Below, piece by piece: positions 1-64,000 of a stretch of DNA of 64,000 bases. Positions within the stretch are counted from its first letter, which is position 1. Each line of letters starts with the position of its first letter. Where the stretch lies: positions 1-64,000 of IMG/VR virus record IMGVR_UViG_3300006793_000021. One strand, written 5' to 3'. Source of the DNA: a virus. The translations under genes and the position numbers were made by a program. Under the pieces are notes generated by a model. That model was given only the letters and a program-made list of their open reading frames with translations. It was not told the origin of the DNA and did not search any database.

Positions 1-624
1 CCGCCACGTGAAAGCGTAGCAAACGAAGCACCTGTTGGACTACTAAAACAAGTAGGTCGTAAAATAGGAGCAAAAGTTGCTGGAGCAGTTGGTGCTAAAG
101 GTACAGCCGCTAAATTAAGTGGTGCGGCTGAAGTAGGTGACGAAGCAAGACAGTTAAAAGTAGCACTTCAAGGATATGCAGGTAAAACTGGTATAAACAT
201 AAAACAAATGCAAGGTCCACAACTTGCGGCATTTTTAAAATCAAAAGGTTATCCAAATATGCACCTTAAAGGTGTACAAGGCATAATGACGCCTAAACAA
301 ATAGATCAAGCAATAATGACTGCGGCGCAAGATGCCGCAAAAGCAGACGGTGACGGTACAGTAGGAACTAGTACTGCACCTGCACAACCTAGTGCGCCGG
401 CCGCAGGAGCGGCTAAAGGTACTAATGTAGCAGGAAAGCCTACTACAGCACAAGCACCACAAGTTGACAAAAACAAAGATGGCAAAGATGATGCTACAGG
501 TGAACCAATGGGTGCAAAAGTTATTCCAATGAAAAAGCCAGGTGCAGGTATTACTCCTGAAATGCAAAAACAATTAGATGCACTTACACCAACTGAGAAA
601 AAAGTACTGGCTGGAGCAATATAA
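1..624 (+). CDS. Ala/Gly/Lys-rich probable virion protein, 3' part
   Basis: The reading frame is open from base 1, so the gene begins upstream of the window and only the last 207 codons are seen. The visible part is rich in Ala, Gly, Lys and Pro. Its first half is compatible with a helical domain; from about residue 110 of the fragment it becomes a low-complexity Ala/Pro/Thr linker. The stop TAA overlaps the ATG of the next gene by one base, so the two are probably translationally coupled. I do not recognise a catalytic motif. Similar Ala-rich proteins lie near baseplate genes in marine T4-like phages (recalled, not searched), so a structural role is inferred. Function is uncertain. Confidence 0.7.
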   Translation, partial: PPRESVANEAPVGLLKQVGRKIGAKVAGAVGAKGTAAKLSGAAEVGDEARQLKVALQGYAGKTGINIKQMQGPQLAAFLKSKGYPNMHLKGVQGIMTPKQIDQAIMTAAQDAAKADGDGTVGTSTAPAQPSAPAAGAAKGTNVAGKPTTAQAPQVDKNKDGKDDATGEPMGAKVIPMKKPGAGITPEMQKQLDALTPTEKKVLAGAI

Positions 625-2720
625 TGAAACTACAAGAAGTAACAGGATTTAATTCACGTACAGCAACTATCCTTAACGAAGGATATCAAGATCTAACTGA
701 ACAACAAATACTTTATTTAGGCAAGTGGGAAAAAGAACTTTGGCCACTAGTTGAACAGTATACAAAATTAGCAGAACAAGAACTTACTAAGCAACAAGTA
801 TTAGACATCTTTAGCGGTGCTGAACAAGTTGCTATGGACAGCGGTGATAATAAAACAATCGCAGGTAAAGTAGGCGCAGGTGCGGCGGCTGCCGCTAAAC
901 TACCTGTTGATATTGCTAAAAAGGTTGATGCTAAAATTAACGAACTAGGCAGATTAGCACAAAATGCAGGTCCAGTTAAAAACGCAGATCAAAAGTTTGA
1001 AGATCTTAAAAAACAAATTACAGCAAACAACAGTGACAGTAAAATTGTACAAGGTATACAAAAAATAAGTGACTGGGCAAAAGAAAATCCAGGCAAAGCA
1101 AGTATAGCAGTTGGTGTTCTAACTACTATGGCGGCATTTGCAGGTGGTCCAGCAGGCGGTGCGGCCGCAGGTTTAATACTACGTGCATCTAAAGATTTAT
1201 TGCAAGGTGAAAAACTTTCAACAGCAGTTGGTAAGTCAGTTAAAACAGCGGCATATGGTGCTCTTGCTGGTTTAGCAATTAAAGGCTTAACTGATGGTAT
1301 GATTGATAACATTGCAACAGGTAGCGAAGCAGAAGCAGATGCAATGATGGACGGGTTTGCGGCAGATAACTTTAAATCAGCAGTAGACAGTGCGGCGGCA
1401 GATGCCGGATTTGATGCAGGTGTATTAGATGGTGCAATGGATTATAGTTCTACAGGTAATATTAATGGTTTCTATTACAATTATGATATGACTATGACTG
1501 CTGATCAAGTATCACAATATAAAACACTTGCAAGTGCGGCTTCAAGTGCAAAAGCATTTAGTCCTGAATATTATGAAGCGGCAGGCAAGTTACACGGATT
1601 TTTATCAACAACGCAAACAGCAAACGCAGATTTATCAGCACTGTCAGATACAATTAAAAACATTCCAAAAGAAGTGTGGACAGGCGATCAATTAGATGCG
1701 GCTATTGCTGTTCTTGACAATGCTGAAGAAGCAGTTCAAGCAGTATCAGCAGTTGGCGGCGCGGCAGGCGCGGCGGCACAAGGTGCTCTTGCAACAGTTG
1801 ATGACAAAAACAAAGAAATGCACAAAATTAAGCCAATTGATCCTGATGAAAAGAAACAACTTGAATTAGATCTCAAAGGCGGAAGCGATGCAACTCCAGT
1901 AGATAAAAACTTTGACAAAAGTCAAAAGTTAAGTGACTTTGGTAAAGTTGGCGAAACATTGTCAATGGAAGAAAAGTTTGAATTATATCTAGCAGAAGCA
2001 GATCCTGCACAAGGCGAATTACCTTTAAACAATCCTAATACACTAGGTGCTAAACTAAAACGTGGAGCAGGAAACTTAGCAGGTAAAGCCGCAGGCGCAG
2101 TAAAAGGTGCGGCAAGTTCAGCGGCAGGAGCAGTTAAACAAACTGCAAAAAATGTAGGTAATAAAGTTACTGCTGATAAACTTACTAAACAATGGACTAA
2201 GATGGGATCACCATTAGATTCAGGTAGTATTGCTAATATACTAGCAGATGCTGGTATGAGTAACGACCAAATACAAAGCATTGGATCAACACAAAAAGTA
2301 GAATTAGAACCATCTAAGCCTCAACAAGATCCTGAAACACAGCCAGATGCACCGAGTACGGATACAGCACAAAAAGGTGCGGATTCGGAACAACCAAGTG
2401 CTAAAACACCACCAGCAGTTAAAGATGCACCTATTAAAAAGGGTACTATAATGAACAAAGGTGGTAAAGATTACGAATGGGCAGGCGCACTATGGGTTGA
2501 CACACAAACAAATAAACCTGTTGGTGTACAAGCAAGTTTTGATATGGGATTACCGAATCCTAAATTTACTGCAATTCTTAAGGCTGTTAAAGCTGATCCA
2601 GAATTAGGAAAATTAGTAAAAGCACAACTTACTGCTAAAGGTGTAAAACCAGGTACTGCACAAGCAGGACAAGCGGCACAAGCAGGTGTTAAAGGAACTG
2701 AAAAACTTAAGACTGCTTAA
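624..2720 (+). CDS. 698-aa Ala/Gly-rich probable virion structural protein
   Basis: Starts at ATG 624 inside the TAA of the preceding gene. The N-terminal ~110 residues look helical and charged. Residues about 155-225 form a Gly/Ala-rich hydrophobic stretch that could be a membrane-active or self-associating helix pair. A long Ala/Gln-rich middle follows. The C-terminal ~100 residues contain a compact segment around KDYEWAGALWV. There is no signal peptide. The 3' end meets the minus-strand gp26 frameshift extension head-on, overlapping it by 4 bases (2717-2720). Context beside baseplate and tail genes suggests a virion or ejected internal protein, which is inference. No enzyme motif was found. 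Confidence 0.75.
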   Translation: MKLQEVTGFNSRTATILNEGYQDLTEQQILYLGKWEKELWPLVEQYTKLAEQELTKQQVLDIFSGAEQVAMDSGDNKTIAGKVGAGAAAAAKLPVDIAKKVDAKINELGRLAQNAGPVKNADQKFEDLKKQITANNSDSKIVQGIQKISDWAKENPGKASIAVGVLTTMAAFAGGPAGGAAAGLILRASKDLLQGEKLSTAVGKSVKTAAYGALAGLAIKGLTDGMIDNIATGSEAEADAMMDGFAADNFKSAVDSAAADAGFDAGVLDGAMDYSSTGNINGFYYNYDMTMTADQVSQYKTLASAASSAKAFSPEYYEAAGKLHGFLSTTQTANADLSALSDTIKNIPKEVWTGDQLDAAIAVLDNAEEAVQAVSAVGGAAGAAAQGALATVDDKNKEMHKIKPIDPDEKKQLELDLKGGSDATPVDKNFDKSQKLSDFGKVGETLSMEEKFELYLAEADPAQGELPLNNPNTLGAKLKRGAGNLAGKAAGAVKGAASSAAGAVKQTAKNVGNKVTADKLTKQWTKMGSPLDSGSIANILADAGMSNDQIQSIGSTQKVELEPSKPQQDPETQPDAPSTDTAQKGADSEQPSAKTPPAVKDAPIKKGTIMNKGGKDYEWAGALWVDTQTNKPVGVQASFDMGLPNPKFTAILKAVKADPELGKLVKAQLTAKGVKPGTAQAGQAAQAGVKGTEKLKTA

Positions 2721-2947
2721 AAATAAGGTAGTCCGCTTTTCTTTGTAGTTTCGAAATTGTCTTCAACCATTTTACCGATTATCTCTCGTTCTTCAGGACC
2801 GAGATAATAGGCTTCTTCGTAGGTTAGACCTCCACGCATTAACCAACACAATTTAGTAAGTTCTAATTTAAACTGTTTAGATTCTTGCTCAAGGACCTTA
2901 ACTTCTTCTAGGATCTCTGGGACGGTCCACGTCAGGATCCTTATTCG
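2717..2947 (-). CDS. -1 frame extension of gp26 (76 codons), probable frameshift product
   Basis: This is an open -1 frame that runs directly out of the 3' end of the gp26-like gene. From CGA at 2947-2945 to TAA at 2719-2717 it encodes 76 residues with clear protein character: a helical segment rich in Glu and Lys, then CWLMRGGLTYEEAYYLGPEE, and an end at SGLPYF. There is no ATG, GTG or TTG before the conserved-looking helical part. The only near-start codons are CTG 2935 and ACG 2932 behind AAGGA. With the slippery heptamer at 2953-2947 it is best read as the tail of a 367-aa gp26 fusion, analogous to lambda G/GT and P2 E/E' chaperones. A separately translated small protein with a non-canonical start is the alternative. 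Confidence 0.72.
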   Translation of the reverse strand, partial: RIRILTWTVPEILEEVKVLEQESKQFKLELTKLCWLMRGGLTYEEAYYLGPEEREIIGKMVEDNFETTKKSGLPYF

Positions 2948-2953
2948 AAAAAA
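2911..2953 (-). promoter_or_regulatory. Programmed -1 frameshift signal: slippery TTTTTTC plus stem-loop
   Basis: Read on the minus strand, gp26 codons AAT TTT TTC GAA TAA contain T_TTT_TTC at 2953-2947, a perfect X_XXY_YYZ heptamer in the correct frame. After a 6-nt spacer (GAATAA) comes a potential stem-loop: GGATCCTG (2940-2933) can pair with CAG, a bulged A and GATCC (2919-2911), and a small GGA/TCC hairpin can form in its loop. Heptamer, spacer and stem follow the canonical layout of bacterial and viral -1 sites. Slippage continues translation into the 76-codon frame ending at 2717. Confidence 0.72.
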
Positions 2954-3819
2954 TTCGACTGATCAAATGTAATTGGTACTTCGTAAGTTTCTGGAACACC
3001 TTGTAATTTTTCTTCGTCAGTTGCTTGTGCAATTAACGGCTTTAGTGTAAACTTTTCTTTTTCTGCTTCTAAGTGTGTTTGAATACTATTAAAAAATGTT
3101 TTATCTGCATTTTTAATAAAGTCAAGTATATGTGTTCTGTTAGTTACTAATACTGGATCATCATTTTCTTGTTGTATCTCAATACTTTTAATACCTTTAA
3201 CCATCATGTCTACAGTTAGTTCAGTAAGTTTTGCAAACGAGTTTGTAAATGCTTGAAGTTTATCTTCTTCTTTCATTGTATCGTCGTTAACAACATTAAA
3301 GATACGTTGTTCTTCAAATGTTTTTAAAGCACCGTCTGTAAATTCTCTGTAATTTAATGGACGTAAACGTATTGTCATTTCCGGTAGCATTACAACATCA
3401 TTATATTCAATATTAGCAAACTGATCTAATAATTGTCTTAGATCTACACCCATTTCTTTTTCTTCTCCTGTCACTGGAGTTTTAATTTTAAGTGTCATTT
3501 GTTCGCCGTATGTTGCAAGCCTAATAGCAATAAGACATACATCAAGATCTACACTAGGTAGTTTCCATGCATCTTTGATTGCAGGTATACAACTTTGAAT
3601 TACATCAACTGTTGCTTGTCCGTTAAGTAACGCATCAGGAGTTTTAAACAACAGCTCATCTTTTGCTGTCATTGAATAAACTTCAACTTCTCCGCTCTCT
3701 GGAAAGTCAATTGAACCTGCTGGATAGTGTTTTCCTTGGCTAGGAAGGCTAATATATAACTTAGATTGTCGAAAATACTTACTAAGTGGGTTTGTATCTG
3801 GTGATTTTATTTGTGACAT
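2941..3819 (-). CDS. 26: T4 gp26-like baseplate hub / tail assembly protein
   Basis: Predicted 292 aa. The start is taken as the ATG at 3819 (MSQIKSP) because GGAGAAAAC lies just upstream; an in-frame ATG at 3840 has no such site. The N-terminal region (KLYISLPSQGKHYPAG, with VYSMTAKDELLFKTPDALLNG downstream) is typical, from memory, of the T4 gp26 baseplate family, which resembles tail-assembly chaperones. In T4, gp26 takes part in assembling the central baseplate hub. The gene is divergent from the putative tape measure at 3898 and has its own late promoter box at 3870-3863. Its last codons carry the frameshift signal that would yield a longer minor product. Family assignment is from remembered similarity, without a search. 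Confidence 0.72.
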   Translation of the reverse strand: MSQIKSPDTNPLSKYFRQSKLYISLPSQGKHYPAGSIDFPESGEVEVYSMTAKDELLFKTPDALLNGQATVDVIQSCIPAIKDAWKLPSVDLDVCLIAIRLATYGEQMTLKIKTPVTGEEKEMGVDLRQLLDQFANIEYNDVVMLPEMTIRLRPLNYREFTDGALKTFEEQRIFNVVNDDTMKEEDKLQAFTNSFAKLTELTVDMMVKGIKSIEIQQENDDPVLVTNRTHILDFIKNADKTFFNSIQTHLEAEKEKFTLKPLIAQATDEEKLQGVPETYEVPITFDQSNFFE

Positions 3820-3829
3820 GTTTTCTCCG

Positions 3830-3837
3830 TATAAATA
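3830..3837 (+). promoter_or_regulatory. T4-type late promoter box for the tape-measure gene
   Basis: TATAAATA followed by C is an exact match to the T4 late -10 box. Transcription would begin near 3843, about 55 nt before the ATG at 3898. It faces the minus-strand box at 3870-3863, so the two transcripts would overlap at their 5' ends. Confidence 0.75.
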
Positions 3838-3862
3838 CATTATTAGTTGTATGTATCTACTT

Positions 3863-3870
3863 TATTTATA
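3863..3870 (-). promoter_or_regulatory. T4-type late promoter box for gp26
   Basis: Exact TATAAATA on the minus strand (read 3870 to 3863). Predicted start near 3857, giving a ~38-nt leader that contains the GGAG ribosome-binding site of the gene starting at 3819. Confidence 0.72.
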
Positions 3871-3897
3871 TACGCAGTTAACTTGGAATAGTGATTA

Positions 3898-6800
3898 ATG
3901 GCCGAAGAAGTAAAAATTGTTGACGTTGCCGGCGGACCTGCCGCAGAAGCTACATTACAAGAAATATTAAAGATAATGAAGCGCGGAGGCCAATCTGGGT
4001 CTGGCGGCAGTGGCGGCGGTGCAAAAGCACAAGACCTGTACACAAAAGCAGTAACACGTGGTACAACAACTACTAAAAAACAAACAGCAGAAGTCAAAAA
4101 AAGCACTAGTGCATTAAAATCGTTTAGTAGCGGTCTTAACTCAACTTTAGGTTTTGCATTTAAAGCACTAGGATCAGTACTAGGTGCTACCACAGGACAA
4201 CTAACAAATTTTGCTGGCGCAGTACAAAATAGTAATAGTGTTACTGAGTTTCTTAGTCAAGTACCTATATTAGGCTCAGCACTTGGAAAAGCAAGTGCTT
4301 ACTTTGATAAAAGTCTAGCAACTTTCCAACAGTTAAGTGAATCAGGTGCTGGATTTGGTAACAATATGTTAGCAATGCGACAAGCATCAGCAGAAGCAGG
4401 TCTTAGTTTAGACCAATTTGCAGATATGGTTTCAGCAAACTCAGCTAACATGACTTTGTTAGGTGGCACAGTTACAGGTGGTGCACAGCGTTTAGGTAAA
4501 TTAACCAAATCACTTAGAAGTGTAGAAAACGGTATGTTTGGTTTAGGTTTCACACAAGAGTCATTAAATGAAGGCATGGCTGATTATATTGAAAACCAAG
4601 CAAGAGCAGGACAACTTAGAGGAAGAACAGATGCATCATTAACAGCTGGTGCTAAAAGTTATCTGTTAGAAATAGACAAACTTGCAAAAGTTACTGGTAA
4701 AAGTAGAAAACAATTACAAGAAGAAATAAACGGCAGAATGGAAGCGGCAAATATCAACGTGCTTGCTTCTAAATTAAGTGGCAAAGGATTAGAAAACTTC
4801 CAAAACAACTTACAATTTTCTTCTGATATTATGGGCAAGTCAGGACCAGCATTTAGTGATGCATTAGGTGATATGGCTGACGGTGTTTCTCAAACACCAC
4901 TAGCACAATATTTAGAAGCAAACGTATCCGGTCTAAAAGAACTACAAGTAGCAAACGCAACAGGAGCAATTAGTCAAGAAGAATATAAAGCTCGTCTAAT
5001 GAAGATGCTTCCAGAGATTACTAAATTAGCAGATACTATGGGTGCGGCAGGTACATCAGCATTGGCCCAAACTGAAGGCATGGGAGAGTTTGTACAAATG
5101 ACTGCTGATGCTAGGACAGCAGGTCAACGTGAAATAGATATGAGAAAAGCCGCGGCTGAACAACAGAAAAAAGATTCTGTTACTGATGTGTTCGCTAAGT
5201 TTAAACAAACTATACAAACTATTAGAAGTAACATTGAAGAAGCATTACTTAAATCAGGCGTAATGGACACACTAGGTACTGCATTATCAGGTATAAGCAA
5301 TACACTTATAGAAGTTACTAAAGGAATTACTGAAAATCTAGTAAGATATCTTAAGAGTGATCAGTTTAAAGCAGACGTTGAAAACTTTAAACAAAAAATA
5401 GTACAAATGGCCGTAAAAGCACAAAGCATGGTCAAATATTTAAGATCAGAAGAGTTTAAGAAAAAGTTTGATGACTTTATGGCAAAAATCGGCGAAGGTG
5501 TAACTTCAATTAAGGCGTTTGTTGCTGATGTTACAAACTTAGGATTGAACGAAGCTATTGCAAAAGCACTAGGTGGTGCTGAAGGTCAAACCATCGGTGA
5601 TGTTGTTAAAGATAAATTTAGCGAAATGATCGGCGGCATTGATTTTTCAGGCATTGCTGTAAAGTTAGGACTTGCTATTACTGGACTGTTCGTAGGTGCA
5701 AAAGTTATTGGCGCAATGAAAAGCGGTATTGGCAGTATGTTTGGCGGATTATTTGGCGGTACCAAAGGAGGTGCTGTTAAAGGTCCAGCAGGTGCAGGCA
5801 AAGCAGGTAAAGGTGTTGGAGACTTTGTTGGCAATGTAGGCGGTGGTGTTCTCAAAGGTGTTGCTAAAGGATTAGCGGCATTTGGCAATCCACAAGTAGC
5901 AATAGGTGGCGCAGTACTAGCAGGAGTTATTCTTGTTATTGGTGCGGCAGTTGCAGGTGCTACGTGGTTAGTAGGTAAATCATTACCAACGTTTGCAGAC
6001 GGCATGAAGTCCTTTGAAGATATAGATGGTGCTAAACTTTCGGCGGCAGGAAAAGGTATGCTTGCAGTTGCAGGAGGCATGGCGGCATTTGGTGCAGGTA
6101 CAGCAGTTGCAGGATTAGGAAACTTAGTAGGCGGAATAGCAGATGGCATTGGTGCATTGTTTGGTGCTGAAAAAGCAAATCCATTAGAACAGTTATTAGA
6201 ATTTCAAAAATACACAATCGACGAAGCAAAAGTCAAAGGCAATGCAAATGCACTAGTTGCATATTCAACTGCAATGGCCGCATATGGCGGTGGTACAGCG
6301 GCAAGTGGATTAGGTTCATTAGTAAGTGGAATAGCAACAGGTATTACATCGTTCTTTGGCGGTGAAACTGGCATACCATATGATGATATAATTAAATTCC
6401 AAGGTTATGCTTTTGATACAGAAAAAGTAAAAGCAAATGCGGCCGCAATGGTAGCATTTAACGAAGCATTAACTTCTAGCTCGGGTGCAGGCGCAAAAAG
6501 CGGTGTAGGAAATGCAGTTGGAGCAATTGGCAATGCTATTGCAGGATTCTTTGGAGCTAAAACACCATTTGATAAAGTAAAAGATTTTGGAGCATTAGAA
6601 TTAAATGCTGAAGGCGTTAAAACAAATGCTGAAGCAATGGTTCATATGGCAAATGCTCTAAACTCATTTACAAGTGGAGAAGCAGGCGAGATTGAAATCT
6701 CTAAAAAAACTGTTACATCATTAGAACGTTTAGCAGGAATGGATAGCACAGGTATTGCTACATTATCTACTAATTTACAAAGTATGGCCGCAATGACAGG

Positions 6801-7128
6801 CTTAGACGCGAATATTACTTCACTCAATTCGCTTGACACAGAGAGCATAACCAGTTATAATACAGCAATGAAAGAATTAGTTGAAGTATTAGGCGAATTA
6901 AATGATGAACTTGCCAAAGATAATAAACTTGGGTTTGGCTCAGGAACTAATGCAGGTGATGTTGTAGCTAAAATGGACACAATAGGCGGCGGCGGATCCG
7001 GCACTGGTAGCTCAGAACAACTAGATCGGTTAAATATGTTAGTTGCTTCGTTATCTGAAATAATGAGAGAAGTAAGTACAAATACCAAAGCGACTGCTAC
7101 TAATACTAGTGGAAACATTTACGGTTAG
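3898..7128 (+). CDS. Putative tail tape-measure / large tail protein (1076 aa)
   Basis: Long Ala/Gly-rich protein with a helical N-terminal half, including a Gly-Ser-Gly linker near residue 35. A strongly hydrophobic stretch lies at about residues 665-695. The C-terminal part (about 700-950) carries three or four degenerate repeats of ~75-80 residues, each with an ANA.V.Y..AMAAYGGG-like helix and a glycine-rich SLVSGIATGI helix. Length, hydrophobic segments and position beside the gp26-like chaperone gene fit a tape measure that sets tail length, the role of T4 gp29. There is no good ribosome-binding site beyond a weak GGAA. A different large virion protein is possible. Confidence 0.6.
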   Translation: MAEEVKIVDVAGGPAAEATLQEILKIMKRGGQSGSGGSGGGAKAQDLYTKAVTRGTTTTKKQTAEVKKSTSALKSFSSGLNSTLGFAFKALGSVLGATTGQLTNFAGAVQNSNSVTEFLSQVPILGSALGKASAYFDKSLATFQQLSESGAGFGNNMLAMRQASAEAGLSLDQFADMVSANSANMTLLGGTVTGGAQRLGKLTKSLRSVENGMFGLGFTQESLNEGMADYIENQARAGQLRGRTDASLTAGAKSYLLEIDKLAKVTGKSRKQLQEEINGRMEAANINVLASKLSGKGLENFQNNLQFSSDIMGKSGPAFSDALGDMADGVSQTPLAQYLEANVSGLKELQVANATGAISQEEYKARLMKMLPEITKLADTMGAAGTSALAQTEGMGEFVQMTADARTAGQREIDMRKAAAEQQKKDSVTDVFAKFKQTIQTIRSNIEEALLKSGVMDTLGTALSGISNTLIEVTKGITENLVRYLKSDQFKADVENFKQKIVQMAVKAQSMVKYLRSEEFKKKFDDFMAKIGEGVTSIKAFVADVTNLGLNEAIAKALGGAEGQTIGDVVKDKFSEMIGGIDFSGIAVKLGLAITGLFVGAKVIGAMKSGIGSMFGGLFGGTKGGAVKGPAGAGKAGKGVGDFVGNVGGGVLKGVAKGLAAFGNPQVAIGGAVLAGVILVIGAAVAGATWLVGKSLPTFADGMKSFEDIDGAKLSAAGKGMLAVAGGMAAFGAGTAVAGLGNLVGGIADGIGALFGAEKANPLEQLLEFQKYTIDEAKVKGNANALVAYSTAMAAYGGGTAASGLGSLVSGIATGITSFFGGETGIPYDDIIKFQGYAFDTEKVKANAAAMVAFNEALTSSSGAGAKSGVGNAVGAIGNAIAGFFGAKTPFDKVKDFGALELNAEGVKTNAEAMVHMANALNSFTSGEAGEIEISKKTVTSLERLAGMDSTGIATLSTNLQSMAAMTGLDANITSLNSLDTESITSYNTAMKELVEVLGELNDELAKDNKLGFGSGTNAGDVVAKMDTIGGGGSGTGSSEQLDRLNMLVASLSEIMREVSTNTKATATNTSGNIYG

Positions 7129-7136
7129 GAAATTAT

Positions 7137-8891
7137 ATGAGTTGGAAAAAACATTTTACACCAGTTAAAACTGGTAATAACACAGAAGGAAGTTACAGTC
7201 CGTTTACTGCACGAAGTGCCGGTGGCGGTCAAGCTGGTCCTGCACGTTCTAACTATTCATCGTACTTACCAGATGTATACATAGGTAGTCCAAATCGTGT
7301 TGAACGTTATGGTCAATACAATACAATGGATATGGATAGTGAGGTAAATGCCGCACTTGATATTCTTGCAGAATTTACTACACAACAAAACAAACAAAAT
7401 AAAACTCCGTTTTTAATTGACTTTAAAACTAAAGCAACAAATTCAGAAATTACAATTATATCGCAATACTTACAACAGTGGAGTAAATTACAAAACTTTG
7501 AAACACGTATGTTCCGTTTAATGCGTAACGTGTTTAAGTATGGTGATGCATTTTTTGTTAGAGATCCAGAAACTAAAAAATTATTTCATGTTGATCCTGC
7601 AAAAGTTTCAAAAATTATTGTTAACGAAAGTCAAGGTAAAACACCTGAACAATATCTAGTAAAAGACTTTAATTTAAACTTTGCTGAAATGGTAGCAACA
7701 ACTCCATATCAAACAACTGGTCAAGGATCAGGAGGCACAGGCGATGCAGGTTACTTAACTGGCGGCGTTCGTGGCATGGTTGGTAATTCAAGTACAAGTG
7801 CAGGCGGTGGACGTTTTCAACAAGGCGAAAATGAAATTGCAGTTGCATCAGAACACGTTATACATTTAAGTTTATCAGAAGGATTAGACTTAAATTATCC
7901 GTTTGGTAATTCATTACTAGAAACAGTATTCAAAGTATTCAAACAAAAAGAATTGCTCGAAGATGCGATTATTATATATCGTGTACAAAGAGCTCCAGAA
8001 AGAAGAGTATTCTACGTTGATGTGGGCAACATGCCTTCACACCTTGCTATGCAATTTGTGGAACGTGTTAAGACGGAAATTCATCAAAGACGAATCCCAT
8101 CGCAAACGGGGGGTGGCCAAAACGTTATAGACTCAGCTTACAATCCCCTATCAATTAACGAAGACTACTTCTTCCCACAAACTGCTGAAGGTAGAGGATC
8201 TAAAGTTGAAACATTGCCAGGCGGTACTAACCTCGGAGAGATAGATGACCTTAGATATTTTACTAATAAGCTCGTACGCGGTTTACGAATCCCTAGTTCA
8301 TACTTACCGACCGGGCCTGATGATGGAAATTCTCAGTACACTGACGGACGAGTTGGAACAGCATACATACAAGAACTAAGATTTAATACATACTGTGAAC
8401 GTTTACAGAATTTAGTAGTTGAAGAATTTAACCAAGAATTTAAACGTTACATTTTAGAAAAAGGTGTAAACATTGACACAGCAATGTTTGATCTTAAATT
8501 TCAACCTCCACAAAACTTTGCAAGTTATAGACAAAGTGAGATTGATAATGCAAGAGTACCTACGTATTCACAAATGAGTGCAATACCTTATATTTCAAAT
8601 CGTTTTGCAATGTCACGTTTCTTAGGAATGAGTGATGAAGAGATTGCAGAAAACGAAAGACTATGGCGCGAAGAAAATGATGAAAATTTAGAAGCGCAAA
8701 ATACCGATGCCGCAGGAGAGATGCGTGGTGCAGGAATAAGCGGAGCAGGTATAAGTTCAGACTTAGGGAACATTGAAGACGATGCAACAGAAGAACCAGA
8801 TCCAACACTTGGTGGAGATGAAATGGCTGGCGCAACCCCTGAAGCAGGAGCAGAAGAAACCGCACCTCCGGCAACGGATCAAACGATATAA
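7137..8891 (+). CDS. 20: Portal vertex protein gp20
   Basis: 584 aa. It matches the T4 gp20 portal family in order and sequence feel: an early YGQYNTMDMDSEVNAALDI segment, a central VIIYRVQRAPERRVFYVDVG segment, then EVFKQKELLEDAI-like, DLRYFTNKLVRGLRIP and SSYLP motifs. The portal forms the dodecameric ring at the head vertex, nucleates prohead assembly and threads DNA. AGGAAAT upstream serves as ribosome-binding site. The C-terminal ~70 residues are an acidic Gly/Ala/Pro tail. The stop codon overlaps a late promoter box for the following gene. Confidence 0.93.
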   Translation: MSWKKHFTPVKTGNNTEGSYSPFTARSAGGGQAGPARSNYSSYLPDVYIGSPNRVERYGQYNTMDMDSEVNAALDILAEFTTQQNKQNKTPFLIDFKTKATNSEITIISQYLQQWSKLQNFETRMFRLMRNVFKYGDAFFVRDPETKKLFHVDPAKVSKIIVNESQGKTPEQYLVKDFNLNFAEMVATTPYQTTGQGSGGTGDAGYLTGGVRGMVGNSSTSAGGGRFQQGENEIAVASEHVIHLSLSEGLDLNYPFGNSLLETVFKVFKQKELLEDAIIIYRVQRAPERRVFYVDVGNMPSHLAMQFVERVKTEIHQRRIPSQTGGGQNVIDSAYNPLSINEDYFFPQTAEGRGSKVETLPGGTNLGEIDDLRYFTNKLVRGLRIPSSYLPTGPDDGNSQYTDGRVGTAYIQELRFNTYCERLQNLVVEEFNQEFKRYILEKGVNIDTAMFDLKFQPPQNFASYRQSEIDNARVPTYSQMSAIPYISNRFAMSRFLGMSDEEIAENERLWREENDENLEAQNTDAAGEMRGAGISGAGISSDLGNIEDDATEEPDPTLGGDEMAGATPEAGAEETAPPATDQTI

Positions 8892-8894
8892 ATA
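8887..8894 (+). promoter_or_regulatory. Late promoter box overlapping the gp20 stop
   Basis: Exact TATAAATA followed by C. The gp20 TAA lies inside it. With the T4 geometry (box at about -13 to -6), transcription would begin at about 8900, which is the A of the next ATG; see the leaderless finding. Confidence 0.7.
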
Positions 8895-8899
8895 CTAAC

Positions 8900-9145
8900 A
8901 TGATACTACGTGAACTATTCTACTATGACAAAGAAACATTCGACAATGTCGAAGACGATCGCTATGAAGAACGCGATGACGAGTCCCCAATTGAATATAA
9001 TGATACACGTAAGACACGGTTAACACTTCGTCAAATCAATAAAGTCCGCAAGGCGTCTGAACTACATAGCAGTGAACAATCAGAAGAATTAAATTTTGTG
9101 CGTCAAATGTATGGAGTGGCAGCCAATGCCGAAGCGGGGGTTTAA
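8900..9145 (+). CDS. Small conserved protein between portal and prohead genes
   Basis: 81 aa, acidic N-terminal half (EDDRYEERDDESPIEYNDTR) and a basic middle (KTRLTLRQINKVRKA). A protein with the DTRKTRLTLR..NK.RK pattern is commonly found next to gene 20 in marine T4-like phages, from memory. No enzymatic motif is visible. No Shine-Dalgarno sequence precedes the ATG, and the late promoter box places the predicted transcript start at the ATG itself. It may be a head-assembly accessory; that is inference from position only. Confidence 0.75.
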   Translation: MILRELFYYDKETFDNVEDDRYEERDDESPIEYNDTRKTRLTLRQINKVRKASELHSSEQSEELNFVRQMYGVAANAEAGV

Positions 9146-9874
9146 TTGCCGAAGATAGACAAGTCGCAATACACCAAACAACAATGGAAAATAGTTAGAG
9201 AAGAAAGACGTAACAAAAAACGTGAACGTCTTATTCGTGAAAACACTGTTCCATTAAACACGTTATTGCAAACAGCAAATAAAGGTAAAGTTGGCTTTGT
9301 GCTAGGTAATGGCACAAGTAGAAGTAGTATTGATGTTGAAGAATTACAAAAGCATGGTAAAACATATGCATGTAATGCTGTATATAGAAACGGTATTACT
9401 CCAGACTATCTAGTTGCTGTTGATACAAAAATGATACTAGAGATTACAAGCACTGGTTATCACAACAATAATAAAGTTTACACAAATCCTAATAAATCAT
9501 ATTCAGGTATAAAAAACTTAAATTTTTTCAATCCTAGTAAAGGCTGGTCTAGCGGACCAACAGCATTATGGCTAGCTTCACAGCACGGATATGAAAAAAT
9601 ATACATTCTAGGCTTTGACTACAAAGGACTAGACGATGGCAAAAGATTAAACAATATATTTGCAAATACACGTAACTACAAAAAATCAACAGATGGTGCA
9701 ACTTTTTTTGGTAACTGGATGCGACAAACCATTGCTGTACTACGTGAAAACCCACATATTGAGTTTAACAGGATAATATTACCTGATAACTATATACCTG
9801 ACGAACTAAATACTTTTGACAATTTGAAGCACATTCTAGTAGATGATTTCAAGGAAATATACGATCTTTCCTAG
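9146..9874 (+). CDS. DUF115/MptE-like protein of unknown role
   Basis: 242 aa with a TTG start that follows the preceding stop codon directly; GGGGG lies a few bases upstream. After a basic N-terminus (residues 1-35) comes GFVLGNGTSRSSI (about 50-62) and YACNAVYRNGITPDYLVAVD. This resembles the nucleotide-binding GNGPSL and NG..PD patterns of the DUF115 / 6-hydroxymethylpterin pyrophosphokinase-like fold, also seen in Maf-type glycosyl-modifying proteins. A second motif, GWSSGPTALWLASQHG....YILGFDY, fits the same Rossmann-like fold. The substrate is unknown. It lies in the head operon, so it may modify a virion glycan or be a metabolic passenger. The assignment is tentative. Confidence 0.65.
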   Translation: MPKIDKSQYTKQQWKIVREERRNKKRERLIRENTVPLNTLLQTANKGKVGFVLGNGTSRSSIDVEELQKHGKTYACNAVYRNGITPDYLVAVDTKMILEITSTGYHNNNKVYTNPNKSYSGIKNLNFFNPSKGWSSGPTALWLASQHGYEKIYILGFDYKGLDDGKRLNNIFANTRNYKKSTDGATFFGNWMRQTIAVLRENPHIEFNRIILPDNYIPDELNTFDNLKHILVDDFKEIYDLS

Positions 9875-9887
9875 CATCTAGTCAAAA

Positions 9888-9904
9888 AGGCGCAAAAATC
9901 GCCT
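9888..9904 (-). terminator. Small hairpin, terminator-like on the minus strand
   Basis: AGGCG/CGCCT stem with a 7-nt loop; on the minus strand it is followed by TTTTT. No minus-strand gene reads into it, so its use is unclear. It may mark the end of the gp20 unit as a weak bidirectional element. Confidence 0.35.
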
Positions 9905-9923
9905 ATATCTACGTAGTTTTCCG

Positions 9924-9931
9924 TATAAATA
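9924..9931 (+). promoter_or_regulatory. Late promoter box for the prohead operon
   Basis: Exact TATAAATA, predicted start near 9937. It precedes a ~47-nt leader ending in TAGGAGAAAACA and the ATG at 9984. It would drive the core protein, gp21, gp22 and gp23 genes up to the terminator at 13949. Confidence 0.78.
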
Positions 9932-9983
9932 GTAAATACAAATGACAGCCTTACCATAGGTAACAATTTTATAGGAGAAAACA

Positions 9984-10955
9984 ATGGCAGATCGCAACAA
10001 GTTTGAAGAAATGCTTGAGCGCCTAATTGCAGAAGACAAAGCAGGTGCTGAAGAATTATTTCACGAAATCGTAGTTGAAAAATCAAGAGACATCTACGAA
10101 AATATTTTAGAAAATGACTTAGAAGAAGTAGCCGACGAAGAAGTCGACGAAGCTACTGATGAGGAAGTTGATGAAACTACTGATGAAGAAGTAGACGAAG
10201 CAACTGACGAAGAAGTTGATGAAGACGAAGACAAAGTTGATGAAAACTTTGATCTTGATGAATTTGAAGTTGAAGGCGACGACGACATGGGCGGTGACCC
10301 AGCAGACGATATGATGGGTGACATCGAGGATGCAGTTGACGGCGACGAAGGCGAAGAAGATGAAGGTGGAGAAGGCGATGTTGAAGATCGTGTTGAAGAC
10401 CTAGAAGATGCACTAGACGATCTTAAAGCTGAATTTGAAAAAATGATGGCTGGCGATGAAGGCGAAGAAGCTGGAGACGAAGAAGAAGCTGGTGATGAAG
10501 AAGCCCCTGAAGAAGAGGCTTATAACTTTGGCGAAGCTGAAGAAGATACTGACGAAGCAGTTGAAGAAGCAACAGACGAAGAAGTAGATGAAACTACAGA
10601 CGAAGAAGTTGACGAATCAAAAGAGCCTAAGTCAGACATTGATGTAATGAAAGAGTATGTGGAAAAAGTAACTGCTTCTATGGGCGACAACGGCGCAAAC
10701 GCTAAGTCAACTGTAGCAGGTTCTAACGATATGGGCGGAAGTGCAAGTAACATAGTTGCTGGCGGAGAGTCTGATACAAAAGGAACTACTGGCGGATTAG
10801 CGGCAAACACTACTAAAGATGAAACAGCAGGGAACGTTAACGTACCAGGCGGAAAAGCATCTAAGTCAATGAAAGCTGAACCAAAAGGCCACGGCGCAGA
10901 GAAAAAAGGCGCAGGCGAAACAGCTGACAATAAAAAATCTATAGTCGGCAAATAA
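9984..10955 (+). CDS. Acidic prohead core protein with TDEEVDE repeats
   Basis: 323 aa and extremely acidic. Residues ~45-75 and again ~190-215 consist of a TDEEVDE(A/T)-type heptad-like repeat, separated by further Asp/Glu/Gly-rich stretches. The C-terminal third is Gly/Ala/Lys-rich and neutral. It lies directly upstream of the gp21 protease with a strong AGGAG site. T4 has small acidic core proteins (gp67/gp68) in the same place that are cut into internal peptides, and this is the likely functional equivalent, though larger. The repeats are low-complexity, so homology cannot be claimed from sequence alone. Confidence 0.72.
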   Translation: MADRNKFEEMLERLIAEDKAGAEELFHEIVVEKSRDIYENILENDLEEVADEEVDEATDEEVDETTDEEVDEATDEEVDEDEDKVDENFDLDEFEVEGDDDMGGDPADDMMGDIEDAVDGDEGEEDEGGEGDVEDRVEDLEDALDDLKAEFEKMMAGDEGEEAGDEEEAGDEEAPEEEAYNFGEAEEDTDEAVEEATDEEVDETTDEEVDESKEPKSDIDVMKEYVEKVTASMGDNGANAKSTVAGSNDMGGSASNIVAGGESDTKGTTGGLAANTTKDETAGNVNVPGGKASKSMKAEPKGHGAEKKGAGETADNKKSIVGK

Positions 10956-10970
10956 TAAGGTTGAACTAGA

Positions 10971-11606
10971 ATGAACAACTTTTTAAGAGAGCACTTGACA
11001 TTCGACCAGGCTAATATAGTCGTTGAGTCTACCGATAACTCCAAAGGAGGCAAAGACCTTTATATGAAAGGTATTTGTATACAAGGCGGTGTGCGTAACG
11101 CAAACCAACGTGTGTATCCTGTAGAAGAAATTGGTAGGGCTGTCAAAACTCTCAATGATCAAATATCCGGAGGATATAGTGTACTCGGGGAAGTTGATCA
11201 TCCAGAAGGCCTTAATATTAACTTAGACCGTGTAAGTCACATGATAACAGATTGTTGGATGGACGGCCCAAACGGTTATGGCAAGTTAAAAATTTTACCA
11301 ACTCCTATGGGAAAACTAGTTGAAACAATGCTGGAAAGCGGCGTTAAATTAGGTGTTTCCAGTAGGGGCTCTGGTAACGTTTCAGAAGACGGAGGCAATC
11401 AAGTCTCCGATTTTGAAATTATAACAGTTGATGTCGTGGCGCAACCAAGTGCGCCAGGCGCTTACCCAACACCAATCTACGAGCATTTAATGAATGCACG
11501 TGGCGGAATGAAGGCATACGAAATGGCACAGGCAACAAAACAAGACCCAAAGGCACAAAAGTATCTAAAGGAATCGCTAGTGAATATCATTAGCAAACTC
11601 CAATAA
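10971..11606 (+). CDS. 21: Prohead core protease gp21
   Basis: 211 aa, the usual size of the T4-like prohead maturation protease. It shows the family signature: His77 in LGEVDHPEGLN, Ser130/Ser131 in KLGVSSRGSG, and the VDVVAQPSAPGAY segment at about 153-165. In the family it assembles in the prohead core, is activated by self-cleavage and cuts scaffold and capsid precursors after (L/I)xE. The start ATG at 10971 lies 16 bases after the core protein stop with AAGG nearby. Catalytic residues are assigned by motif. Confidence 0.92.
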   Translation: MNNFLREHLTFDQANIVVESTDNSKGGKDLYMKGICIQGGVRNANQRVYPVEEIGRAVKTLNDQISGGYSVLGEVDHPEGLNINLDRVSHMITDCWMDGPNGYGKLKILPTPMGKLVETMLESGVKLGVSSRGSGNVSEDGGNQVSDFEIITVDVVAQPSAPGAYPTPIYEHLMNARGGMKAYEMAQATKQDPKAQKYLKESLVNIISKLQ

Positions 11607-11621
11607 CGAGGAGAAAATAAT

Positions 11622-12731
11622 ATGTTGGATGCACTAAAAACACTTTTCGAAAACGATGTAGTTACGGAAGAAGTGCGCAACGAAATTCAAGAAGCTTGGG
11701 ACGCGAAGATCAAAGAGAATCGCCAGCAAGTAACATCAGAGCTACGTGAAGAATTTGCTAAGAAATATGAGCATGACAAAAGTACAATGGTTGAAGCCAT
11801 TGATACACTTGTATCTGAACGTTTAGCAGAAGAAATTGCTGAGTTTGCGGATGACCGCAAAGCATTAGCAGAAGCCCGTGCAAAATATGCAGTTGCTCAG
11901 CGTGAAAACGCAGAGAAACTAAAAGGATTTGTTATGGAGCAACTAACTAAAGAAGTTGGTGAGCTACATGAAGATCAAAAAGCAATGGCGGTTAACTTCG
12001 GCAAGCTAGAAGAATTTGTTGTAGAAGCACTTGCAAAAGAACTTGCAGAGTTTAACGAAGACAAAAAAGATTTAGCAGAAACTAAAGTACGTTTAGTACG
12101 TGAAGCTAAATCACACTTCGCTAAAGTTAAAACTAACTTTATCGAAAGAAGTGCTAAAGCAGTATCAGAAACAGTTGACAAAGCTCTTAAAGGAGAAATT
12201 GGTCAACTTAAAGAAGATATTGAAGAAGCACGTAGAAACGATTTTGGGCGTAAACTGTTTGAAGCATTTGCTTCAGAATACGCAGGAAGCTACCTAAATG
12301 AAGCGTCAGAAACAGCTAAACTAATTAATGTTATCGCTATGAAAGATAAACAAATTAGTGAAGCAAAAACATTTGCTACTAAAGCTAAAGCATTAGCAGA
12401 ATCTCAGGCAACTGAGAAGAAGCGTTTAGTAGAAGCGGCAGAAAGAAAAGACGTACTTAATGAACTTGTTGGACCTTTAAGCAAGGACCAAAAAGAGATT
12501 ATGACAGACTTACTGGAATCTGTACAAACTGCAAAACTACGTTCTGCGTTTGACAAGTACCTACCGGCAGTAATAGACGGGAATACTCCAGCCAAAAAGG
12601 CAATTTTATCAGAAGGCAAAGAAGTTACAGGCAACCGTGAACAAAGTTCACAAACTAACGTTAGTAGACAAGCAGACGCAGAACAATTCAACAGAAATGT
12701 TGTAGACATTGTGCGTTTAGCTGGAATATAA
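11622..12731 (+). CDS. 22: Prohead scaffold protein gp22
   Basis: 369 aa, highly charged and helical, with long predicted coiled coils rich in Glu, Lys and Ala (about residues 25-260). It lies between gp21 and gp23, exactly where T4 gene 22 lies. Gp22 is the main internal scaffold of the prohead and is degraded by gp21 during maturation. ACGAGGAGAAAATAAT precedes the ATG, a strong ribosome-binding site in keeping with high expression. Several LxE and IxE tripeptides suitable for gp21 cleavage are present. Confidence 0.88.
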   Translation: MLDALKTLFENDVVTEEVRNEIQEAWDAKIKENRQQVTSELREEFAKKYEHDKSTMVEAIDTLVSERLAEEIAEFADDRKALAEARAKYAVAQRENAEKLKGFVMEQLTKEVGELHEDQKAMAVNFGKLEEFVVEALAKELAEFNEDKKDLAETKVRLVREAKSHFAKVKTNFIERSAKAVSETVDKALKGEIGQLKEDIEEARRNDFGRKLFEAFASEYAGSYLNEASETAKLINVIAMKDKQISEAKTFATKAKALAESQATEKKRLVEAAERKDVLNELVGPLSKDQKEIMTDLLESVQTAKLRSAFDKYLPAVIDGNTPAKKAILSEGKEVTGNREQSSQTNVSRQADAEQFNRNVVDIVRLAGI

Positions 12732-12747
12732 TTTAAGGAGATATGAA

Positions 12748-13920
12748 ATGTCAGAACTACTAGAAAGTCGCTGGCAGGAGACCAAAGGTGCACTAGTTGA
12801 AGGATTAACAGGAAATAAGAAATCTGTTATGGAAGCAACACTTGAAAATACTCGCAAGTATTTGTCAGAGAGTGCAACAGCAGGTGCAACTTCTGCAGGC
12901 AACGTAGCAACTCTAAATAGAGTTATTTTACCAGTTATTAGACGTGTAATGCCAACTGTGATCGCGAACGAGATCGTTGGTGTTCAGCCTATGACAGGAC
13001 CAGTGGGTCAAATCCACACATTACGAGTACGTTACGCTGATGCCTTTACAGGTACAGCAGGCGGATCAGCGGCAGCAGGCGAAGAGGCTTTAAGCCCATT
13101 CAAAATTGCTGAAGGCTATTCAGGTAATGCAAATGGTAAAGCAGATCCAACAGCATCAAAAGAAGGTGTTGCTGGTAACAGACTAAGCATTCAGATTTTA
13201 AAGCAAACAGTCGAAGCTAAGACACGTAAATTGTCAGCTCGCTGGACGTTTGAATCTGCACAAGATGCGCAGTCACAACATGGTATTGATGTTGAAGCAG
13301 AAATCATGGCAGCTCTTGCACAAGAGATCACTGCTGAGATTGATCAAGAAGTATTAACTTCATTAGCATCATTAGCAGGTACAGGTACTGATACTTACAA
13401 CCAAGCTGGTGTAAGTGGTACTGCAACATTCGTCGGTGACGAACATGCGGCATTAGCTGTATTAATTAACAGAGCGGCAAACAGAATTGCACAAAGAACA
13501 CGTAGAGGCGCAGGTAACTGGGCTGTTGTTTCTCCAGCAATTTTAACTGTCCTTCAATCAGCAACAACTTCAGCGTTTGCAAGAACAACTGAAGGTACGT
13601 TTGAAGCACCAACTAACACTAAAATGGTTGGTACATTGAACAACGCTATGAAGATCTATGTTAATACATACGCGGCAGACGACGATGTACTAGTTGGCTA
13701 CAAAGGCTCAAGTGAATCAGATGCGGCAGCATTCTATTGCCCATACATTCCACTAATGAGCTCAGGTGTTGTACTAGACCCAACTTCATTCGAACCAGTT
13801 GTATCATTTATGACTAGATACGGATATGTTGAGTTAAACAACACAGCGTCATCTTTAGGTAACGCGGCTGATTACGTTGAAAAAGTTGAAGTGAATAGCG
13901 GCAACTTATCATTCTCGTAA
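12748..13920 (+). CDS. 23: Major capsid protein gp23
   Basis: 390 aa. The central and C-terminal parts carry gp23-family features: NRVILPVIRRVMPTVIANEI, PVGQIHTLRVRY, ARWTFESAQD and DVEAEIMAALAQEI near residues 50-190, and VSPAI, NNAMKIYVN and FEPVVSFMTRYGY later. It builds the head lattice. A gp21-type site, YLSE followed by S at residue 41-42, would give a mature form of about 349 aa. It is clearly shorter than T4 gp23 (521 aa), apparently because insertion segments are missing. AAGGAGATATGAA gives a strong start. The strong terminator at 13949 follows. Confidence 0.95.
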   Translation: MSELLESRWQETKGALVEGLTGNKKSVMEATLENTRKYLSESATAGATSAGNVATLNRVILPVIRRVMPTVIANEIVGVQPMTGPVGQIHTLRVRYADAFTGTAGGSAAAGEEALSPFKIAEGYSGNANGKADPTASKEGVAGNRLSIQILKQTVEAKTRKLSARWTFESAQDAQSQHGIDVEAEIMAALAQEITAEIDQEVLTSLASLAGTGTDTYNQAGVSGTATFVGDEHAALAVLINRAANRIAQRTRRGAGNWAVVSPAILTVLQSATTSAFARTTEGTFEAPTNTKMVGTLNNAMKIYVNTYAADDDVLVGYKGSSESDAAAFYCPYIPLMSSGVVLDPTSFEPVVSFMTRYGYVELNNTASSLGNAADYVEKVEVNSGNLSFS

Positions 13921-13948
13921 GCAGAATATAGTTTTTAACTATACTAAA

Positions 13949-13973
13949 GGGCGGCTTAGGTCGCCCTTTTTTT
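13949..13973 (+). terminator. Intrinsic terminator after gp23
   Basis: GGGCG (13949-13953) pairs with CGCCC (13962-13966) and is followed by seven T residues. A second AT-rich hairpin, TATAGTT/AACTATA, lies at 13927-13943. Together they end the prohead operon. Confidence 0.88.
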
Positions 13974-14045
13974 ACGGCTGAAGATTCGATGTACGGTTAA
14001 ATACCGCAGTAAGAACCCCTAACTATTTTCGAAAGGAAAATAAAA

Positions 14046-15062
14046 ATGAAACGGACTATAGTTATTCTGTCTGCTCTTTTCGCTTTGATATCATTTCAAG
14101 CATTTGCAGACACAAAGACCCTCGAAGAAAGAGTTGCTGATTTAGAAAAGTCAGCACCAACGTTACCAACAGGAATGTTTGTTAACGGAAACATTGAAGT
14201 ATATTACGATTCAGATACTTATGATTCAGATTTTGATACACGAGCAGAAGTGTTTGTAGGACTACAATCTCAATTAGACGGCCCTATTGATTGGGCAGGC
14301 GCAAGTACTAGATTTGACTCTCATTATTCTTTAGATACAACATTAAACAATAGCATTGTTGAAAAACAAATTGGCGTTGGTTTAGGAAATACTAGACTTT
14401 ATGTAGGCGAAACAGATGCACAAAGACTAGGATTTGCTAAAACAGCTAAAATTGGTTTACCACTTATTATTACAGAATCTAATAGTAGAATTGACCATAA
14501 AGAAAAACTTGTACTAACATTTGGCGGATGGGAAAATAATAACGAATTTGATTTTGATGAGCATAGACTAAGCAGAGATTTACCAATTGGATTTACTGTA
14601 GGTTATGATGCAGAAGCAAGTACAGTATACTTAGGTGGTACTGTAAGTTTAGCAGGATTTGCAGAACTATCATATATGCAAATTGGTAATAAAAACAATA
14701 TTACTGACAACGAACTAAATCAACAAGGTGTTGCTGTAGGTTCACAAGTATTACGTAGATACGGCATTCCAGTAGGATTTGGTGTTGAAGTATGGGACGA
14801 TAAGAATACAGGATTAGCAAAAGATGATCGTGTTGACCTTGGTCTTATGTACAACTATTCTAAAGAAACAATGTTTACTGCACATAGAGTATTAAACGAT
14901 GACTTAGGAACTGACGGTACATATCTTGGTGTAGTACATACAGTAGGACCAGTAGAAACAGGTTTCTATTATCATACAGATGTTAAAAATACAAGTGTAT
15001 GGACAGGTGCAACAACTGAGAGTGACGATAGTATTAAAGCTACTCTTAAGTACAAGTTTTAA
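14046..15062 (+). CDS. Phage-encoded outer-membrane porin
   Basis: 338 aa. Residues 1-21 are a textbook Sec signal peptide: basic MKR, a hydrophobic core, and AFA before D22. A short coiled coil (TLEERVADLEKSA, about 24-38) follows, as in many proteobacterial porins. The rest alternates polar and hydrophobic residues like beta-barrel strands and ends in KYKF, with the terminal Phe recognised by the BAM complex. It should fold as a barrel in the host outer membrane and conduct small solutes. AAAGGAAAATAAAA precedes the ATG; a CGGT-TAAAT-ACCG hairpin with a degenerate late box lies at about 13994-14006. It sits between capsid and accessory genes, unlike T4. The specific substrate cannot be read from sequence. 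Confidence 0.85.
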   Translation: MKRTIVILSALFALISFQAFADTKTLEERVADLEKSAPTLPTGMFVNGNIEVYYDSDTYDSDFDTRAEVFVGLQSQLDGPIDWAGASTRFDSHYSLDTTLNNSIVEKQIGVGLGNTRLYVGETDAQRLGFAKTAKIGLPLIITESNSRIDHKEKLVLTFGGWENNNEFDFDEHRLSRDLPIGFTVGYDAEASTVYLGGTVSLAGFAELSYMQIGNKNNITDNELNQQGVAVGSQVLRRYGIPVGFGVEVWDDKNTGLAKDDRVDLGLMYNYSKETMFTAHRVLNDDLGTDGTYLGVVHTVGPVETGFYYHTDVKNTSVWTGATTESDDSIKATLKYKF

Positions 15063-15142
15063 TAAATAATATTACGTTCAGCCAATAGGCCGGGAGTAGC
15101 ACAAGCGAAGGAACGCACTTAACCTTTAACAAGGAGAGTGTT

Positions 15143-15241
15143 ATGGATAATTACACGCTTTGGTGCTTTCAACGAATCATTAAACAGCACCATATAAAAA
15201 AAGTTAACTTTTTATTAAAAAAGAGGTTGACTTCTGCTTAA
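15143..15241 (+). CDS. 32-aa basic small ORF upstream of the ncRNA
   Basis: ATG at 15143 is preceded by AAGGAGAGTGTT, a strong ribosome-binding site with good spacing. The predicted 32-residue peptide is basic, with a hydrophobic/basic second half (IKKVNFLLKKRL). Its last codons overlap the -35 box of the RNA promoter (15227-15232). A leader with a GCG/CGC hairpin lies upstream (15069-15140). Whether it is translated is unknown; the strong site is the only support. Confidence 0.45.
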   Translation: MDNYTLWCFQRIIKQHHIKKVNFLLKKRLTSA

Positions 15242-15255
15242 TAGTTTGTTATATT
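15227..15255 (+). promoter_or_regulatory. Sigma70-type promoter of the structured RNA
   Basis: TTGACT at 15227-15232 and TATATT at 15250-15255 with exactly 17 bases between. This is a housekeeping-sigma promoter, unlike the late boxes around it, so the RNA may be made early or throughout infection. Confidence 0.75.
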
Positions 15256-15261
15256 AAGTAC

Positions 15262-15505
15262 ATAAGTTAGACGACGGTGTAACTTAGATAGTGCAAGGAA
15301 GAGGAGTTACAGGCTCCGAACTTGACTAGTAGCTGTAGTGGCATTGCGTGACTGTGGAGACACAGAGACGTATTTCCGAACGTAACTGTTTGGTGCGAGG
15401 TTTGCGGGAACGACAGACAGACTGTTAACCGCATTGTTGGTATTCTGAAGTCCAACCTATCACTTTTATTAAAAGCTCGATACTTAATTGTGTCGGGCTT
15501 TTTTC
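15262..15505 (+). ncRNA. Structured non-coding RNA, ~240 nt, unknown family
   Basis: The segment between the sigma70-type promoter and an intrinsic terminator has no credible ORF and is more GC-balanced than its neighbours. It can form several helices: GTAACT (15279-15284) with AGTTAC (15305-15310); GGAG/CTCC around 15303-15316; CTGTG-GAGA-CACAG (15352-15365) with a GNRA loop; TGCGG (15403-15407) with CCGCA (15429-15433); GTTGG (15436-15440) with CCAAC (15452-15456). CCGAAC occurs twice. It is not a tRNA (no T-loop) and lacks tmRNA end signatures. I do not recognise the family. A trans-acting regulatory RNA is possible. Confidence 0.68.
15470..15504 (+). terminator. Intrinsic terminator of the ncRNA
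   Basis: AAAAGCTCGA at 15471-15480 pairs with TCGGGCTTTT (with one T-G pair) across an AT-rich loop and runs into TTTTTT. It ends the transcript from the promoter at 15227. Confidence 0.8.
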
Positions 15506-15511
15506 TTTTAT

Positions 15512-15519
15512 GATAAATA
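15512..15519 (+). promoter_or_regulatory. Late promoter box variant GATAAATA
   Basis: GATAAATA followed by C, the same variant found at 35467, 44803 and 61554. Predicted start near 15525, giving a ~93-nt structured leader for the gene at 15618. Confidence 0.62.
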
Positions 15520-15537
15520 CATATGTCAAATAGTGTG

Positions 15538-15582
15538 CCGCAAGGCGGACTTATGCTGTTTAACCCACAGCGTAGCTCATAG
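15538..15582 (+). promoter_or_regulatory. Structured 5' leader of the 149-aa gene
   Basis: Two adjacent hairpins: CCGC-AAG-GCGG (15538-15548) and GCTGT/ACAGC (15555-15571), the latter enclosed by TATG/CATA (15552-15582). They precede AATAGGAGAAAACA and the ATG at 15618. Most other leaders here are short and unstructured. A role in mRNA stability or translation is inferred. Confidence 0.45.
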
Positions 15583-15617
15583 AACGGGCATAGGACTACT
15601 TAAATAGGAGAAAACAA

Positions 15618-16067
15618 ATGGGAAGACCACTTAATAAAAGATTATTCGGAACACCAACAGCTAATGGTTCTGAAGTTAAAGTAAACTTTCATAACGGCAC
15701 AGCAGTTAAAGAAGGTTATATCGTAAAGCAAAAAGGCTCAAAGAAATTTGTATGTGAAGAAATTGAAACAGCAGGCGAATTTACTTGTGTACTAACAACT
15801 GGTAAATTACCAGCGGCACTAGCGGCAGGCGAAATGTCAATTTCATTCAAAATGGATGATGCAGAAACATACACAGTAAGTAAAATTGCTGGACGTAAAG
15901 CAACATTATCAGCACCAAGTGCAACAGGTACTAACTTATATGACGGCAACAGTGTTGCTTGGAACTTTAGTACATCTGTAGCAGATGGAGCGGCACAAGT
16001 TGAAGAAGCAGGTGATGATAACACATTAACTGGTACTGATGACGACGACTTTACAGAAGACGCATAA
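15618..16067 (+). CDS. Conserved small virion-type protein (MGRPLNKR family)
   Basis: 149 aa. The start MGRPLNKRLFG and a beta-rich body (VKVNFHNGTAVKEGYIVKQ, KKFVCEE, EFTCVLTTGKL) are familiar from abundant unannotated proteins of marine T4-like phages. The C-terminal ~30 residues are very acidic (DDDDFTEDA). AGGAGAAAACA gives a strong start. It follows the ncRNA terminator and begins a new late unit. The following gene looks like a diverged paralog. A decoration or fiber-associated role is possible; function is unknown. Confidence 0.75.
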   Translation: MGRPLNKRLFGTPTANGSEVKVNFHNGTAVKEGYIVKQKGSKKFVCEEIETAGEFTCVLTTGKLPAALAAGEMSISFKMDDAETYTVSKIAGRKATLSAPSATGTNLYDGNSVAWNFSTSVADGAAQVEEAGDDNTLTGTDDDDFTEDA

Positions 16068-16078
16068 GGACTAATTTA

Positions 16079-16444
16079 ATGGGACATCCAGTAAATGTTT
16101 TTTGGGAACTTTTAAAGAATCTAAAAGACTTGGTTGTTTCAGTAAAAATTGGAAGCTCTAAGGCAGTTCCACATGGTGCTGTTTTAGAGCAACTTAGCAA
16201 TACAAAGTTTAAAGTTGAAGACGGAGAAGGAAATCAAGGCGTGTGCGAACTAGTTAATAAAAATACAGAACAATTATTAGACAACGAAATGTCTATTCTT
16301 GGGTTTGTGTTAAACAGTTCAGCATTTGTATATATTGCTTCAATAGTTAACGACATTATGAATGACTTTACAAACAAAGAATATACTTGGCATTTAGATA
16401 ATGATTCTACAACCAATGTATTAATATTAACGGGAAAACTATAG
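16079..16444 (+). CDS. Diverged paralog of the preceding protein
   Basis: 121 aa. Its middle aligns by eye with the preceding protein: GAVLEQLSNTKFKVED against GYIVKQKGSKKFVCEE, then QGVCELV against EFTCVLT and NEMSILGF against GEMSISF. The basic N-terminal MGRP and the acidic C-terminus are not kept. It stops one base before the ATG of the next gene. No known domain; probably a virion-associated beta protein by analogy. Confidence 0.65.
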   Translation: MGHPVNVFWELLKNLKDLVVSVKIGSSKAVPHGAVLEQLSNTKFKVEDGEGNQGVCELVNKNTEQLLDNEMSILGFVLNSSAFVYIASIVNDIMNDFTNKEYTWHLDNDSTTNVLILTGKL

Positions 16445-17497
16445 ATGTCAAAGTTTCTAAATATAGATGGCGACTATAAAATTTCAGTCACAGACGGTGG
16501 AGAGATTAGACTTGATCCAGGCACCGACGGTAAAGTAAAAATTATCGGTGACTTAGAAGTTGATGGTGACCAAACTATTATTAATAGTTCTACTCTTGTA
16601 GTAGATGATCCTTTTGTCACAGTAAACCAAGGTGGCGTATCAGGCGGAGTAGTAAATAACTCCGAAGGCGATGTTGCAGGTATACAAATTGACAGAGGTG
16701 GAAGTGATGCATTTTGGGTATACGATGAGCAAGGACTTGCTGACGCAGTATTCATAGGTAGACTCGGTAGTCCATCAACAGGAACTATTGTTGATCTTAG
16801 AACATCAAGAATACAAACAGGCGGTGCTGATCTTAAATTAATTAATGACGGTACTGGCATTGTTACTGTAGAAGGTTGTACAGATTATGAAAAACAAATA
16901 TTCGAGTATGACGGATCATTAGTTGACTTTACTGTTAACCCAGTATTAAAAGCAAATCAACATGACACATTAATAAATGCAAAAGGTGTTGTTGATTATG
17001 TAGATGGCTTCTTTGTTGGTAAATTCCAAAACAAAATTGAATCATTAGACACATTTGTTGTTGTACATGATAGTGATGCATTTGCAATAGACGAAAGTGC
17101 TATTGAATTTACTATTGATAATACACCAGCGGCAAAGTTCTTTAATAACAGAGCAGAGCTACAGCATTTAAGAATTCAAGACACAACAATCGAAACTACA
17201 TCAAGTAATGCAGATTTAGTTTTAAGCGCACCTGGAACAGGTAATGTACAAGTCAATGACGTTTTGTATATTACGCAAGGTCCATATCAAGATGATGATG
17301 GAACAGGCGGCGGAGGTATACCAAACTTTGGTGTAGATGCGGACACAGCCAATCCGGACGCTCCAACAGATGGTATTAAATTATACAGTAAAGCAGAAGG
17401 TGCGGCAGGCTCTAGCTTATATTTCATCAATGGTGGATCAGTACAAGATGAATTGGTAAGTAAAAAGAAAGCACTACTGTTTTCGATGATATTATAA
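16445..17497 (+). CDS. Short fiber-type structural protein (350 aa)
   Basis: Begins directly after the previous stop (TAGATG). It opens with a beta-rich segment containing GEIRLDPGTDGKVKIIGDLEVDG, then TIETTSSNADLVLSAPGTG at about 257-275. That is the same repeat unit that builds the giant fibers downstream. A Gly-rich loop and a SLYFINGG segment near the C-terminus resemble fiber tips. There is no catalytic motif. It is probably a tail or whisker fiber subunit sharing ancestry with the 1706-aa and 1838-aa proteins. Confidence 0.7.
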   Translation: MSKFLNIDGDYKISVTDGGEIRLDPGTDGKVKIIGDLEVDGDQTIINSSTLVVDDPFVTVNQGGVSGGVVNNSEGDVAGIQIDRGGSDAFWVYDEQGLADAVFIGRLGSPSTGTIVDLRTSRIQTGGADLKLINDGTGIVTVEGCTDYEKQIFEYDGSLVDFTVNPVLKANQHDTLINAKGVVDYVDGFFVGKFQNKIESLDTFVVVHDSDAFAIDESAIEFTIDNTPAAKFFNNRAELQHLRIQDTTIETTSSNADLVLSAPGTGNVQVNDVLYITQGPYQDDDGTGGGGIPNFGVDADTANPDAPTDGIKLYSKAEGAAGSSLYFINGGSVQDELVSKKKALLFSMIL

Positions 17498-17507
17498 AGG
17501 AACAAAA

Positions 17508-17876
17508 ATGGCAATAGTTAATACACAAATTGGCGGTAGCTTTACAGACATACTAACAGTTCCTAGCTCATCTAGCGACCCTAACTACAATCTAGGTGGA
17601 TTCGCTGTTACGACTATTATGTTCTGTAATACAGCGCAAAACCCAGAGTTAGAACTCTACACAGACGGCGGAGACACATATTTAGATGTACATGTGTGTC
17701 CAGGCGGGATTGCCGCAGGAGACGGAAATATGATTTTAAATAATATTCCTATTCCAGCAGGCGAAACATTTTCAATGGACAGTGAGAAGTTGATTTTAGC
17801 ACCAGGTGATATTGTAAGATGTTCAACTACATCTCCAACTAATATTACTGCAACAGTAAGTTACATACCGGTATAA
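17508..17876 (+). CDS. Small beta-sandwich-like fiber-associated protein
   Basis: 122 aa with alternating hydrophobic strands (TDILTVPSSS, GGFAVTTIMFCN) and an ending of ILAPGDIVRCSTTSPTNITATVSYI. The final part, with its L.PGD or L.A.....RAS, then VDVVLSF pattern, resembles the small proteins at 29232 and 44862, which likewise sit directly beside fiber genes. AAAGGAACAAAA precedes the ATG. It may cap or connect fibers. Function is unknown. Confidence 0.65.
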   Translation: MAIVNTQIGGSFTDILTVPSSSSDPNYNLGGFAVTTIMFCNTAQNPELELYTDGGDTYLDVHVCPGGIAAGDGNMILNNIPIPAGETFSMDSEKLILAPGDIVRCSTTSPTNITATVSYIPV

Positions 17877-18391
17877 TGAGATACGTTAGAAGACAAACAA
17901 CCGCTAACAGGTTTATTAGAAACAACAGAGGCATACATATGACCGCTGTTGATAAAGAAATTATTCTTGACAGCGAAAACGTAGTTATGGTTCCAAAAGG
18001 CCGTACAGAAGATCGTCCGCAAAATCCAAAGAACGGGCATATGCGTTACAACACTGATGATAATAGGTTTGAAATATACGAAGCAGACGAATGGAACGGT
18101 ATAAGAAATGCGGCTCCATCAGCTTACGCACCTATTACTGTACAAAACTTAGGCAACGGTGATGCAAGTGAAACTGTATTTGGTCCACTTAATAGTGGCG
18201 ATCCTTTCTATCCTGTACCTGCCGCGGCGCAAAATGTTTTAGTATTTGCTGAAAACGTTTTTCAATTACCTATCACAAACTACACACTTGTACAAAATCC
18301 AGCAGGAAAAACAGCAGGTTATTATTTACAATTTGCATCACCAGTTGATGCAGGCAAACCTGTAACAGTAATACATAACTTCGATAAGTAA
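17876..18391 (+). CDS. Fiber-associated protein with an MRYNTD module
   Basis: 171 aa from the ATG overlapping the preceding stop by one base. An internal ATG at 17939, behind AGAGG, would give a shorter 150-aa form and is a fair alternative because the first 21 residues are just a basic extension. The N-terminal domain has KGRTEDRPQNPKNGHMRYNT then FEIYEADEWNG. This G.(M/I)RYN(T/S)D....E.(Y/W)DG..W module recurs at the C-terminal ends of the giant fibers. The second half is beta-rich. Probably a fiber component. Confidence 0.65.
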   Translation: MRYVRRQTTANRFIRNNRGIHMTAVDKEIILDSENVVMVPKGRTEDRPQNPKNGHMRYNTDDNRFEIYEADEWNGIRNAAPSAYAPITVQNLGNGDASETVFGPLNSGDPFYPVPAAAQNVLVFAENVFQLPITNYTLVQNPAGKTAGYYLQFASPVDAGKPVTVIHNFDK

Positions 18392-18395
18392 ATTC

Positions 18396-18403
18396 AATAA
18401 ATA
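18396..18403 (+). promoter_or_regulatory. Possible late promoter box AATAAATA
   Basis: AATAAATA followed by C lies in the short gap before the 1706-aa fiber gene and differs from the T4 consensus at one base. The same variant precedes the gene at 52926. Weak on its own; supported by position. Confidence 0.4.
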
Positions 18404-18424
18404 CTGTGTCAGGGAGATTATTGA

Positions 18425-21400
18425 GTGGCACAAGTAGGTAGAATATCCGGTCCGTTATTAGAAGAAAACCTTTTAAGGCAAGGCATTGCCAACGGAACCC
18501 AAGCCAATTTAAGTTTTAAAAATACCAACAATGATACTACACTTTTAAAAGTTGATGTAGCAAACGGTCGTATTGGTGTAGACTTAGAAGCAGTTGCTAA
18601 CGAACTACAAGTATCTCAAACTATTCAAACAACTGATTTACTATCAACTACAAGTAATGCAGGTGTTGCTAACTTTACAATTATTGGCAACAATATTGAT
18701 GCTATTAATAACCAAGCAATTTATTTAGATGCTGGCGAACATATACAACTGAGTAATTTAGAAACAGAACAGTTTTATATTAGCGACAATTACATACTTA
18801 CTAAAGACACGAATACTGACATTGATTTTAAATTTAATGGCACAGGTAAATTAGATATTAAATCTAATTTAGAAGTCTTTGGCGATATACATGCACAGGG
18901 TAATGTTACACTTGACGGCAATATTACATTTGGTGATGCAGATACAGATAGTATAGATTTTAACGCAGATACTGCTGATGATATTATTCCTGATGTAACA
19001 GATAATTACATACTGGGTTCTACAGGATATAACTGGAACACCTTACATACAGAACTAGTTAACGGACAGTTAATTACTACAGGATTAGTTAATGTAGGAA
19101 ATGTATTTCTTGATTCAAGACAAGGAAACATATTTTATGTTGCCAAAGGCGGCAACGATACATACACTGGCGACCATCCACAAGCACCGTTACTAACCCT
19201 TAAAGAAGCACTTGATCGTTGTGATGCAAGTACAACAGGTCCTGTAACTGTGTTTATATATCCAGGTGAATACGAAGAAATATGTCCGTTAGAAGTTCCT
19301 GCCAATGTTAGTATTATGGGTAACGATTTAAGAAACGTTATTATTAAACCAACAGCAGGTACTAATGATAAAGATATTTTCTTACTAAATGATAGCTCTA
19401 CAATTACAGAAATTACTGTAAAAGACTTTTACTACAATAGCACTAATAATACAGGACATGCATTTAGATTTGCTCCTGATGCTGTAATTACAAATAGAAG
19501 TCCCTACATAAAAGACGTATCAGTAATTACAAAAGGTAGCGTAACAAGCGCAAGTGATCCAAGAGGATTTGCACAAGGCGATGCAGGTAAAGGCGCACTA
19601 GTAGATGGTGCTGATCTAAATAGTGCTAGTATTGAAGGCAGTATGCTATTTCATAGTGCAACATTTATAACACCAAATGCAGATGCACTAACAATGACAA
19701 ATGGTGTTAGAGTAGAATGGCTAAACTCATTTACATACTTTGCAAAAAGAGGTATGTATGCTGTTAGAGGATCTACAGGAAGAACAGCATATGGAACTAC
19801 AAACTATGGTGCAGAATTACGTTCTATAGGATCAGCAAACGTATATGGTACTAAAGGTGCTGAAGCAGATGGTGCTGATACATTAATGTATCTTATACAG
19901 CACAATATGGCATATATTGGCGCAGGCAAGTTTGTTGATAACGATCCTAGTAGGCTAATACAAGCAAATGAAATTACTGAATTAAACTCAGGTAAAATTC
20001 ATTTTGTTACAACTGACCAAGGCGGTTCTTTTAGAATCGGCGACAACTTCTTTGTTGACTTTGAAACAGGTAATACAACAATTAACATTGATGATTTGTC
20101 AGTCAATCAATTTAATGCGTTAAGAATTAATACAGGTACAAACACAACAGTAATTGACGGTGCTTTTATAGATACCGGAAATTTAAGAATACAAAATAAT
20201 ATTATTCAAACTGATGTAGGTGATTTAATAATTGAATCAGCAGGTAAAATAAATCTTAATGATAATACAAATGTTACAGGTGATGTTGATATTATAGGTA
20301 ATTTTAGTTATGGCGGTGCGTTAAATGTTAAAGGTAACGAACTAAGTGACGCACTAGTATTCAATGCAGAACTACAACAGAACTTCAATCCACATCAGAA
20401 CTTAACTTTTAGTTTAGGATCATTTAATAACAAATGGCTTATAGCACACTTATCAAGAATGGAAGTTGGCGACATAAGCATCTATGATAATGTTATTGAA
20501 ACAAATGTATCAGACGCAGACTTAGAGTTACGTGCTAACGGCACAGGCAAAATTCTTGCTCCAAACAATAATGTAGATGTTACAAATAATTTAAATGTTA
20601 ATGGCCTTGCTACACTTGCTAATACAAATATTACAGGAACTGTAACACATGTAGGAACAACAAATCAAACTGGTAATACTAATATATCAGAAGATTTAAA
20701 CGTAACAAGTACACTTGATGTAGACAGTAACGTCCAACTTGAAGAAATATTAATTGATAGTAACTTTATTACTACAACTACAAGTAATGCAGATTTAGAA
20801 TTACGTGCCGCTGGAACAGGTATTGTTAATTTACAAGATAACGTTAATGTAACAGACAACGTTAGTGCTGATAATATACAAACTACAAGTGCAACATTTA
20901 CAGCAAACGTTACTAGTGATAATGCTAATATTGGAAATATTGAAATAAATGATAATAATATTAGTGCAACATCAACAGATTCTAATTTAATATTAAATGC
21001 TAACGATGAAGTTAGGGTTCTTGGAACTGATACGGTATTTGAACAAGACCTTACAGTATCAGGACTTAGTGTAATACCCAATACTAATATTACTGGAACT
21101 TTAACTCATACAGGTAATAGAGTAACTTCTCCAGGCAGTGATCTTACACTAAACGGCGAACTTACAGTTGATAATGTTTATATCGAAGATAACTTTATTA
21201 CCACTACTACAGGTAATTTATTATTAGAAGCAACAGGAGATATTGTTGCTGATACAAATAATGTTTCTATCACTAACGATCTAACAGTTAGTGGAGTAAC
21301 AACACTAGACGACACTACAATTAATTCAACCCTAACACATGTAGGTGATAATGTACAAACAGGAAATTTGGCTATTGGTGGCCGTTTGGATATCGACAGT

Positions 21401-23545
21401 ATCAATATTGACACTAATGTTATTACTACTTCCGCAGTAGATACTGACCTTGATTTAAGATCAACAAACAGAATATATGTACCAAACGCAGACGTAGAAG
21501 TAACTAATAATACCACTGTTAGTGGTGTCACAGACCTGCGTACAACGTCTCTAAGCGGTAGTTTAACACACGTTGGTACTAGAACAATAACTAACGAAGA
21601 AACACGCTTAAAGGGCTTTATATACGAACGAAATGTAAATCACTGGAGGAATTTTGGTGCTATTGACGGAAATAGTTCTGCTGTATATGACGGTGTAACA
21701 TATAATGCAGGAAGCAATGTTCCTGAGATTAATATTGGCGGAGCCACATATGTTCAAGGTACTCTAGTCGATGTTGACGGGCCTAATTTTTATTTTACAA
21801 TTCGAAAAGTAGGTGATACTGAAGTTGTAAATATTCCTTCACAATATACACAGGTTGGTAATTTAGATGTTACCGGACAAGTTGACTTCCAAGGAGATGT
21901 ACAACTTACCGATGTTAATATTAGTGACAATGTTATTACAACAACTATAGGTAATAATGATTTAGATTTACGTGCTTCAGGCACAGGTGAAGTTCTTATT
22001 GACGGCACCAATATGCGAGTTACACAAGACTTATTTGCCGCTAGTATAGCAACTAATGATATTTCAATTAACCAATCATTAGTACTTGATGAGCTTGTTA
22101 TAACTGATAGTAATATTGAAATTAATGAAAACTATATTAGTACTAAAGTATCTAATAGTGATTTACAATTACTTGCTACAGGCGATGTTACAGTAGCATC
22201 AAATGATGTTATACTTTCACAGAACTTAACAGTTAACGGTACAACTACTCTTGCTAATACAAATATTACAGGTACACTTACACATGTTGGCGATAGAATA
22301 CTCACAGGGGATTACAATCTTACTGGTAATTTAAATATCAGTTCTCTTGCTACAGATAGAGCTTTCCAATTTGATGATGTTAAAATAGAAGGTAATGTAT
22401 TACAAACTACTTTGTCTAATAGTAATTTAGATTTACGAGCCGCAGGTACAGGTGAAATATTATTTAATGAAGACTTGCATATTAATAAAAATTTAGATAT
22501 AGGATCATTCAATGTTGATGCTGTTGCAGTAGACGATAATGTTTCATTAGAAGTTATTGAATTAAGTACAGATGTACAATTCTTTGATAATGTTATTACA
22601 ACTACTAATTCAAATAGTGATTTAGAATTACGCACAAATGGTACAGGTAGTGTATACCTTCAAGAACTAGATATCTTAGGCAACAACATATCAACTTCTG
22701 ATTCAGCAATTACTATTGCACCAACAGAAAATTTAAACATTACATCTACTACTGCTTTACTAATACCAAGAGGAACATCAGCTCAACGTGTACAAGATAC
22801 AGGAAGCATATTAGATGGCGGATCAGCATTTAACAATGCATCTATACTAAGTGGTGGTAGTGCATCAACAGTATTTGATTCTGAATCAATAGTATATAAT
22901 TCAGGTGCATCAATACTAGCAGATCAAGGAACTCCAGGAGCAATACGTTTTAACACTGACGATAATGTGTTTGAAGGAACTACGCAAAATACAGTAACAT
23001 TTAATGGCGTTTATTCATCTGATAGATTAACTAGTGTACTTGCACATCCTACAAATGATACTATATTGTTTACTACAAATAGTGTAAGTGCTGGTGTTAT
23101 AGATAGCACAGGAATTACACTAAACGGCTTACAAGTAGACGATGTGTTTATTAATGATTCAACAATTACTACAAACGTTTCTAATAGTGATTTAGAATTA
23201 ACACGTAACGGAAACGGAGAAGTAGTACTAAACAATATATCAATTATTGGAAATACTATTAAAAACAATACTAACAAAGGTGTTGTTAATATAGTAAATT
23301 CAGGATTTGGTTATACTAAATTTACTGGTACTGGCGGTGTAGTTATTCCGTTTGGTGGCACAGCAACACAGCCTGATCCAGCAACAAATCCAATACCAGT
23401 AGGTGACACAAGATACAACACTGATACTCAAATACTTGAAACTTGGGACGGCAACACGTACCTTACTTCAATGGGTCCTAACCCACCAATTACTCCAGCA
23501 GAGTTTAACGACTTGCTGTTGGAATACACTATTATCTTTGGGTAA
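18425..23545 (+). CDS. Giant tail fiber 1 with beta-helix domain (1706 aa)
   Basis: GTG start with AGGGAG upstream. The N-terminal GRISGPLLEENLLRQGI segment is shared with the next giant fiber and probably anchors it to the virion. From about residue 234, GNIFYVAKGGNDTYTGDHP and VFIYPGEYEE indicate a pectin-lyase-like right-handed beta-helix, ending near residue 530. An FRIGDNFFVDFETG module follows. About residues 680-1500 hold roughly ten degenerate repeats with TTTSNADLELRAAGTG and a TNITGTVTHVG segment. Near the end are IRFNTDDNVFEG and RYNTDTQILETWDG modules. It likely binds host surface polysaccharide; no lyase catalytic residues could be assigned. Confidence 0.82.
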   Translation: MAQVGRISGPLLEENLLRQGIANGTQANLSFKNTNNDTTLLKVDVANGRIGVDLEAVANELQVSQTIQTTDLLSTTSNAGVANFTIIGNNIDAINNQAIYLDAGEHIQLSNLETEQFYISDNYILTKDTNTDIDFKFNGTGKLDIKSNLEVFGDIHAQGNVTLDGNITFGDADTDSIDFNADTADDIIPDVTDNYILGSTGYNWNTLHTELVNGQLITTGLVNVGNVFLDSRQGNIFYVAKGGNDTYTGDHPQAPLLTLKEALDRCDASTTGPVTVFIYPGEYEEICPLEVPANVSIMGNDLRNVIIKPTAGTNDKDIFLLNDSSTITEITVKDFYYNSTNNTGHAFRFAPDAVITNRSPYIKDVSVITKGSVTSASDPRGFAQGDAGKGALVDGADLNSASIEGSMLFHSATFITPNADALTMTNGVRVEWLNSFTYFAKRGMYAVRGSTGRTAYGTTNYGAELRSIGSANVYGTKGAEADGADTLMYLIQHNMAYIGAGKFVDNDPSRLIQANEITELNSGKIHFVTTDQGGSFRIGDNFFVDFETGNTTINIDDLSVNQFNALRINTGTNTTVIDGAFIDTGNLRIQNNIIQTDVGDLIIESAGKINLNDNTNVTGDVDIIGNFSYGGALNVKGNELSDALVFNAELQQNFNPHQNLTFSLGSFNNKWLIAHLSRMEVGDISIYDNVIETNVSDADLELRANGTGKILAPNNNVDVTNNLNVNGLATLANTNITGTVTHVGTTNQTGNTNISEDLNVTSTLDVDSNVQLEEILIDSNFITTTTSNADLELRAAGTGIVNLQDNVNVTDNVSADNIQTTSATFTANVTSDNANIGNIEINDNNISATSTDSNLILNANDEVRVLGTDTVFEQDLTVSGLSVIPNTNITGTLTHTGNRVTSPGSDLTLNGELTVDNVYIEDNFITTTTGNLLLEATGDIVADTNNVSITNDLTVSGVTTLDDTTINSTLTHVGDNVQTGNLAIGGRLDIDSINIDTNVITTSAVDTDLDLRSTNRIYVPNADVEVTNNTTVSGVTDLRTTSLSGSLTHVGTRTITNEETRLKGFIYERNVNHWRNFGAIDGNSSAVYDGVTYNAGSNVPEINIGGATYVQGTLVDVDGPNFYFTIRKVGDTEVVNIPSQYTQVGNLDVTGQVDFQGDVQLTDVNISDNVITTTIGNNDLDLRASGTGEVLIDGTNMRVTQDLFAASIATNDISINQSLVLDELVITDSNIEINENYISTKVSNSDLQLLATGDVTVASNDVILSQNLTVNGTTTLANTNITGTLTHVGDRILTGDYNLTGNLNISSLATDRAFQFDDVKIEGNVLQTTLSNSNLDLRAAGTGEILFNEDLHINKNLDIGSFNVDAVAVDDNVSLEVIELSTDVQFFDNVITTTNSNSDLELRTNGTGSVYLQELDILGNNISTSDSAITIAPTENLNITSTTALLIPRGTSAQRVQDTGSILDGGSAFNNASILSGGSASTVFDSESIVYNSGASILADQGTPGAIRFNTDDNVFEGTTQNTVTFNGVYSSDRLTSVLAHPTNDTILFTTNSVSAGVIDSTGITLNGLQVDDVFINDSTITTNVSNSDLELTRNGNGEVVLNNISIIGNTIKNNTNKGVVNIVNSGFGYTKFTGTGGVVIPFGGTATQPDPATNPIPVGDTRYNTDTQILETWDGNTYLTSMGPNPPITPAEFNDLLLEYTIIFG

Positions 23546-23567
23546 CAACACCCTTTTATCTTAAACG

Positions 23568-23575
23568 TATAAATA
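23568..23575 (+). promoter_or_regulatory. Late promoter box for giant fiber 2
   Basis: Exact TATAAATA followed by C, just after the stop of fiber 1. Predicted start near 23581, leaving a ~128-nt leader before the ATG at 23709. Confidence 0.78.
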
Positions 23576-23708
23576 CTATTAATGCAAAGCAAGACCATTG
23601 TGGACCAACATATCTACAAGCTGAGCAGGACTAACTGTGGTTATCCGGCAAAGAGCGTGAGCTGAAAATTAGGGTAGAGGGACAGGATCCCCGTATTGAG
23701 GAGAAAAG
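23576..23708 (+). promoter_or_regulatory. Long GC-richer 5' leader of giant fiber 2
   Basis: No ORF is present. The stretch is richer in G and C than the flanking genes and contains short self-complementary parts such as CCATTGTGG at 23593-23601. It ends in TTGAGGAGAAAAG before the ATG. It looks like a structured leader comparable to the one before 15618, but I cannot assign a fold or family. Confidence 0.4.
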
Positions 23709-26700
23709 ATGAGCGCCATCGGTCGTATTAGCGGTCCGCTCTTAAAGTCGAATTTATTGCGTAACGGCATAGATTTAGCATTTGAGACGGATTTATTATA
23801 TCTTGATGTAAACAATCAACGCATCGGTATCAAAAACGCAACACCTCAATACGAGCTAGACATCACAGGTACAACACGTACAACAGATATAAGAGTTACA
23901 AATAGAGCAGACATTGGTGATATCAATGTACTAGGTAATACTATTTGGAGCGACAACCAATACCTATACTTAGGTACAGTAGACAACATTGTTTACAACA
24001 ACAAATTACGTGTAGATGATATTGACGTTGAAGGTAACGTTATTAGCACAAACACATCAAATTCAAACTTAGAATTACGTCCAAACGGAACAGGCGAAGT
24101 ACATGTTTATTCAAACATGGAAGTGGACGGAAATATACATGCTACTGGAAATATTACAGCAGATGGTAATATTGTACTAGGTGATGCAGACACTGATAGT
24201 ATTACTTTCAATGCAGATGTAGCATCAGATATTATACCAGATTTAGATAATACTTATAACTTAGGTTACAAAGGTACAGAGTATACACAAAATGCAGGTA
24301 ACTTTGCATTAGGTGATGCTACAATTACTGTTAGTAGCGGTACTGGAACACTTAACGTACCTGCAAGTGGTACTGCTTGGGCAGATGACGTTGTTAACAC
24401 TACAGCAAACATTGCTGATAGTTTATTATTAGCATTACAGTCTACATCAGGAACACTACACAAAATTACAACAACTAGTGTTTGGACAGGAACAAATCCA
24501 AGACAAGCATCAATATCAGCACCTAGCATTTTAGACGGAACTTACAACGTAGTTCAAGTTAACCTTGGTGCAAAACGTTGGGCTGATGTTTGGGTAGATA
24601 ACATTGTAACTAACGGTATTAATACCGGAACTATTATTGTTGACGGAGTTGACCTAACACTACGCCAAGGTAACATTTTTTATGTTGCAGAAAATGGCGA
24701 TGATACACATACAGGAACTCATCAACAAGATCCTTTTGCAAGTATCAGTAAAGCACTTAGTGTTGCAAGTTCAGGAGATACAATTCATGTATATCCTGGT
24801 ATATACACAGAAACATTTCCACTAACTGTTCCAGTAGGAGTTACAGTTAAAGGACAAGGTATACGTGGCGTAACTATACAGCCAACAACAGCAACACGTT
24901 ACAATGATGCATTTTTGCTCAATGGCGAAACGACTATTGAAGATTTAACAGTTAGTGATTTTTATAGTGGCGGAGCATTCCACGACACAACAGCGGCAAG
25001 CGCAGGATCTGCAACTTTAAATGTTGGAACTGCACCATTTGCACACACGTATGTAAGTGGCGGAACAATTACATTTGGTGGCACTGATTATGCAATTACA
25101 AATGCTGTTTATACTCACGGAACTGGCGAATTAGTAATTACACACGCAGGACCAGATGCCGGCGTAGGAACAAATACATTTATTAAAGATATTGTGTTTA
25201 GTTGCAATGGCGGTAATAGAACATTCCCAGACAACGGATATGCATTCCGTTTTGCTACAGACTTTGAAGTAACTAGTCGTTCACCATACATTAAAAATGT
25301 ATCAGTAATTACAAAAGGTAGTGTAACAAGTGCAAGTGATCCAAGAGGCTTTGATGCAGGAGATGCAGGTAAAGGTGTATATGTAGATGGTGCATACGCA
25401 ACTATAAATTCTAAAGAAGCGGCAATGTTATTTCATAGTGCAACATTTATTACTCCAGGAGTTGATGCACTTACAGCAACAAACGGTGCTAGAATAGAAT
25501 GGTTAAACTCATTTACATATTTTGCAAATAGATCAGCATACGCATTTGATAGTAACGATGGTCTAAAAGGCGAAGGTAAAACACGTATTAGATTAAGTGG
25601 TATCTCCGGCACATTTGCTGGCGGCGAAACAATTACATTTACATCTACAGATAATTCAACAGTAGTTACTAAAGTAATTAACAGTGTTGAAAACAGCGAC
25701 ACACTTGTTATTAATGGAAAAGACACAGGCTTATTAGGATTTGACTTTACTCCGTTAAGTATATCATCAAGTGGCGGAGCAAGTGCTACTGCTATTGAAA
25801 GTTTAGATCTAAGAGACTTTGGTGCTGAAATACGCATGATTGGTAGTGCTAGTGTTTACGGTAATAATGGCTTAGTAGGTGACGGACCAGGTGTATTAGT
25901 TTACGCTATTGGACACAACCTTGCATATATTGGTAATGGTAAAGCAGTTACTAATGATCCATCAACTGTAATACAATCACAAGAAGTTATTGAATCTAAC
26001 GATGCACAAATACGTTATAACTCAGTTGACCATAAAGGTGACTTTAGAGTTGGTGATTTATTTTATGTAAACCAAGAAACAGGTAGTGCTTCATTTAGTG
26101 TTAGTGATTTTGTAATTAACACAACTAACGGAGTTACATTTAACACAGGTAGCGACACTACTTTTGTTGATGGTTCAAAAATTGAAACTGGTGATTGGCG
26201 TATAAGTGGCAACACAATACAAACACTAACACAAGATGCAAACTTTAATGCCGCTAGTGGTACAATTAAATTAAATGATAATGTAGATATTACAGGTAAC
26301 CTTGATGTAACAGGTAATGTTACAATTGGCGGTAATATTACAATTGGTGACGAAGCAACAGATACAATAGAAATTGTTGCAGGAATTGATAGTGACATTA
26401 TTCCTAAACTTAATGGTGTATATAGCTTAGGTGAAGCAACTAAACAATGGAGCAATATTTGGGTCAATCAAGTTAACATTGATAGTATAAAAATACGTGA
26501 TAACTTTATTGAAACTACAGAGTCAAATGCAGATTTAGAAATAAGAGCAAACGGCACTGGCAACATCTATATACCAAACAATAATGTACAAATTGATAAT
26601 GCTCTTACAGTTGCAGGACTTGCAACACTTGCTAATACAAATATTACAGGTACAGTAACGCATGTAGGTACTACTAACCAAACTGGTACTACTAATGTTA

Positions 26701-29225
26701 CAGGTAATGTTACTGTAACACAAAACTTAGATGTAGGTGCCGCGGCACAGTTTGAAGAAATATTAATTGATGATAACTTTATTACTACAACTACAGGAAA
26801 TACAGATTTAGAATTTCGCACAAGCGGAACAGGTAATATTATTGTTCCAGATAATAATGTTAACATAACAAATGATTTAACAGTTGCAGGCGATATTAGT
26901 GCAAGTAACTTAACTGCTAGTGCAAATATAACAAGTGCAACAGCAAACATTGGCGATGTACAAATTAGCGGAACAACTGTAGAAGCAACGGCTTCAAATG
27001 CAGATTTAGAATTACGTGCTAACGGAACTGGAGATGTAACTGTTCCTACTAGTAATGTTGTGCTTGGCCAAGCACTTCAAGTTTTGGGTACTACTGACTT
27101 ACAAAATGTAAACTTAGGTGGTGTTCTTACACATTTTGGTAATACTGTACAAACAGGTAACTTTACCCTTACTAACGGAGAGTTTACAAACGGCGATATT
27201 AAAATTGATGGTAATACAATTGAAACAACTGCTTCAAGTTCAAACTTAGAACTACGTGCAAATGGTAGTGGTATTATTAGTATACCAACTAACAATGTTG
27301 CAATTACATTAAATTTAGATGTTGACGGTGATACAGATTTACAAGCAACAAATATTACAGGTACACTTACGCACTTAGGCGATACTAACCAAACAGGAAA
27401 TTATACTGTAACTGGTCAAGCAGATATTGATAGTGTACAAATTGATAGTAACTTTATTACTACTAATGTTTCTAATACAGATTTAGAATTACGTGCTAAT
27501 GGCACAGGTAAAGTATTAATACCAAATAACAATGTACAGATTGATAACAATCTTACAGTAAGTGGCGACACAGATTTACAAGCAACAAATGTTACAGGTG
27601 CAATAACTCATGTAGGTAATACTACACAAACAGGTAATACTGATCTAGCAGGTAACTTTGATATTACTGGCACTGTTACTGTGTCAAGCGTAGCACAGTT
27701 TGAAAATGTAAACATTACAAACAACGTTGTAACTACTACAGAATCAAACAGTGATTTAGAATTACGTGCGGCAGGAACAGGCGAAGTAATTGTTCCACAG
27801 AATGATGTACACATAACAAATGATTTAATTGTAGACGGAACTATTACAGTAGGTGATATTAATAGTGCAGGTACTATTACAGCAAATCAATTTAGTACAG
27901 GCGACATATTAATTGATGATAATTTCATTACTACAACAGCAAGTAATTCAGACTTAGAATTACGAGCAAGTGGTACAGGTGAAGTTGTAGTTCCTAGCAA
28001 TGATGTTTTACTTTCACAAAACTTAACAGTTGACGGATTAGCAACACTAAAAAATACAAATATTACAGGTACAGTAACACATACAGGTACTACTAACCAA
28101 ACTGGTGATTTAAACTTAACAGGTGCATTAGATGTTGACGGCGATATTACTATTGCTGGAGCAGTACAATTTGAAAATATACAAATTGCAGGCAATGTAG
28201 TTGAAACAACACATACAAACAGTGATTTAGAGTTACGTGCTAATGGCACAGGCAAAGTTATTATTCCAACTAATGATGTTGAAGTTATTGGTAACTTAAC
28301 AGTTGATGGAACACTAACAGTTGGCGATATTGTTAGTACAGGACAAATACAAGCAAACACATTTTATACAGGTGACATACGTGTAGACGATAACTTTATT
28401 ACAACAACTACAAGTAATTCAGACTTAGAATTACGAGCAAGTGGTACAGGAAGTATTGTAATTGATACGCTTAGTATTAACGATAGCACAATATCATCTA
28501 CAGGCGATCTTACTTTAGCACCAAGTACAGAACAAGTTATTATAGATGCAACAGGATCTGTAAAACTACCAAGCGGTACAACAGCACAACGTCCAACAGG
28601 CGTAGCAGGACAGATTAGATTTAACAGTCAATTATCACGCTTTGAAGGATATGACGGAACTAACTGGATTGTATTACACGGTGTAGAAGATTTAGACGGT
28701 GATACTAAAGTAACTGCTGAACAAACAACAGGTGCAAATGACAACACTATTAGGTTTGATGTAGCAGGTAACACTATAGTTGATATAACAAATATTAGAA
28801 TGTCAGCACCAAAAGTAACCGTTGATGACATCACTATTGACGGTAATGTGATAAGTACTACTACAACTAACACAGATATGATTCTGGGTGCAAATGGCAC
28901 AGGTAGCGTTAAGATAGATAATATTGCTTTTAGTGATAATACTATTACTAACACTTCGTCAAATGCTGTAACGCTGTTATCAAATACTGATAATGGCTAT
29001 TTTAAGTTTGGTACAACTTATGGTATGGTTTTACCAGGCGGAACGGCAGCTGAGAGACCACCTGTAGCATATACCGAACAAGGTATGATGCGTTATAACT
29101 CAGCTGACGGTCGTGTTGAAATATGGGATGGATCAAACTGGGTATCTGTAGCAGGTGCGCAGTCAGGTGTAACAAGAGCTGAAGCAGAAGACATAGCACT
29201 CGAAATTGTATTGAGTTTAGGATAA
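23709..29225 (+). CDS. Giant tail fiber 2, paralog of fiber 1 (1838 aa)
   Basis: Starts with SAIGRISGPLLKSNLLRNGI, matching fiber 1. A beta-helix begins near residue 322 (GNIFYVAENGDDTHTGTH, then IHVYPGIYTETFPLTVP). It contains an inserted segment around residues 430-505 that fiber 1 lacks, then SRSPYIKNVSVITKGS and LNSFTYFANRSAYA as in fiber 1. FRVGDLFYVNQETG follows near 780. About residues 920-1600 are TTTSNSDLELRASGTG repeats, often nearly identical to each other and to fiber 1. The C-terminus has two RYNS/RFNS-EGYDG..W modules and ends in EIVLSLG. A receptor-binding role is inferred. Confidence 0.82.
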   Translation: MSAIGRISGPLLKSNLLRNGIDLAFETDLLYLDVNNQRIGIKNATPQYELDITGTTRTTDIRVTNRADIGDINVLGNTIWSDNQYLYLGTVDNIVYNNKLRVDDIDVEGNVISTNTSNSNLELRPNGTGEVHVYSNMEVDGNIHATGNITADGNIVLGDADTDSITFNADVASDIIPDLDNTYNLGYKGTEYTQNAGNFALGDATITVSSGTGTLNVPASGTAWADDVVNTTANIADSLLLALQSTSGTLHKITTTSVWTGTNPRQASISAPSILDGTYNVVQVNLGAKRWADVWVDNIVTNGINTGTIIVDGVDLTLRQGNIFYVAENGDDTHTGTHQQDPFASISKALSVASSGDTIHVYPGIYTETFPLTVPVGVTVKGQGIRGVTIQPTTATRYNDAFLLNGETTIEDLTVSDFYSGGAFHDTTAASAGSATLNVGTAPFAHTYVSGGTITFGGTDYAITNAVYTHGTGELVITHAGPDAGVGTNTFIKDIVFSCNGGNRTFPDNGYAFRFATDFEVTSRSPYIKNVSVITKGSVTSASDPRGFDAGDAGKGVYVDGAYATINSKEAAMLFHSATFITPGVDALTATNGARIEWLNSFTYFANRSAYAFDSNDGLKGEGKTRIRLSGISGTFAGGETITFTSTDNSTVVTKVINSVENSDTLVINGKDTGLLGFDFTPLSISSSGGASATAIESLDLRDFGAEIRMIGSASVYGNNGLVGDGPGVLVYAIGHNLAYIGNGKAVTNDPSTVIQSQEVIESNDAQIRYNSVDHKGDFRVGDLFYVNQETGSASFSVSDFVINTTNGVTFNTGSDTTFVDGSKIETGDWRISGNTIQTLTQDANFNAASGTIKLNDNVDITGNLDVTGNVTIGGNITIGDEATDTIEIVAGIDSDIIPKLNGVYSLGEATKQWSNIWVNQVNIDSIKIRDNFIETTESNADLEIRANGTGNIYIPNNNVQIDNALTVAGLATLANTNITGTVTHVGTTNQTGTTNVTGNVTVTQNLDVGAAAQFEEILIDDNFITTTTGNTDLEFRTSGTGNIIVPDNNVNITNDLTVAGDISASNLTASANITSATANIGDVQISGTTVEATASNADLELRANGTGDVTVPTSNVVLGQALQVLGTTDLQNVNLGGVLTHFGNTVQTGNFTLTNGEFTNGDIKIDGNTIETTASSSNLELRANGSGIISIPTNNVAITLNLDVDGDTDLQATNITGTLTHLGDTNQTGNYTVTGQADIDSVQIDSNFITTNVSNTDLELRANGTGKVLIPNNNVQIDNNLTVSGDTDLQATNVTGAITHVGNTTQTGNTDLAGNFDITGTVTVSSVAQFENVNITNNVVTTTESNSDLELRAAGTGEVIVPQNDVHITNDLIVDGTITVGDINSAGTITANQFSTGDILIDDNFITTTASNSDLELRASGTGEVVVPSNDVLLSQNLTVDGLATLKNTNITGTVTHTGTTNQTGDLNLTGALDVDGDITIAGAVQFENIQIAGNVVETTHTNSDLELRANGTGKVIIPTNDVEVIGNLTVDGTLTVGDIVSTGQIQANTFYTGDIRVDDNFITTTTSNSDLELRASGTGSIVIDTLSINDSTISSTGDLTLAPSTEQVIIDATGSVKLPSGTTAQRPTGVAGQIRFNSQLSRFEGYDGTNWIVLHGVEDLDGDTKVTAEQTTGANDNTIRFDVAGNTIVDITNIRMSAPKVTVDDITIDGNVISTTTTNTDMILGANGTGSVKIDNIAFSDNTITNTSSNAVTLLSNTDNGYFKFGTTYGMVLPGGTAAERPPVAYTEQGMMRYNSADGRVEIWDGSNWVSVAGAQSGVTRAEAEDIALEIVLSLG

Positions 29226-29231
29226 GAAAAA

Positions 29232-29561
29232 ATGGCAACATTATTTAAGAATAAAGTAGTAAAAGAAATAGGTACGTTACCGGTTGACATATATGAAACT
29301 GATGCAAGTACACGAGCAACCGTTATTGGTTTAAGTATTACAAATTTAACAACATCATTTGTTTATGTTGATGTTATTATATTTGATGATACAAGTGTTG
29401 CAGGTTTCTATTTAAAGGATACAGTGTTGCCAGCTAATACAGCACTAAGAGTTGTTAACCAAGGTGAAAAACTTATATTAGCGGCTAATAACAAATTACA
29501 AGTTCGAGCTAGTGTCGCAGACAGTGTTGACGTAGTATTGAGCTTTGTGGAGATTGTGTAA
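29232..29561 (+). CDS. Small beta protein beside fiber 2
   Basis: 109 aa, seven bases after fiber 2. Hydrophobic strands alternate (TVIGLSITNLTTSFVYVDVIIFDD), followed by NTALRVVNQGEKLILAANNKLQVRASVADSVDVVLSF in outline. Layout and the final L.A...L.VRAS pattern resemble the products of 17508 and 44862. There is no signal peptide or enzyme motif. Probably a fiber cap, trimerisation or attachment factor; inferred from repeated association with fiber genes. Confidence 0.65.
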   Translation: MATLFKNKVVKEIGTLPVDIYETDASTRATVIGLSITNLTTSFVYVDVIIFDDTSVAGFYLKDTVLPANTALRVVNQGEKLILAANNKLQVRASVADSVDVVLSFVEIV

Positions 29562-29938
29562 TGACATATTATGTAGGTAATAACCCACAAGACGTTTTAG
29601 ACGGGTTTATTAAAAGATATTTTTACGGTATGCGTAGGAATGAAGATGGTGAATTATTTTTAATTCGTATTGACCAGCTTCAAGGACAAGAAAATGTTGC
29701 AGTAATTAACGACATTGGTGTATCAGCAAATAACTTTTTAGACTTTGAAGAAGGTATTGATTATTTAGATGGAGTAGACGCAGAGCATAATATTGTTTAT
29801 GCAAACTTGCGATATCCACAGATTAGATGGGACGGACGTTCATTAGTCTATTATATTGATCCCACAGACGGACAATTTATAATGAGAATATCAGAAGGAT
29901 ATGACTACCCTGAGAATATTTCAGGACCAGGGTATTAA
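29561..29938 (+). CDS. Small conserved protein of unknown function between fibers
   Basis: 125 aa, ATG overlapping the previous stop by one base. The N-terminal part is basic and aromatic (DVLDGFIKRYFYGMRRNEDGE). The middle is acidic (NNFLDFEEGIDYLDG), and the C-terminal part has LRYPQIRWDGRSLVYYIDP. I recognise no domain. Its place between giant fibers and its tight coupling suggest a structural or assembly partner of the fibers. Confidence 0.65.
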   Translation: MTYYVGNNPQDVLDGFIKRYFYGMRRNEDGELFLIRIDQLQGQENVAVINDIGVSANNFLDFEEGIDYLDGVDAEHNIVYANLRYPQIRWDGRSLVYYIDPTDGQFIMRISEGYDYPENISGPGY

Positions 29939-29949
29939 GGAGCAACTAA

Positions 29950-32900
29950 ATGGCAGAGTTTAAGTTAGATAGATTTAAGTATGTTTGGAAAGGTGATTGG
30001 ACCCCAACTACTGACTATCGAAGAGACGACATTGTAAGAGTCGGCGGTAAAAGTTATGTGTGTATTGTTACACATACTTCAAGCGGAACGTTCCTTACAG
30101 ACTTAGAAGCAACATTACCAGGATCAAGTCCACCACAACCATATCCACAATGGACGGTGATGACAAGTGGTAAATCTTTTGCTGGCACTTGGACACAAGG
30201 CGTTGCATATAACTTAGGTGACATAGTACTTTATAACGGCTCTTTATATAAATGTAATGATTCACACAACAGCGGAAACTTTGCTTCAGAATATCCTTTT
30301 TGGGATCTGTTTGCATACGCACAAGAATTTTTAAAAGATTGGACAACAGCAACAACATATGCACCTGGCGGCATTGTAAAATATAACGGTATAGTTTATA
30401 TTTGTCATATACCACATACATCAAGTTCATTACTAGAAAATAATATTAATGACTGGTTAGAATTTGGTAACGGTATTGAATACAAAAGCACATGGACTGC
30501 TGGCGTTGACTACAGAAAAAATGACTTAATACGCTACGGTGCTAACATATTCCGTTGTACAACTAGTCATACAAGTGCAGGTTTAGCATTTGATCAAACT
30601 AAATTTCAAATTGAATTTCCAGGTACACAAGCAAACTTAGCTGTTTGGCAAGATACTGAATTTTACCAAGAAGGTGACGTTGTACGTTACGGTGGCTTTA
30701 TTTACTTTGCAATAGCAAATAGTATTGATGTTGATCCTAGTAGAAGTCAAGAAGATAGTACAGTAGCATGGATTGTACTTGCTAAAAACTCAAGTTTTGC
30801 AGGTGAGTTTGTTTCAGGCACAGCATATAAAACAGGTGAACTAGTTTTACGTGGTGGTTATTTGTACAGAGCATTAACTGATGTTAACGTTGTTGATGGT
30901 ACAGATAGTACTGTAGATTATTTAGATAATAGCATTTGGGAAAAAGTTGCTGAAGGTAACAAGTGGTCAGAAGTATGGAAGGAAAACACTAACTACGCAG
31001 TTGGTGAAGTTGTTTACTATAAAGGTAGTGCGTATGTTTGTACATTTGAACATGATGCTACACAAAGAGACAATCCAGAAAACGGTAGCGGATATAGTTA
31101 TTGGGATCTACTTATTCAAGCAGGTCGTCCAGCAGGTATGGATACCAAAGGTGACTTACTTACATACAACACATTAGATGACGGCAGTTCACAAGGCGAT
31201 ATTGGACTACCAATTGGACAAGAACAACAAGCTCTATCAGTTGCTGACGATTATGAAGCATTTTGGAGAGACTTTGCTAATGATGCAGAAGCAGTGTATG
31301 TTGCACCAAAAGGATTTGACTTACCTGGTTACGGCAAAGACTGGAAACAACCTTTTGCAACTATTAGACATGCTTGTGAATATATCGAAGATACATTTCC
31401 AGCACTAACTCCTGCAAAAATATTTATTGCGGCAGGCAGATATGAAGAAGTTGGACCAATAGCAGTTCCAGCAGGTTGTGTTGTTATGGGAGATGAATTA
31501 CGTGCAACAAACATAATTGCAACTCCTGCAATTCCAGAATACGAAGACAACTATCAATATGTAAAAGAAACAGATACTTATATTAGTGGATTTATTTTAG
31601 ATCTTATACAAAATCAATTCTTAACACCTACAAGCGGAAATAGTGAACCACAAGTATTAGTAGGACCAGTATCAGATCAACCTACAGCACAAAGAATTTT
31701 AGAATTAATTGCTGAATATGAACAGTTTATTGAATTCCGTTTACCTACAGAATCAGGAGATGTTGATCCTGCTCAAACAACTGTATCAAACGATTTAACA
31801 ACTAACTCAGCATTTAAAGCGGCATCAGAACAGTTGATGGCTAACAGAGAATTTATTGGTAACGAAGTGTATGCAAGACTAACACTAAACTTTCCAAGCG
31901 TTACATTTACTAAGAAATATGTTTTAGCAGATGTAAGAGCAATGATTAGAGGTGTTGCACAAGACTTATTATACGAAGGCAATCATAGAACATTATATGC
32001 GGCAAGACGTTATACAAATAGTGCATTAGGCGGACAGTTTGATGACTTGTTTTATATGAGAGATACTACAGGACTAAGAAACTGTACAACTGAAGGTCTT
32101 ACTGGAACACTAAATCCTCCAGGCGTGTTTGACTTATATCAACGTCCAACAGGTGGCGCACTTGTATCATTAGATCCAGGTTGGGGACCAGCAGACGAAC
32201 GTGTTTGGATTAAAAATAGATCACCATACATGCAAGGTGTAACAAACTTTGGCTTTGCTTGTGCAGGTATGAAAGTTGACGGAAACTTACATAATGGCGG
32301 CAACAAGTCAATGGTTGCAAACGACTTTACACAAGTATTAAGCGACGGTGTTGGAGCATGGATTACTAATAATGCTAGAGCAGAACTTGTGTCAGTGTTT
32401 ACATATTATTGTTCAGTTGGTTACTTGTCAGAAAATGGCGGCATTATACGTGCAACAAATGGTAACAACTCATATGGTAGATTTGGTAGTATTGCATCAG
32501 GTGGAGACACAACAGAAGTTCCACAATCAACTACATTAATGAATAGAAATAACGAAGCACAAGTTGATAAAGTATTTGCAGGTTTATCAGATGATAGAAT
32601 CTTAGCATTTGAATTTAGTCACACTGGTGAGAAATATACTAGTGCAACTTCAACAGTAACAGGTGCTGGATCAAGTGTTAGTACAGAATTTAGAGATTAT
32701 AGAGCCGGTGCTTTATTCCAAGCAAGACTAGTTAATACTCAAGGATCAGGAAGCGAAGGCGGTAGTAATTATCTAGTAAGACAGGGTTACGCACAGGAAA
32801 CACCAAATGCCGCAAGTACACTAAAATTATCAACTACAGATGCAACACAGTTTTATAATGAAATTGAAGGCATGAGAGTTGTAGTTTTATCAGGACTAGG

Positions 32901-35445
32901 TGCAGGACAGTATGCATATATTACTGCATATAATAGTGCAACTAGAGAAGCTACTTTGACAAAAGATTCAGATGGTACATTAGGGTGGGATCATATTATT
33001 CCAGGAACTCCTTTAGTAGCATCATTTGACGCAACTACATATTATAGAATAGAACCAAGAGTAGTTGCAAGTGATCCAGGTTGGTTATCAGAAAATAAAA
33101 CTATTGAACGTTTAGATTACGTTAGTGCAGACTTTGGCGGAACAAGTCAGTTATATCCAAGTTTAGATGGTCAAGTAGGAACAGGCGAAACTTTTGGATT
33201 AGATCCAATTGCAAGTAATTGGCGTGTACAACGTTCAGGTAACATTTATACACTAACACTAGTAACTGGCGGTGCTGGTTATGCAGTTAACGATACAATT
33301 ACACTAAGTGGTACAGACTTAGGAGGCGCAAGTCCTGCTAATGATATTTCAATTAGAGTAGCATCAGTTACAGACGATAGTTCAAATAGTGTTGCAACAT
33401 TTACATATTCAGGTGAACCAGTAGGCGGATTATTTGTTGCTATCGATGATAAATCACAGGCGGCATACAGTGCAGATGGCAACACTTGGGTACAAGTTAA
33501 TTTAAGTTTTGACGCTGGAACTGATGAATACATAAAAATATTAGCAGAAGAAAATAAATTCTTAGCATTTGCTACAGGAATGAATACTTACAGTTATTCA
33601 GAAACAGCAACAAGTTGGACTACTAGAGCATTGCCAATAACTAGAAATTGGACTGATGCGGCTTTTGGTAGCGGCACGTTTGTATTAGTTGCTTCAGGAA
33701 CAGCAGATGCACTTTATAGTACAGATGGACTAACATTTTCACAATCAGTATTACCACAAACAGATGACTGGGCGGCAGTACAATACGGTCAAGGAACATT
33801 TGTTGCAGTAACAAGTGGAGCAACACAAGACGTTGCTACATCACCAGATGGTATTACATGGACACTGAGAAACGCAGTATTACCAGCAGGAAGTAAAACT
33901 TGGACTAATGTATTATTTGGTAAAAATAGATTTGTTGCTATAGCAACTGATGGAACAACAGCATATTCATTAGACAAGGGTGTAACTTGGACAGCAGGTG
34001 GTAGTTGTAACGAAAGTGGAGCCTTTGTTGTTAAAAACGGCATATATTCGCAAGGTGTGTTTATGGCAGTTGGTTGGGCAACTACAGTTGGATCTGGCTT
34101 TACACTAGAAGGTTATGAAAATGCATTAGTATCAGAAGACGGTATTACATGGACACCACAATCATTAAATTTAAGTTATAAGTGGGCGGCGATTGCTGAA
34201 GCACCATTAGACGGAACTCCAAAGTTCATGGTAATTGCACAAGATGCAGACGGTGGCTTACAACATGTAACAACAGGATGTAAAGCTCTTGTTAGAGCAA
34301 GTGTTAACCAAGGTAAATTCCAAGACTTATTGATATGGGATCCAGGCAGTGGTTATAATGATGCAAATCCTTTAACATTAACTGTTACAGATACGCAATT
34401 TGTATCAGAAGTTGAATTTGAAAATAGAATTGGTACAGGAGTGTTATCACAACCAGACTTTATTAATAGAGGTGGCGGTTATCGTATAACAAGTACAAAC
34501 GTAACTATTGCAGGTGATGGTTATGCAGATATTGTACCAGAAGCGGCATTTATGACACTAGCAGGAGTTGCAACAATTCCTGGACCAGGTGTGCAAATTA
34601 AATTTGAAGGCTTATTAGAAGAAGCTACAGATGACCCAAATGATTTAAAATTATTCTCAGGTATTGAAATTACAGATTTAGGTGATGACGGTAGTGGCGC
34701 AGGAACAAGACTAGTTGCTTTTAAAGTTTCTCCAAGATTAAGAAACGAATATAATTTAGCACACGGTACAGTTGTAACACTACGTGAACGTTATAGTCAG
34801 TGTAGAATTAGTGGACACGACTTCCTAGACATTGGTACAGGTAACTTTGTAAACACAAACTATCCTGACATATATGCAGGCGGAGCGTACTACACAGCGG
34901 CACCAGAAAATGAAGTATTAGAGCAAACAGGCGGAAGAGTATTTTATGTAAGTACTGACCAAGATGGTAACTTTAGAACAGGTGAATTATTCAGTGTACA
35001 ACAGGCAACAGGTATTGTTACTATTAGTGCTGAATTCTTTGACTTAGACGGTCTGTCAGAACTAGCACTTGGTGGTGTTAGATTAGGTGGTTCAGGTACA
35101 GTTGTTAATGAATTTAGTACAGACCCAACTTTTGCGGCAGACTCCAATCAGGTTATTCCAACACAAAGAGCTATTGCTTCATTCTTAGCAGACAGACTAA
35201 GTGTTGGTGGTGAGAACTTAGAGACAAACGCAATACAGGCAGGACAAGTAAGAGTTGGTACAGTTGATAACGTTATAGAACATGCATCAGACGGCGCTAT
35301 TGACATACCAATTGATGTTTCAATTGATGGAACATATACATCGACAGATGAGTTTGGTGTAGAGACAACAGAACAAGTTGCAATAAGTGGTACAATATAC
35401 ACTATGCAACAATTAATGAAAGGCCATGACGACTCTGTTCAATAA
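29950..35445 (+). CDS. Giant tail fiber 3 with chitin-binding-like repeats and Asp-box propeller (1831 aa)
   Basis: AAGGAGCAACTAA precedes the ATG. Residues about 10-400 are tandem ~50-residue repeats of the pattern W..G..Y..GD.V.Y.G..Y.C...H.S, as in CBM5/12 (chitin-binding type 3) modules. From about 450 a beta-helix starts (VYVAPKGFDLPGYGKD, then IFIAAGRYEEVGP). It is interrupted by a ~200-aa helical insert and continues as RSPYMQGVTNFGF and AELVSVFTYY. About residues 1155-1440 contain Asp-box motifs (STDGLTF, SPDGITW, SLDKGVTW, SEDGITW), typical of sialidase-like beta-propellers. FRTGELFSVQQATG lies near 1675. It probably binds polysaccharide; no sialidase active site was recognised. Confidence 0.82.
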   Translation: MAEFKLDRFKYVWKGDWTPTTDYRRDDIVRVGGKSYVCIVTHTSSGTFLTDLEATLPGSSPPQPYPQWTVMTSGKSFAGTWTQGVAYNLGDIVLYNGSLYKCNDSHNSGNFASEYPFWDLFAYAQEFLKDWTTATTYAPGGIVKYNGIVYICHIPHTSSSLLENNINDWLEFGNGIEYKSTWTAGVDYRKNDLIRYGANIFRCTTSHTSAGLAFDQTKFQIEFPGTQANLAVWQDTEFYQEGDVVRYGGFIYFAIANSIDVDPSRSQEDSTVAWIVLAKNSSFAGEFVSGTAYKTGELVLRGGYLYRALTDVNVVDGTDSTVDYLDNSIWEKVAEGNKWSEVWKENTNYAVGEVVYYKGSAYVCTFEHDATQRDNPENGSGYSYWDLLIQAGRPAGMDTKGDLLTYNTLDDGSSQGDIGLPIGQEQQALSVADDYEAFWRDFANDAEAVYVAPKGFDLPGYGKDWKQPFATIRHACEYIEDTFPALTPAKIFIAAGRYEEVGPIAVPAGCVVMGDELRATNIIATPAIPEYEDNYQYVKETDTYISGFILDLIQNQFLTPTSGNSEPQVLVGPVSDQPTAQRILELIAEYEQFIEFRLPTESGDVDPAQTTVSNDLTTNSAFKAASEQLMANREFIGNEVYARLTLNFPSVTFTKKYVLADVRAMIRGVAQDLLYEGNHRTLYAARRYTNSALGGQFDDLFYMRDTTGLRNCTTEGLTGTLNPPGVFDLYQRPTGGALVSLDPGWGPADERVWIKNRSPYMQGVTNFGFACAGMKVDGNLHNGGNKSMVANDFTQVLSDGVGAWITNNARAELVSVFTYYCSVGYLSENGGIIRATNGNNSYGRFGSIASGGDTTEVPQSTTLMNRNNEAQVDKVFAGLSDDRILAFEFSHTGEKYTSATSTVTGAGSSVSTEFRDYRAGALFQARLVNTQGSGSEGGSNYLVRQGYAQETPNAASTLKLSTTDATQFYNEIEGMRVVVLSGLGAGQYAYITAYNSATREATLTKDSDGTLGWDHIIPGTPLVASFDATTYYRIEPRVVASDPGWLSENKTIERLDYVSADFGGTSQLYPSLDGQVGTGETFGLDPIASNWRVQRSGNIYTLTLVTGGAGYAVNDTITLSGTDLGGASPANDISIRVASVTDDSSNSVATFTYSGEPVGGLFVAIDDKSQAAYSADGNTWVQVNLSFDAGTDEYIKILAEENKFLAFATGMNTYSYSETATSWTTRALPITRNWTDAAFGSGTFVLVASGTADALYSTDGLTFSQSVLPQTDDWAAVQYGQGTFVAVTSGATQDVATSPDGITWTLRNAVLPAGSKTWTNVLFGKNRFVAIATDGTTAYSLDKGVTWTAGGSCNESGAFVVKNGIYSQGVFMAVGWATTVGSGFTLEGYENALVSEDGITWTPQSLNLSYKWAAIAEAPLDGTPKFMVIAQDADGGLQHVTTGCKALVRASVNQGKFQDLLIWDPGSGYNDANPLTLTVTDTQFVSEVEFENRIGTGVLSQPDFINRGGGYRITSTNVTIAGDGYADIVPEAAFMTLAGVATIPGPGVQIKFEGLLEEATDDPNDLKLFSGIEITDLGDDGSGAGTRLVAFKVSPRLRNEYNLAHGTVVTLRERYSQCRISGHDFLDIGTGNFVNTNYPDIYAGGAYYTAAPENEVLEQTGGRVFYVSTDQDGNFRTGELFSVQQATGIVTISAEFFDLDGLSELALGGVRLGGSGTVVNEFSTDPTFAADSNQVIPTQRAIASFLADRLSVGGENLETNAIQAGQVRVGTVDNVIEHASDGAIDIPIDVSIDGTYTSTDEFGVETTEQVAISGTIYTMQQLMKGHDDSVQ

Positions 35446-35466
35446 AATGCGCAGATATCATAGATG

Positions 35467-35474
35467 GATAAATA
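35467..35474 (+). promoter_or_regulatory. Late promoter box variant before giant fiber 4
   Basis: GATAAATA followed by C in the 52-base gap between fibers 3 and 4. Predicted start near 35480; TTGGAG then precedes the ATG at 35498. Confidence 0.65.
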
Positions 35475-35497
35475 CAGTAACTTGGAGTTAAGAACAA

Positions 35498-38400
35498 ATG
35501 GCAGAGTTTAAATTAGGTAGAATTAGATTCGTTTGGAAAGGTACATGGAGTACTGGCAGAACGTATTATCAAGACGATGTCGTCACAGTAGGCGGCAGAA
35601 TGTACATATGTACGATTGGACATGAAAGTGACGCAGACTTTTATAACGATTTCGATATAGTACCCCCAAAATGGAATCTTGTTTCAGATGGACAAGCATG
35701 GAAGGGTAACTGGTCCCCAAATACAGCATACATTTACAATGATATTGTAAAATATGGCTCAGGACTTTATATTGCAAATACCAATCATACTTCTGCAAAT
35801 ACAACGGGCACAGGCTCTTTTGCAGTAACAATAGAAACAAATGCTTCTGCTCCAGGCAATAATGTTTTTGTTGTCGATGGTGTACAATATCCAAACTTAC
35901 AACTTACTGCTGGTTACACTTATACTTTTGTACAAGATGATGAATCAAATGATACTCATCCGTTTTTATTCAGTGAAACAAAACACGGTACACACAACGG
36001 TGGAACTACATACGAAACAGGCGTTACTTACTACCTAGACGGCGCTGTAGTTGCTGATAAAGCAACTTATGTTGGAGGCTTTGATGCGGCAACAACACGT
36101 AAAATAGTAATTGCAGTTACAGGCGCAACTCCAGATCCTTTATACTACTATTGTCATAACCATAACAACATGGCAATTGATGCAGAAATTGATATTCAAC
36201 TTGTTGGATTAGAAAATGACGAATCAAAATGGGATACCTTTACAAACGGTATTACTTGGAAAGGTGATTGGCAAACAGGCTTTGGTTATAAAGTAAATGA
36301 CATTGTTAAATATGGCGGAAGTTCATATGTGTGTAATACAGCACATACTTCAGGATCATTATCCGATGGCTTAGAAGTAGACCAAGCAAAATGGGATTAT
36401 CTAAACCAAGGTATTGAATATAAGTCACAGTGGATTACTGGAACACGTTATAAAGTAAATGACGTAGTACGTTACGGTGCTAGTTTGTGGATTGCAACAG
36501 CACAGCATACAGGTTCAGCATCATTTGGTACTGACAGTGCTAATTGGGAAAAATTTGTAGAAGGCTTCCAGTACGAAGGCGAATGGGATGCCTATAAAGA
36601 TTATCAACCAGGTGATATTGTACAATATGGTGGTTACCAGTATATTGCAAAAACAGATCACATTGGAGAGTTTCCTTCAACAAGTACAGTAAACTGGGAC
36701 TTGTTTAGTGAAGGATTTAAATTCCAAGACGAATGGGGTGCTGATAGTACAGCACAAGAATATAGAGTAGGTGACGTTGTACGTTACGGTGGTTTTACAT
36801 ATCTATGTATTTTAGACCACACTAACCAAGAACCACCAAATGCTACTTACTGGAAAAAGTTTACTTCAGGATTAAACTGGAGAGCAGTATGGGCAGACGA
36901 TGTAGAATACAAAGTTGGTGATGTTGCACGTTACGGTGATAACTCATACATATGTATTAACGGACATTTATCAGATGGTGATAGCGCAGGCAGTGCAGGC
37001 TTTGCTATTAACTCAAGACCAGACCAAGACACTGGTGGCGTATATTGGCAAGTTATTGCTGTTGGTACAGAACAATCTGTGCTTACTACAAAAGGTGACT
37101 TAGTTTACTATAGTGGATCTGCTCCAACAAGATTACCAATTGGTGAAGATGGTCAAATTTTAACTGTTAACTCCGAAGGACTTCCTAACTGGGAATTCAT
37201 AGGCGAAACAGATGATGTTTATTATGTTGCAGGTCACGGTAAAGATAGCCCAGCACCAATATATGGTAAAACAATTGATAGACCTTTTAAAACTATTAGA
37301 TATGCGGCACATCAAATTGAACGTGGTGCAAAGAATCCTAATGCGGCAAAACTACTTGAACTAAACAGAAGATTTATTCAAAGAGAAATTGTTGAATTTA
37401 CAGACAATCAAATTACAAATAACGTTGCTCCATTTACAAGCAGTTTTGCATACGTTGCAGAAAAATGTGAAAGAGATATGGGTCTTATTGTAGACGCAGT
37501 TATTTGGGATATTAAACATGGCGGTAACGAACTTACATGGGACGCAATGTACGAGTATGTTAAAAATGCAACTAATTTTTACACACTAGGACAAGAAGCA
37601 GAAACAGTAGCAAGTATTAACTACGGTGTAACTGTAATGACTGCTGTTTTAAATCAAACAGCACCAGCAGTAAATTATCAAACATTAAATGGTGATAACT
37701 CAACAGCGATTGTAGCACAACATACAGATGCAAGTTTATCTGCTGAAACTGTAATTGACCATATTACAGCAAATGTTAAAATGATAACAGATGCAATTAC
37801 AGCATCTAACCCAAATCAAGTGTTGCCTAAGAAAATTGTTCCAACAACATTAATTAAAGTTTCTACAGGATACTACTACGAAGTACTTCCAATTATTGTA
37901 CCAGCTGAATGTTGTATTATGGGAGACGAATTACGTGCAACAAACGTACAGCCTCGCAAAGCAACAAATGCTACACTAACACCAAAACAAGATATACCAT
38001 TTAGTTTTGAAGGACTTTCTCGTGTAGAAGAAGTTGTTGCAGATATTGTTGAAGGTGTTGCAGTTTCCAAAACAACAGCAAATGCATTAACACAAGACCA
38101 AACATGGCCTTATGCAGAAACTGATGTAGTTGGTCCGCAAGTACAAAAATTAGCACGTACTATACGTAGACAAATTGATAGTTCAACAGGTACTAAAGTT
38201 GAAGCAATTTATACACCTATATACGAAATGACTGATCCAAATTTTGGACGTTCAAGAGATTTATTCTTACAAAACAAAGCATTTATACAAGCAGAAATAA
38301 TTGCTTACATTGAAGAAAACTATCCAGGACTAAGTTACAGTAAAACAAAATGTAAAAATGATGTTGGCTTAATTATGGACAATGTTGCGTATGACTTAAC

Positions 38401-41400
38401 ATACGGCGGTAACTGGATGAGTGTTGAAGCAGGTAAAGCATACTTCAACGGTAATACAAATACATTACAAATTAACAGTACTGAAAAAACAGCAACGTTA
38501 GCGGCATACGCACAACTTAAATCATTACTACAAACAGTTGGACGTAATATTGTAGTTAACCCAACTAGTCAAACACCAGATGATGCGGCAGACGTATCAA
38601 CTGTTGCAGTTCCTCAAATTGCAGGTACAGGTGGTAGTGTTGCAGTTTCAACAGAAATAGGTAACTTACTAGACGATGTAATTTACACAATTGATAACGG
38701 ATATGACAATGCTCCGGCAATTACATATCCAACAATTCCAGCAACATCGGATGCACAGTTAGTACAAACTCAAACTACTACTGACTTACTAGGAATACAA
38801 ACTGGGACTATTGACTTTATTAGTAAGAACTTTGGTTCATTCAAATATAATAGTGCAACTTGCCGCAGAGATTTAACAAATATTATTACAGATGTTGCAT
38901 ATGATGTAGCATTAGGTACAAACTATAACGGTGTGTTTAGTGGTATTGCTTATCAGCGTCCAACTAACTCATATAACTTAACATCACAGCGTATTGAAAC
39001 AATTGGTGCATTACGTTTTGCAAGAGATGAGCTAAAAGCAGACATTACTGATGCAACAGCAGAAGCAAGAATGGTTGCGGCATTTAATGAAATAGTTGAT
39101 ATTATTGATAACGGACTAGCGGCGGCAGATGCAAATGTATATCCAACACCAAGTTCATTACCAACAACAAATGCTGATGATGCGTTTGCAGACTTAAATG
39201 CAAACATTGCATTTATAAAAGCAGAAATTAATGCTTGGATTGATGATCAAGTTTTATTAAACACAACTACAACACCAGATCCAAACAGTATTTGGTTTAA
39301 CTTTACATATGATGCAACTAAGTGTGCAAGAGATGTAGGCTATATTATTGAAGCAATGAAGTATGATATACTTTATGGCGGTACAATGGGAGCATCAAGA
39401 ATTGCTGAATCCTACTTTGGAATTTACGGCGATACTTATCCTGCAGGCCAAACAGCACAAACTGCGGCGGCATATGATAGACTTGCTACAGTATTAGATC
39501 AAATTGCAAGAGAAGCATCAGTAACTAAATCTTCAGGTAACGCATTGAACCAAACACAATTAGGTTCAGCGGCAACTTCAACTGAAGGTAATGCATTACT
39601 TGCAAACATGCAAATTATTGAAGATGTATTAACAGCAGGAAATGCTAACGGCATGCCAGCAGTAGTATATCCAGACTTAGCATCATTAGGTGTATCAGCT
39701 ACATTGCAAACTGAAAAAGGCGCAATGGATACTGCTAGAGCACAAACAATACTAGATGTTATCCAATATATTTCAGATACTTACAATGACTTTAATTACA
39801 ATCATGCTAAGTGTTCAAGAGATGTTGGATTAATTATAACTGCTTTTGTATACGACTATGCATTGAATACTAACTATGCTAGTATGTTTGCGGCGCAGTC
39901 ATACTTAAGAGCACCAAGTAAAAATGTTGTTAACGATCAAAAAACTGCAAGTATTGCGGCATTTGAATTTGCAAGAACTAAAGTATTAGAATCAGTAGTT
40001 ACAGCAGGTGGCTTTGCTCCAGCAGTACAAGCAGTAAACAATACTTGGGAATGGATTGATGATACAATCTTTAATGCTACAGCAGAAGGTGGTAAATCTA
40101 ACAGCGATCAAGAAGTATGGAACGCAGTAAGACACTTAGAACTTAATAAAGAATTTATTGTAGAAGAAGTTGTTGCACACGTTGATGATTGGTTCAAGAT
40201 AGCAGTTTCCAAAACTGATCAAGCATCAAGCGTATTAACAGTAGCAGACACAAGTTGGTTAAAAGCAAATCAAAAAGTGCTTGCACAAAACATGGATGAC
40301 TCTGCAGACGCAGTAACAGACGCAAACCTTGCAGTAAGTACAACTTACTATGTTAAAGATATTTTAAGCGATACAACACTTACATTATCTGCAACACCAG
40401 GTGGTTCAGCTGTTGCATTATACGACACTGATTCAATTGTAGTACAATTAGATGAAGGTAAATTACGCAACGATATGTCTGATATAGTTGAAGGCATTGC
40501 ATTTGATGCAGTTCTTAATACTAACTACAACCAAGTAGCATTAGGCTTAGATTTTGTAACAGGCGACAATGCATCAATAACTGCACTAGGTAAAACACAA
40601 ATTGCGGCAGGTATATCATATGCTAAAGGACTAGTTGCAGGAATAAAAGAGTTTAGAACAAATGCAACTTACTTGTCAAGATCAAATGCAGGATTTGACG
40701 AAGTTACTGATATTGTAAACAACGGTGCAGGCAATGCAAACGCATTAACTTTCACAGGCACAAACAATGCAGTTGACCAAGTAGCAAACAATGAAGCATT
40801 TATAGCAACAGAAGTATTAGAATGGATTAACCAAAACTATAATTCAATTTACACAGCAATGGACACTACACAGTTTACAACTGAAATAGGGTACATAGTT
40901 GATGCTTTAAGATATGACTTATTAAATGGTGGTAACAGTGCAACACATAGACTTGCTACAAGATACTTTACAAGTACAGAGTTTAAAGCTAACCTTGGTA
41001 ATAATGCTACTGCAAGTGGACTTGCATTTAACTACTTACAATCGTTTATTGATAACATTGTATTAGATAATACAGCAGGTTGGTCAAAATTAAGCGGCGG
41101 AACACAAGATACATCTGCTTCAGCTGGTACAGCAACTCAAGCAACAACAGCACAAGCATTAGTAGGAATAATAGAATCAGTTGCAGGCGGTAACGCGGCA
41201 GGTGTTAAAAATTATCCAACAATGACACTAGCAAGTGCTACATCAGTAAGTAATGTTATAGCACATGCTTCTAAAATTGGAGTTAAAGCAGTACGTAGTG
41301 TAAGTAATACTTACAGAGCATCGTTTGAATTAAAAGCAGATTATGCTTACAATAAAACATTATGTAAACGTGATGTACGTGAATACATTGAAGCAATGAA

Positions 41401-44400
41401 ATGGGATATGACTAACACTCAAGAGTGGGCAAGAACATATACTGACAACATTAGCTTTAATAGACCGGGTGCTTATAAATCAAGACTAGCGGCACGTTAC
41501 TATGTTAATAATGTAATAGGATCACAAGAAGAAGATTTCTACTACTTACGTAACGGTACAGGTTTAAGATTACAAACAATGGAAGGCCTACAAGGCGACC
41601 TAAGTCCAGAAAATGCTTACGGAACAAGACGTCCAACAGCAGGTGCATATGCATCATTAGATCCAGGCTATGGTCCAGACGATGTAAGAGTTTGGATTAG
41701 TGCAAGATCACCGTACATACAAAACTGTACAACATTTGGATTTGGTGCAATAGGACAAAAAATTGACGGTGCCCTACACAACGGTGGTAACGACTCAATG
41801 GTATCAAATGACTTTACACAAGTTATTAGTGATGGTATTGGTGCATGGATTACAAACAACGGTAGAGCAGAACTTGTGTCAGTGTTTACATACTATTCAC
41901 ATGTAGGTTATCTTGCAGAGAACGGCGGACGTATACGTGCAACAAATGGTAACAACTCTTACGGTGCATTTGGATCAGTAGCAGAAGGTACTGACCCAGA
42001 AGAAATAGCAGTAACAGGTATCATTGATAATAAATTCCAGTATAACGCTACTGTAGCAACTGTTAATACAGATGCAGATCAGTTACTAGCATTAGAATAC
42101 TCACATGCTGGTAATGACTATACTGAAGCAAAACTAGACTTCTTTGGACCAGGTTCAAACGAAGAAACAGTATCAGATGAATTTAGAGACGGTGCAGTTT
42201 ATCAAGTTGGTATTGGTAATACAGTAAATGTTACAGACGGTGGTAAAGGTTACTTAGTTGTTACTAATACTGCACAAGCAGGTAGTACTACAAGTCTTAC
42301 AATATCAGCAACAGACGGTAACATTAGTTCAGCATACATTGGTATGAGAGTACAAATTGTTGGCGGTGCTGGTGCAGGTTTATTTGGTATAATTGACACA
42401 TACAATGCAGGTTCTAAAGTAGCAACTGTTGAAAGAGAAAGCGACGGAGTTGCAGGTTGGGATCATGTACTTCCAGGATTTACTTGGGAAGAACCTAACT
42501 CAACTTCAACATATTTGATTGAACCAGCAGTTTCGTTTACTGCTCCAACTAACACTTCAGGTGATAGTACGCTACCAACATCAACAACTTGGTATGCAAA
42601 CGAGTTTATTGAAACAGCGGCTCAATATACAGGAGTTGCTTCTGAAACTGAATCAGACGGTAATGGTGCAACATTTGATGTTACACGTAACGGTAGCAAA
42701 TACTATGTTACAGTTAATGCCGCAGGTACAGGTTATGTTAGAAACGCAACTGTAACAATTAAAGGTTCTAACTTAGGTGGCGTAGATATAACACACGATA
42801 TAACAATAACATTAACATCACTTAATGCTAATGGTGCAGTTGTAGACTTTGACTTTATTGGTCAAGGACGCAAAGGATTCTTCCTTGGCGCAGGCGCAGG
42901 TAGTAACGGTGCAATTAGTTATGATGGTATTACATGGCAGTCACAAAATATTACAGCACCAGGTGCAGGTAATTGGTCAGACATTGCTCAAGGTTTACTT
43001 GATGATGGATCAACTACATTCCACCCAAGCTCAATAATTATTGTTGGTGACGGAACTAACGACATAGCACGTTCCGGAGACGGCGATACTTGGACAGCTG
43101 GTACTTTACCAGGTGCAATGAGTAGTGCAGGTGAAAAGAGTGTTGCATTTGGTAACGTTGACGTTGCAGTTAATAGATACGTTGTTATTTCAGATGATGA
43201 CAGAGATGTTGCTTATTCAGAAGATGCAGGTCAAAACTGGACATTAACATCAAGTGCATTATCAGCAGTAGGCTTTGATAGTATTACATACGGAGCAGGA
43301 TTATATGTTGCTGTACGTTCAGGAACAACAAGCATAAGTTACTCAACAAATGGTGTTGTTTGGACTGATGTTACTGCACCAGGAACAATATCAGGACCAG
43401 TAGTTTGGGGTAACGGACGTTTTGTTGTAACAGGCGGAACAGTTGGTGTAATGTACAGTTTAGATGGTATTACATGGGCAGATCCAGCATACCCAGGCGG
43501 TGCAAACGTAAGTACACTTGCTGGAACAGAACGTAACTTAGCATATGGACACGGTGTGTTTATTTTAACATCAGATGATACAGACGGAGTTCTTTATTCA
43601 GAAGATGCAATAGTTTGGACACTACAATCATTAGGATCTGCTGTAACAGGTGGATTTAATGCAGTTGCATTTGGTAACCCTGAGAAGATGGGAGTGTTTA
43701 GTATACTTCCTAATGCTACAGGTACAAGTGCAAAATACGCTAAGATTGGTGCTAGAACAAAAGCAAGAGCAGGTTTAGCAAATGAACAAATATTTGAGTT
43801 TAGAATTTATGAACCAGGTTCAGGCTACACAAGCGCACCAACTATTACTGTAACAGATCCAAATAACATTGAAGATGTTACACCAGTAGTAAGATTAGGA
43901 ACAGGAGTACTTGGACAACCAACATTTATTAATAGAGGTAGTGGCTTTACAACTGCAACTGCATCAATTGATGCATTAAACAGTAACGGTAATGCAGACT
44001 TCTTACAAAGTGGATCGTATATTGCTGTAAGAAGACTTACTGCAAGACCAGTTAACGGATCTAATGTTGAGTTTGCAGGACTTCCAGGACAATTCTTTAA
44101 GTTGGTTAGTACAGTATCGTTTATTGGTAGTAATGATGGATCGTATACAACGTTCTTACAAGTTTCACCAGCAATAACTACAGCAAATATTCCATCAGAT
44201 GGAGATGCTGTAAATATGCGTATCAGATTTAGTCAAGTACGTCTAACAGGACATGACTTCCTAGATATTGGTACAGGTAACTTTGCAGATACTAACTATC
44301 CAGGTGTACCAGTTAACGTACCTAACCAGGATAGAGAAACACAAGATGCTAATGGTGGTAGAGTGTTCTACACAGCAACTGACCAAGACGGTAACTTTAG

Positions 44401-44794
44401 AGTTGGTGACTTGTTTAGTGTTGAACAGGCAACTGGTGTTGCAACATTGAACGCTGAAGCGTTTAACATTGCAGGTCTACAAGAACTATCATTGGGTGAA
44501 GTTACACTAGGTGGTAACTCAGCAAGTATTACTGAATTTAGTACAGATCCATTCTTTACTGCAAACAGTGATACGATTGTTCCAACACAGCGAGCGATTA
44601 AGGCATACATTGAATCACAAATTGGTGGTGGTGGTGCTACGCTAGTTGTTAACAGTGTTACAGCAGGTGATATATTCATAGGCGGAACACAAATTACAAC
44701 AGTGTCAGGTAGCCCAATAACAATTAAAGCGAACATTGTGTTCAGTGGTACAGTGCTAGGATATCCTCTAGCATGGAATTATTACCAGAGATAA
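35498..44794 (+). CDS. Giant tail fiber 4, multi-domain, with cupredoxin and expanded repeats (3098 aa)
   Basis: Shares its N-terminus (MAEFKLGRIRFVWKG) and chitin-binding-like repeats (about 10-100 and 250-520) with fiber 3. Between them, residues ~110-240 form a cupredoxin-like domain with His154 and Cys219-x2-His222-x2-Met225. The beta-helix starts near 572 (VYYVAGHGKDS). Residues ~650-1970 contain about eight copies of a module with a C.RD(V/L)G.II....YD pattern, far more than fiber 3. After that come RSPYIQNCTTFGFG and AELVSVFTYY, an Asp-box propeller (about 2455-2730: SYDGITW, SLDGITW and others), and FRVGDLFSVEQATG near 2965. Likely the longest receptor-binding fiber. Domain calls are by motif only. 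Confidence 0.82.
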   Translation: MAEFKLGRIRFVWKGTWSTGRTYYQDDVVTVGGRMYICTIGHESDADFYNDFDIVPPKWNLVSDGQAWKGNWSPNTAYIYNDIVKYGSGLYIANTNHTSANTTGTGSFAVTIETNASAPGNNVFVVDGVQYPNLQLTAGYTYTFVQDDESNDTHPFLFSETKHGTHNGGTTYETGVTYYLDGAVVADKATYVGGFDAATTRKIVIAVTGATPDPLYYYCHNHNNMAIDAEIDIQLVGLENDESKWDTFTNGITWKGDWQTGFGYKVNDIVKYGGSSYVCNTAHTSGSLSDGLEVDQAKWDYLNQGIEYKSQWITGTRYKVNDVVRYGASLWIATAQHTGSASFGTDSANWEKFVEGFQYEGEWDAYKDYQPGDIVQYGGYQYIAKTDHIGEFPSTSTVNWDLFSEGFKFQDEWGADSTAQEYRVGDVVRYGGFTYLCILDHTNQEPPNATYWKKFTSGLNWRAVWADDVEYKVGDVARYGDNSYICINGHLSDGDSAGSAGFAINSRPDQDTGGVYWQVIAVGTEQSVLTTKGDLVYYSGSAPTRLPIGEDGQILTVNSEGLPNWEFIGETDDVYYVAGHGKDSPAPIYGKTIDRPFKTIRYAAHQIERGAKNPNAAKLLELNRRFIQREIVEFTDNQITNNVAPFTSSFAYVAEKCERDMGLIVDAVIWDIKHGGNELTWDAMYEYVKNATNFYTLGQEAETVASINYGVTVMTAVLNQTAPAVNYQTLNGDNSTAIVAQHTDASLSAETVIDHITANVKMITDAITASNPNQVLPKKIVPTTLIKVSTGYYYEVLPIIVPAECCIMGDELRATNVQPRKATNATLTPKQDIPFSFEGLSRVEEVVADIVEGVAVSKTTANALTQDQTWPYAETDVVGPQVQKLARTIRRQIDSSTGTKVEAIYTPIYEMTDPNFGRSRDLFLQNKAFIQAEIIAYIEENYPGLSYSKTKCKNDVGLIMDNVAYDLTYGGNWMSVEAGKAYFNGNTNTLQINSTEKTATLAAYAQLKSLLQTVGRNIVVNPTSQTPDDAADVSTVAVPQIAGTGGSVAVSTEIGNLLDDVIYTIDNGYDNAPAITYPTIPATSDAQLVQTQTTTDLLGIQTGTIDFISKNFGSFKYNSATCRRDLTNIITDVAYDVALGTNYNGVFSGIAYQRPTNSYNLTSQRIETIGALRFARDELKADITDATAEARMVAAFNEIVDIIDNGLAAADANVYPTPSSLPTTNADDAFADLNANIAFIKAEINAWIDDQVLLNTTTTPDPNSIWFNFTYDATKCARDVGYIIEAMKYDILYGGTMGASRIAESYFGIYGDTYPAGQTAQTAAAYDRLATVLDQIAREASVTKSSGNALNQTQLGSAATSTEGNALLANMQIIEDVLTAGNANGMPAVVYPDLASLGVSATLQTEKGAMDTARAQTILDVIQYISDTYNDFNYNHAKCSRDVGLIITAFVYDYALNTNYASMFAAQSYLRAPSKNVVNDQKTASIAAFEFARTKVLESVVTAGGFAPAVQAVNNTWEWIDDTIFNATAEGGKSNSDQEVWNAVRHLELNKEFIVEEVVAHVDDWFKIAVSKTDQASSVLTVADTSWLKANQKVLAQNMDDSADAVTDANLAVSTTYYVKDILSDTTLTLSATPGGSAVALYDTDSIVVQLDEGKLRNDMSDIVEGIAFDAVLNTNYNQVALGLDFVTGDNASITALGKTQIAAGISYAKGLVAGIKEFRTNATYLSRSNAGFDEVTDIVNNGAGNANALTFTGTNNAVDQVANNEAFIATEVLEWINQNYNSIYTAMDTTQFTTEIGYIVDALRYDLLNGGNSATHRLATRYFTSTEFKANLGNNATASGLAFNYLQSFIDNIVLDNTAGWSKLSGGTQDTSASAGTATQATTAQALVGIIESVAGGNAAGVKNYPTMTLASATSVSNVIAHASKIGVKAVRSVSNTYRASFELKADYAYNKTLCKRDVREYIEAMKWDMTNTQEWARTYTDNISFNRPGAYKSRLAARYYVNNVIGSQEEDFYYLRNGTGLRLQTMEGLQGDLSPENAYGTRRPTAGAYASLDPGYGPDDVRVWISARSPYIQNCTTFGFGAIGQKIDGALHNGGNDSMVSNDFTQVISDGIGAWITNNGRAELVSVFTYYSHVGYLAENGGRIRATNGNNSYGAFGSVAEGTDPEEIAVTGIIDNKFQYNATVATVNTDADQLLALEYSHAGNDYTEAKLDFFGPGSNEETVSDEFRDGAVYQVGIGNTVNVTDGGKGYLVVTNTAQAGSTTSLTISATDGNISSAYIGMRVQIVGGAGAGLFGIIDTYNAGSKVATVERESDGVAGWDHVLPGFTWEEPNSTSTYLIEPAVSFTAPTNTSGDSTLPTSTTWYANEFIETAAQYTGVASETESDGNGATFDVTRNGSKYYVTVNAAGTGYVRNATVTIKGSNLGGVDITHDITITLTSLNANGAVVDFDFIGQGRKGFFLGAGAGSNGAISYDGITWQSQNITAPGAGNWSDIAQGLLDDGSTTFHPSSIIIVGDGTNDIARSGDGDTWTAGTLPGAMSSAGEKSVAFGNVDVAVNRYVVISDDDRDVAYSEDAGQNWTLTSSALSAVGFDSITYGAGLYVAVRSGTTSISYSTNGVVWTDVTAPGTISGPVVWGNGRFVVTGGTVGVMYSLDGITWADPAYPGGANVSTLAGTERNLAYGHGVFILTSDDTDGVLYSEDAIVWTLQSLGSAVTGGFNAVAFGNPEKMGVFSILPNATGTSAKYAKIGARTKARAGLANEQIFEFRIYEPGSGYTSAPTITVTDPNNIEDVTPVVRLGTGVLGQPTFINRGSGFTTATASIDALNSNGNADFLQSGSYIAVRRLTARPVNGSNVEFAGLPGQFFKLVSTVSFIGSNDGSYTTFLQVSPAITTANIPSDGDAVNMRIRFSQVRLTGHDFLDIGTGNFADTNYPGVPVNVPNQDRETQDANGGRVFYTATDQDGNFRVGDLFSVEQATGVATLNAEAFNIAGLQELSLGEVTLGGNSASITEFSTDPFFTANSDTIVPTQRAIKAYIESQIGGGGATLVVNSVTAGDIFIGGTQITTVSGSPITIKANIVFSGTVLGYPLAWNYYQR

Positions 44795-44802
44795 CAGTAA
44801 CG

Positions 44803-44810
44803 GATAAATA
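44803..44810 (+). promoter_or_regulatory. Late promoter box variant after fiber 4
   Basis: GATAAATA, predicted start near 44816. The leader ends in ACAGGAGATTAAGATA before the ATG at 44862. Confidence 0.62.
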
Positions 44811-44861
44811 TTAGTAAGATAAAATGTTGAAATATCTAGCATATAACAGGAGATTAAGATA

Positions 44862-45188
44862 ATGGCAAACGGAGTACTAGGATCAGCGGATTTAGCCGCG
44901 ACAACGTATACTAACATATACGATGTACCCGATGGAAACTTTTCTGTAGTGTCGGTTAGCATTTGTAATAAAAATGCAACATCGATTACAGTAAGGCTTG
45001 CATTGGCAAAACCAGGGCAGTCACTACCACAGGCAGATGACTATATAGAATACGAAACAGAGATATTACCAAATGGTGTACTTGAAAGAACAGGTGTTGT
45101 TCTTGAAGCAGACCGTAAAGTATTTGCTCGTTCGTCAGCAACACAGACAACTGTAGTAGTTTACGGTATAGAAACAGCAACAGTATAA
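44862..45188 (+). CDS. Small beta protein beside fiber 4
   Basis: 108 aa. Strand-rich: TNIYDVPDGNFSVVSVSICNK, then SITVRLALAKPG and a final VLEADRKVFARSSATQTTVVVYG. The last section aligns by eye with the small proteins at 29232 and 17508 (L.A...K...RAS....V.V). AGGAG gives a clear start. The presence of three such genes, each next to a fiber, supports a shared fiber-related role. No enzyme motif. Confidence 0.68.
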   Translation: MANGVLGSADLAATTYTNIYDVPDGNFSVVSVSICNKNATSITVRLALAKPGQSLPQADDYIEYETEILPNGVLERTGVVLEADRKVFARSSATQTTVVVYGIETATV

Positions 45189-45199
45189 GGAAATAGATT

Positions 45200-46108
45200 A
45201 TGGCTAGAAGAATTTCAACAGGAAAACTAGGAAGACCAATACTAGGAAACATTAGTGTTGAAGATAGCACTTTTGGTTCAGTGATAGCCAATGCAGATGT
45301 TGTTTTAGAACCTAACGGTACAGGTATTGCTCGTTCTACAAAAGACTTTAGAGTAGATAGTGCAAACTCTTTACGTTTAGGAGACAGTGATAACACTAAC
45401 TACGTTGCTTTTAAATCTCCAGCGGCAGTAGCTAGTAATGTTACATGGACGTTGCCAGGCGCAGACGGAACAGCAAACTATCTATTAGCAACAGACGGAT
45501 CAGGAACATTAAGTTGGGCTTCACCGTCATTGGCACTAGCAAGTGATACAGCAAGTGGTAACATCAATGTTGTACTTACAGCTGATGCAGGATCAAGTTT
45601 TTCAAACGCAAAACGTTCATCAAGAATACAGTTTGCACCCAACTCAGGTAATTTAACAATTACTGGTGAGCTAGGTGGAGCAACTGGTAACTTTAGTGGA
45701 ACAGTCACAGCAGGCGGATTTGCAACTACAGGTGGTGCAAGTTTTGGTAGTGATTTAACAATTACAGGAACATTAACAGCAGGTACAGTTGCGTCAACAG
45801 GCGACATTACAGCGGCTGGCGATATTACTTCTAACTCAGATATTAGATTGAAATCTAATATTATTGGTATCAAAGATGCTTTAGCAAAAGTATTAAAATT
45901 AAATGGTAAACAATATACAATGAATGGCAAGGACAATCAAATTGGTTTGCTTGCACAAGAAGTTGAAGAAGTATTACCACAAATGGTTCATACAGCAAAC
46001 GATGATATGGGTACTAAAGCAATTAACTACCAAAACATGGTAGCACTACTAGTTGAAGCTGTAAAAGAATTACAGCAGGAAATAAAAGGTTTAAAGGGGA
46101 CAGCATAA
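45200..46108 (+). CDS. Tail fiber with C-terminal S74 intramolecular chaperone
   Basis: 302 aa. The N-terminal 200 residues are beta-rich fiber sequence with GDITAAGDITS-type repeats. From Ser213, SDIRLKSNI followed by LNGKQYTMNGKDNQIGLLAQEVEEVLPQMV in outline and NYQNMVALLVEAVKELQQEI is the S74 endosialidase-type chaperone. This domain trimerises the fiber and typically cuts itself off just before the SD serine. Cleavage would leave a fiber of ~212 residues. AAGGAAATAGATT precedes the ATG. The next gene begins immediately after the stop. Confidence 0.85.
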   Translation: MARRISTGKLGRPILGNISVEDSTFGSVIANADVVLEPNGTGIARSTKDFRVDSANSLRLGDSDNTNYVAFKSPAAVASNVTWTLPGADGTANYLLATDGSGTLSWASPSLALASDTASGNINVVLTADAGSSFSNAKRSSRIQFAPNSGNLTITGELGGATGNFSGTVTAGGFATTGGASFGSDLTITGTLTAGTVASTGDITAAGDITSNSDIRLKSNIIGIKDALAKVLKLNGKQYTMNGKDNQIGLLAQEVEEVLPQMVHTANDDMGTKAINYQNMVALLVEAVKELQQEIKGLKGTA

Positions 46109-47251
46109 ATGGCTTTCTTTGTAGGAGCAACTGAAGTAGTTCCAGTACCACCCGGAAATGATTCCACTCGCGGAGGAGAATTAATGTCCGATGGCGATGG
46201 AACAGCATTCTGGGGATATATGGGTGCGGCAAGCGGCGATCCGGCAGCAGTTGACACAGGTCAATGGCGATATAGATCTATATATACACATGGATACTTA
46301 GCGGCTGGCTACAAAGGTTCCAATCCTTGGAGAAGTGTTAATAAAACTTGGCACAATACAGATACAACATTATACTGCGGCGAGCAGTTAGCAAGTACAC
46401 AAGCATATACAAACGGTGTATGGAGTGATCATCATGCATATGTAATGACTGGTGGTGGCTTTAGTGGTACTAGTTCAGCAATATCAAGTTATAGTTTAGC
46501 AAATGGTTCGATTAGAATGTTTACATCAGATGGATTTTCATCTAGTGGTGTTAGCTACGGCTATGTAGGAAATGATCCAAAGAATGAAGGACTAGGTTAT
46601 GGTACATCAGGATATGGTAACCACGTAGGTGGTATGAGAATGCACGTTAACCGTTATGACTTTCCTGCGGCAAATGACATTAAAGGTCAAAGTGGTTGGA
46701 TTAACGGCGGCGGCAGTGCAGATACATCACGTATGCACTTTCCAACAGAAGTTATGTACAGTGGATGGAATTCAGGTACAGATGGATACGGCTGTGGCGG
46801 GCATGGAGAAAACAGAGGATACTTTGCTTGGACATCTACTTATAGATACGTGACATGGGCAAACTCAACATGGTCAGGAACAGGATCATGGGGTGGATAT
46901 AGTAAAGACAGACATTGTAAAATACAATCAACAAAATGGGGACACCATTATATTGGTACAGGTAACAATGTTACAGCTGGTAAAGCAAGATTTAGTGATG
47001 CAACAGGTTCAACTGTAGCAAACTTTAACAAAGTAAGAAGTTACGGAGAAGATAATTCAGAAGACGGTCAAGATCATGGATATATTATGGGACACTTTGA
47101 CGGTCAACAAAATAACCACACTATTAAACAAACACACTCAAGTGATTCAGAAGTAACTATGGGCGCAGGGTGTATGCCTAAAGGACATTATGGACAAAGT
47201 TCCGGAGCATGTTCAACAGGTGCGGCAAGTATTTTAGGGGGTGTAGGCTAA
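46109..47251 (+). CDS. Triplicated fiber-region protein, copy A
   Basis: 380 aa, ATG directly after the previous stop. It is the first of three tandem paralogs. Shared blocks are WGYMG, then WRYRSIYTHGYLA.GYKGS.PWRSVNK.WH, SIRMFTSDGFSSSG..YGY.GNDPKN and HVGGM near the middle, and at the C-terminal end GYIMGH.DGQQNNHT.KQ and MPKGHYGQSSGACS. Aromatic, Gly and His residues are abundant, as in surface-exposed adhesins. No known enzymatic motif, signal peptide or membrane segment. A variable receptor-binding or decoration protein is a reasonable guess. Confidence 0.72.
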   Translation: MAFFVGATEVVPVPPGNDSTRGGELMSDGDGTAFWGYMGAASGDPAAVDTGQWRYRSIYTHGYLAAGYKGSNPWRSVNKTWHNTDTTLYCGEQLASTQAYTNGVWSDHHAYVMTGGGFSGTSSAISSYSLANGSIRMFTSDGFSSSGVSYGYVGNDPKNEGLGYGTSGYGNHVGGMRMHVNRYDFPAANDIKGQSGWINGGGSADTSRMHFPTEVMYSGWNSGTDGYGCGGHGENRGYFAWTSTYRYVTWANSTWSGTGSWGGYSKDRHCKIQSTKWGHHYIGTGNNVTAGKARFSDATGSTVANFNKVRSYGEDNSEDGQDHGYIMGHFDGQQNNHTIKQTHSSDSEVTMGAGCMPKGHYGQSSGACSTGAASILGGVG

Positions 47252-48405
47252 TGGCATTTAAAATAGGAAATACAGAATTAGAATTTTTACCACAAGGTAG
47301 TGATAGTTCACGTGGTGCAAAACTTATTTCAAATGGATCAGATGGTTCGTTTTGGGGATATATGGGCTATACAGGCGCAGGCTCTGTACAAGGCGGCGGA
47401 GCATGGAGATATAGATCTATATACACACATGGTTATTTGGCCGCAGGGTACAAAGGTTCTAACCCATGGCGTTCAGTAAACAAAACATGGCATGCTACAG
47501 ATAGTACTTTGTACTGTGGAGAACAAATTTCAGGACCTCAATCATACTGTGACGGTTTTTATTCAGACTATAATGGTTATATTCAAGCAGGTCCTACAGG
47601 TAGAGCATTTAACGCTGGTGGCGATTGGATGGCAAGTTACGGATTAGCAAACGGTACTATACGTATGTTTACAGCAGATGGTTTTTCATCAGCTGGACTG
47701 AGTTACGGTTATCAGGGTAACGATCCAAAGAATGAAGGCTTAACATACGGTAGTGGTGGTTTTACAAATCACGTAGGTGGTATGAGATTAAGTACATCAA
47801 TAGTTGATGCGGCAGGAACACAAGACATTAAAGGTCAAGGTGGTTGGATGAATGGTGGTGGTACTAGTACAACACACCGTATGCATTTTCCAACAGAGGT
47901 TATGTATACTGGATGGGATAGTGGTAACTCAGGAAGAGGTACAGCGGCCGCAGGCGAAAGTCGTGGTTATTTCCAATGGTCCGGCACTAACTACAAATAT
48001 GTAACTTGGAGTAACAGCACTTGGACATCTAACTGGCCACAAGGCGGCGGCTGGGGTAAAGATAACCACTGTAAAATACAATCAACAAAATGGGGTCATC
48101 ATTACATCGGTACAGGAAATAATGTTACATCAGGTAAAGCACGTTTCAGCGATGCTACTGGTGCTACGTTAGCAAACTTTAGTAAAGTTAGATCCTATGG
48201 CGAAGACAATCCAATGGACGGACAAGATTGGGGTTACATCATGGGACACTATGATGGACAGCAAAACAATCATACTATTAAACAAACACACTCAAGTGAT
48301 TCAGAAGTAACACTTGGAGCGAATGCAATGCCTAAAGGACACTATGGACAGAGTTCCGGAGCGTGTTCAACAGCGGCGGCAACGGTTATCGGAGGAGGAA
48401 TGTAA
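47251..48405 (+). CDS. Triplicated fiber-region protein, copy B
   Basis: 384 aa. The start at 47251 is chosen because its ATG overlaps the preceding TAA by one base and AGGGGG lies upstream; an in-frame ATG at 47209 lies inside copy A and is less likely. The sequence is close to copy A over the whole length, with divergence in the N-terminal ~40 residues and around residues 95-125. The copy C start overlaps its stop in the same way, so the three are translationally chained. Function unknown. Confidence 0.72.
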   Translation: MAFKIGNTELEFLPQGSDSSRGAKLISNGSDGSFWGYMGYTGAGSVQGGGAWRYRSIYTHGYLAAGYKGSNPWRSVNKTWHATDSTLYCGEQISGPQSYCDGFYSDYNGYIQAGPTGRAFNAGGDWMASYGLANGTIRMFTADGFSSAGLSYGYQGNDPKNEGLTYGSGGFTNHVGGMRLSTSIVDAAGTQDIKGQGGWMNGGGTSTTHRMHFPTEVMYTGWDSGNSGRGTAAAGESRGYFQWSGTNYKYVTWSNSTWTSNWPQGGGWGKDNHCKIQSTKWGHHYIGTGNNVTSGKARFSDATGATLANFSKVRSYGEDNPMDGQDWGYIMGHYDGQQNNHTIKQTHSSDSEVTLGANAMPKGHYGQSSGACSTAAATVIGGGM

Positions 48406-49550
48406 TGGCGTTTTTCTTAGGAGCAAATGAAGTAAAACCGGTACCACCGACTAGTACAGCAGATACAGGTGCAAAACTTATTTCAGACGGTAGCACAGGT
48501 GCAGGTTGGGGATATATGGGAGGCGGCTTCACACAGTTAGATAATAACCAGTGGAGATATAGATCTATATATACACACGGATACTTAGCAGGTGGTTATA
48601 AAGGTTCAACTCCGTGGCGCTCAGTAAATAAAATTTGGCACAATACAGATACTACTGTTTATTGTGGAGAACAACTTTCTAACTTTTGTGCATATACAAA
48701 TGGCTTTTGGAGCGATTATCATGCATATATTTGTTCAACTAACGGTTACAATAATGCACACGATCAAATTTGTTCATACAGTTTAACAAACGGATCAATT
48801 AGAATGTTTACATCAGATGGTTTTTCATCATCTGGAATTGGTTATGGTTACGTAGGTAATGATCCTAAAAACCAAGGACTAGGTTATGGTACAGCAGGTT
48901 TTGGTAACCACGTAGGTGGTATGAAAATGAATGTAAACAGAGTTGATGCACTTGCATGTGAAGATATCAAAGGCCAAAGTGGTTGGATATCAGGCGGTGG
49001 TGATACAAGTACTAACCGTATGCACTTCCCAACAGAAGTTATGTATACTGGTTGGGATTCAGGAATGTCCGGGCGTGGAGATGCAGTTAGTGGTGAAAAT
49101 CGCGGTTACTTTAATGGTAACGGTAACCAGTATAAGTACGTTACTTGGGCAACAACAACATGGACAAACGGTTGGGACCAGGGTGGCAACTATGGTAAGA
49201 CAAGTTACCAAACTAAGAACTTAGGTTCTAAATGGGGACATCTTTACGCATTTACAGGTAACAATGTTACATCAGGTATTGCAAGATTTAGTGACGCAAC
49301 CGGCGCCACATTAGCAAACTTCAGTAAGGTTAGATCTTATGGAGAAGAAAACTCCATGGAAGGTCAGGACTGGGGATACGTAATGGGTCATTACGATGGC
49401 CAACAAAACAATCATACAGTAAAACAATCATATAGCAGTGATAGTCAGACTACAATGGGAGCGGCGGCAATGCCTAAAGGGCATTACGGTCAAAGCTCAG
49501 GAGCATGTAGCACTGGAGCTGCCACAGTTATAGCGGGAGCAGGATTCTAA
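48405..49550 (+). CDS. Triplicated fiber-region protein, copy C
   Basis: 381 aa. The start at 48405 overlaps the stop of copy B and follows GGAGGAGGAATGTA, an excellent site; the in-frame ATG at 48363 is inside copy B. It keeps the family blocks (WRYRSIYTHGYLAGGYKGS, HVGGMKMNVNRVD, KGHYGQSSGACS), but replaces the KDRHCKIQSTKWGHHY block of A and B by KTSYQTKNLGSKWGHLY. The block layout suggests repeated duplication with exchange between copies. Function unknown. Confidence 0.72.
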   Translation: MAFFLGANEVKPVPPTSTADTGAKLISDGSTGAGWGYMGGGFTQLDNNQWRYRSIYTHGYLAGGYKGSTPWRSVNKIWHNTDTTVYCGEQLSNFCAYTNGFWSDYHAYICSTNGYNNAHDQICSYSLTNGSIRMFTSDGFSSSGIGYGYVGNDPKNQGLGYGTAGFGNHVGGMKMNVNRVDALACEDIKGQSGWISGGGDTSTNRMHFPTEVMYTGWDSGMSGRGDAVSGENRGYFNGNGNQYKYVTWATTTWTNGWDQGGNYGKTSYQTKNLGSKWGHLYAFTGNNVTSGIARFSDATGATLANFSKVRSYGEENSMEGQDWGYVMGHYDGQQNNHTVKQSYSSDSQTTMGAAAMPKGHYGQSSGACSTGAATVIAGAGF

Positions 49551-49551
49551 A

Positions 49552-50379
49552 ATGAAATATATAATTACAAAGACAGAAGCGATGAGACCATATTTTGGTA
49601 TGTCTGAAAACGATCCAAACATGTACTGCAAAGACATGTACACCTTATTTGATTTAAGTTGTGTAGAAATTGCAGAACCTTTATTTGATACAATATATCC
49701 AACTATACCAGCAGGTTACGAAGAAGTATCAGCAACTGAAGCTAAGTACGGAACGTTGTTTTTCTCAGAAGTAAGAGATACTGTTAAGATTTGGAATAAC
49801 GAATATGGATGGGCAGAAACTGCTGATATTCCAGAAGAGCAAAAAGTTCCTTTTACACTTACTCCCGAGATTAAGGAAATGATACGTACATTTATGTACC
49901 GCTTTGCAAAAGAAATTATTGAAACAGAATACAATTATAGATTCCGCCACTTGCATAATACTACTGAATTAGAAAAAGCAAGTTGGGAAATACAAAAGCA
50001 CGAAGCTCGTGAATGGTTAACTTACGCTGACGATCCTGCACACGTAACACCATTCCTTGATTATCTTGCTGTACAAAGATCAATGGATAAAACTACTCTT
50101 GCAAATAAAATTTTAGAAAAGTCTGAACAGTATCAAGATAACTTATCTACTATGCTAGTTGAATACCAATCACTAATTAAGCAGTTTAAAAACTCAGGAA
50201 GTATTTGGGATATAAACATATTATACGAAAAATACCTTGGTATTATGATGCCAGCGGCACAAGCTATGTCATTAGGACTTATGGATGTAGGCGGTGTACG
50301 TATATTTGAAGACCCAGATACTGGTGAAACAATGGTAGATCAAAACAATCCTAAATTTGGTAACAAGCTCAATTTCTAA
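49552..50379 (+). CDS. 275-aa protein, possible fiber assembly factor
   Basis: Starts one base after copy C. The N-terminal ~85 residues are mixed alpha/beta (MKYIITKTEAMRPYFGMSEN). The rest is helical, with a W.IQKHEAREWL.Y..DP...TPFLDYLA segment around residues 145-175. That resembles the Trp/Arg-rich helical part of tail-fiber assembly (Tfa/DUF4376-like) proteins. Position immediately after adhesin-like genes fits an assembly chaperone. The similarity is loose, so the function is a hypothesis. Confidence 0.6.
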   Translation: MKYIITKTEAMRPYFGMSENDPNMYCKDMYTLFDLSCVEIAEPLFDTIYPTIPAGYEEVSATEAKYGTLFFSEVRDTVKIWNNEYGWAETADIPEEQKVPFTLTPEIKEMIRTFMYRFAKEIIETEYNYRFRHLHNTTELEKASWEIQKHEAREWLTYADDPAHVTPFLDYLAVQRSMDKTTLANKILEKSEQYQDNLSTMLVEYQSLIKQFKNSGSIWDINILYEKYLGIMMPAAQAMSLGLMDVGGVRIFEDPDTGETMVDQNNPKFGNKLNF

Positions 50380-50385
50380 CTGTTA

Positions 50386-50432
50386 GAAATAGCATCTAAG
50401 TAAATAAGTATAGTCAAAAGACTAACTATTTC
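50386..50432 (+). promoter_or_regulatory. Nested inverted repeats in the leader of the 290-aa gene
   Basis: GAAATAG (50386-50392) pairs with CTATTTC (50426-50432) and encloses TAGTC-AAAA-GACTA (50411-50424). The structure ends just before the TTAGGAG ribosome-binding site of the ATG at 50446, so it could affect translation or protect the 5' end. Confidence 0.45.
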
Positions 50433-50445
50433 TTAGGAGAAAAAA

Positions 50446-51318
50446 ATGAGTGAACAAGCAAATAATGCTGAGAAAAATAATGCCAATGCGCATATGGCAT
50501 TAGAAACTAGAGTAAATCCATACGACGGATTTGAAGAATTTTTTAAGTTATCAGAACAAGACAGTAAAATACTGGACGGTGCATTAAACTTAAATAGTGG
50601 ACAATCAGCGTATCAGTCAGAGCATTTTGTTGCTGACTCGCAACTTACCCCATATAGAAAATTAAAACAGTGTTTGTTAGAATTAGAAACAAGACACCAC
50701 TCTTGGCATAATATTAACAACAGTTTAAAACGTAAACTAGTTGAAGTTAAAATTGCAAAAAGAGACTATGATGCATGTCAAGATGAATTACAAAAAGAAC
50801 TAATTGCAGTTGACATTGAAGACATGGAACATGATGTTAAAGTATGGAACCGTAAAATTAGACAAGCGGCAGAAGAAGTACAAACATACTTAAACTTAAC
50901 AAAGAAGATTGCTGGTGATGATAATGAATTATTAGACAAAGCAATGTCATACGATCATGAAGAAGAAAGAAAATATTGGGTAACACGTATGGCTAAACAA
51001 GCGGCTATGGATATGGTATCCTACGGACGCATTGGTTCAGGTAATATGGATTCAATTGCTATGATGCCAGAAGAAGATCAAATCGAAGCATTGGCAACAA
51101 CTATACAGTACAATGAAAGATTACAAAATGGACTTGCACAAATTGCAGGTGCAGTTAATGAAGGCCTTTTAGAAAATAAAAATGCTATTCCAAACTATGA
51201 CGTACCAAGTGTAACAGATAAGTTAATGGCAACACAAATCTTAAGCGGCAAATCTAAAGACAAGGAATCAAATGTTCAGCATACCCCTGAATCCAAAACT
51301 GGACCAGAAACAGTTTGA
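50446..51318 (+). CDS. Helical/coiled-coil protein of unknown function
   Basis: 290 aa behind TTAGGAGAAAAAA. The body is helical and charged, with likely coiled coils between residues ~75 and 170 (LKRKLVEVKIAKRDYDACQDEL and following) and a Met/Ala-rich helix around 190. The Asn-rich N-terminus and Lys/Ser-rich C-terminus look disordered. No domain recognised. The 3' end overlaps the next gene by 47 bases in another frame. Possibly structural or assembly-related given the neighbours. Confidence 0.6.
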   Translation: MSEQANNAEKNNANAHMALETRVNPYDGFEEFFKLSEQDSKILDGALNLNSGQSAYQSEHFVADSQLTPYRKLKQCLLELETRHHSWHNINNSLKRKLVEVKIAKRDYDACQDELQKELIAVDIEDMEHDVKVWNRKIRQAAEEVQTYLNLTKKIAGDDNELLDKAMSYDHEEERKYWVTRMAKQAAMDMVSYGRIGSGNMDSIAMMPEEDQIEALATTIQYNERLQNGLAQIAGAVNEGLLENKNAIPNYDVPSVTDKLMATQILSGKSKDKESNVQHTPESKTGPETV

Positions 51319-52330
51319 GGAATTCTATCAGTTTCTGATTGATTATAAAAGTTACATATACGATGTATACATAACTACTCGTATACCTCCTTTTGATCAG
51401 GATGCGATGGGAGATATTTTTGTAAATGACCCGAATGACTTGATTGAAAACTCACTCATTATTCAAGACAAGTTAGGCATTCCAGTGTCTGCTACATTTA
51501 ATAATACTCTTGTGCGACCTGATCAAAAGAACTTAGATTTATGGATTGAAAACTTTAAAAGTCTATATCATCATAAAGGCATTAGGTCTGCTACTATCCC
51601 ACATACACACTGGGTAATGACAGGGCAAATACAAAAAGAATTCCCTCAATTAATGATTAAAAATACTATATTACGTGAAGTAAACACTGCGGCTGATGTT
51701 GCAAAACAAGCAGAAGCAGGATTTCATTACATTAATATTGACAGAGATTTAGTACGTGATAGAGATACTTTAAAGAAAATAAAACAAGTTAAAGAAAAGT
51801 ATAATGTTAAAATAGCAATACTAGGCAATGAAGGTTGTGTAGGTAGTTGTCCTGTAATGCCAGAACATTTTGAATTTAATAATTCAAGAACATCAACAGG
51901 ACCACAATATTTTAATGATGCTATTAGTCGTATAAGTTGCCCTAAGTGGGATATTACAGAACCAGTAACAGCATTAAAAACAGCAAACATTCCGCCTTGG
52001 AGACAAGATTGGTATGAGATGTTATACTATGTTGATGTTATTAAGATGCACGGCAGAGAAAGTGTAGCACAGTTATTTTCTACAATGGATATTGTTAAGA
52101 AATATGCAAAAGGAGAAGAAATATTATTTTCTGATTTTGATGAATATATTTACGATAAAAATTTAGAAGGTAAGCCCATCCAAGCATGGAGAGAATTTAT
52201 TAAGAATTGTAAGTTTGATTGTTGGGATTGCAATAAATGCGATAACTTATATGAAGCAAAAAATGGTAAGCCTCAACTAACAATTAAAAATATAATAGTG
52301 GAGTCAATATGTGGCGCATACACGGACTAA
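51272..52330 (+). CDS. U32-peptidase-like / Fe-S TIM-barrel protein
   Basis: 352 aa; ATG at 51272 behind AAGGA, inside the end of the preceding gene. The centre carries KIAILGNEGCVGSCP then MPEHFEFNN, reminiscent of the NEGCVG.CPF...H motif of proteins related to peptidase U32 (UbiU/V, TrhP, RlhA). Those are mostly RNA- or ubiquinone-hydroxylating Fe-S enzymes. A C-terminal CWDCNKC plus the earlier Cys pair could bind an iron-sulfur cluster. Repeating alpha/beta units fit a TIM barrel. The substrate is unknown. It overlaps the methyltransferase gene by 22 bases, suggesting joint action. Confidence 0.55.
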   Translation: MFSIPLNPKLDQKQFEEFYQFLIDYKSYIYDVYITTRIPPFDQDAMGDIFVNDPNDLIENSLIIQDKLGIPVSATFNNTLVRPDQKNLDLWIENFKSLYHHKGIRSATIPHTHWVMTGQIQKEFPQLMIKNTILREVNTAADVAKQAEAGFHYINIDRDLVRDRDTLKKIKQVKEKYNVKIAILGNEGCVGSCPVMPEHFEFNNSRTSTGPQYFNDAISRISCPKWDITEPVTALKTANIPPWRQDWYEMLYYVDVIKMHGRESVAQLFSTMDIVKKYAKGEEILFSDFDEYIYDKNLEGKPIQAWREFIKNCKFDCWDCNKCDNLYEAKNGKPQLTIKNIIVESICGAYTD

Positions 52331-52899
52331 CAAGTCACAAAGTACAAATGCTACTAAATCAGTTATGTCGTTGCGGGCAATCTTATTTAGAAGTAGGTTG
52401 CTATTTAGGTGCAACAGCGGCAGCCGCACTAGACGGTAATAAACTAAAAGCATACTTTGTAGATCATTGGGAAGAGCAAGTACAGCCCTTAAGAGATGAT
52501 CTACCACCATTACCAGAAAATAGTAAAGAAGACTTTGTTAAAAATATCAAGTACTATAAAGGCGAAAACAAAATTAAAGTATTTGATTCAGATTTGTTTG
52601 ATGTAGATCTTGACCAAATTGATCCGATTGATATTTTCTTTTATGACGGTCCTCATGGTCCGCAAATGACATTTAATGCTGTAAAGTACTATGCAACAGT
52701 ACTAGCTGATCAAGCTATAGTAGTAATAGATGATGCTAATTTTGAAGGTAGTGTTAGTGGAGCAAAAGCCGCACTTAAAGAGCATGGTTTTAGCATATCA
52801 TTTGAACGTCTTATACTTGAGGAAGAGCCCGAAAACGCCGAAGGTTGGTGGAACGGAGTTTTGATATTAGGTGTCTCTCGTCCTTCACTTTCTAAATAA
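52309..52899 (+). CDS. Class I SAM-dependent methyltransferase
   Basis: 196 aa. Motif I is visible as YLEVGCYLGATAAAAL (residues 26-41). The acidic post-I position is probably in KAYFVDHW, and FYDGPHGP with VVIDDANFEGS fits motif IV and V regions of the Methyltransf_24-type fold. The substrate cannot be inferred, but small-molecule or sugar O-methylation is common for this fold. It overlaps the U32-like gene by 22 bases. It could modify a fiber-bound or host-surface sugar. Confidence 0.75.
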   Translation: MWRIHGLTSHKVQMLLNQLCRCGQSYLEVGCYLGATAAAALDGNKLKAYFVDHWEEQVQPLRDDLPPLPENSKEDFVKNIKYYKGENKIKVFDSDLFDVDLDQIDPIDIFFYDGPHGPQMTFNAVKYYATVLADQAIVVIDDANFEGSVSGAKAALKEHGFSISFERLILEEEPENAEGWWNGVLILGVSRPSLSK

Positions 52900-52902
52900 A
52901 TA
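52895..52902 (+). promoter_or_regulatory. Possible late promoter box AATAAATA
   Basis: AATAAATA followed by C, overlapping the methyltransferase stop and 23 bases before the next start. Same variant as at 18396. Confidence 0.4.
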
Positions 52903-52925
52903 CAATATAAGTTTAGGAGATTACA

Positions 52926-54065
52926 GTGGCAGGATCAAGTTCAGCACCAATTGTTGATAGATTAAGAATCATACCAAGAGCAGACGACTTTCTTGATAGA
53001 AATGTTGGCTCTAGTGGAGAAGTATTCTTTTCAAGAGACACAAACACATTAAGAGTTTACAGTGGTAAAGACGTATCAGGCTTTGAAATGGCAAGAGCTG
53101 ATTTAAACAATGTAGACTTAACTTCATTTTTACGAACATCTACTTTAGCAACTACAAGCGTATCAGCACTAAGTGATGTAAATTATGTATCTACACCTAC
53201 AGTAGGACAAATACTATCTTGGGATGATACTTATCAAGCATTTATTCCAACAGACGCTGACTTGTCAGGTGGTAATTCATCTATTGACGTATCAGAAACT
53301 GCTCCAACAACACCGGCATCAGGTAACTTATGGTTAAACACTGCTACAGGTAAATTATACATTTATATCGATGATGGTACAAGTACACAGTGGATTGAAC
53401 CAGCAACAACTGGCGGTGGCGGCAGTAGTAATGCTACTACACTTGCAGGACAATCAGCAAGTTATTATTTAGACTATAATAACATTACTAACACACCAAC
53501 TATTCCAACTGATATTAATAGTTTAAGTAATGTAACAGCAACAGGTCCGTCAGATGGACAAATACTAAAATGGAGTACATCAAACAGTGCTTGGGAATTA
53601 GCAAGTGATCTTGTAGGTGGCGCAGGCGGCGTACAACTTTCAGACTTTAGTATTACTGCAAATGCAGTAGGAACAGCCGCACTATCATATGATAATACAA
53701 CAGGTGTGTTTACATATACACCACCAGATTTAAGTTCTTATCTAACAAGTTATTCAGAGACATCAGGATTAAATGATGTTGTTTCTAGAGGGTCAACTAC
53801 AGCACAAGCAGTAACTATTAATAATACATTAACAGTAGGAAATGTAGTTACAAACGGTTCGGGCACACCGGAAATAGTAAGTACAAGTACAATTACACTA
53901 GATGCTCCAGATGGAACTATAGTACAAAGCGGTCCATTTAGATTGCCAAGTTTTACTACAGCACAAAAGAATGCTCAGTCATCAGTTAATGGTGATATGG
54001 TATACGATAGTACACTTAACAAAGCACAAGTGTATGAAAACGGTGCGTGGGCTAACTTAGCATAA
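52926..54065 (+). CDS. Short tail fiber (379 aa)
   Basis: GTG start with TTAGGAGATTACA upstream. The N-terminal ~55 residues are a compact segment (IIPRADDFLDRNVGSSGEVFFSRDTNTLRVYSG in outline) typical of phage particle-attached proteins. The remainder is fiber-like: SALSDVNYVSTPTVGQILSWDD, LDYNNITNTPT and YDNTTGVFTYTPPDLSSY. The last two recur almost unchanged in the protein at 55920. It ends in a MVYDSTLNKAQVYENGAWANL tip module. Overlaps the protease gene by one base. Confidence 0.75.
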   Translation: MAGSSSAPIVDRLRIIPRADDFLDRNVGSSGEVFFSRDTNTLRVYSGKDVSGFEMARADLNNVDLTSFLRTSTLATTSVSALSDVNYVSTPTVGQILSWDDTYQAFIPTDADLSGGNSSIDVSETAPTTPASGNLWLNTATGKLYIYIDDGTSTQWIEPATTGGGGSSNATTLAGQSASYYLDYNNITNTPTIPTDINSLSNVTATGPSDGQILKWSTSNSAWELASDLVGGAGGVQLSDFSITANAVGTAALSYDNTTGVFTYTPPDLSSYLTSYSETSGLNDVVSRGSTTAQAVTINNTLTVGNVVTNGSGTPEIVSTSTITLDAPDGTIVQSGPFRLPSFTTAQKNAQSSVNGDMVYDSTLNKAQVYENGAWANLA

Positions 54066-55894
54066 TGGAAAAAGAATACGCAGTCATAGTTAGACGTGAT
54101 CAAAATATTAGCGAAGTAGAAGCTGATATTATTGCTTCTACTGGAAGCGGTCCAATACCTAACAGAAGCGTGGAAGTTGCTAACCCTAGACTAGGGTCAA
54201 CTCGTATAACACATTTTATGCTTACTGATAAAGAAGCAGATAATTTATCAACAGATCCAAGAATACTAGCAGTAGAAATACCACCTGATCAAAGAGACGA
54301 TATTGAAATAGGTCTTAATTCTAGACAAGCAGGTAATTACTGGAGAGGAACATTTAACAATGCTAATGATCTTAATTGGGGACTTAGACGTTGTATAGAT
54401 GCAACAAATCAATACGGTACAAGTACAACAATTTCAGGAGACTACCTTTATACGTTAACGGGCGCAGGAGTTGATATTGTAATACAAGATAGTGGCATAC
54501 AACCAGGACACCCTGAATGGGAAGATGAAAACGGAGTTACTAGACTAGTACAACATGATTGGTACGGAGTAAGTGGAATAGCAGGAACACAAAATGCTAA
54601 CCATTACAGAGATAGAGATGGACACGGTACACATTGTGCAGGTATTGCCGCAGGTAAAACATATGGTTGGGCAAAACATGCAACTATATATTCACAAAAA
54701 TTAGCAGGACTAGAATTGATAGGTGCTACTGACGGCACTGGTATTCCAGTTGCAGATGCATTTGATAGTATTAGATTATGGCACAATAATAAAGTAAGTG
54801 GCAAACCAACTGTGGTAAACATGAGTTGGGGATATAGAAGTACTTCAAGTGTTGATCCTTCAAGTGGTACGTATAGAGGAACTCCATGGACATTTTCAAC
54901 ACAAACTGATGCACAATTATTTGCAGACTACGGTATAGTTACACCTAACGGAAATGGGGACAGAACATTCCCTGCACAAAATGCTTTTGCTGATGCAGAA
55001 GTTGAAGATATGATTGATGCTGGAATTCATGTTGTTATTGCCGCAGGTAATGATAGTTACAAAGCAGATGTTTCAACAGGTAATGATTGGAATAATTTTG
55101 TTTCTGTAAGTGGAGTATCAAGACTATATCATAGACCTAGTTCACCTTATTCTGACAGAGCATTTAATGTTGGCAACATTAGTTACGTTACTAATGGCGG
55201 CACTGATCAATCAGCAAATTCTAGTAAAAAAGGACCTGGTGTAAACATATGGGCACCTGGTACTGAAATAATGAGTTCATCAAGTAATGAAGCTGATTCT
55301 GGATATACAACTTATGATTATCCAGGTAATAGTAATTACAAAATCATGAAGATAAGCGGTACGTCAATGGCAGCACCTCAAATAGCAGGACTAGCGGCAT
55401 TACACTTACAAGCAAACTCATTACAAACCCCAGAACAATTAGTTACATTAATGACTAGTGTTAGTAAAAGTGTTGTTTATGAAACAGCAAATAATGATAC
55501 AGATTATGATAATACTAGAAGTATTTTAGGTTCACCAAATAGAATGATGTTTAGTAGATACGGCGTAGAACGTCCGTATAGAACAAATGGATCTATGACG
55601 TTTACTAATTCACTAGCAGTACTAAATGAAGACGGACCTCAATTAGAAACTAATGCTTGGTTAGATGACAATGGTACAAATGTATCAGTATCTAGTATTA
55701 TTTCAGGAGTTGCTTTACAAGTTAATGCTGTACTTGCAACCAATCCATCAACACCATTTAATATACAAGGACGTTTAAGCGGTGCTACAACAACTGTATC
55801 TGCTATAAGTGCTAATACAGGAACTATATTAGAAATAGACGTCAACAATTCATTTGGATTTCAAGTAGGAGAAGGGCTGAACATTATTGCATAA
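54065..55894 (+). CDS. Subtilisin-like serine protease (peptidase S8), fiber-linked
   Basis: 609 aa with a complete catalytic set: Asp142 in VIQDSGIQPGHPEW, His187 in DGHGTHCAGIAAG, the oxyanion Asn329 in IAAGNDS and Ser434 in GTSMAAPQIAG. An N-terminal ~110 residues resemble a propeptide/inhibitor-like domain (YAVIVRRDQNIS). The C-terminal ~130 residues are beta-rich and fiber-like. There is no signal peptide, so export by the Sec route is unlikely and a virion location is inferred. The ATG overlaps the preceding fiber stop, so both are produced together. It may cut host surface proteins or process fibers. Confidence 0.88.
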   Translation: MEKEYAVIVRRDQNISEVEADIIASTGSGPIPNRSVEVANPRLGSTRITHFMLTDKEADNLSTDPRILAVEIPPDQRDDIEIGLNSRQAGNYWRGTFNNANDLNWGLRRCIDATNQYGTSTTISGDYLYTLTGAGVDIVIQDSGIQPGHPEWEDENGVTRLVQHDWYGVSGIAGTQNANHYRDRDGHGTHCAGIAAGKTYGWAKHATIYSQKLAGLELIGATDGTGIPVADAFDSIRLWHNNKVSGKPTVVNMSWGYRSTSSVDPSSGTYRGTPWTFSTQTDAQLFADYGIVTPNGNGDRTFPAQNAFADAEVEDMIDAGIHVVIAAGNDSYKADVSTGNDWNNFVSVSGVSRLYHRPSSPYSDRAFNVGNISYVTNGGTDQSANSSKKGPGVNIWAPGTEIMSSSSNEADSGYTTYDYPGNSNYKIMKISGTSMAAPQIAGLAALHLQANSLQTPEQLVTLMTSVSKSVVYETANNDTDYDNTRSILGSPNRMMFSRYGVERPYRTNGSMTFTNSLAVLNEDGPQLETNAWLDDNGTNVSVSSIISGVALQVNAVLATNPSTPFNIQGRLSGATTTVSAISANTGTILEIDVNNSFGFQVGEGLNIIA

Positions 55895-55897
55895 ATA
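55890..55897 (+). promoter_or_regulatory. Possible late promoter box CATAAATA
   Basis: One mismatch to the T4 consensus, overlapping the protease stop and 23 bases before the next ATG. Supported mainly by position. Confidence 0.35.
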
Positions 55898-55919
55898 TTG
55901 TAACAGCAAGGATTAATAT

Positions 55920-57566
55920 ATGGCTTTAAATTTTCCAGACGCACCTAATGCAGACGATACTTATACCGAAGGTAGTGTAACCTGGGTATATGACGGCACT
56001 GTATGGAACATACAAGCAAGTTCTGCATCATCAGATCAAAACTTATTTGATACAATTAATGCAGATACAGGAACAGTAACAGCATCTAATACAACTGATG
56101 CATTAACAGTTGCTGGCGGTACAAATGTAACTACTGCTATTGTTGGAAAGACGCTTACTATTAATTCTAGCGCAGTAGGAGGATCGTCAGATGTTATTAA
56201 AACAGTTACTACTGATGACGGATCGTATACAGCAAGTGGAGAAGATACTTTAAAAATATTAGGTAGAACAAATATTTCTACAGAGCTTACTACAAATACA
56301 AATGAATTACATATTGATTTAGACTCACACAGTATTGACTTTTTAAGTGATGTTGATACAACAACTTCTGCGCCAGCAGTTGGGCAAGTGTTAAAGTGGG
56401 ATGGTGTACAATGGGCACCAGGCTTTGACTCTACAACAGGCGGCGGTGGTACTGATGCAGATACTTTTGATGGATTTGACAGTACCTACTTTTTAAACTA
56501 TAATAACTTAACCAATACACCAACTGTTGCTACACTATCAGACTTTAGTGTAGGCAATGAAAGAACACCAGACGGTAATGGTGCTATTGAATATGATAAT
56601 ACAACAGGTGTGTTTAGATATACACCACCAACACCGGGCGGTATTGGTGCATTAAGTGCAGAAGTAAATGATTTATCTGATGCAGTTACTTGGGCAGATG
56701 TACCAGATGCAAATATTACACAATCAAGTGTTACACAACACCAAGCCGCACTAAGCGTAACAGAATCACAAATTAGCGACTTAGGTAGTTATATTACAGA
56801 CTACACAGTAGTTGCTAATGACTTAAATGCTATTAGCGTGGGCGCACTTAGCGATGTTGATCTTACTGGAGTTAGTAACGGAGAAGTGTTAGCATGGAAC
56901 AATACTAACAGTAGATTTGAACCAGCATCTCCTGCAGGATCAGGCGGTATTGCACTAACAGATTTAAGTGTAACATCAAATACGCCAAGCGGCACAGGCA
57001 CACTTACGTATGACAATGCTACTGGAGCATTTAGTTACACACCACCTGTTACAGGTGCAACTGAAATTGACGATTTAAGTGATGTTAGTATTGCTTGGGT
57101 TGGTAACTTACCATTAGATAATAAAGGACAGTTATTAAGTTGGACTGGTAGTACATTTATTAACTATACAGGTACTACTATTGATAAGATTACAGAAAAC
57201 ACATTAGTAGAATTTCAAGTTGGTAATGTAGGTACACAGTCTTACAATTTCTTTCCACATTATTCAGGACAAAATCCAACAATATATGTAATGTCAGGCA
57301 CAACAGTTTCGTTTAAATTAGACGGAGCTCAAGGACATCCATTTGCTATTCAAGATCCTACAGGAACTACAATTACAGATGCTACACAAATTTTCCATGT
57401 ACAAACTAATGGTAATAAAACTACTGGCTCATTAGCACAAGGTAGATCAGAAGGTGTATTGTATTGGAGAATACCTGAAAGTTATTCAGGTGGTTATAGA
57501 TATCAGTGTACTGCTCACCCTGCTATGGTTGGATCAATTCAAATAAAAAGATTTAGTCAAATTTAA
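55920..57566 (+). CDS. Tail fiber with C-terminal cupredoxin domain (548 aa)
   Basis: Fiber protein opening with FPDAPNADDTYTEGSVTWVYDG, a tip-like module. Middle sections LNYNNLTNTPT and YDNTTGVFRYTPP match the 379-aa fiber, followed by repeated LSDV....N.G..L.W....FEP units. The last ~120 residues form a cupredoxin-like domain. His473 lies in QGHPFAIQDPTG, and Cys530-x2-His533-x2-Met536 in RYQCTAHPAMVGSIQI, the arrangement of a type I copper site. Copper binding is inferred from these four residues. The stop overlaps the convergent minus-strand gene by 14 bases. Confidence 0.8.
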   Translation: MALNFPDAPNADDTYTEGSVTWVYDGTVWNIQASSASSDQNLFDTINADTGTVTASNTTDALTVAGGTNVTTAIVGKTLTINSSAVGGSSDVIKTVTTDDGSYTASGEDTLKILGRTNISTELTTNTNELHIDLDSHSIDFLSDVDTTTSAPAVGQVLKWDGVQWAPGFDSTTGGGGTDADTFDGFDSTYFLNYNNLTNTPTVATLSDFSVGNERTPDGNGAIEYDNTTGVFRYTPPTPGGIGALSAEVNDLSDAVTWADVPDANITQSSVTQHQAALSVTESQISDLGSYITDYTVVANDLNAISVGALSDVDLTGVSNGEVLAWNNTNSRFEPASPAGSGGIALTDLSVTSNTPSGTGTLTYDNATGAFSYTPPVTGATEIDDLSDVSIAWVGNLPLDNKGQLLSWTGSTFINYTGTTIDKITENTLVEFQVGNVGTQSYNFFPHYSGQNPTIYVMSGTTVSFKLDGAQGHPFAIQDPTGTTITDATQIFHVQTNGNKTTGSLAQGRSEGVLYWRIPESYSGGYRYQCTAHPAMVGSIQIKRFSQI

Positions 57567-57807
57567 GTAGACTATTTAACTCACGTCTTAGATCAACAGT
57601 TTCTTTAATAAGCGAATTAATATTGCCTAGTTTAGCAAAGCCTCTACTAGACGAATGTACTGTATCTATACTTTCTATTTTATCTTTAAGGGTTGCAAGT
57701 AACTGTTCGCAATGTAGTTTTCCTTTTGGGTTAGTTACTTGTGTAATTGCTTGTTCCCAACGTAAAATATCATTTACGTAGTCGTTATGCTGTGCTAGTG
57801 TTCGCAA
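57553..57807 (-). CDS. Small helical protein, unknown function
   Basis: 84 aa from a TTG start (57807) behind AGGAGAAGAAC. Helical and charged (NDILRWEQAITQV, CEQLLATLKDKI), without known motifs. It is the last gene of the gp14-gp15 operon and overlaps the cupin gene by 23 bases. It also overlaps the convergent fiber gene end. Could be an assembly accessory; unknown. Confidence 0.6.
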   Translation of the reverse strand: MRTLAQHNDYVNDILRWEQAITQVTNPKGKLHCEQLLATLKDKIESIDTVHSSSRGFAKLGNINSLIKETVDLRRELNSLLKFD

Positions 57808-58159
57808 GTTCTTCTCCTGTTGGAGTTAAGTTATATGTGTCAGCATCATCGTCAATATCGCCGACTTCAGTAAAACTACCACTAGGACTTAAACATTCAA
57901 TACTTGCAGGCATAAGTGCTGGTACATTAAATACTTGTCCTTCTTTTAGATTTGATTCAAATAGTTGTCCTGTTGCAGTATCAATATAATTTAGTCTAAA
58001 ATTACCATCGTTAATAAACCAACTTTTATTTTTAACTTTATGAAAGTGCATACTAGTTTTATTAGGTTTGTTAAAGCCTACAATTTTACTATAATATGAA
58101 TCTGTTTTAGCCCATATTGCTTCGTAACCGTAGGACGTTTGTTTTACATTCTCTGTCAT
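57785..58159 (-). CDS. Cupin-fold protein
   Basis: 124 aa. MHFHKVKNKSWFINDG (residues ~37-52) matches cupin motif 1 with its metal-binding His-x-His, and GQVFNVPALMPASIECL corresponds to motif 2 but lacks the usual His. This resembles the single-domain sugar-phosphate isomerase-like cupins near polysaccharide genes. Metal binding may be weakened, so catalysis is uncertain. The ATG follows the Nudix stop directly (TAAATG) with GAGGAA upstream. Confidence 0.75.
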   Translation of the reverse strand: MTENVKQTSYGYEAIWAKTDSYYSKIVGFNKPNKTSMHFHKVKNKSWFINDGNFRLNYIDTATGQLFESNLKEGQVFNVPALMPASIECLSPSGSFTEVGDIDDDADTYNLTPTGEELANTSTA

Positions 58160-58597
58160 TTATTCCTCTAGTAAATCTATAACTTGAAATACTGTTTCTA
58201 ATTTAGAAAGGTTAGTTTTATTTTGCAGTGTATTTCGTAGTCCTTGATGTAATGTCTTTGGCCAACAACCAAAGTCAACCCACGCATATCCGCTGTGTTC
58301 ATCGTTAAGAATAGGAATAAACTCTCCTTTACAGCACACAAGGTATGTATGAAAATTGAACTTTGCATCGTTAGATACAAAAGTTTCTAACGGAATAGTT
58401 TTTACAATAGGAGTTGTTTCAGATACTTCCTCAGCAATTTCTCTCTTTAGAGCTTCAAATGGTGTTTCACCATTTTCGTTACCGCCGCCAACAAGTCCCC
58501 AAGTCCCAGCAGTTTTACCACCAGCTCTATGTAAAAATAAAAAACGTTTAGTGTCAAGAGCATAGAATAGTTCTCCACTACAAATTATCTTGTTCAT
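58160..58597 (-). CDS. Nudix hydrolase
   Basis: 145 aa with a near-canonical Nudix box: Gly38, Glu44, Arg52-Glu53-Ile54, Glu56-Glu57 (GX5EX7REUXEE), where the final Gly is Ser59. FLHRAGGKTAGTWGLVGGG precedes it as in NTP- and sugar-nucleotide-directed family members. GDP-mannose mannosyl hydrolases have a similar layout, but substrate cannot be deduced. It lies between gp15 and the cupin on one operon; the cupin partner makes a nucleotide-sugar role attractive. No strong ribosome-binding site. Confidence 0.85.
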   Translation of the reverse strand: MNKIICSGELFYALDTKRFLFLHRAGGKTAGTWGLVGGGNENGETPFEALKREIAEEVSETTPIVKTIPLETFVSNDAKFNFHTYLVCCKGEFIPILNDEHSGYAWVDFGCWPKTLHQGLRNTLQNKTNLSKLETVFQVIDLLEE

Positions 58598-58605
58598 ACT
58601 AGTAA

Positions 58606-60123
58606 TTAGCCGTCTAGGTTAATTGACCAGTCACCTTTGGCATATTCACCGTCTACACTTAGTAGCCATTGATCGCCGTCCCAGTAGTATTGTACACCTG
58701 TATTAAGATTTGTAGTATATAAAGTAGTAATTACTTCATCGTTGTATATAAGTTTATCAGCACTTGCATCAAATACTATTTGCCATGCAGTGCCGTCCCA
58801 TTCAATAATATCATTAGAGTTTGCAACAAAGTCTGTTCCGTTTGCATTTTTCCAAGCATCAGCACCATCTGTATTTGTTGTACTACCAATGCTACCTAAT
58901 AATAACAGTCTTAGTCCTGCTACTTTAGCAGTAGTTGGGTCATAACGTAATGGATCAATAATGTAGTCTATACTTGAATATTGATTTGCATTACGTGCAG
59001 GGCCTTGTACAGTACTATTACTAGGTAATGTATCTCTATCAAAGTCAATTGTAAGTTTAGTTTCGTCTAATGGATTAATAGTAATACGTCCTGCAAGCAT
59101 TCCGTTTATATCAGGCTTTCTAAAATATGCAATACTTAACCCTGCTCTGTAAGATCCTAATAATGCATCAAAATGGTCTCCCCATTTTATATTACTAGGC
59201 AATCCGTTTTTAAGAATTTGTGCTTGACCATTTAAAATTAATACTCTATGTTGTGTGTAATTTTTTACTACTTCTTTAGTATGTCTAGTTTTTTGTTTTC
59301 TAGGATTCATTATGCCGTCACCATCACTAGGTGCCGCACCTGTGTCAACAACATTAGTAGTGTTATCTAATGTATCTTGTACAACAGGTTCAGTCATTCC
59401 GCCCATACTAAACAAATTAGTACCTTGTAACATCTGTTCAAAATCAACATATCCGTCACCGTCAAAGATGCTTGTAACAATATTTGTAACAACGCCTAAA
59501 CGTTTTACTTTTGCTGGAGGACTAATATAAATTGGAGTACTAAATGTCATTGATCCAACATCTATTTCGCTATCAACACCTGTTGGTATTGAACGACTAC
59601 TAAAGTTAACACTATCAAGCATAATAGTTGTTAAACTAGTCCAGTCTAAATAGTTGTCAGTTGTTTGTATATCTAAACTTGGATTAAAGAGCATTAATAT
59701 TTGCTCCATAATTTGTAATTTCATATCTGTGTTTGTTGACCATAGATCAACATTTACAGTTAGCCTGTATGGTGTTGGCATCAAACGTTCTACAGTATAT
59801 TGTTTACCTGCTTCATCATTATAGGCGCCCGCACTATCTTTTCCACGTTCTCTAATATGTCTTTTGTTTACATAACTGGAATCACTAGTACGATCTCTAT
59901 CTAGTTCTAGTCCTGTAATGTAAACAGCCATACGTGGCGCACTAGGTATTTTATTTTCTGAATTATCTCTTAATATTGAGCCTACTTGTCTAGTAAGATC
60001 TCCGTACAATACAGGTACTTGCTTTTCAGTGCCATCACCTGTTTGATAACTGAAGTTACTAAACAGACGCATCATCTGTACAAGATACTTTCTTATTTGT
60101 CCGTCATAAAAATGTTCAGCCAT
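58606..60123 (-). CDS. 15: Tail sheath stabiliser / terminator gp15
   Basis: 505 aa. The N-terminal FYDGQIRKYLVQMMRLFSNF then VPVLYGDLTRQVGSILRDNSEN, YTVERLMPTPYRLTVNVDLW and NPSLDIQTTDNYLDWTSLTTI are hallmark blocks of marine T4-like gp15, from memory. In T4, gp15 caps the tail after sheath assembly and joins it to the neck. It is about twice the length of T4 gp15 (272 aa), with an added C-terminal half of unknown role. The ATG overlaps the gp14 stop (TAATG). Confidence 0.85.
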   Translation of the reverse strand: MAEHFYDGQIRKYLVQMMRLFSNFSYQTGDGTEKQVPVLYGDLTRQVGSILRDNSENKIPSAPRMAVYITGLELDRDRTSDSSYVNKRHIRERGKDSAGAYNDEAGKQYTVERLMPTPYRLTVNVDLWSTNTDMKLQIMEQILMLFNPSLDIQTTDNYLDWTSLTTIMLDSVNFSSRSIPTGVDSEIDVGSMTFSTPIYISPPAKVKRLGVVTNIVTSIFDGDGYVDFEQMLQGTNLFSMGGMTEPVVQDTLDNTTNVVDTGAAPSDGDGIMNPRKQKTRHTKEVVKNYTQHRVLILNGQAQILKNGLPSNIKWGDHFDALLGSYRAGLSIAYFRKPDINGMLAGRITINPLDETKLTIDFDRDTLPSNSTVQGPARNANQYSSIDYIIDPLRYDPTTAKVAGLRLLLLGSIGSTTNTDGADAWKNANGTDFVANSNDIIEWDGTAWQIVFDASADKLIYNDEVITTLYTTNLNTGVQYYWDGDQWLLSVDGEYAKGDWSINLDG

Positions 60124-61523
60124 TAGTTATCTGCCTTAGGTTTTAATACTTGTGAAAGAGCTTGACGTTGTTGCGTTCTTTCATTGTAAAGTGTTATTGT
60201 ATGCAGTCCTGCATTTTTAATAGCAGTAGCACTTGGTAAAGTTAATTTTACAAGTTGTGTACTGCCGTCTTGACTTGTATATGGCTTTAGTATTCCAGGA
60301 TAGTTAGTAGCACTATTCATTGGATAGTCTACAACTGCATAACTAACTACATCGATGCCATCTCTAGTGTCACTAGTGTGTTCTATTCTTATATATTTTG
60401 CTGACATATCAGCAATGTCTGTTAGCAACTCAGTTTGTCCAATAGTTAATTGCATAAAGTCTGTTGCTATAGGAGTATCGTATAGATAAGTGTCTACATC
60501 ATTAATAAACGATCCTCTTAGTGTATCTTTAGTTCCATTATTCATTGGAGCTCTCTTAACATCATGTACTTTTATCCAACGATTTTTTTCGTATCTAAAT
60601 AACCTTTGAGGTAAAAAGTCTGTTCGCATAAAGTAGTCACCGTCTACAGAGTTAACTGGAAAACTTATACCGCTACCAAACTGACTTCCGTTAGGTGCAA
60701 ATTCATCACCTATCAATAGTCCATCATAACCGTGTCCTCTAGGTGTTGCTTTGTCAGTTATTGTACTGCCGTCATCAGCAACTTGTTCTACTGCGGCTCT
60801 ACCTGTATCTTCATCTACTGCAAGTGTATATAATGCTGTATCTGTATCATACCCGCTTTTAGGAGTATTAGTATTTGCTTCTGCAACTACAGCATTGTTA
60901 ACATTCATTTCTGCTTCGAATGTTGATAATACATCACGTAGTGTACCATCTTCTGGATAGTCTTCACTTGCTGGTAAGTCAAGTATATCTTTGTACTCTT
61001 GACTGTCTACTATTTGTTTTAATTTAAGTCTATATAAGTGTGGATACCAAGTTGGTGAAAAGCCTTCTGCGGCTCTATTAATATCTTCAATAACATAAAA
61101 ACGTTTTAGTGCAACACTAAAATCATTCATTGCAAATTCATCTTTTAAATGAGGAAGCTCTATAACATCGCCAGGCATAAGTTTACGCCCAACTGTTTGT
61201 ACTGATGTATTAATATGTACTGTCATAAACAAAGTATCGTTGCTTAAGAACAAACCAAATTGGCTTAGATCAAAGTCAATGTCCTGTACATTGTAAATAC
61301 CTCTGATAGTGTAGATATCTTTATCATACTTTCTATCTCTATTTTCTAAAAACAACATATCTTGGATCTGTGTATGATCCTTTTCTGTTGTTCCGTCATT
61401 CGTACCGATATACTTATGGACAAACAGGTCTGTTCCTCCAATATCGAACATTTCATTTATCTGGCGGTCTAAGAATTGAAAGTCTTTTCCGCGTTCTGGT
61501 TTATATAAACTTAACTTTGGCAT
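60123..61523 (-). CDS. 14: Neck protein gp14
   Basis: 466 aa from the ATG at 61523 (MPKLSLYKPERGKDF). This start is preferred because the late promoter box at 61536-61529 places transcription at that codon; ATG 61529 and an upstream in-frame extension containing a spurious hydrophobic stretch are unlikely. Blocks such as FLDRQINEMFDIGGTDLFVHKY and LMPGDVIELPHLKDEF match T4-like gp14, from memory. The protein sits at the head-tail neck and is needed for head completion. The usual partner gp13 lies divergently at 61581. Confidence 0.82.
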   Translation of the reverse strand: MPKLSLYKPERGKDFQFLDRQINEMFDIGGTDLFVHKYIGTNDGTTEKDHTQIQDMLFLENRDRKYDKDIYTIRGIYNVQDIDFDLSQFGLFLSNDTLFMTVHINTSVQTVGRKLMPGDVIELPHLKDEFAMNDFSVALKRFYVIEDINRAAEGFSPTWYPHLYRLKLKQIVDSQEYKDILDLPASEDYPEDGTLRDVLSTFEAEMNVNNAVVAEANTNTPKSGYDTDTALYTLAVDEDTGRAAVEQVADDGSTITDKATPRGHGYDGLLIGDEFAPNGSQFGSGISFPVNSVDGDYFMRTDFLPQRLFRYEKNRWIKVHDVKRAPMNNGTKDTLRGSFINDVDTYLYDTPIATDFMQLTIGQTELLTDIADMSAKYIRIEHTSDTRDGIDVVSYAVVDYPMNSATNYPGILKPYTSQDGSTQLVKLTLPSATAIKNAGLHTITLYNERTQQRQALSQVLKPKADN

Positions 61524-61528
61524 ATACA

Positions 61529-61536
61529 TATTTATC
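61529..61536 (-). promoter_or_regulatory. Late promoter box for the gp14-gp15 operon
   Basis: GATAAATA on the minus strand. Forms the left arm of an 11-bp perfect inverted repeat (61529-61539 with 61551-61561). Predicted transcript start falls on the gp14 ATG. Confidence 0.68.
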
Positions 61537-61553
61537 GTAACGATAGTAACTAC

Positions 61554-61561
61554 GATAAATA
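61554..61561 (+). promoter_or_regulatory. Late promoter box for gp13
   Basis: GATAAATA followed by C; right arm of the same inverted repeat. Predicted start near 61567. GGAGAAAACTAA precedes the ATG at 61581. Confidence 0.7.
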
Positions 61562-61580
61562 CTATGACGGAGAAAACTAA

Positions 61581-62567
61581 ATGGCAGTTAACCAAACACA
61601 AAAACAAGCAATATTTGACTATGTAAACGCCTTCCTGGGCGGTGGTATGGTTGATGTAGAACTGGATCCAATCCACTATGAAACTGCTTTATCTAAAGCA
61701 CTTAGTAAATTTAGACAAAGGTCTGATAATTCAGTTGAAGAATCTTACTTGTTTATGCCTACTGTAGTTGATCAGAACGAATATGTATTACCAAATGAAG
61801 TAGTTGAAGTACGTAAACTGTTTCGCAGAAGCATTGGTTCAAGACCTGCTACATCTGCATCAGGAGGTCCTATATTTACTACGTCACATGTTGCCACAGT
61901 TTCAAAAAATCAAACATTTAGTACAAACTATAATTTAAATTCTATTGCAACTGTTGTTGTAAAAGTAAATGGACAAGCAACTACTGATTATGCAATTGAC
62001 TACACAACTAGAACAATAACTTTTAATTCTGTACAAGCAGTTGGTAATGTTATTGGTATAGAATTATATGAATCAGGAGAAGCAGGTGGCGGATCATTAT
62101 TTGAACCGTTTAACTTAGCATACACAAATGCATACCTATTATCAAGTTCAAACATGGGCGGACTAGCAACATACGATATGTTTAGTCAGTACCAAGAACT
62201 AGTAGGAAGAATGTTTGGATCATTTATTGAATTTAAATGGAATACTACAAGTAAAAAATTAACATTACTACAACGCCCAAGAGCTGAAGAAGAAATATTA
62301 ATTTACGCATATAACCATAGACCAGATAGTGAACTACTTAATGACTATCTTGCCAATCAGTGGATCAAAGATTATACACTAGCAAGTTGCAAATACATGC
62401 TAGGTGAAGCACGTAGTAAGTTTGCTACAATCGCAGGACCACAAGGCGGCTCAGCACTTAACGGTGATGCTCTTAAACAAGAAGCCGCGGCTGAAATGGA
62501 AAAACTTGAAATGGATGTAATTAACCAAGTTGCTGGTGGCGTAGGTTACGGATTCACAATAGGCTAA
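61581..62567 (+). CDS. 13: Neck protein gp13
   Basis: 328 aa. Helical N-terminus, then SYLFMPTVVDQNEYVLPNEVVEVRKLFRR near residues 55-85 and later FNLAYTNAYLLSS, QYQELVGRMFGSFIEFKWN and LLQRPRAEEEILIYAYNHRPDSELLND in outline. These are familiar blocks of marine T4-like gp13. In T4, gp13 and gp14 form the connector that seals the head. A clear GGAG site supports the start. It is divergent from gp14. Confidence 0.82.
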   Translation: MAVNQTQKQAIFDYVNAFLGGGMVDVELDPIHYETALSKALSKFRQRSDNSVEESYLFMPTVVDQNEYVLPNEVVEVRKLFRRSIGSRPATSASGGPIFTTSHVATVSKNQTFSTNYNLNSIATVVVKVNGQATTDYAIDYTTRTITFNSVQAVGNVIGIELYESGEAGGGSLFEPFNLAYTNAYLLSSSNMGGLATYDMFSQYQELVGRMFGSFIEFKWNTTSKKLTLLQRPRAEEEILIYAYNHRPDSELLNDYLANQWIKDYTLASCKYMLGEARSKFATIAGPQGGSALNGDALKQEAAAEMEKLEMDVINQVAGGVGYGFTIG

Positions 62568-62634
62568 AAACCACCTAAGTTAACGCTAACGATTTTGGTT
62601 CCTTGTAAATACAATATAACAAGGAGGTCCCACA

Positions 62635-62877
62635 ATGTGCTCACCAGAAGTGCGTAAAGAAGCCAACCGTTTAAATTGGATTATCAAAGGTAAACTTATT
62701 GATCTATCCTGGAGCGACATAGAAGTCGAAAAAACTTACCATTCATATTTTAAAAGACTTTGGGGAAATAACGAAAGTTATATCCATGAAGACGGATTTG
62801 AAGAAGCATGGAAAATTCGTCAAGAAGAAATGCTGTCTGAAGAAATGGTAACTGTTGCCAATTTAGGCTACGATTAA
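62635..62877 (+). CDS. Small protein of unknown function
   Basis: 80 aa behind an excellent AAGGAGGTCCCACA site. Charged and helical (WIIKGKLIDLSWSDIEVEKTYHSYFKRLW), no domain recognised. Its transcript may start at a GTAAATAC-like degenerate late box near 62606. It precedes the dNMP-kinase-like gene but has its own translation start. Confidence 0.62.
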   Translation: MCSPEVRKEANRLNWIIKGKLIDLSWSDIEVEKTYHSYFKRLWGNNESYIHEDGFEEAWKIRQEEMLSEEMVTVANLGYD

Positions 62878-62879
62878 GG

Positions 62880-62908
62880 TTGACATTAACTTTGTAATAG
62901 TATATACT
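62880..62908 (+). promoter_or_regulatory. Sigma70-type promoter of the kinase-like gene
   Basis: TTGACA (62880-62885) and TATACT (62903-62908) with exactly 17 bases between, a near-consensus housekeeping promoter and hence probably active early in infection. AAGGAG follows before the start at 62937. Confidence 0.8.
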
Positions 62909-62936
62909 GTAAAGTATATTCAATAAGGAGTTATGT

Positions 62937-63497
62937 GTGTTACCTAAACTATTAGTTGTTGGACACGGCCGACACGGTAAAGATACTGTATGTGAAATGT
63001 TAGAAGCATACGGATATACGTTCCAATCATCAAGCAAATTTTGTTCAGAACTTTTTATCTATAATGATTTGAAAGATCAATACGGATATGCTAATGAAGA
63101 AGAGTGCTATGCAGATAGGCACAATCATCGTACTGAGTGGTATGATATGATACACAACTATTGTAGCGATGACCTAGCACGTTTAGGACGTAACTTATTT
63201 GATCAGCATGATATCTATTGTGGACTACGTAACAAGCGTGAATTCTTTGCAATGCAAAATGAAGTAATATTTGACCATGCTATTTGGGTAGACAGAACAG
63301 ATCATTTGCCCTTAGAAAGTTATAGCTCTATGAGTATTGAACAATGGATGTGCGACTACACTATTGACAATAATGGTACACTAGATAGACTAGAAAAAAA
63401 TGTTAACGTGCTTATTAAAACAATATTTAAAAATCGGGGACTAAGTCTCCCTGCTTCCACACAACTCCCTCTTTTTGCAGAATTCTCTGACAGTTAG
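62937..63497 (+). CDS. P-loop dNMP-kinase-like protein
   Basis: 186 aa, GTG start behind AAGGAG. The Walker A motif is G9-HGRH-G14-K15-D16-T17, close to the GK..SGKDT loop of phage deoxynucleoside monophosphate kinases (T4 gp1-like). Those phosphorylate dNMPs for DNA synthesis. DDLARLGRNLFDQ and VIFDHAIWVDR fit the lid and Walker B regions. The C-terminal 24 codons overlap the convergent HNH gene. The sigma70-type promoter fits an early metabolic gene placed among late genes. Other P-loop kinases remain possible. Confidence 0.72.
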   Translation: MLPKLLVVGHGRHGKDTVCEMLEAYGYTFQSSSKFCSELFIYNDLKDQYGYANEEECYADRHNHRTEWYDMIHNYCSDDLARLGRNLFDQHDIYCGLRNKREFFAMQNEVIFDHAIWVDRTDHLPLESYSSMSIEQWMCDYTIDNNGTLDRLEKNVNVLIKTIFKNRGLSLPASTQLPLFAEFSDS

Positions 63498-63762
63498 CAC
63501 ATATTGTTTTTAAGTTTTGTGGACGGCAGTTTTCTAAATTTCCGTCTATATGAAACACATTAAACTGTTCTGAGTGTTTAGATTTATAATTACACTTCTC
63601 GCAACTGCTCTTTTTCTCATAGCCTCTTTGCTTCCATTTAGGTATTCCATGACCTGCTCCATTACGTAAGCAACGCTCACACAATGACCTATAGTAAGTT
63701 CTACCATCTTTTTTATAGTTTATAGCCGCAGGACGTTGTCCGCATTTGCATAAAGGTCTCAT
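63427..63762 (-). CDS. HNH/zinc-finger-type putative endonuclease
   Basis: 111 aa with four Cys pairs (CKCGQRP, CERCLRN, CEKCNYK, CANCQRI) and a histidine in FNVFHIDGNLENCRPQNLKTICANC. That resembles the HNH plus zinc-ribbon layout of small phage endonucleases. A closely similar protein ending in WKQGDL(V/I).DF is common in marine T4-like phages, from memory. It might be a homing endonuclease or a nucleic-acid-binding regulator. The 3' end overlaps the kinase-like gene by 71 bases. A GGTAAATAC box lies just upstream on the minus strand (63774-63766). Confidence 0.72.
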   Translation of the reverse strand: MRPLCKCGQRPAAINYKKDGRTYYRSLCERCLRNGAGHGIPKWKQRGYEKKSSCEKCNYKSKHSEQFNVFHIDGNLENCRPQNLKTICANCQRILQKEGVVWKQGDLVPDF

Positions 63763-63878
63763 ACTGTATTTACCTCACCTTTTCGGTACCTTTTTTTATG
63801 GTATATTACAGGTGAATTATTCTTAAACTGCTAAATAACTATAACAAAGACTCATTCATTATTAATAGGAGAAATATA

Positions 63879-64000
63879 ATGGCACTAACATCACCAGGAG
63901 TACAGGTTAGCGTAGTAGACGAAAGTTTTTACACACCCGCTGAACCAGGTACAGTACCAATGATATTCGTTGCCACCGCCGCAAATAAAACAAATGGCGC
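63879..64000 (+). CDS. 18: Tail sheath protein gp18, 5' part
   Basis: The first 40 codons are seen; the gene continues beyond the window. MALTSPGVQVSVVDESFY then PGTVPMIFVATAANK is the standard N-terminus of contractile phage tail sheath proteins, which polymerise around the tail tube. TAGGAGAAATATA precedes the ATG. A degenerate CTAAATAA box lies about 45 bases upstream. Confidence 0.9.
   Translation, partial: MALTSPGVQVSVVDESFYTPAEPGTVPMIFVATAANKTNG

Follow-up and report, generated by a model that had tools for sequence, protein, structure and literature searches.

A gp26-like gene of a T4-related virus that probably encodes short and long tail-assembly chaperones through a -1 frameshift

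Long-tailed phages follow a G-T frameshift rule to which T4 is the exception, according to a 2016 review (PMC5009743). Vladimirov 2022, as relayed in PMC10885494 and PMC12846349, already reported the arrangement analyzed here for T4-like phages in general, and PMC12846349 credits that work with poly-T slippery sequences in the TAC-N genes of T4-like phages. Because the arrangement is in print, as so relayed, for T4-like phages, the gene described below is a further member of that kind. In the main texts on phages CBB (PMC5259590), MIJ3 (PMC6892783) and Atu_ph07 (PMC6102473), the word "frameshift" occurs 0 times each, which does not show that no published account exists. The layout of the G-T rule, marked by a nearly invariant signal, is present in the virus analyzed here and in its relatives, T4-related lineages whose inspected records miss it.

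The window, that is, the whole stretch analyzed, comprises 64,000 nucleotides (positions 1 to 64,000 of IMG/VR record IMGVR_UViG_3300006793_000021). The relevant features are as follows.

2941..3840, minus strand: gp26-like gene in the zero frame, short form (TAC-N), with matches to PF12322 and phrog_150
2947..2953, minus strand: slippery heptamer T_TTT_TTC, P-site TTT and A-site TTC, from sequence and conservation
2941..2943, minus strand: zero-frame stop TAA closing the short form, from sequence
2717..2946, minus strand: -1 frame C-domain (TAC-C), 76 codons past both Phe codons, with its stop TAA at 2719-2717
2910..2941, minus strand: possible, weakly supported stimulatory stem pairing AGGATC (2941-2936) with GATCCT (2915-2910)
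3898..7128, plus strand: putative tape measure gene (inferred), 1076 aa, divergent neighbour of the gp26-like gene

We assign a probability of roughly 0.87 to the reading that a single gene, by -1 programmed frameshifting, would give rise to short and long tail-assembly chaperones (TAC-N and TAC-NC). This architecture, a short protein and a long form with an added C-domain, is predicted from the sequence.

The gp26-like ORF ends in AAT TTT TTC GAA TAA on the minus strand. A heptamer of the X_XXY_YYZ kind lies there in the zero frame, 5' of the zero-frame stop (2953-2947), and is followed by the 6-nt spacer GAATAA (2946-2941) and by GGATCC, which starts at 2940; the in-frame T_TTT_TTC and 6-nt spacer described near the gp26 end in an earlier note on this DNA match the window sequence. 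From 3 codons 5' of the heptamer to the stop at 2719-2717, the -1 frame stays open, with 78 codons counted from the heptamer. Starting at ATG 3840, the gp26-like protein has 299 aa, and ATG 3819, which lies behind GGAG (292 aa), seems the likelier start. The earlier note raised an indel or assembly error at the T run as a possible objection; such an error, or one of sequencing, is rejected as very unlikely because the identical junction is present on other contigs.

The comparison drew on three sets of loci (the best 80 of 304, the best 80 of at least 600 and the best 80 of at least 598) and on named phages. Some IMG/VR contigs were fetched twice, and counts are therefore given on distinct junctions; L046 and L095, which end at the gene, were dropped, as were, in the comparison of cyanophage-type and +1-type junctions, another 4 and 1 loci lying close to contig ends. 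Besides the window, alignment A1 contained 43 of 55 dereplicated loci and A2 49 of 50; A3 comprised 20 close relatives chosen by eye. Among the relatives kept, T_TTT_TTC was present at 89 of 91 distinct junctions; of the other two, XacN1 had T_TTT_TTT, and Microcystis phage Mel-JY01, of the +1 type described below, had no heptamer. In the best 80 of 304 loci, selected on gp26 only, the C-domain was in the -1 frame at all 78 loci not cut by a contig end, and a cyanophage-type group had T_TTT_TTC with the C-domain in the -1 frame at 75/75 distinct junctions. Thirteen named phages were taken by eye from 72 records with a gp26 match to span lineages (Atu_ph07 and Phosso came in separately, through a C-domain match). 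The C-domain was in the -1 frame in 12 of the 13, 11 with T_TTT_TTC and XacN1 with T_TTT_TTT; for XaC1, one of the 11, the C-domain match reached only E 0.017.

The codon before the heptamer ended in T in all 89 heptamer alleles, despite 7 different codons there, and the second Phe was encoded by TTC in 89/89, yet TTT makes up 81% of the Phe codons in these genes (828/1018). Given x-Phe-Phe, codon usage predicts T_TTT_TTC at about 9% per allele, relatedness being ignored. Judged by these counts, the heptamer keeps one synonymous choice that runs against codon usage.

The earlier note had ascribed real protein character to the 76-codon -1 frame, and both the stops and the substitutions agree. 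The -1 frame had no stop in 75/75 distinct ungapped alleles, whereas each other frame had a stop in 75/75. Differences at -1-frame codon positions 1, 2 and 3 numbered 3776, 2105 and 7290 in 251 allele pairs, and 67.6% of single-change codons were synonymous in this frame vs 21.1% for random changes, both counts ignoring relatedness. This pattern rules out a chance open frame and shows that the -1 frame, as far as 2717, encodes a conserved domain. Matches to the C-domain were found in 28 IMG/VR loci at 45-100% identity, and its predicted model is all-helical (mean pLDDT 83.1). The window C-domain matched no family in Pfam or PHROGs, the one Pfam match (E 0.17) lying below cut-off; structure look-ups against the PDB and viral structures gave no match at E 0.001, and a sequence search of solved structures gave none for the gp26-like half or the C-domain half. 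No gene is called at the C-domain in the PA5oct, RaK2 and S-CAM1 records, and in the other named records inspected the annotation there is a hypothetical gene that is separate or shortened.

The stem-loop proposed in the earlier note fared less well. AGGATC and GATCCT were paired in 93.0% of cells in 19 distinct close relatives (22-53% for slid versions), and a competing stem that shares the 5' arm, 2941-2931 with 2902-2892, was paired in 88.9% in 19 close relatives (22-50% for slid versions); this pairing of about 90% has to be read with both arms coding and most pairs barely varying. Folding of the window 3' of the heptamer was not better than that of shuffles (z 0.11 for 74 nt and -1.00 for 60 nt after the heptamer), and the mean fold z of the family was -1.28 vs -0.52 in control stretches. 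No single positionally conserved stem was found across the whole family, unbulged helices of 6-10 pairs having at most 71% paired cells in 68 ungapped alleles. Pairing in close relatives thus stood, significance in the window and a family-wide stem did not, and a stimulatory stem-loop at 2910-2941 may be present.

The identity of the first half, assigned to gp26 in the earlier note, was borne out: the protein scored 42.2 bits (E 9.9e-11) against PF12322, T4_baseplate, above the curated Pfam cut-off of 24.5. It also matched phrog_150, baseplate hub (E 8.7e-15), and all 44 members of alignment A1 matched PF12322 at E 0.001. When the gp26 profile was compared by hhalign with individual gp26 or gp51 sequences of T4, no link emerged; the Pfam profile gives that link instead. 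T4 has two PF12322 genes, 26 and 51; 17 other records, including the partial record of the window, have one, and 3 have none at threshold. T4 gene 26 ends in GAG TTC TTT GAG without a slippery heptamer, in keeping with the earlier remark that T4 gp26 is not known to be frameshifted.

The C-domain could be followed to T4 in steps. The PF12322 part of T4 gp51 covers residues 1-201, and the cyanophage-type C-domain profile scored residues 200-244 just past it (whole protein E 1.5e-5) and ranked 10 of 11 gp51 sequences higher than all decoys. In single-pair hhalign comparisons, with SP-15 and RM378 left out of the +1-type profile, the window-type C-domain matched the +1 type at E 1e-7, the +1 type matched the cyanophage type at E 4e-7, and the cyanophage type matched T4-type gp51 at E 2.9e-7. 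The link to T4 runs through these intermediates because direct matches are weak: E 0.0013 for window type vs cyanophage type, 0.058 for window type vs gp51 and 0.44 for +1 type vs gp51, with 4.4 bits for a direct match to the gp51 C-terminus. By these profiles, the extra C-terminus of T4 gp51 and the frameshifted cyanophage C-domain are related.

The family names, base plate for PF12322 and baseplate hub for phrog_150, would also suit a real -1 frameshift whose products are no tail-assembly chaperones, with gp26 as part of the hub and the long form as a minor structural protein. This alternative, which we nevertheless consider unlikely, is favoured by genetic studies, cited in PMC3004832, that assign gp26 to the hub and by the naming of the CBB copy as a structural protein. 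PMC3004832 also lists T4 gp26 and gp51 as hub assembly chaperones and describes gp51 as required, yet absent from the particle. The predicted pair of short and long proteins also argues against a hub component, and one gp51 relative (H153) is annotated "tape measure protein assembly chaperone". Gene order is a further argument: SP-15 and immuto, both of the +1 type, show sheath, tube, gp26-like gene, small ORF and annotated tape measure in succession, which puts the gp26-like gene of these distant relatives in the chaperone position. Foldseek with the gp26-like model found no chaperone at E 0.001; the HK97 tail assembly chaperone 2ob9 aligned with the model at a VIA Z of 5.8 (100 aligned, rmsd 4.7, rank 18), under the safe level of the tool.

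In the window the putative tape measure gene is adjacent but divergent, not downstream, and the tail tube gene was not located. The 3898-7128 protein matched phrog_14121, virion structural protein (E 2.3e-6), and its homologue in RaK2 is described in that record as resembling a tape measure protein. Of 112 loci with at least 1 kb upstream of gp26, 104 had a homologue there on the opposite strand, a count that is not dereplicated and includes the window and repeated contigs. The homologue was missing beside gp26 in 7 of 15 named phages. The published tape measure of Atu_ph07 is gp701, which does not adjoin gp686 (PMC6102473). The divergent position described in the earlier note holds; the RaK2 record speaks for the assignment, the named phages lacking the homologue speak against it, and the 3898-7128 product is a putative tape measure protein.

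The C-domain might instead be a separate small protein with its own start, through reinitiation at an overlapping stop or a non-AUG codon, the T run being incidental. T4 gene 26', which starts at AUU, would be a model for such initiation, and a separate small gene is annotated there in most named records. An ATG lies near the junction (upstream or within 8 codons) in 16 of 89 window-type alleles, such as the ATGA junctions of L001 and L002, and in 50 of 76 cyanophage-type alleles, so that own initiation is possible in these, and 19 more window-type alleles have only GTG or TTG. We consider this alternative very unlikely all the same. The remaining 54/89 window-type alleles have no ATG, GTG or TTG upstream or within the first 8 codons, and PA5oct has none anywhere in the open -1 frame. 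The window itself, as the earlier note had said, has no such codon before or near the C-domain start, the first being TTG 2851 and then ATG 2839, both inside the conserved domain; a conserved -1 coding sequence without its own start is thus present both here and in those 54 alleles. The heptamer was kept in 89/91 junctions whether or not an ATG was nearby, and no relative among the 91 junctions had its own ATG without a heptamer: at Mel-JY01, the sole junction without one, the first listed start codons are two TTG upstream of the C-domain. Moreover, T4-type gp51 carries the C-domain fused to a gp26-like part. Slippage of RNA polymerase on the T run, by which a share of mRNAs would gain one extra U, is extremely unlikely: the six-T run is conserved and the T_TTT_TTT of XacN1 would help it too, but the run ends in TTC instead of the commoner TTT in 89/89 alleles, as would fit slippage of tandem tRNAs rather than selection for a longer homopolymer, and a run of six T before a C is short compared with those on which polymerases are known to slip.

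If the gene is a frameshifted chaperone gene, most ribosomes would read it to the TAA and produce TAC-N, and a minority would slip back one base with tRNA-Phe on TTT and TTC of T_TTT_TTC. Slipped ribosomes would continue in the -1 frame and add the 76-residue helical C-domain, giving TAC-NC. On the model of lambda gpG/gpGT, the tape measure may be coated by many short and few long copies, the C-domain may recruit tail-tube subunits so that the tube polymerizes to a set length, and both forms would leave afterwards.

In a sister group of the gp26-like family, the C-domain lies in the +1 frame, at TTT_TTT_TGG. Mel-JY01 and its relatives belong to it, as do Flavobacterium phage immuto, which has CTT_TGG, and perhaps RM378 and SP-15. 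The frame may also be reached by a -2 slip, or the C-domain may be made by independent initiation, an ATG being nearby in 27 of 59 distinct +1-type alleles. The archaeal myovirus HSTV-2, for whose counterpart product +1 frameshifting was proposed as very likely in PMC5009743, resembles this sister group in the proposed +1 shift. We lean slightly towards a single chaperone family with at least three routes to the long form: -1 slippage at T_TTT_TTC, which would cover the window, jumbo phages and cyanophages; +1 at TTT_TTT_TGG; and two genes, as in T4 26 and 51. In that case evolution would have retained a homologous C-domain but turned recoding from one direction to the other at the same Phe-Phe position. 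Frameshifting is said, in the abstract of the 2022 study, to be kept in several T4-like groups, with T4 using genes 26 and 51. Confirmation of the sister group would make it possible to test whether recoding changed direction inside one gene family.

Lambda uses a different heptamer and has its tape measure on the same strand; unlike lambda, the window has its putative tape measure divergent, and the likeness is one of layout. Lambda gpG/gpGT (PMC5009743) has a -1 shift near the end of the short gene, a C-domain in the long form and a place among tail assembly genes, which the window gene would share; the -1 layout by which the earlier note linked the gp26 family to the G/GT-type tail chaperones is supported by the comparative evidence. 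T4 genes 26 and 51 share with the window the PF12322 family and, in gp51, a C-terminus related to the cyanophage frameshifted C-domain, and differ in being two genes of the family, with gene 26 lacking the heptamer. The layout of heptamer and C-domain offers a cheap annotation rule, and the relatives form a natural phage set in which to test the ratio of short to long form in tail assembly. According to PMC12846349, the chaperone of the Vandenendeviridae phage Adele likewise has a poly-T motif and a -1 C-domain that is elsewhere annotated as a separate hypothetical protein, but its motif is GTTTTT vs T_TTT_TTC in the window, and other phage families are concerned. The T4-like systems of Vladimirov 2022, as relayed, have what the window would have: a short chaperone and a long form with an added C-domain.

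The gp26-like gene in the window ends with the codons AAT TTT TTC GAA TAA, and its product matches PF12322 (Pfam) and phrog_150, baseplate hub (PHROGs). The features at this junction are as follows.

3840 (or, more likely, ATG 3819) to TAA 2943-2941, minus strand: gp26-like gene, from the sequence
2953-2947, minus strand: slippery heptamer T_TTT_TTC, in frame with the gp26-like gene
76 codons following the Phe pair, ending at TAA 2719-2717, minus strand: -1 frame C-domain, from the sequence
2941-2936 pairing with 2915-2910, minus strand: stem of the earlier note, a possible stimulatory structure

ATG 3819, with GGAG upstream, is probably the start of the gene rather than ATG 3840 (minus strand). 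The earlier note had proposed an in-frame T_TTT_TTC near the gp26 end and a 76-codon -1 frame lacking a normal start codon. Both are present, and ATG, GTG and TTG are absent from the -1 frame before 2851. The C-domain, the extension past the gp26 stop, matched no family in Pfam or PHROGs. At 2717-2720 the -1 frame runs into the end of a convergent 698-aa gene (624-2720, plus strand), for which no convincing family match was found.

A tblastn search with the -1 frame matched three jumbo-phage records, two of them of the same Agrobacterium phage, and an IMG/VR scan with the C-domain gave 28 loci (45-100% identity). As a guard against selecting loci by the feature itself, a second sample was selected solely through gp26; it comprised 13 of the 72 phage records with a gp26 match, all named phages, plus the best 80 of 304 IMG/VR loci. 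A C-domain ORF adjoins the gp26 ORF in 122 of 124 sequences (the window counted, the IMG/VR part including the best 80 of 304); in the other two, loci L046 and L095, the contig ends there. Its frame was -1 in 121 and +1 in one, Microcystis phage Mel-JY01. Heptamer conservation in relatives, a check that the earlier note had proposed, was borne out: over 91 distinct junctions, T_TTT_TTC occurred in 89, T_TTT_TTT in one (XacN1) and no heptamer in one (Mel-JY01). The XacN1 site, the only -1-type junction with T_TTT_TTT, lies 37 nt ahead of the gp26 stop. T_TTT_TTC was found in 11 gp26-selected named phages (PA5oct, CBB, XaC1, GAP32, Serratia BF, PBECO4, RaK2, Munch, Vibrio 2.275.O, SCTP-2 and Kaldavass), with the XaC1 C-domain recognised weakly (E 0.017), and also in Atu_ph07 and Phosso, both collected via the C-domain.

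Across 75 distinct alleles without gaps, internal stops were absent from the -1 frame and present in both other frames of every allele. Differences over 251 allele pairs (<35% different) numbered 3776, 2105 and 7290 at -1-frame codon positions 1, 2 and 3. Single-change codons were 67.6% synonymous in the -1 frame vs 21.1% for random changes, 13.7% vs 17.3% in the zero frame and 10.7% vs 19.2% in the +1 frame of the same pairs. The codon ahead of the Phe pair was AAT, GAT, ACT, AGT, CAT, CGT or TAT; its final T was kept in 89 of 89 alleles, where usage predicts 62%. The Phe codons were TTT and then TTC, although these genes use TTT for 81% of their Phe codons. Heptamer and substitution counts are non-independent through relatedness, but C-domain identity falls to about a third with Agrobacterium and Sinorhizobium jumbo phages.

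Separate initiation of the C-domain was weighed by counting start codons upstream of the junction or within 8 codons of it in 89 distinct window-type alleles: 54 had no ATG, GTG or TTG there, 19 had GTG or TTG only, and 16 had ATG. Thus, a usual start codon is unavailable to the C-domain in the window and those 54 alleles, and such initiation is possible in the rest. ATG lay near the junction in 50 of 76 cyanophage-type alleles (-1 junctions of S-CAM1 relatives).

The stem proposed in the earlier note fared less evenly. It was 93.0% paired (share of cells) in 19 distinct close relatives (slid versions 22-53%; reached by 21 of 500 shuffles), but the downstream fold in the window was no more stable than expected from dinucleotide shuffles (z 0.11 and -1.00), and a competing stem sharing the 5' arm was 88.9% paired in those relatives (slid 22-50%; 6 of 500 shuffles). 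Mean fold z was -1.28 for 81 window-type alleles (22 below -2), -1.67 for 74 cyanophage-type alleles (30 below -2) and -0.52 for 84 control stretches (10 below -2). A stimulatory structure downstream of the heptamer is plausible, perhaps one of these two stems.

The place between tube and tape measure is the chaperone position in lambda-type phages. Sheath, tube, gp26-like gene, small ORF and annotated tape measure follow one another in this order in two +1-type phages, SP-15 of Bacillus and immuto of Flavobacterium. In the window, the gp26-like gene has a divergently oriented neighbour that encodes a 1076-aa protein. Of 112 loci extending far enough upstream of gp26, 104 carry a homologue of this protein there on the opposite strand (a count that includes the window and duplicate contigs), but 7 of 15 named phages lack one at that place. 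The RaK2 counterpart of the protein is noted in that record as similar to tape measure protein; the Atu_ph07 authors, in the part of their paper seen, name gp701 as tape measure (PMC6102473). Structure 2ob9, a tail assembly chaperone of HK97, was only the rank-18 hit for the gp26 model (mean pLDDT 89.8), with 100 of 107 residues aligned at Z 5.8. The C-domain model was all-helical, and structure look-ups with it gave no match at E 0.001.

Mel-JY01 relatives (L140-L219, L121, L128 and L129 among the collected loci) form a sister group in this chaperone family: their C-domain lies in the +1 frame, and TTT TTT TGG CCT is conserved. The best 80 of at least 600 loci gave 62 distinct junctions, 60 of which have +1 as the longest frame beyond the gp26 stop; in the other two +1 was likewise open for >190 nt. 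TTTTTTTGGCCT was retained in 54 of 60 distinct 30-mers (76 loci), its CCT kept despite the more frequent use of CCA for Pro (460 vs 291). Codon-position differences in the +1 frame were 2550/1415/6492 (285 pairs of exact-motif alleles). Near the junction, 59 distinct alleles had no start codon in 23 cases, GTG or TTG only in 9 and ATG in 27. The immuto junction reads CTT_TGG, which resembles the RF2 CUU_U +1 site. These patterns suggest +1 (or -2) recoding within the same gene family.

The C-domain is without annotation in PA5oct, RaK2 and S-CAM1, and in Atu_ph07 it is annotated as a shorter hypothetical gene with an internal start; none of these four records has a joined CDS at these stretches. 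The frameshift mechanism was already described, judging from the passages on Vladimirov et al. in two later papers: one reports that some T4-like phages have, in place of frameshifting, two genes, a short one and a longer fusion (PMC10885494), and the other cites the study for poly-T slippery sequences in genes for TAC-N, the short chaperone, of T4-like phages (PMC12846349). The present analysis adds that T_TTT_TTC is widespread and nearly invariant across this marine and jumbo lineage and that named records overlook the C-domain; it also contributes an independent check on the connection to gp51, and the +1 group.

Cyanophage S-CAM1 has one PF12322 gene, T_TTT_TTC and a -1 C-domain absent from its record's annotation, a junction type shared by 75 of 75 distinct IMG/VR relatives (from the best 80 of at least 598 loci). 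The cyanophage-type C-domain profile picks up positions 200-244 of T4 gp51 (protein-level E 1.5e-5) and ranks 10 of 11 gp51 sequences over shuffled and unrelated decoys. Profile-profile comparison gave a chain from window-type to +1-type (E 1e-7), to cyanophage-type C-domain (4e-7), to gp51 (2.9e-7); direct comparisons were weaker (window-type vs cyanophage-type 0.0013, window-type vs gp51 0.058, +1-type vs gp51 0.44). PF12322 covers nearly all of T4 gp26 and residues 1-201 of the 249 of gp51. In the 21 records searched, PF12322 genes number two in T4 and one in each of 17, the window's own partial record included; none reached threshold in Mel-JY01, SCTP-2 and immuto. T4 gene 26 ends GAG TTC TTT GAG TTA CTA TAA, keeping Phe-Phe without a slippery heptamer; its -1 frame reads on for 398 nt past the stop, in the region of gene 25. 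Thus, a single frameshifted gene in these phages appears to do the job of T4's two.
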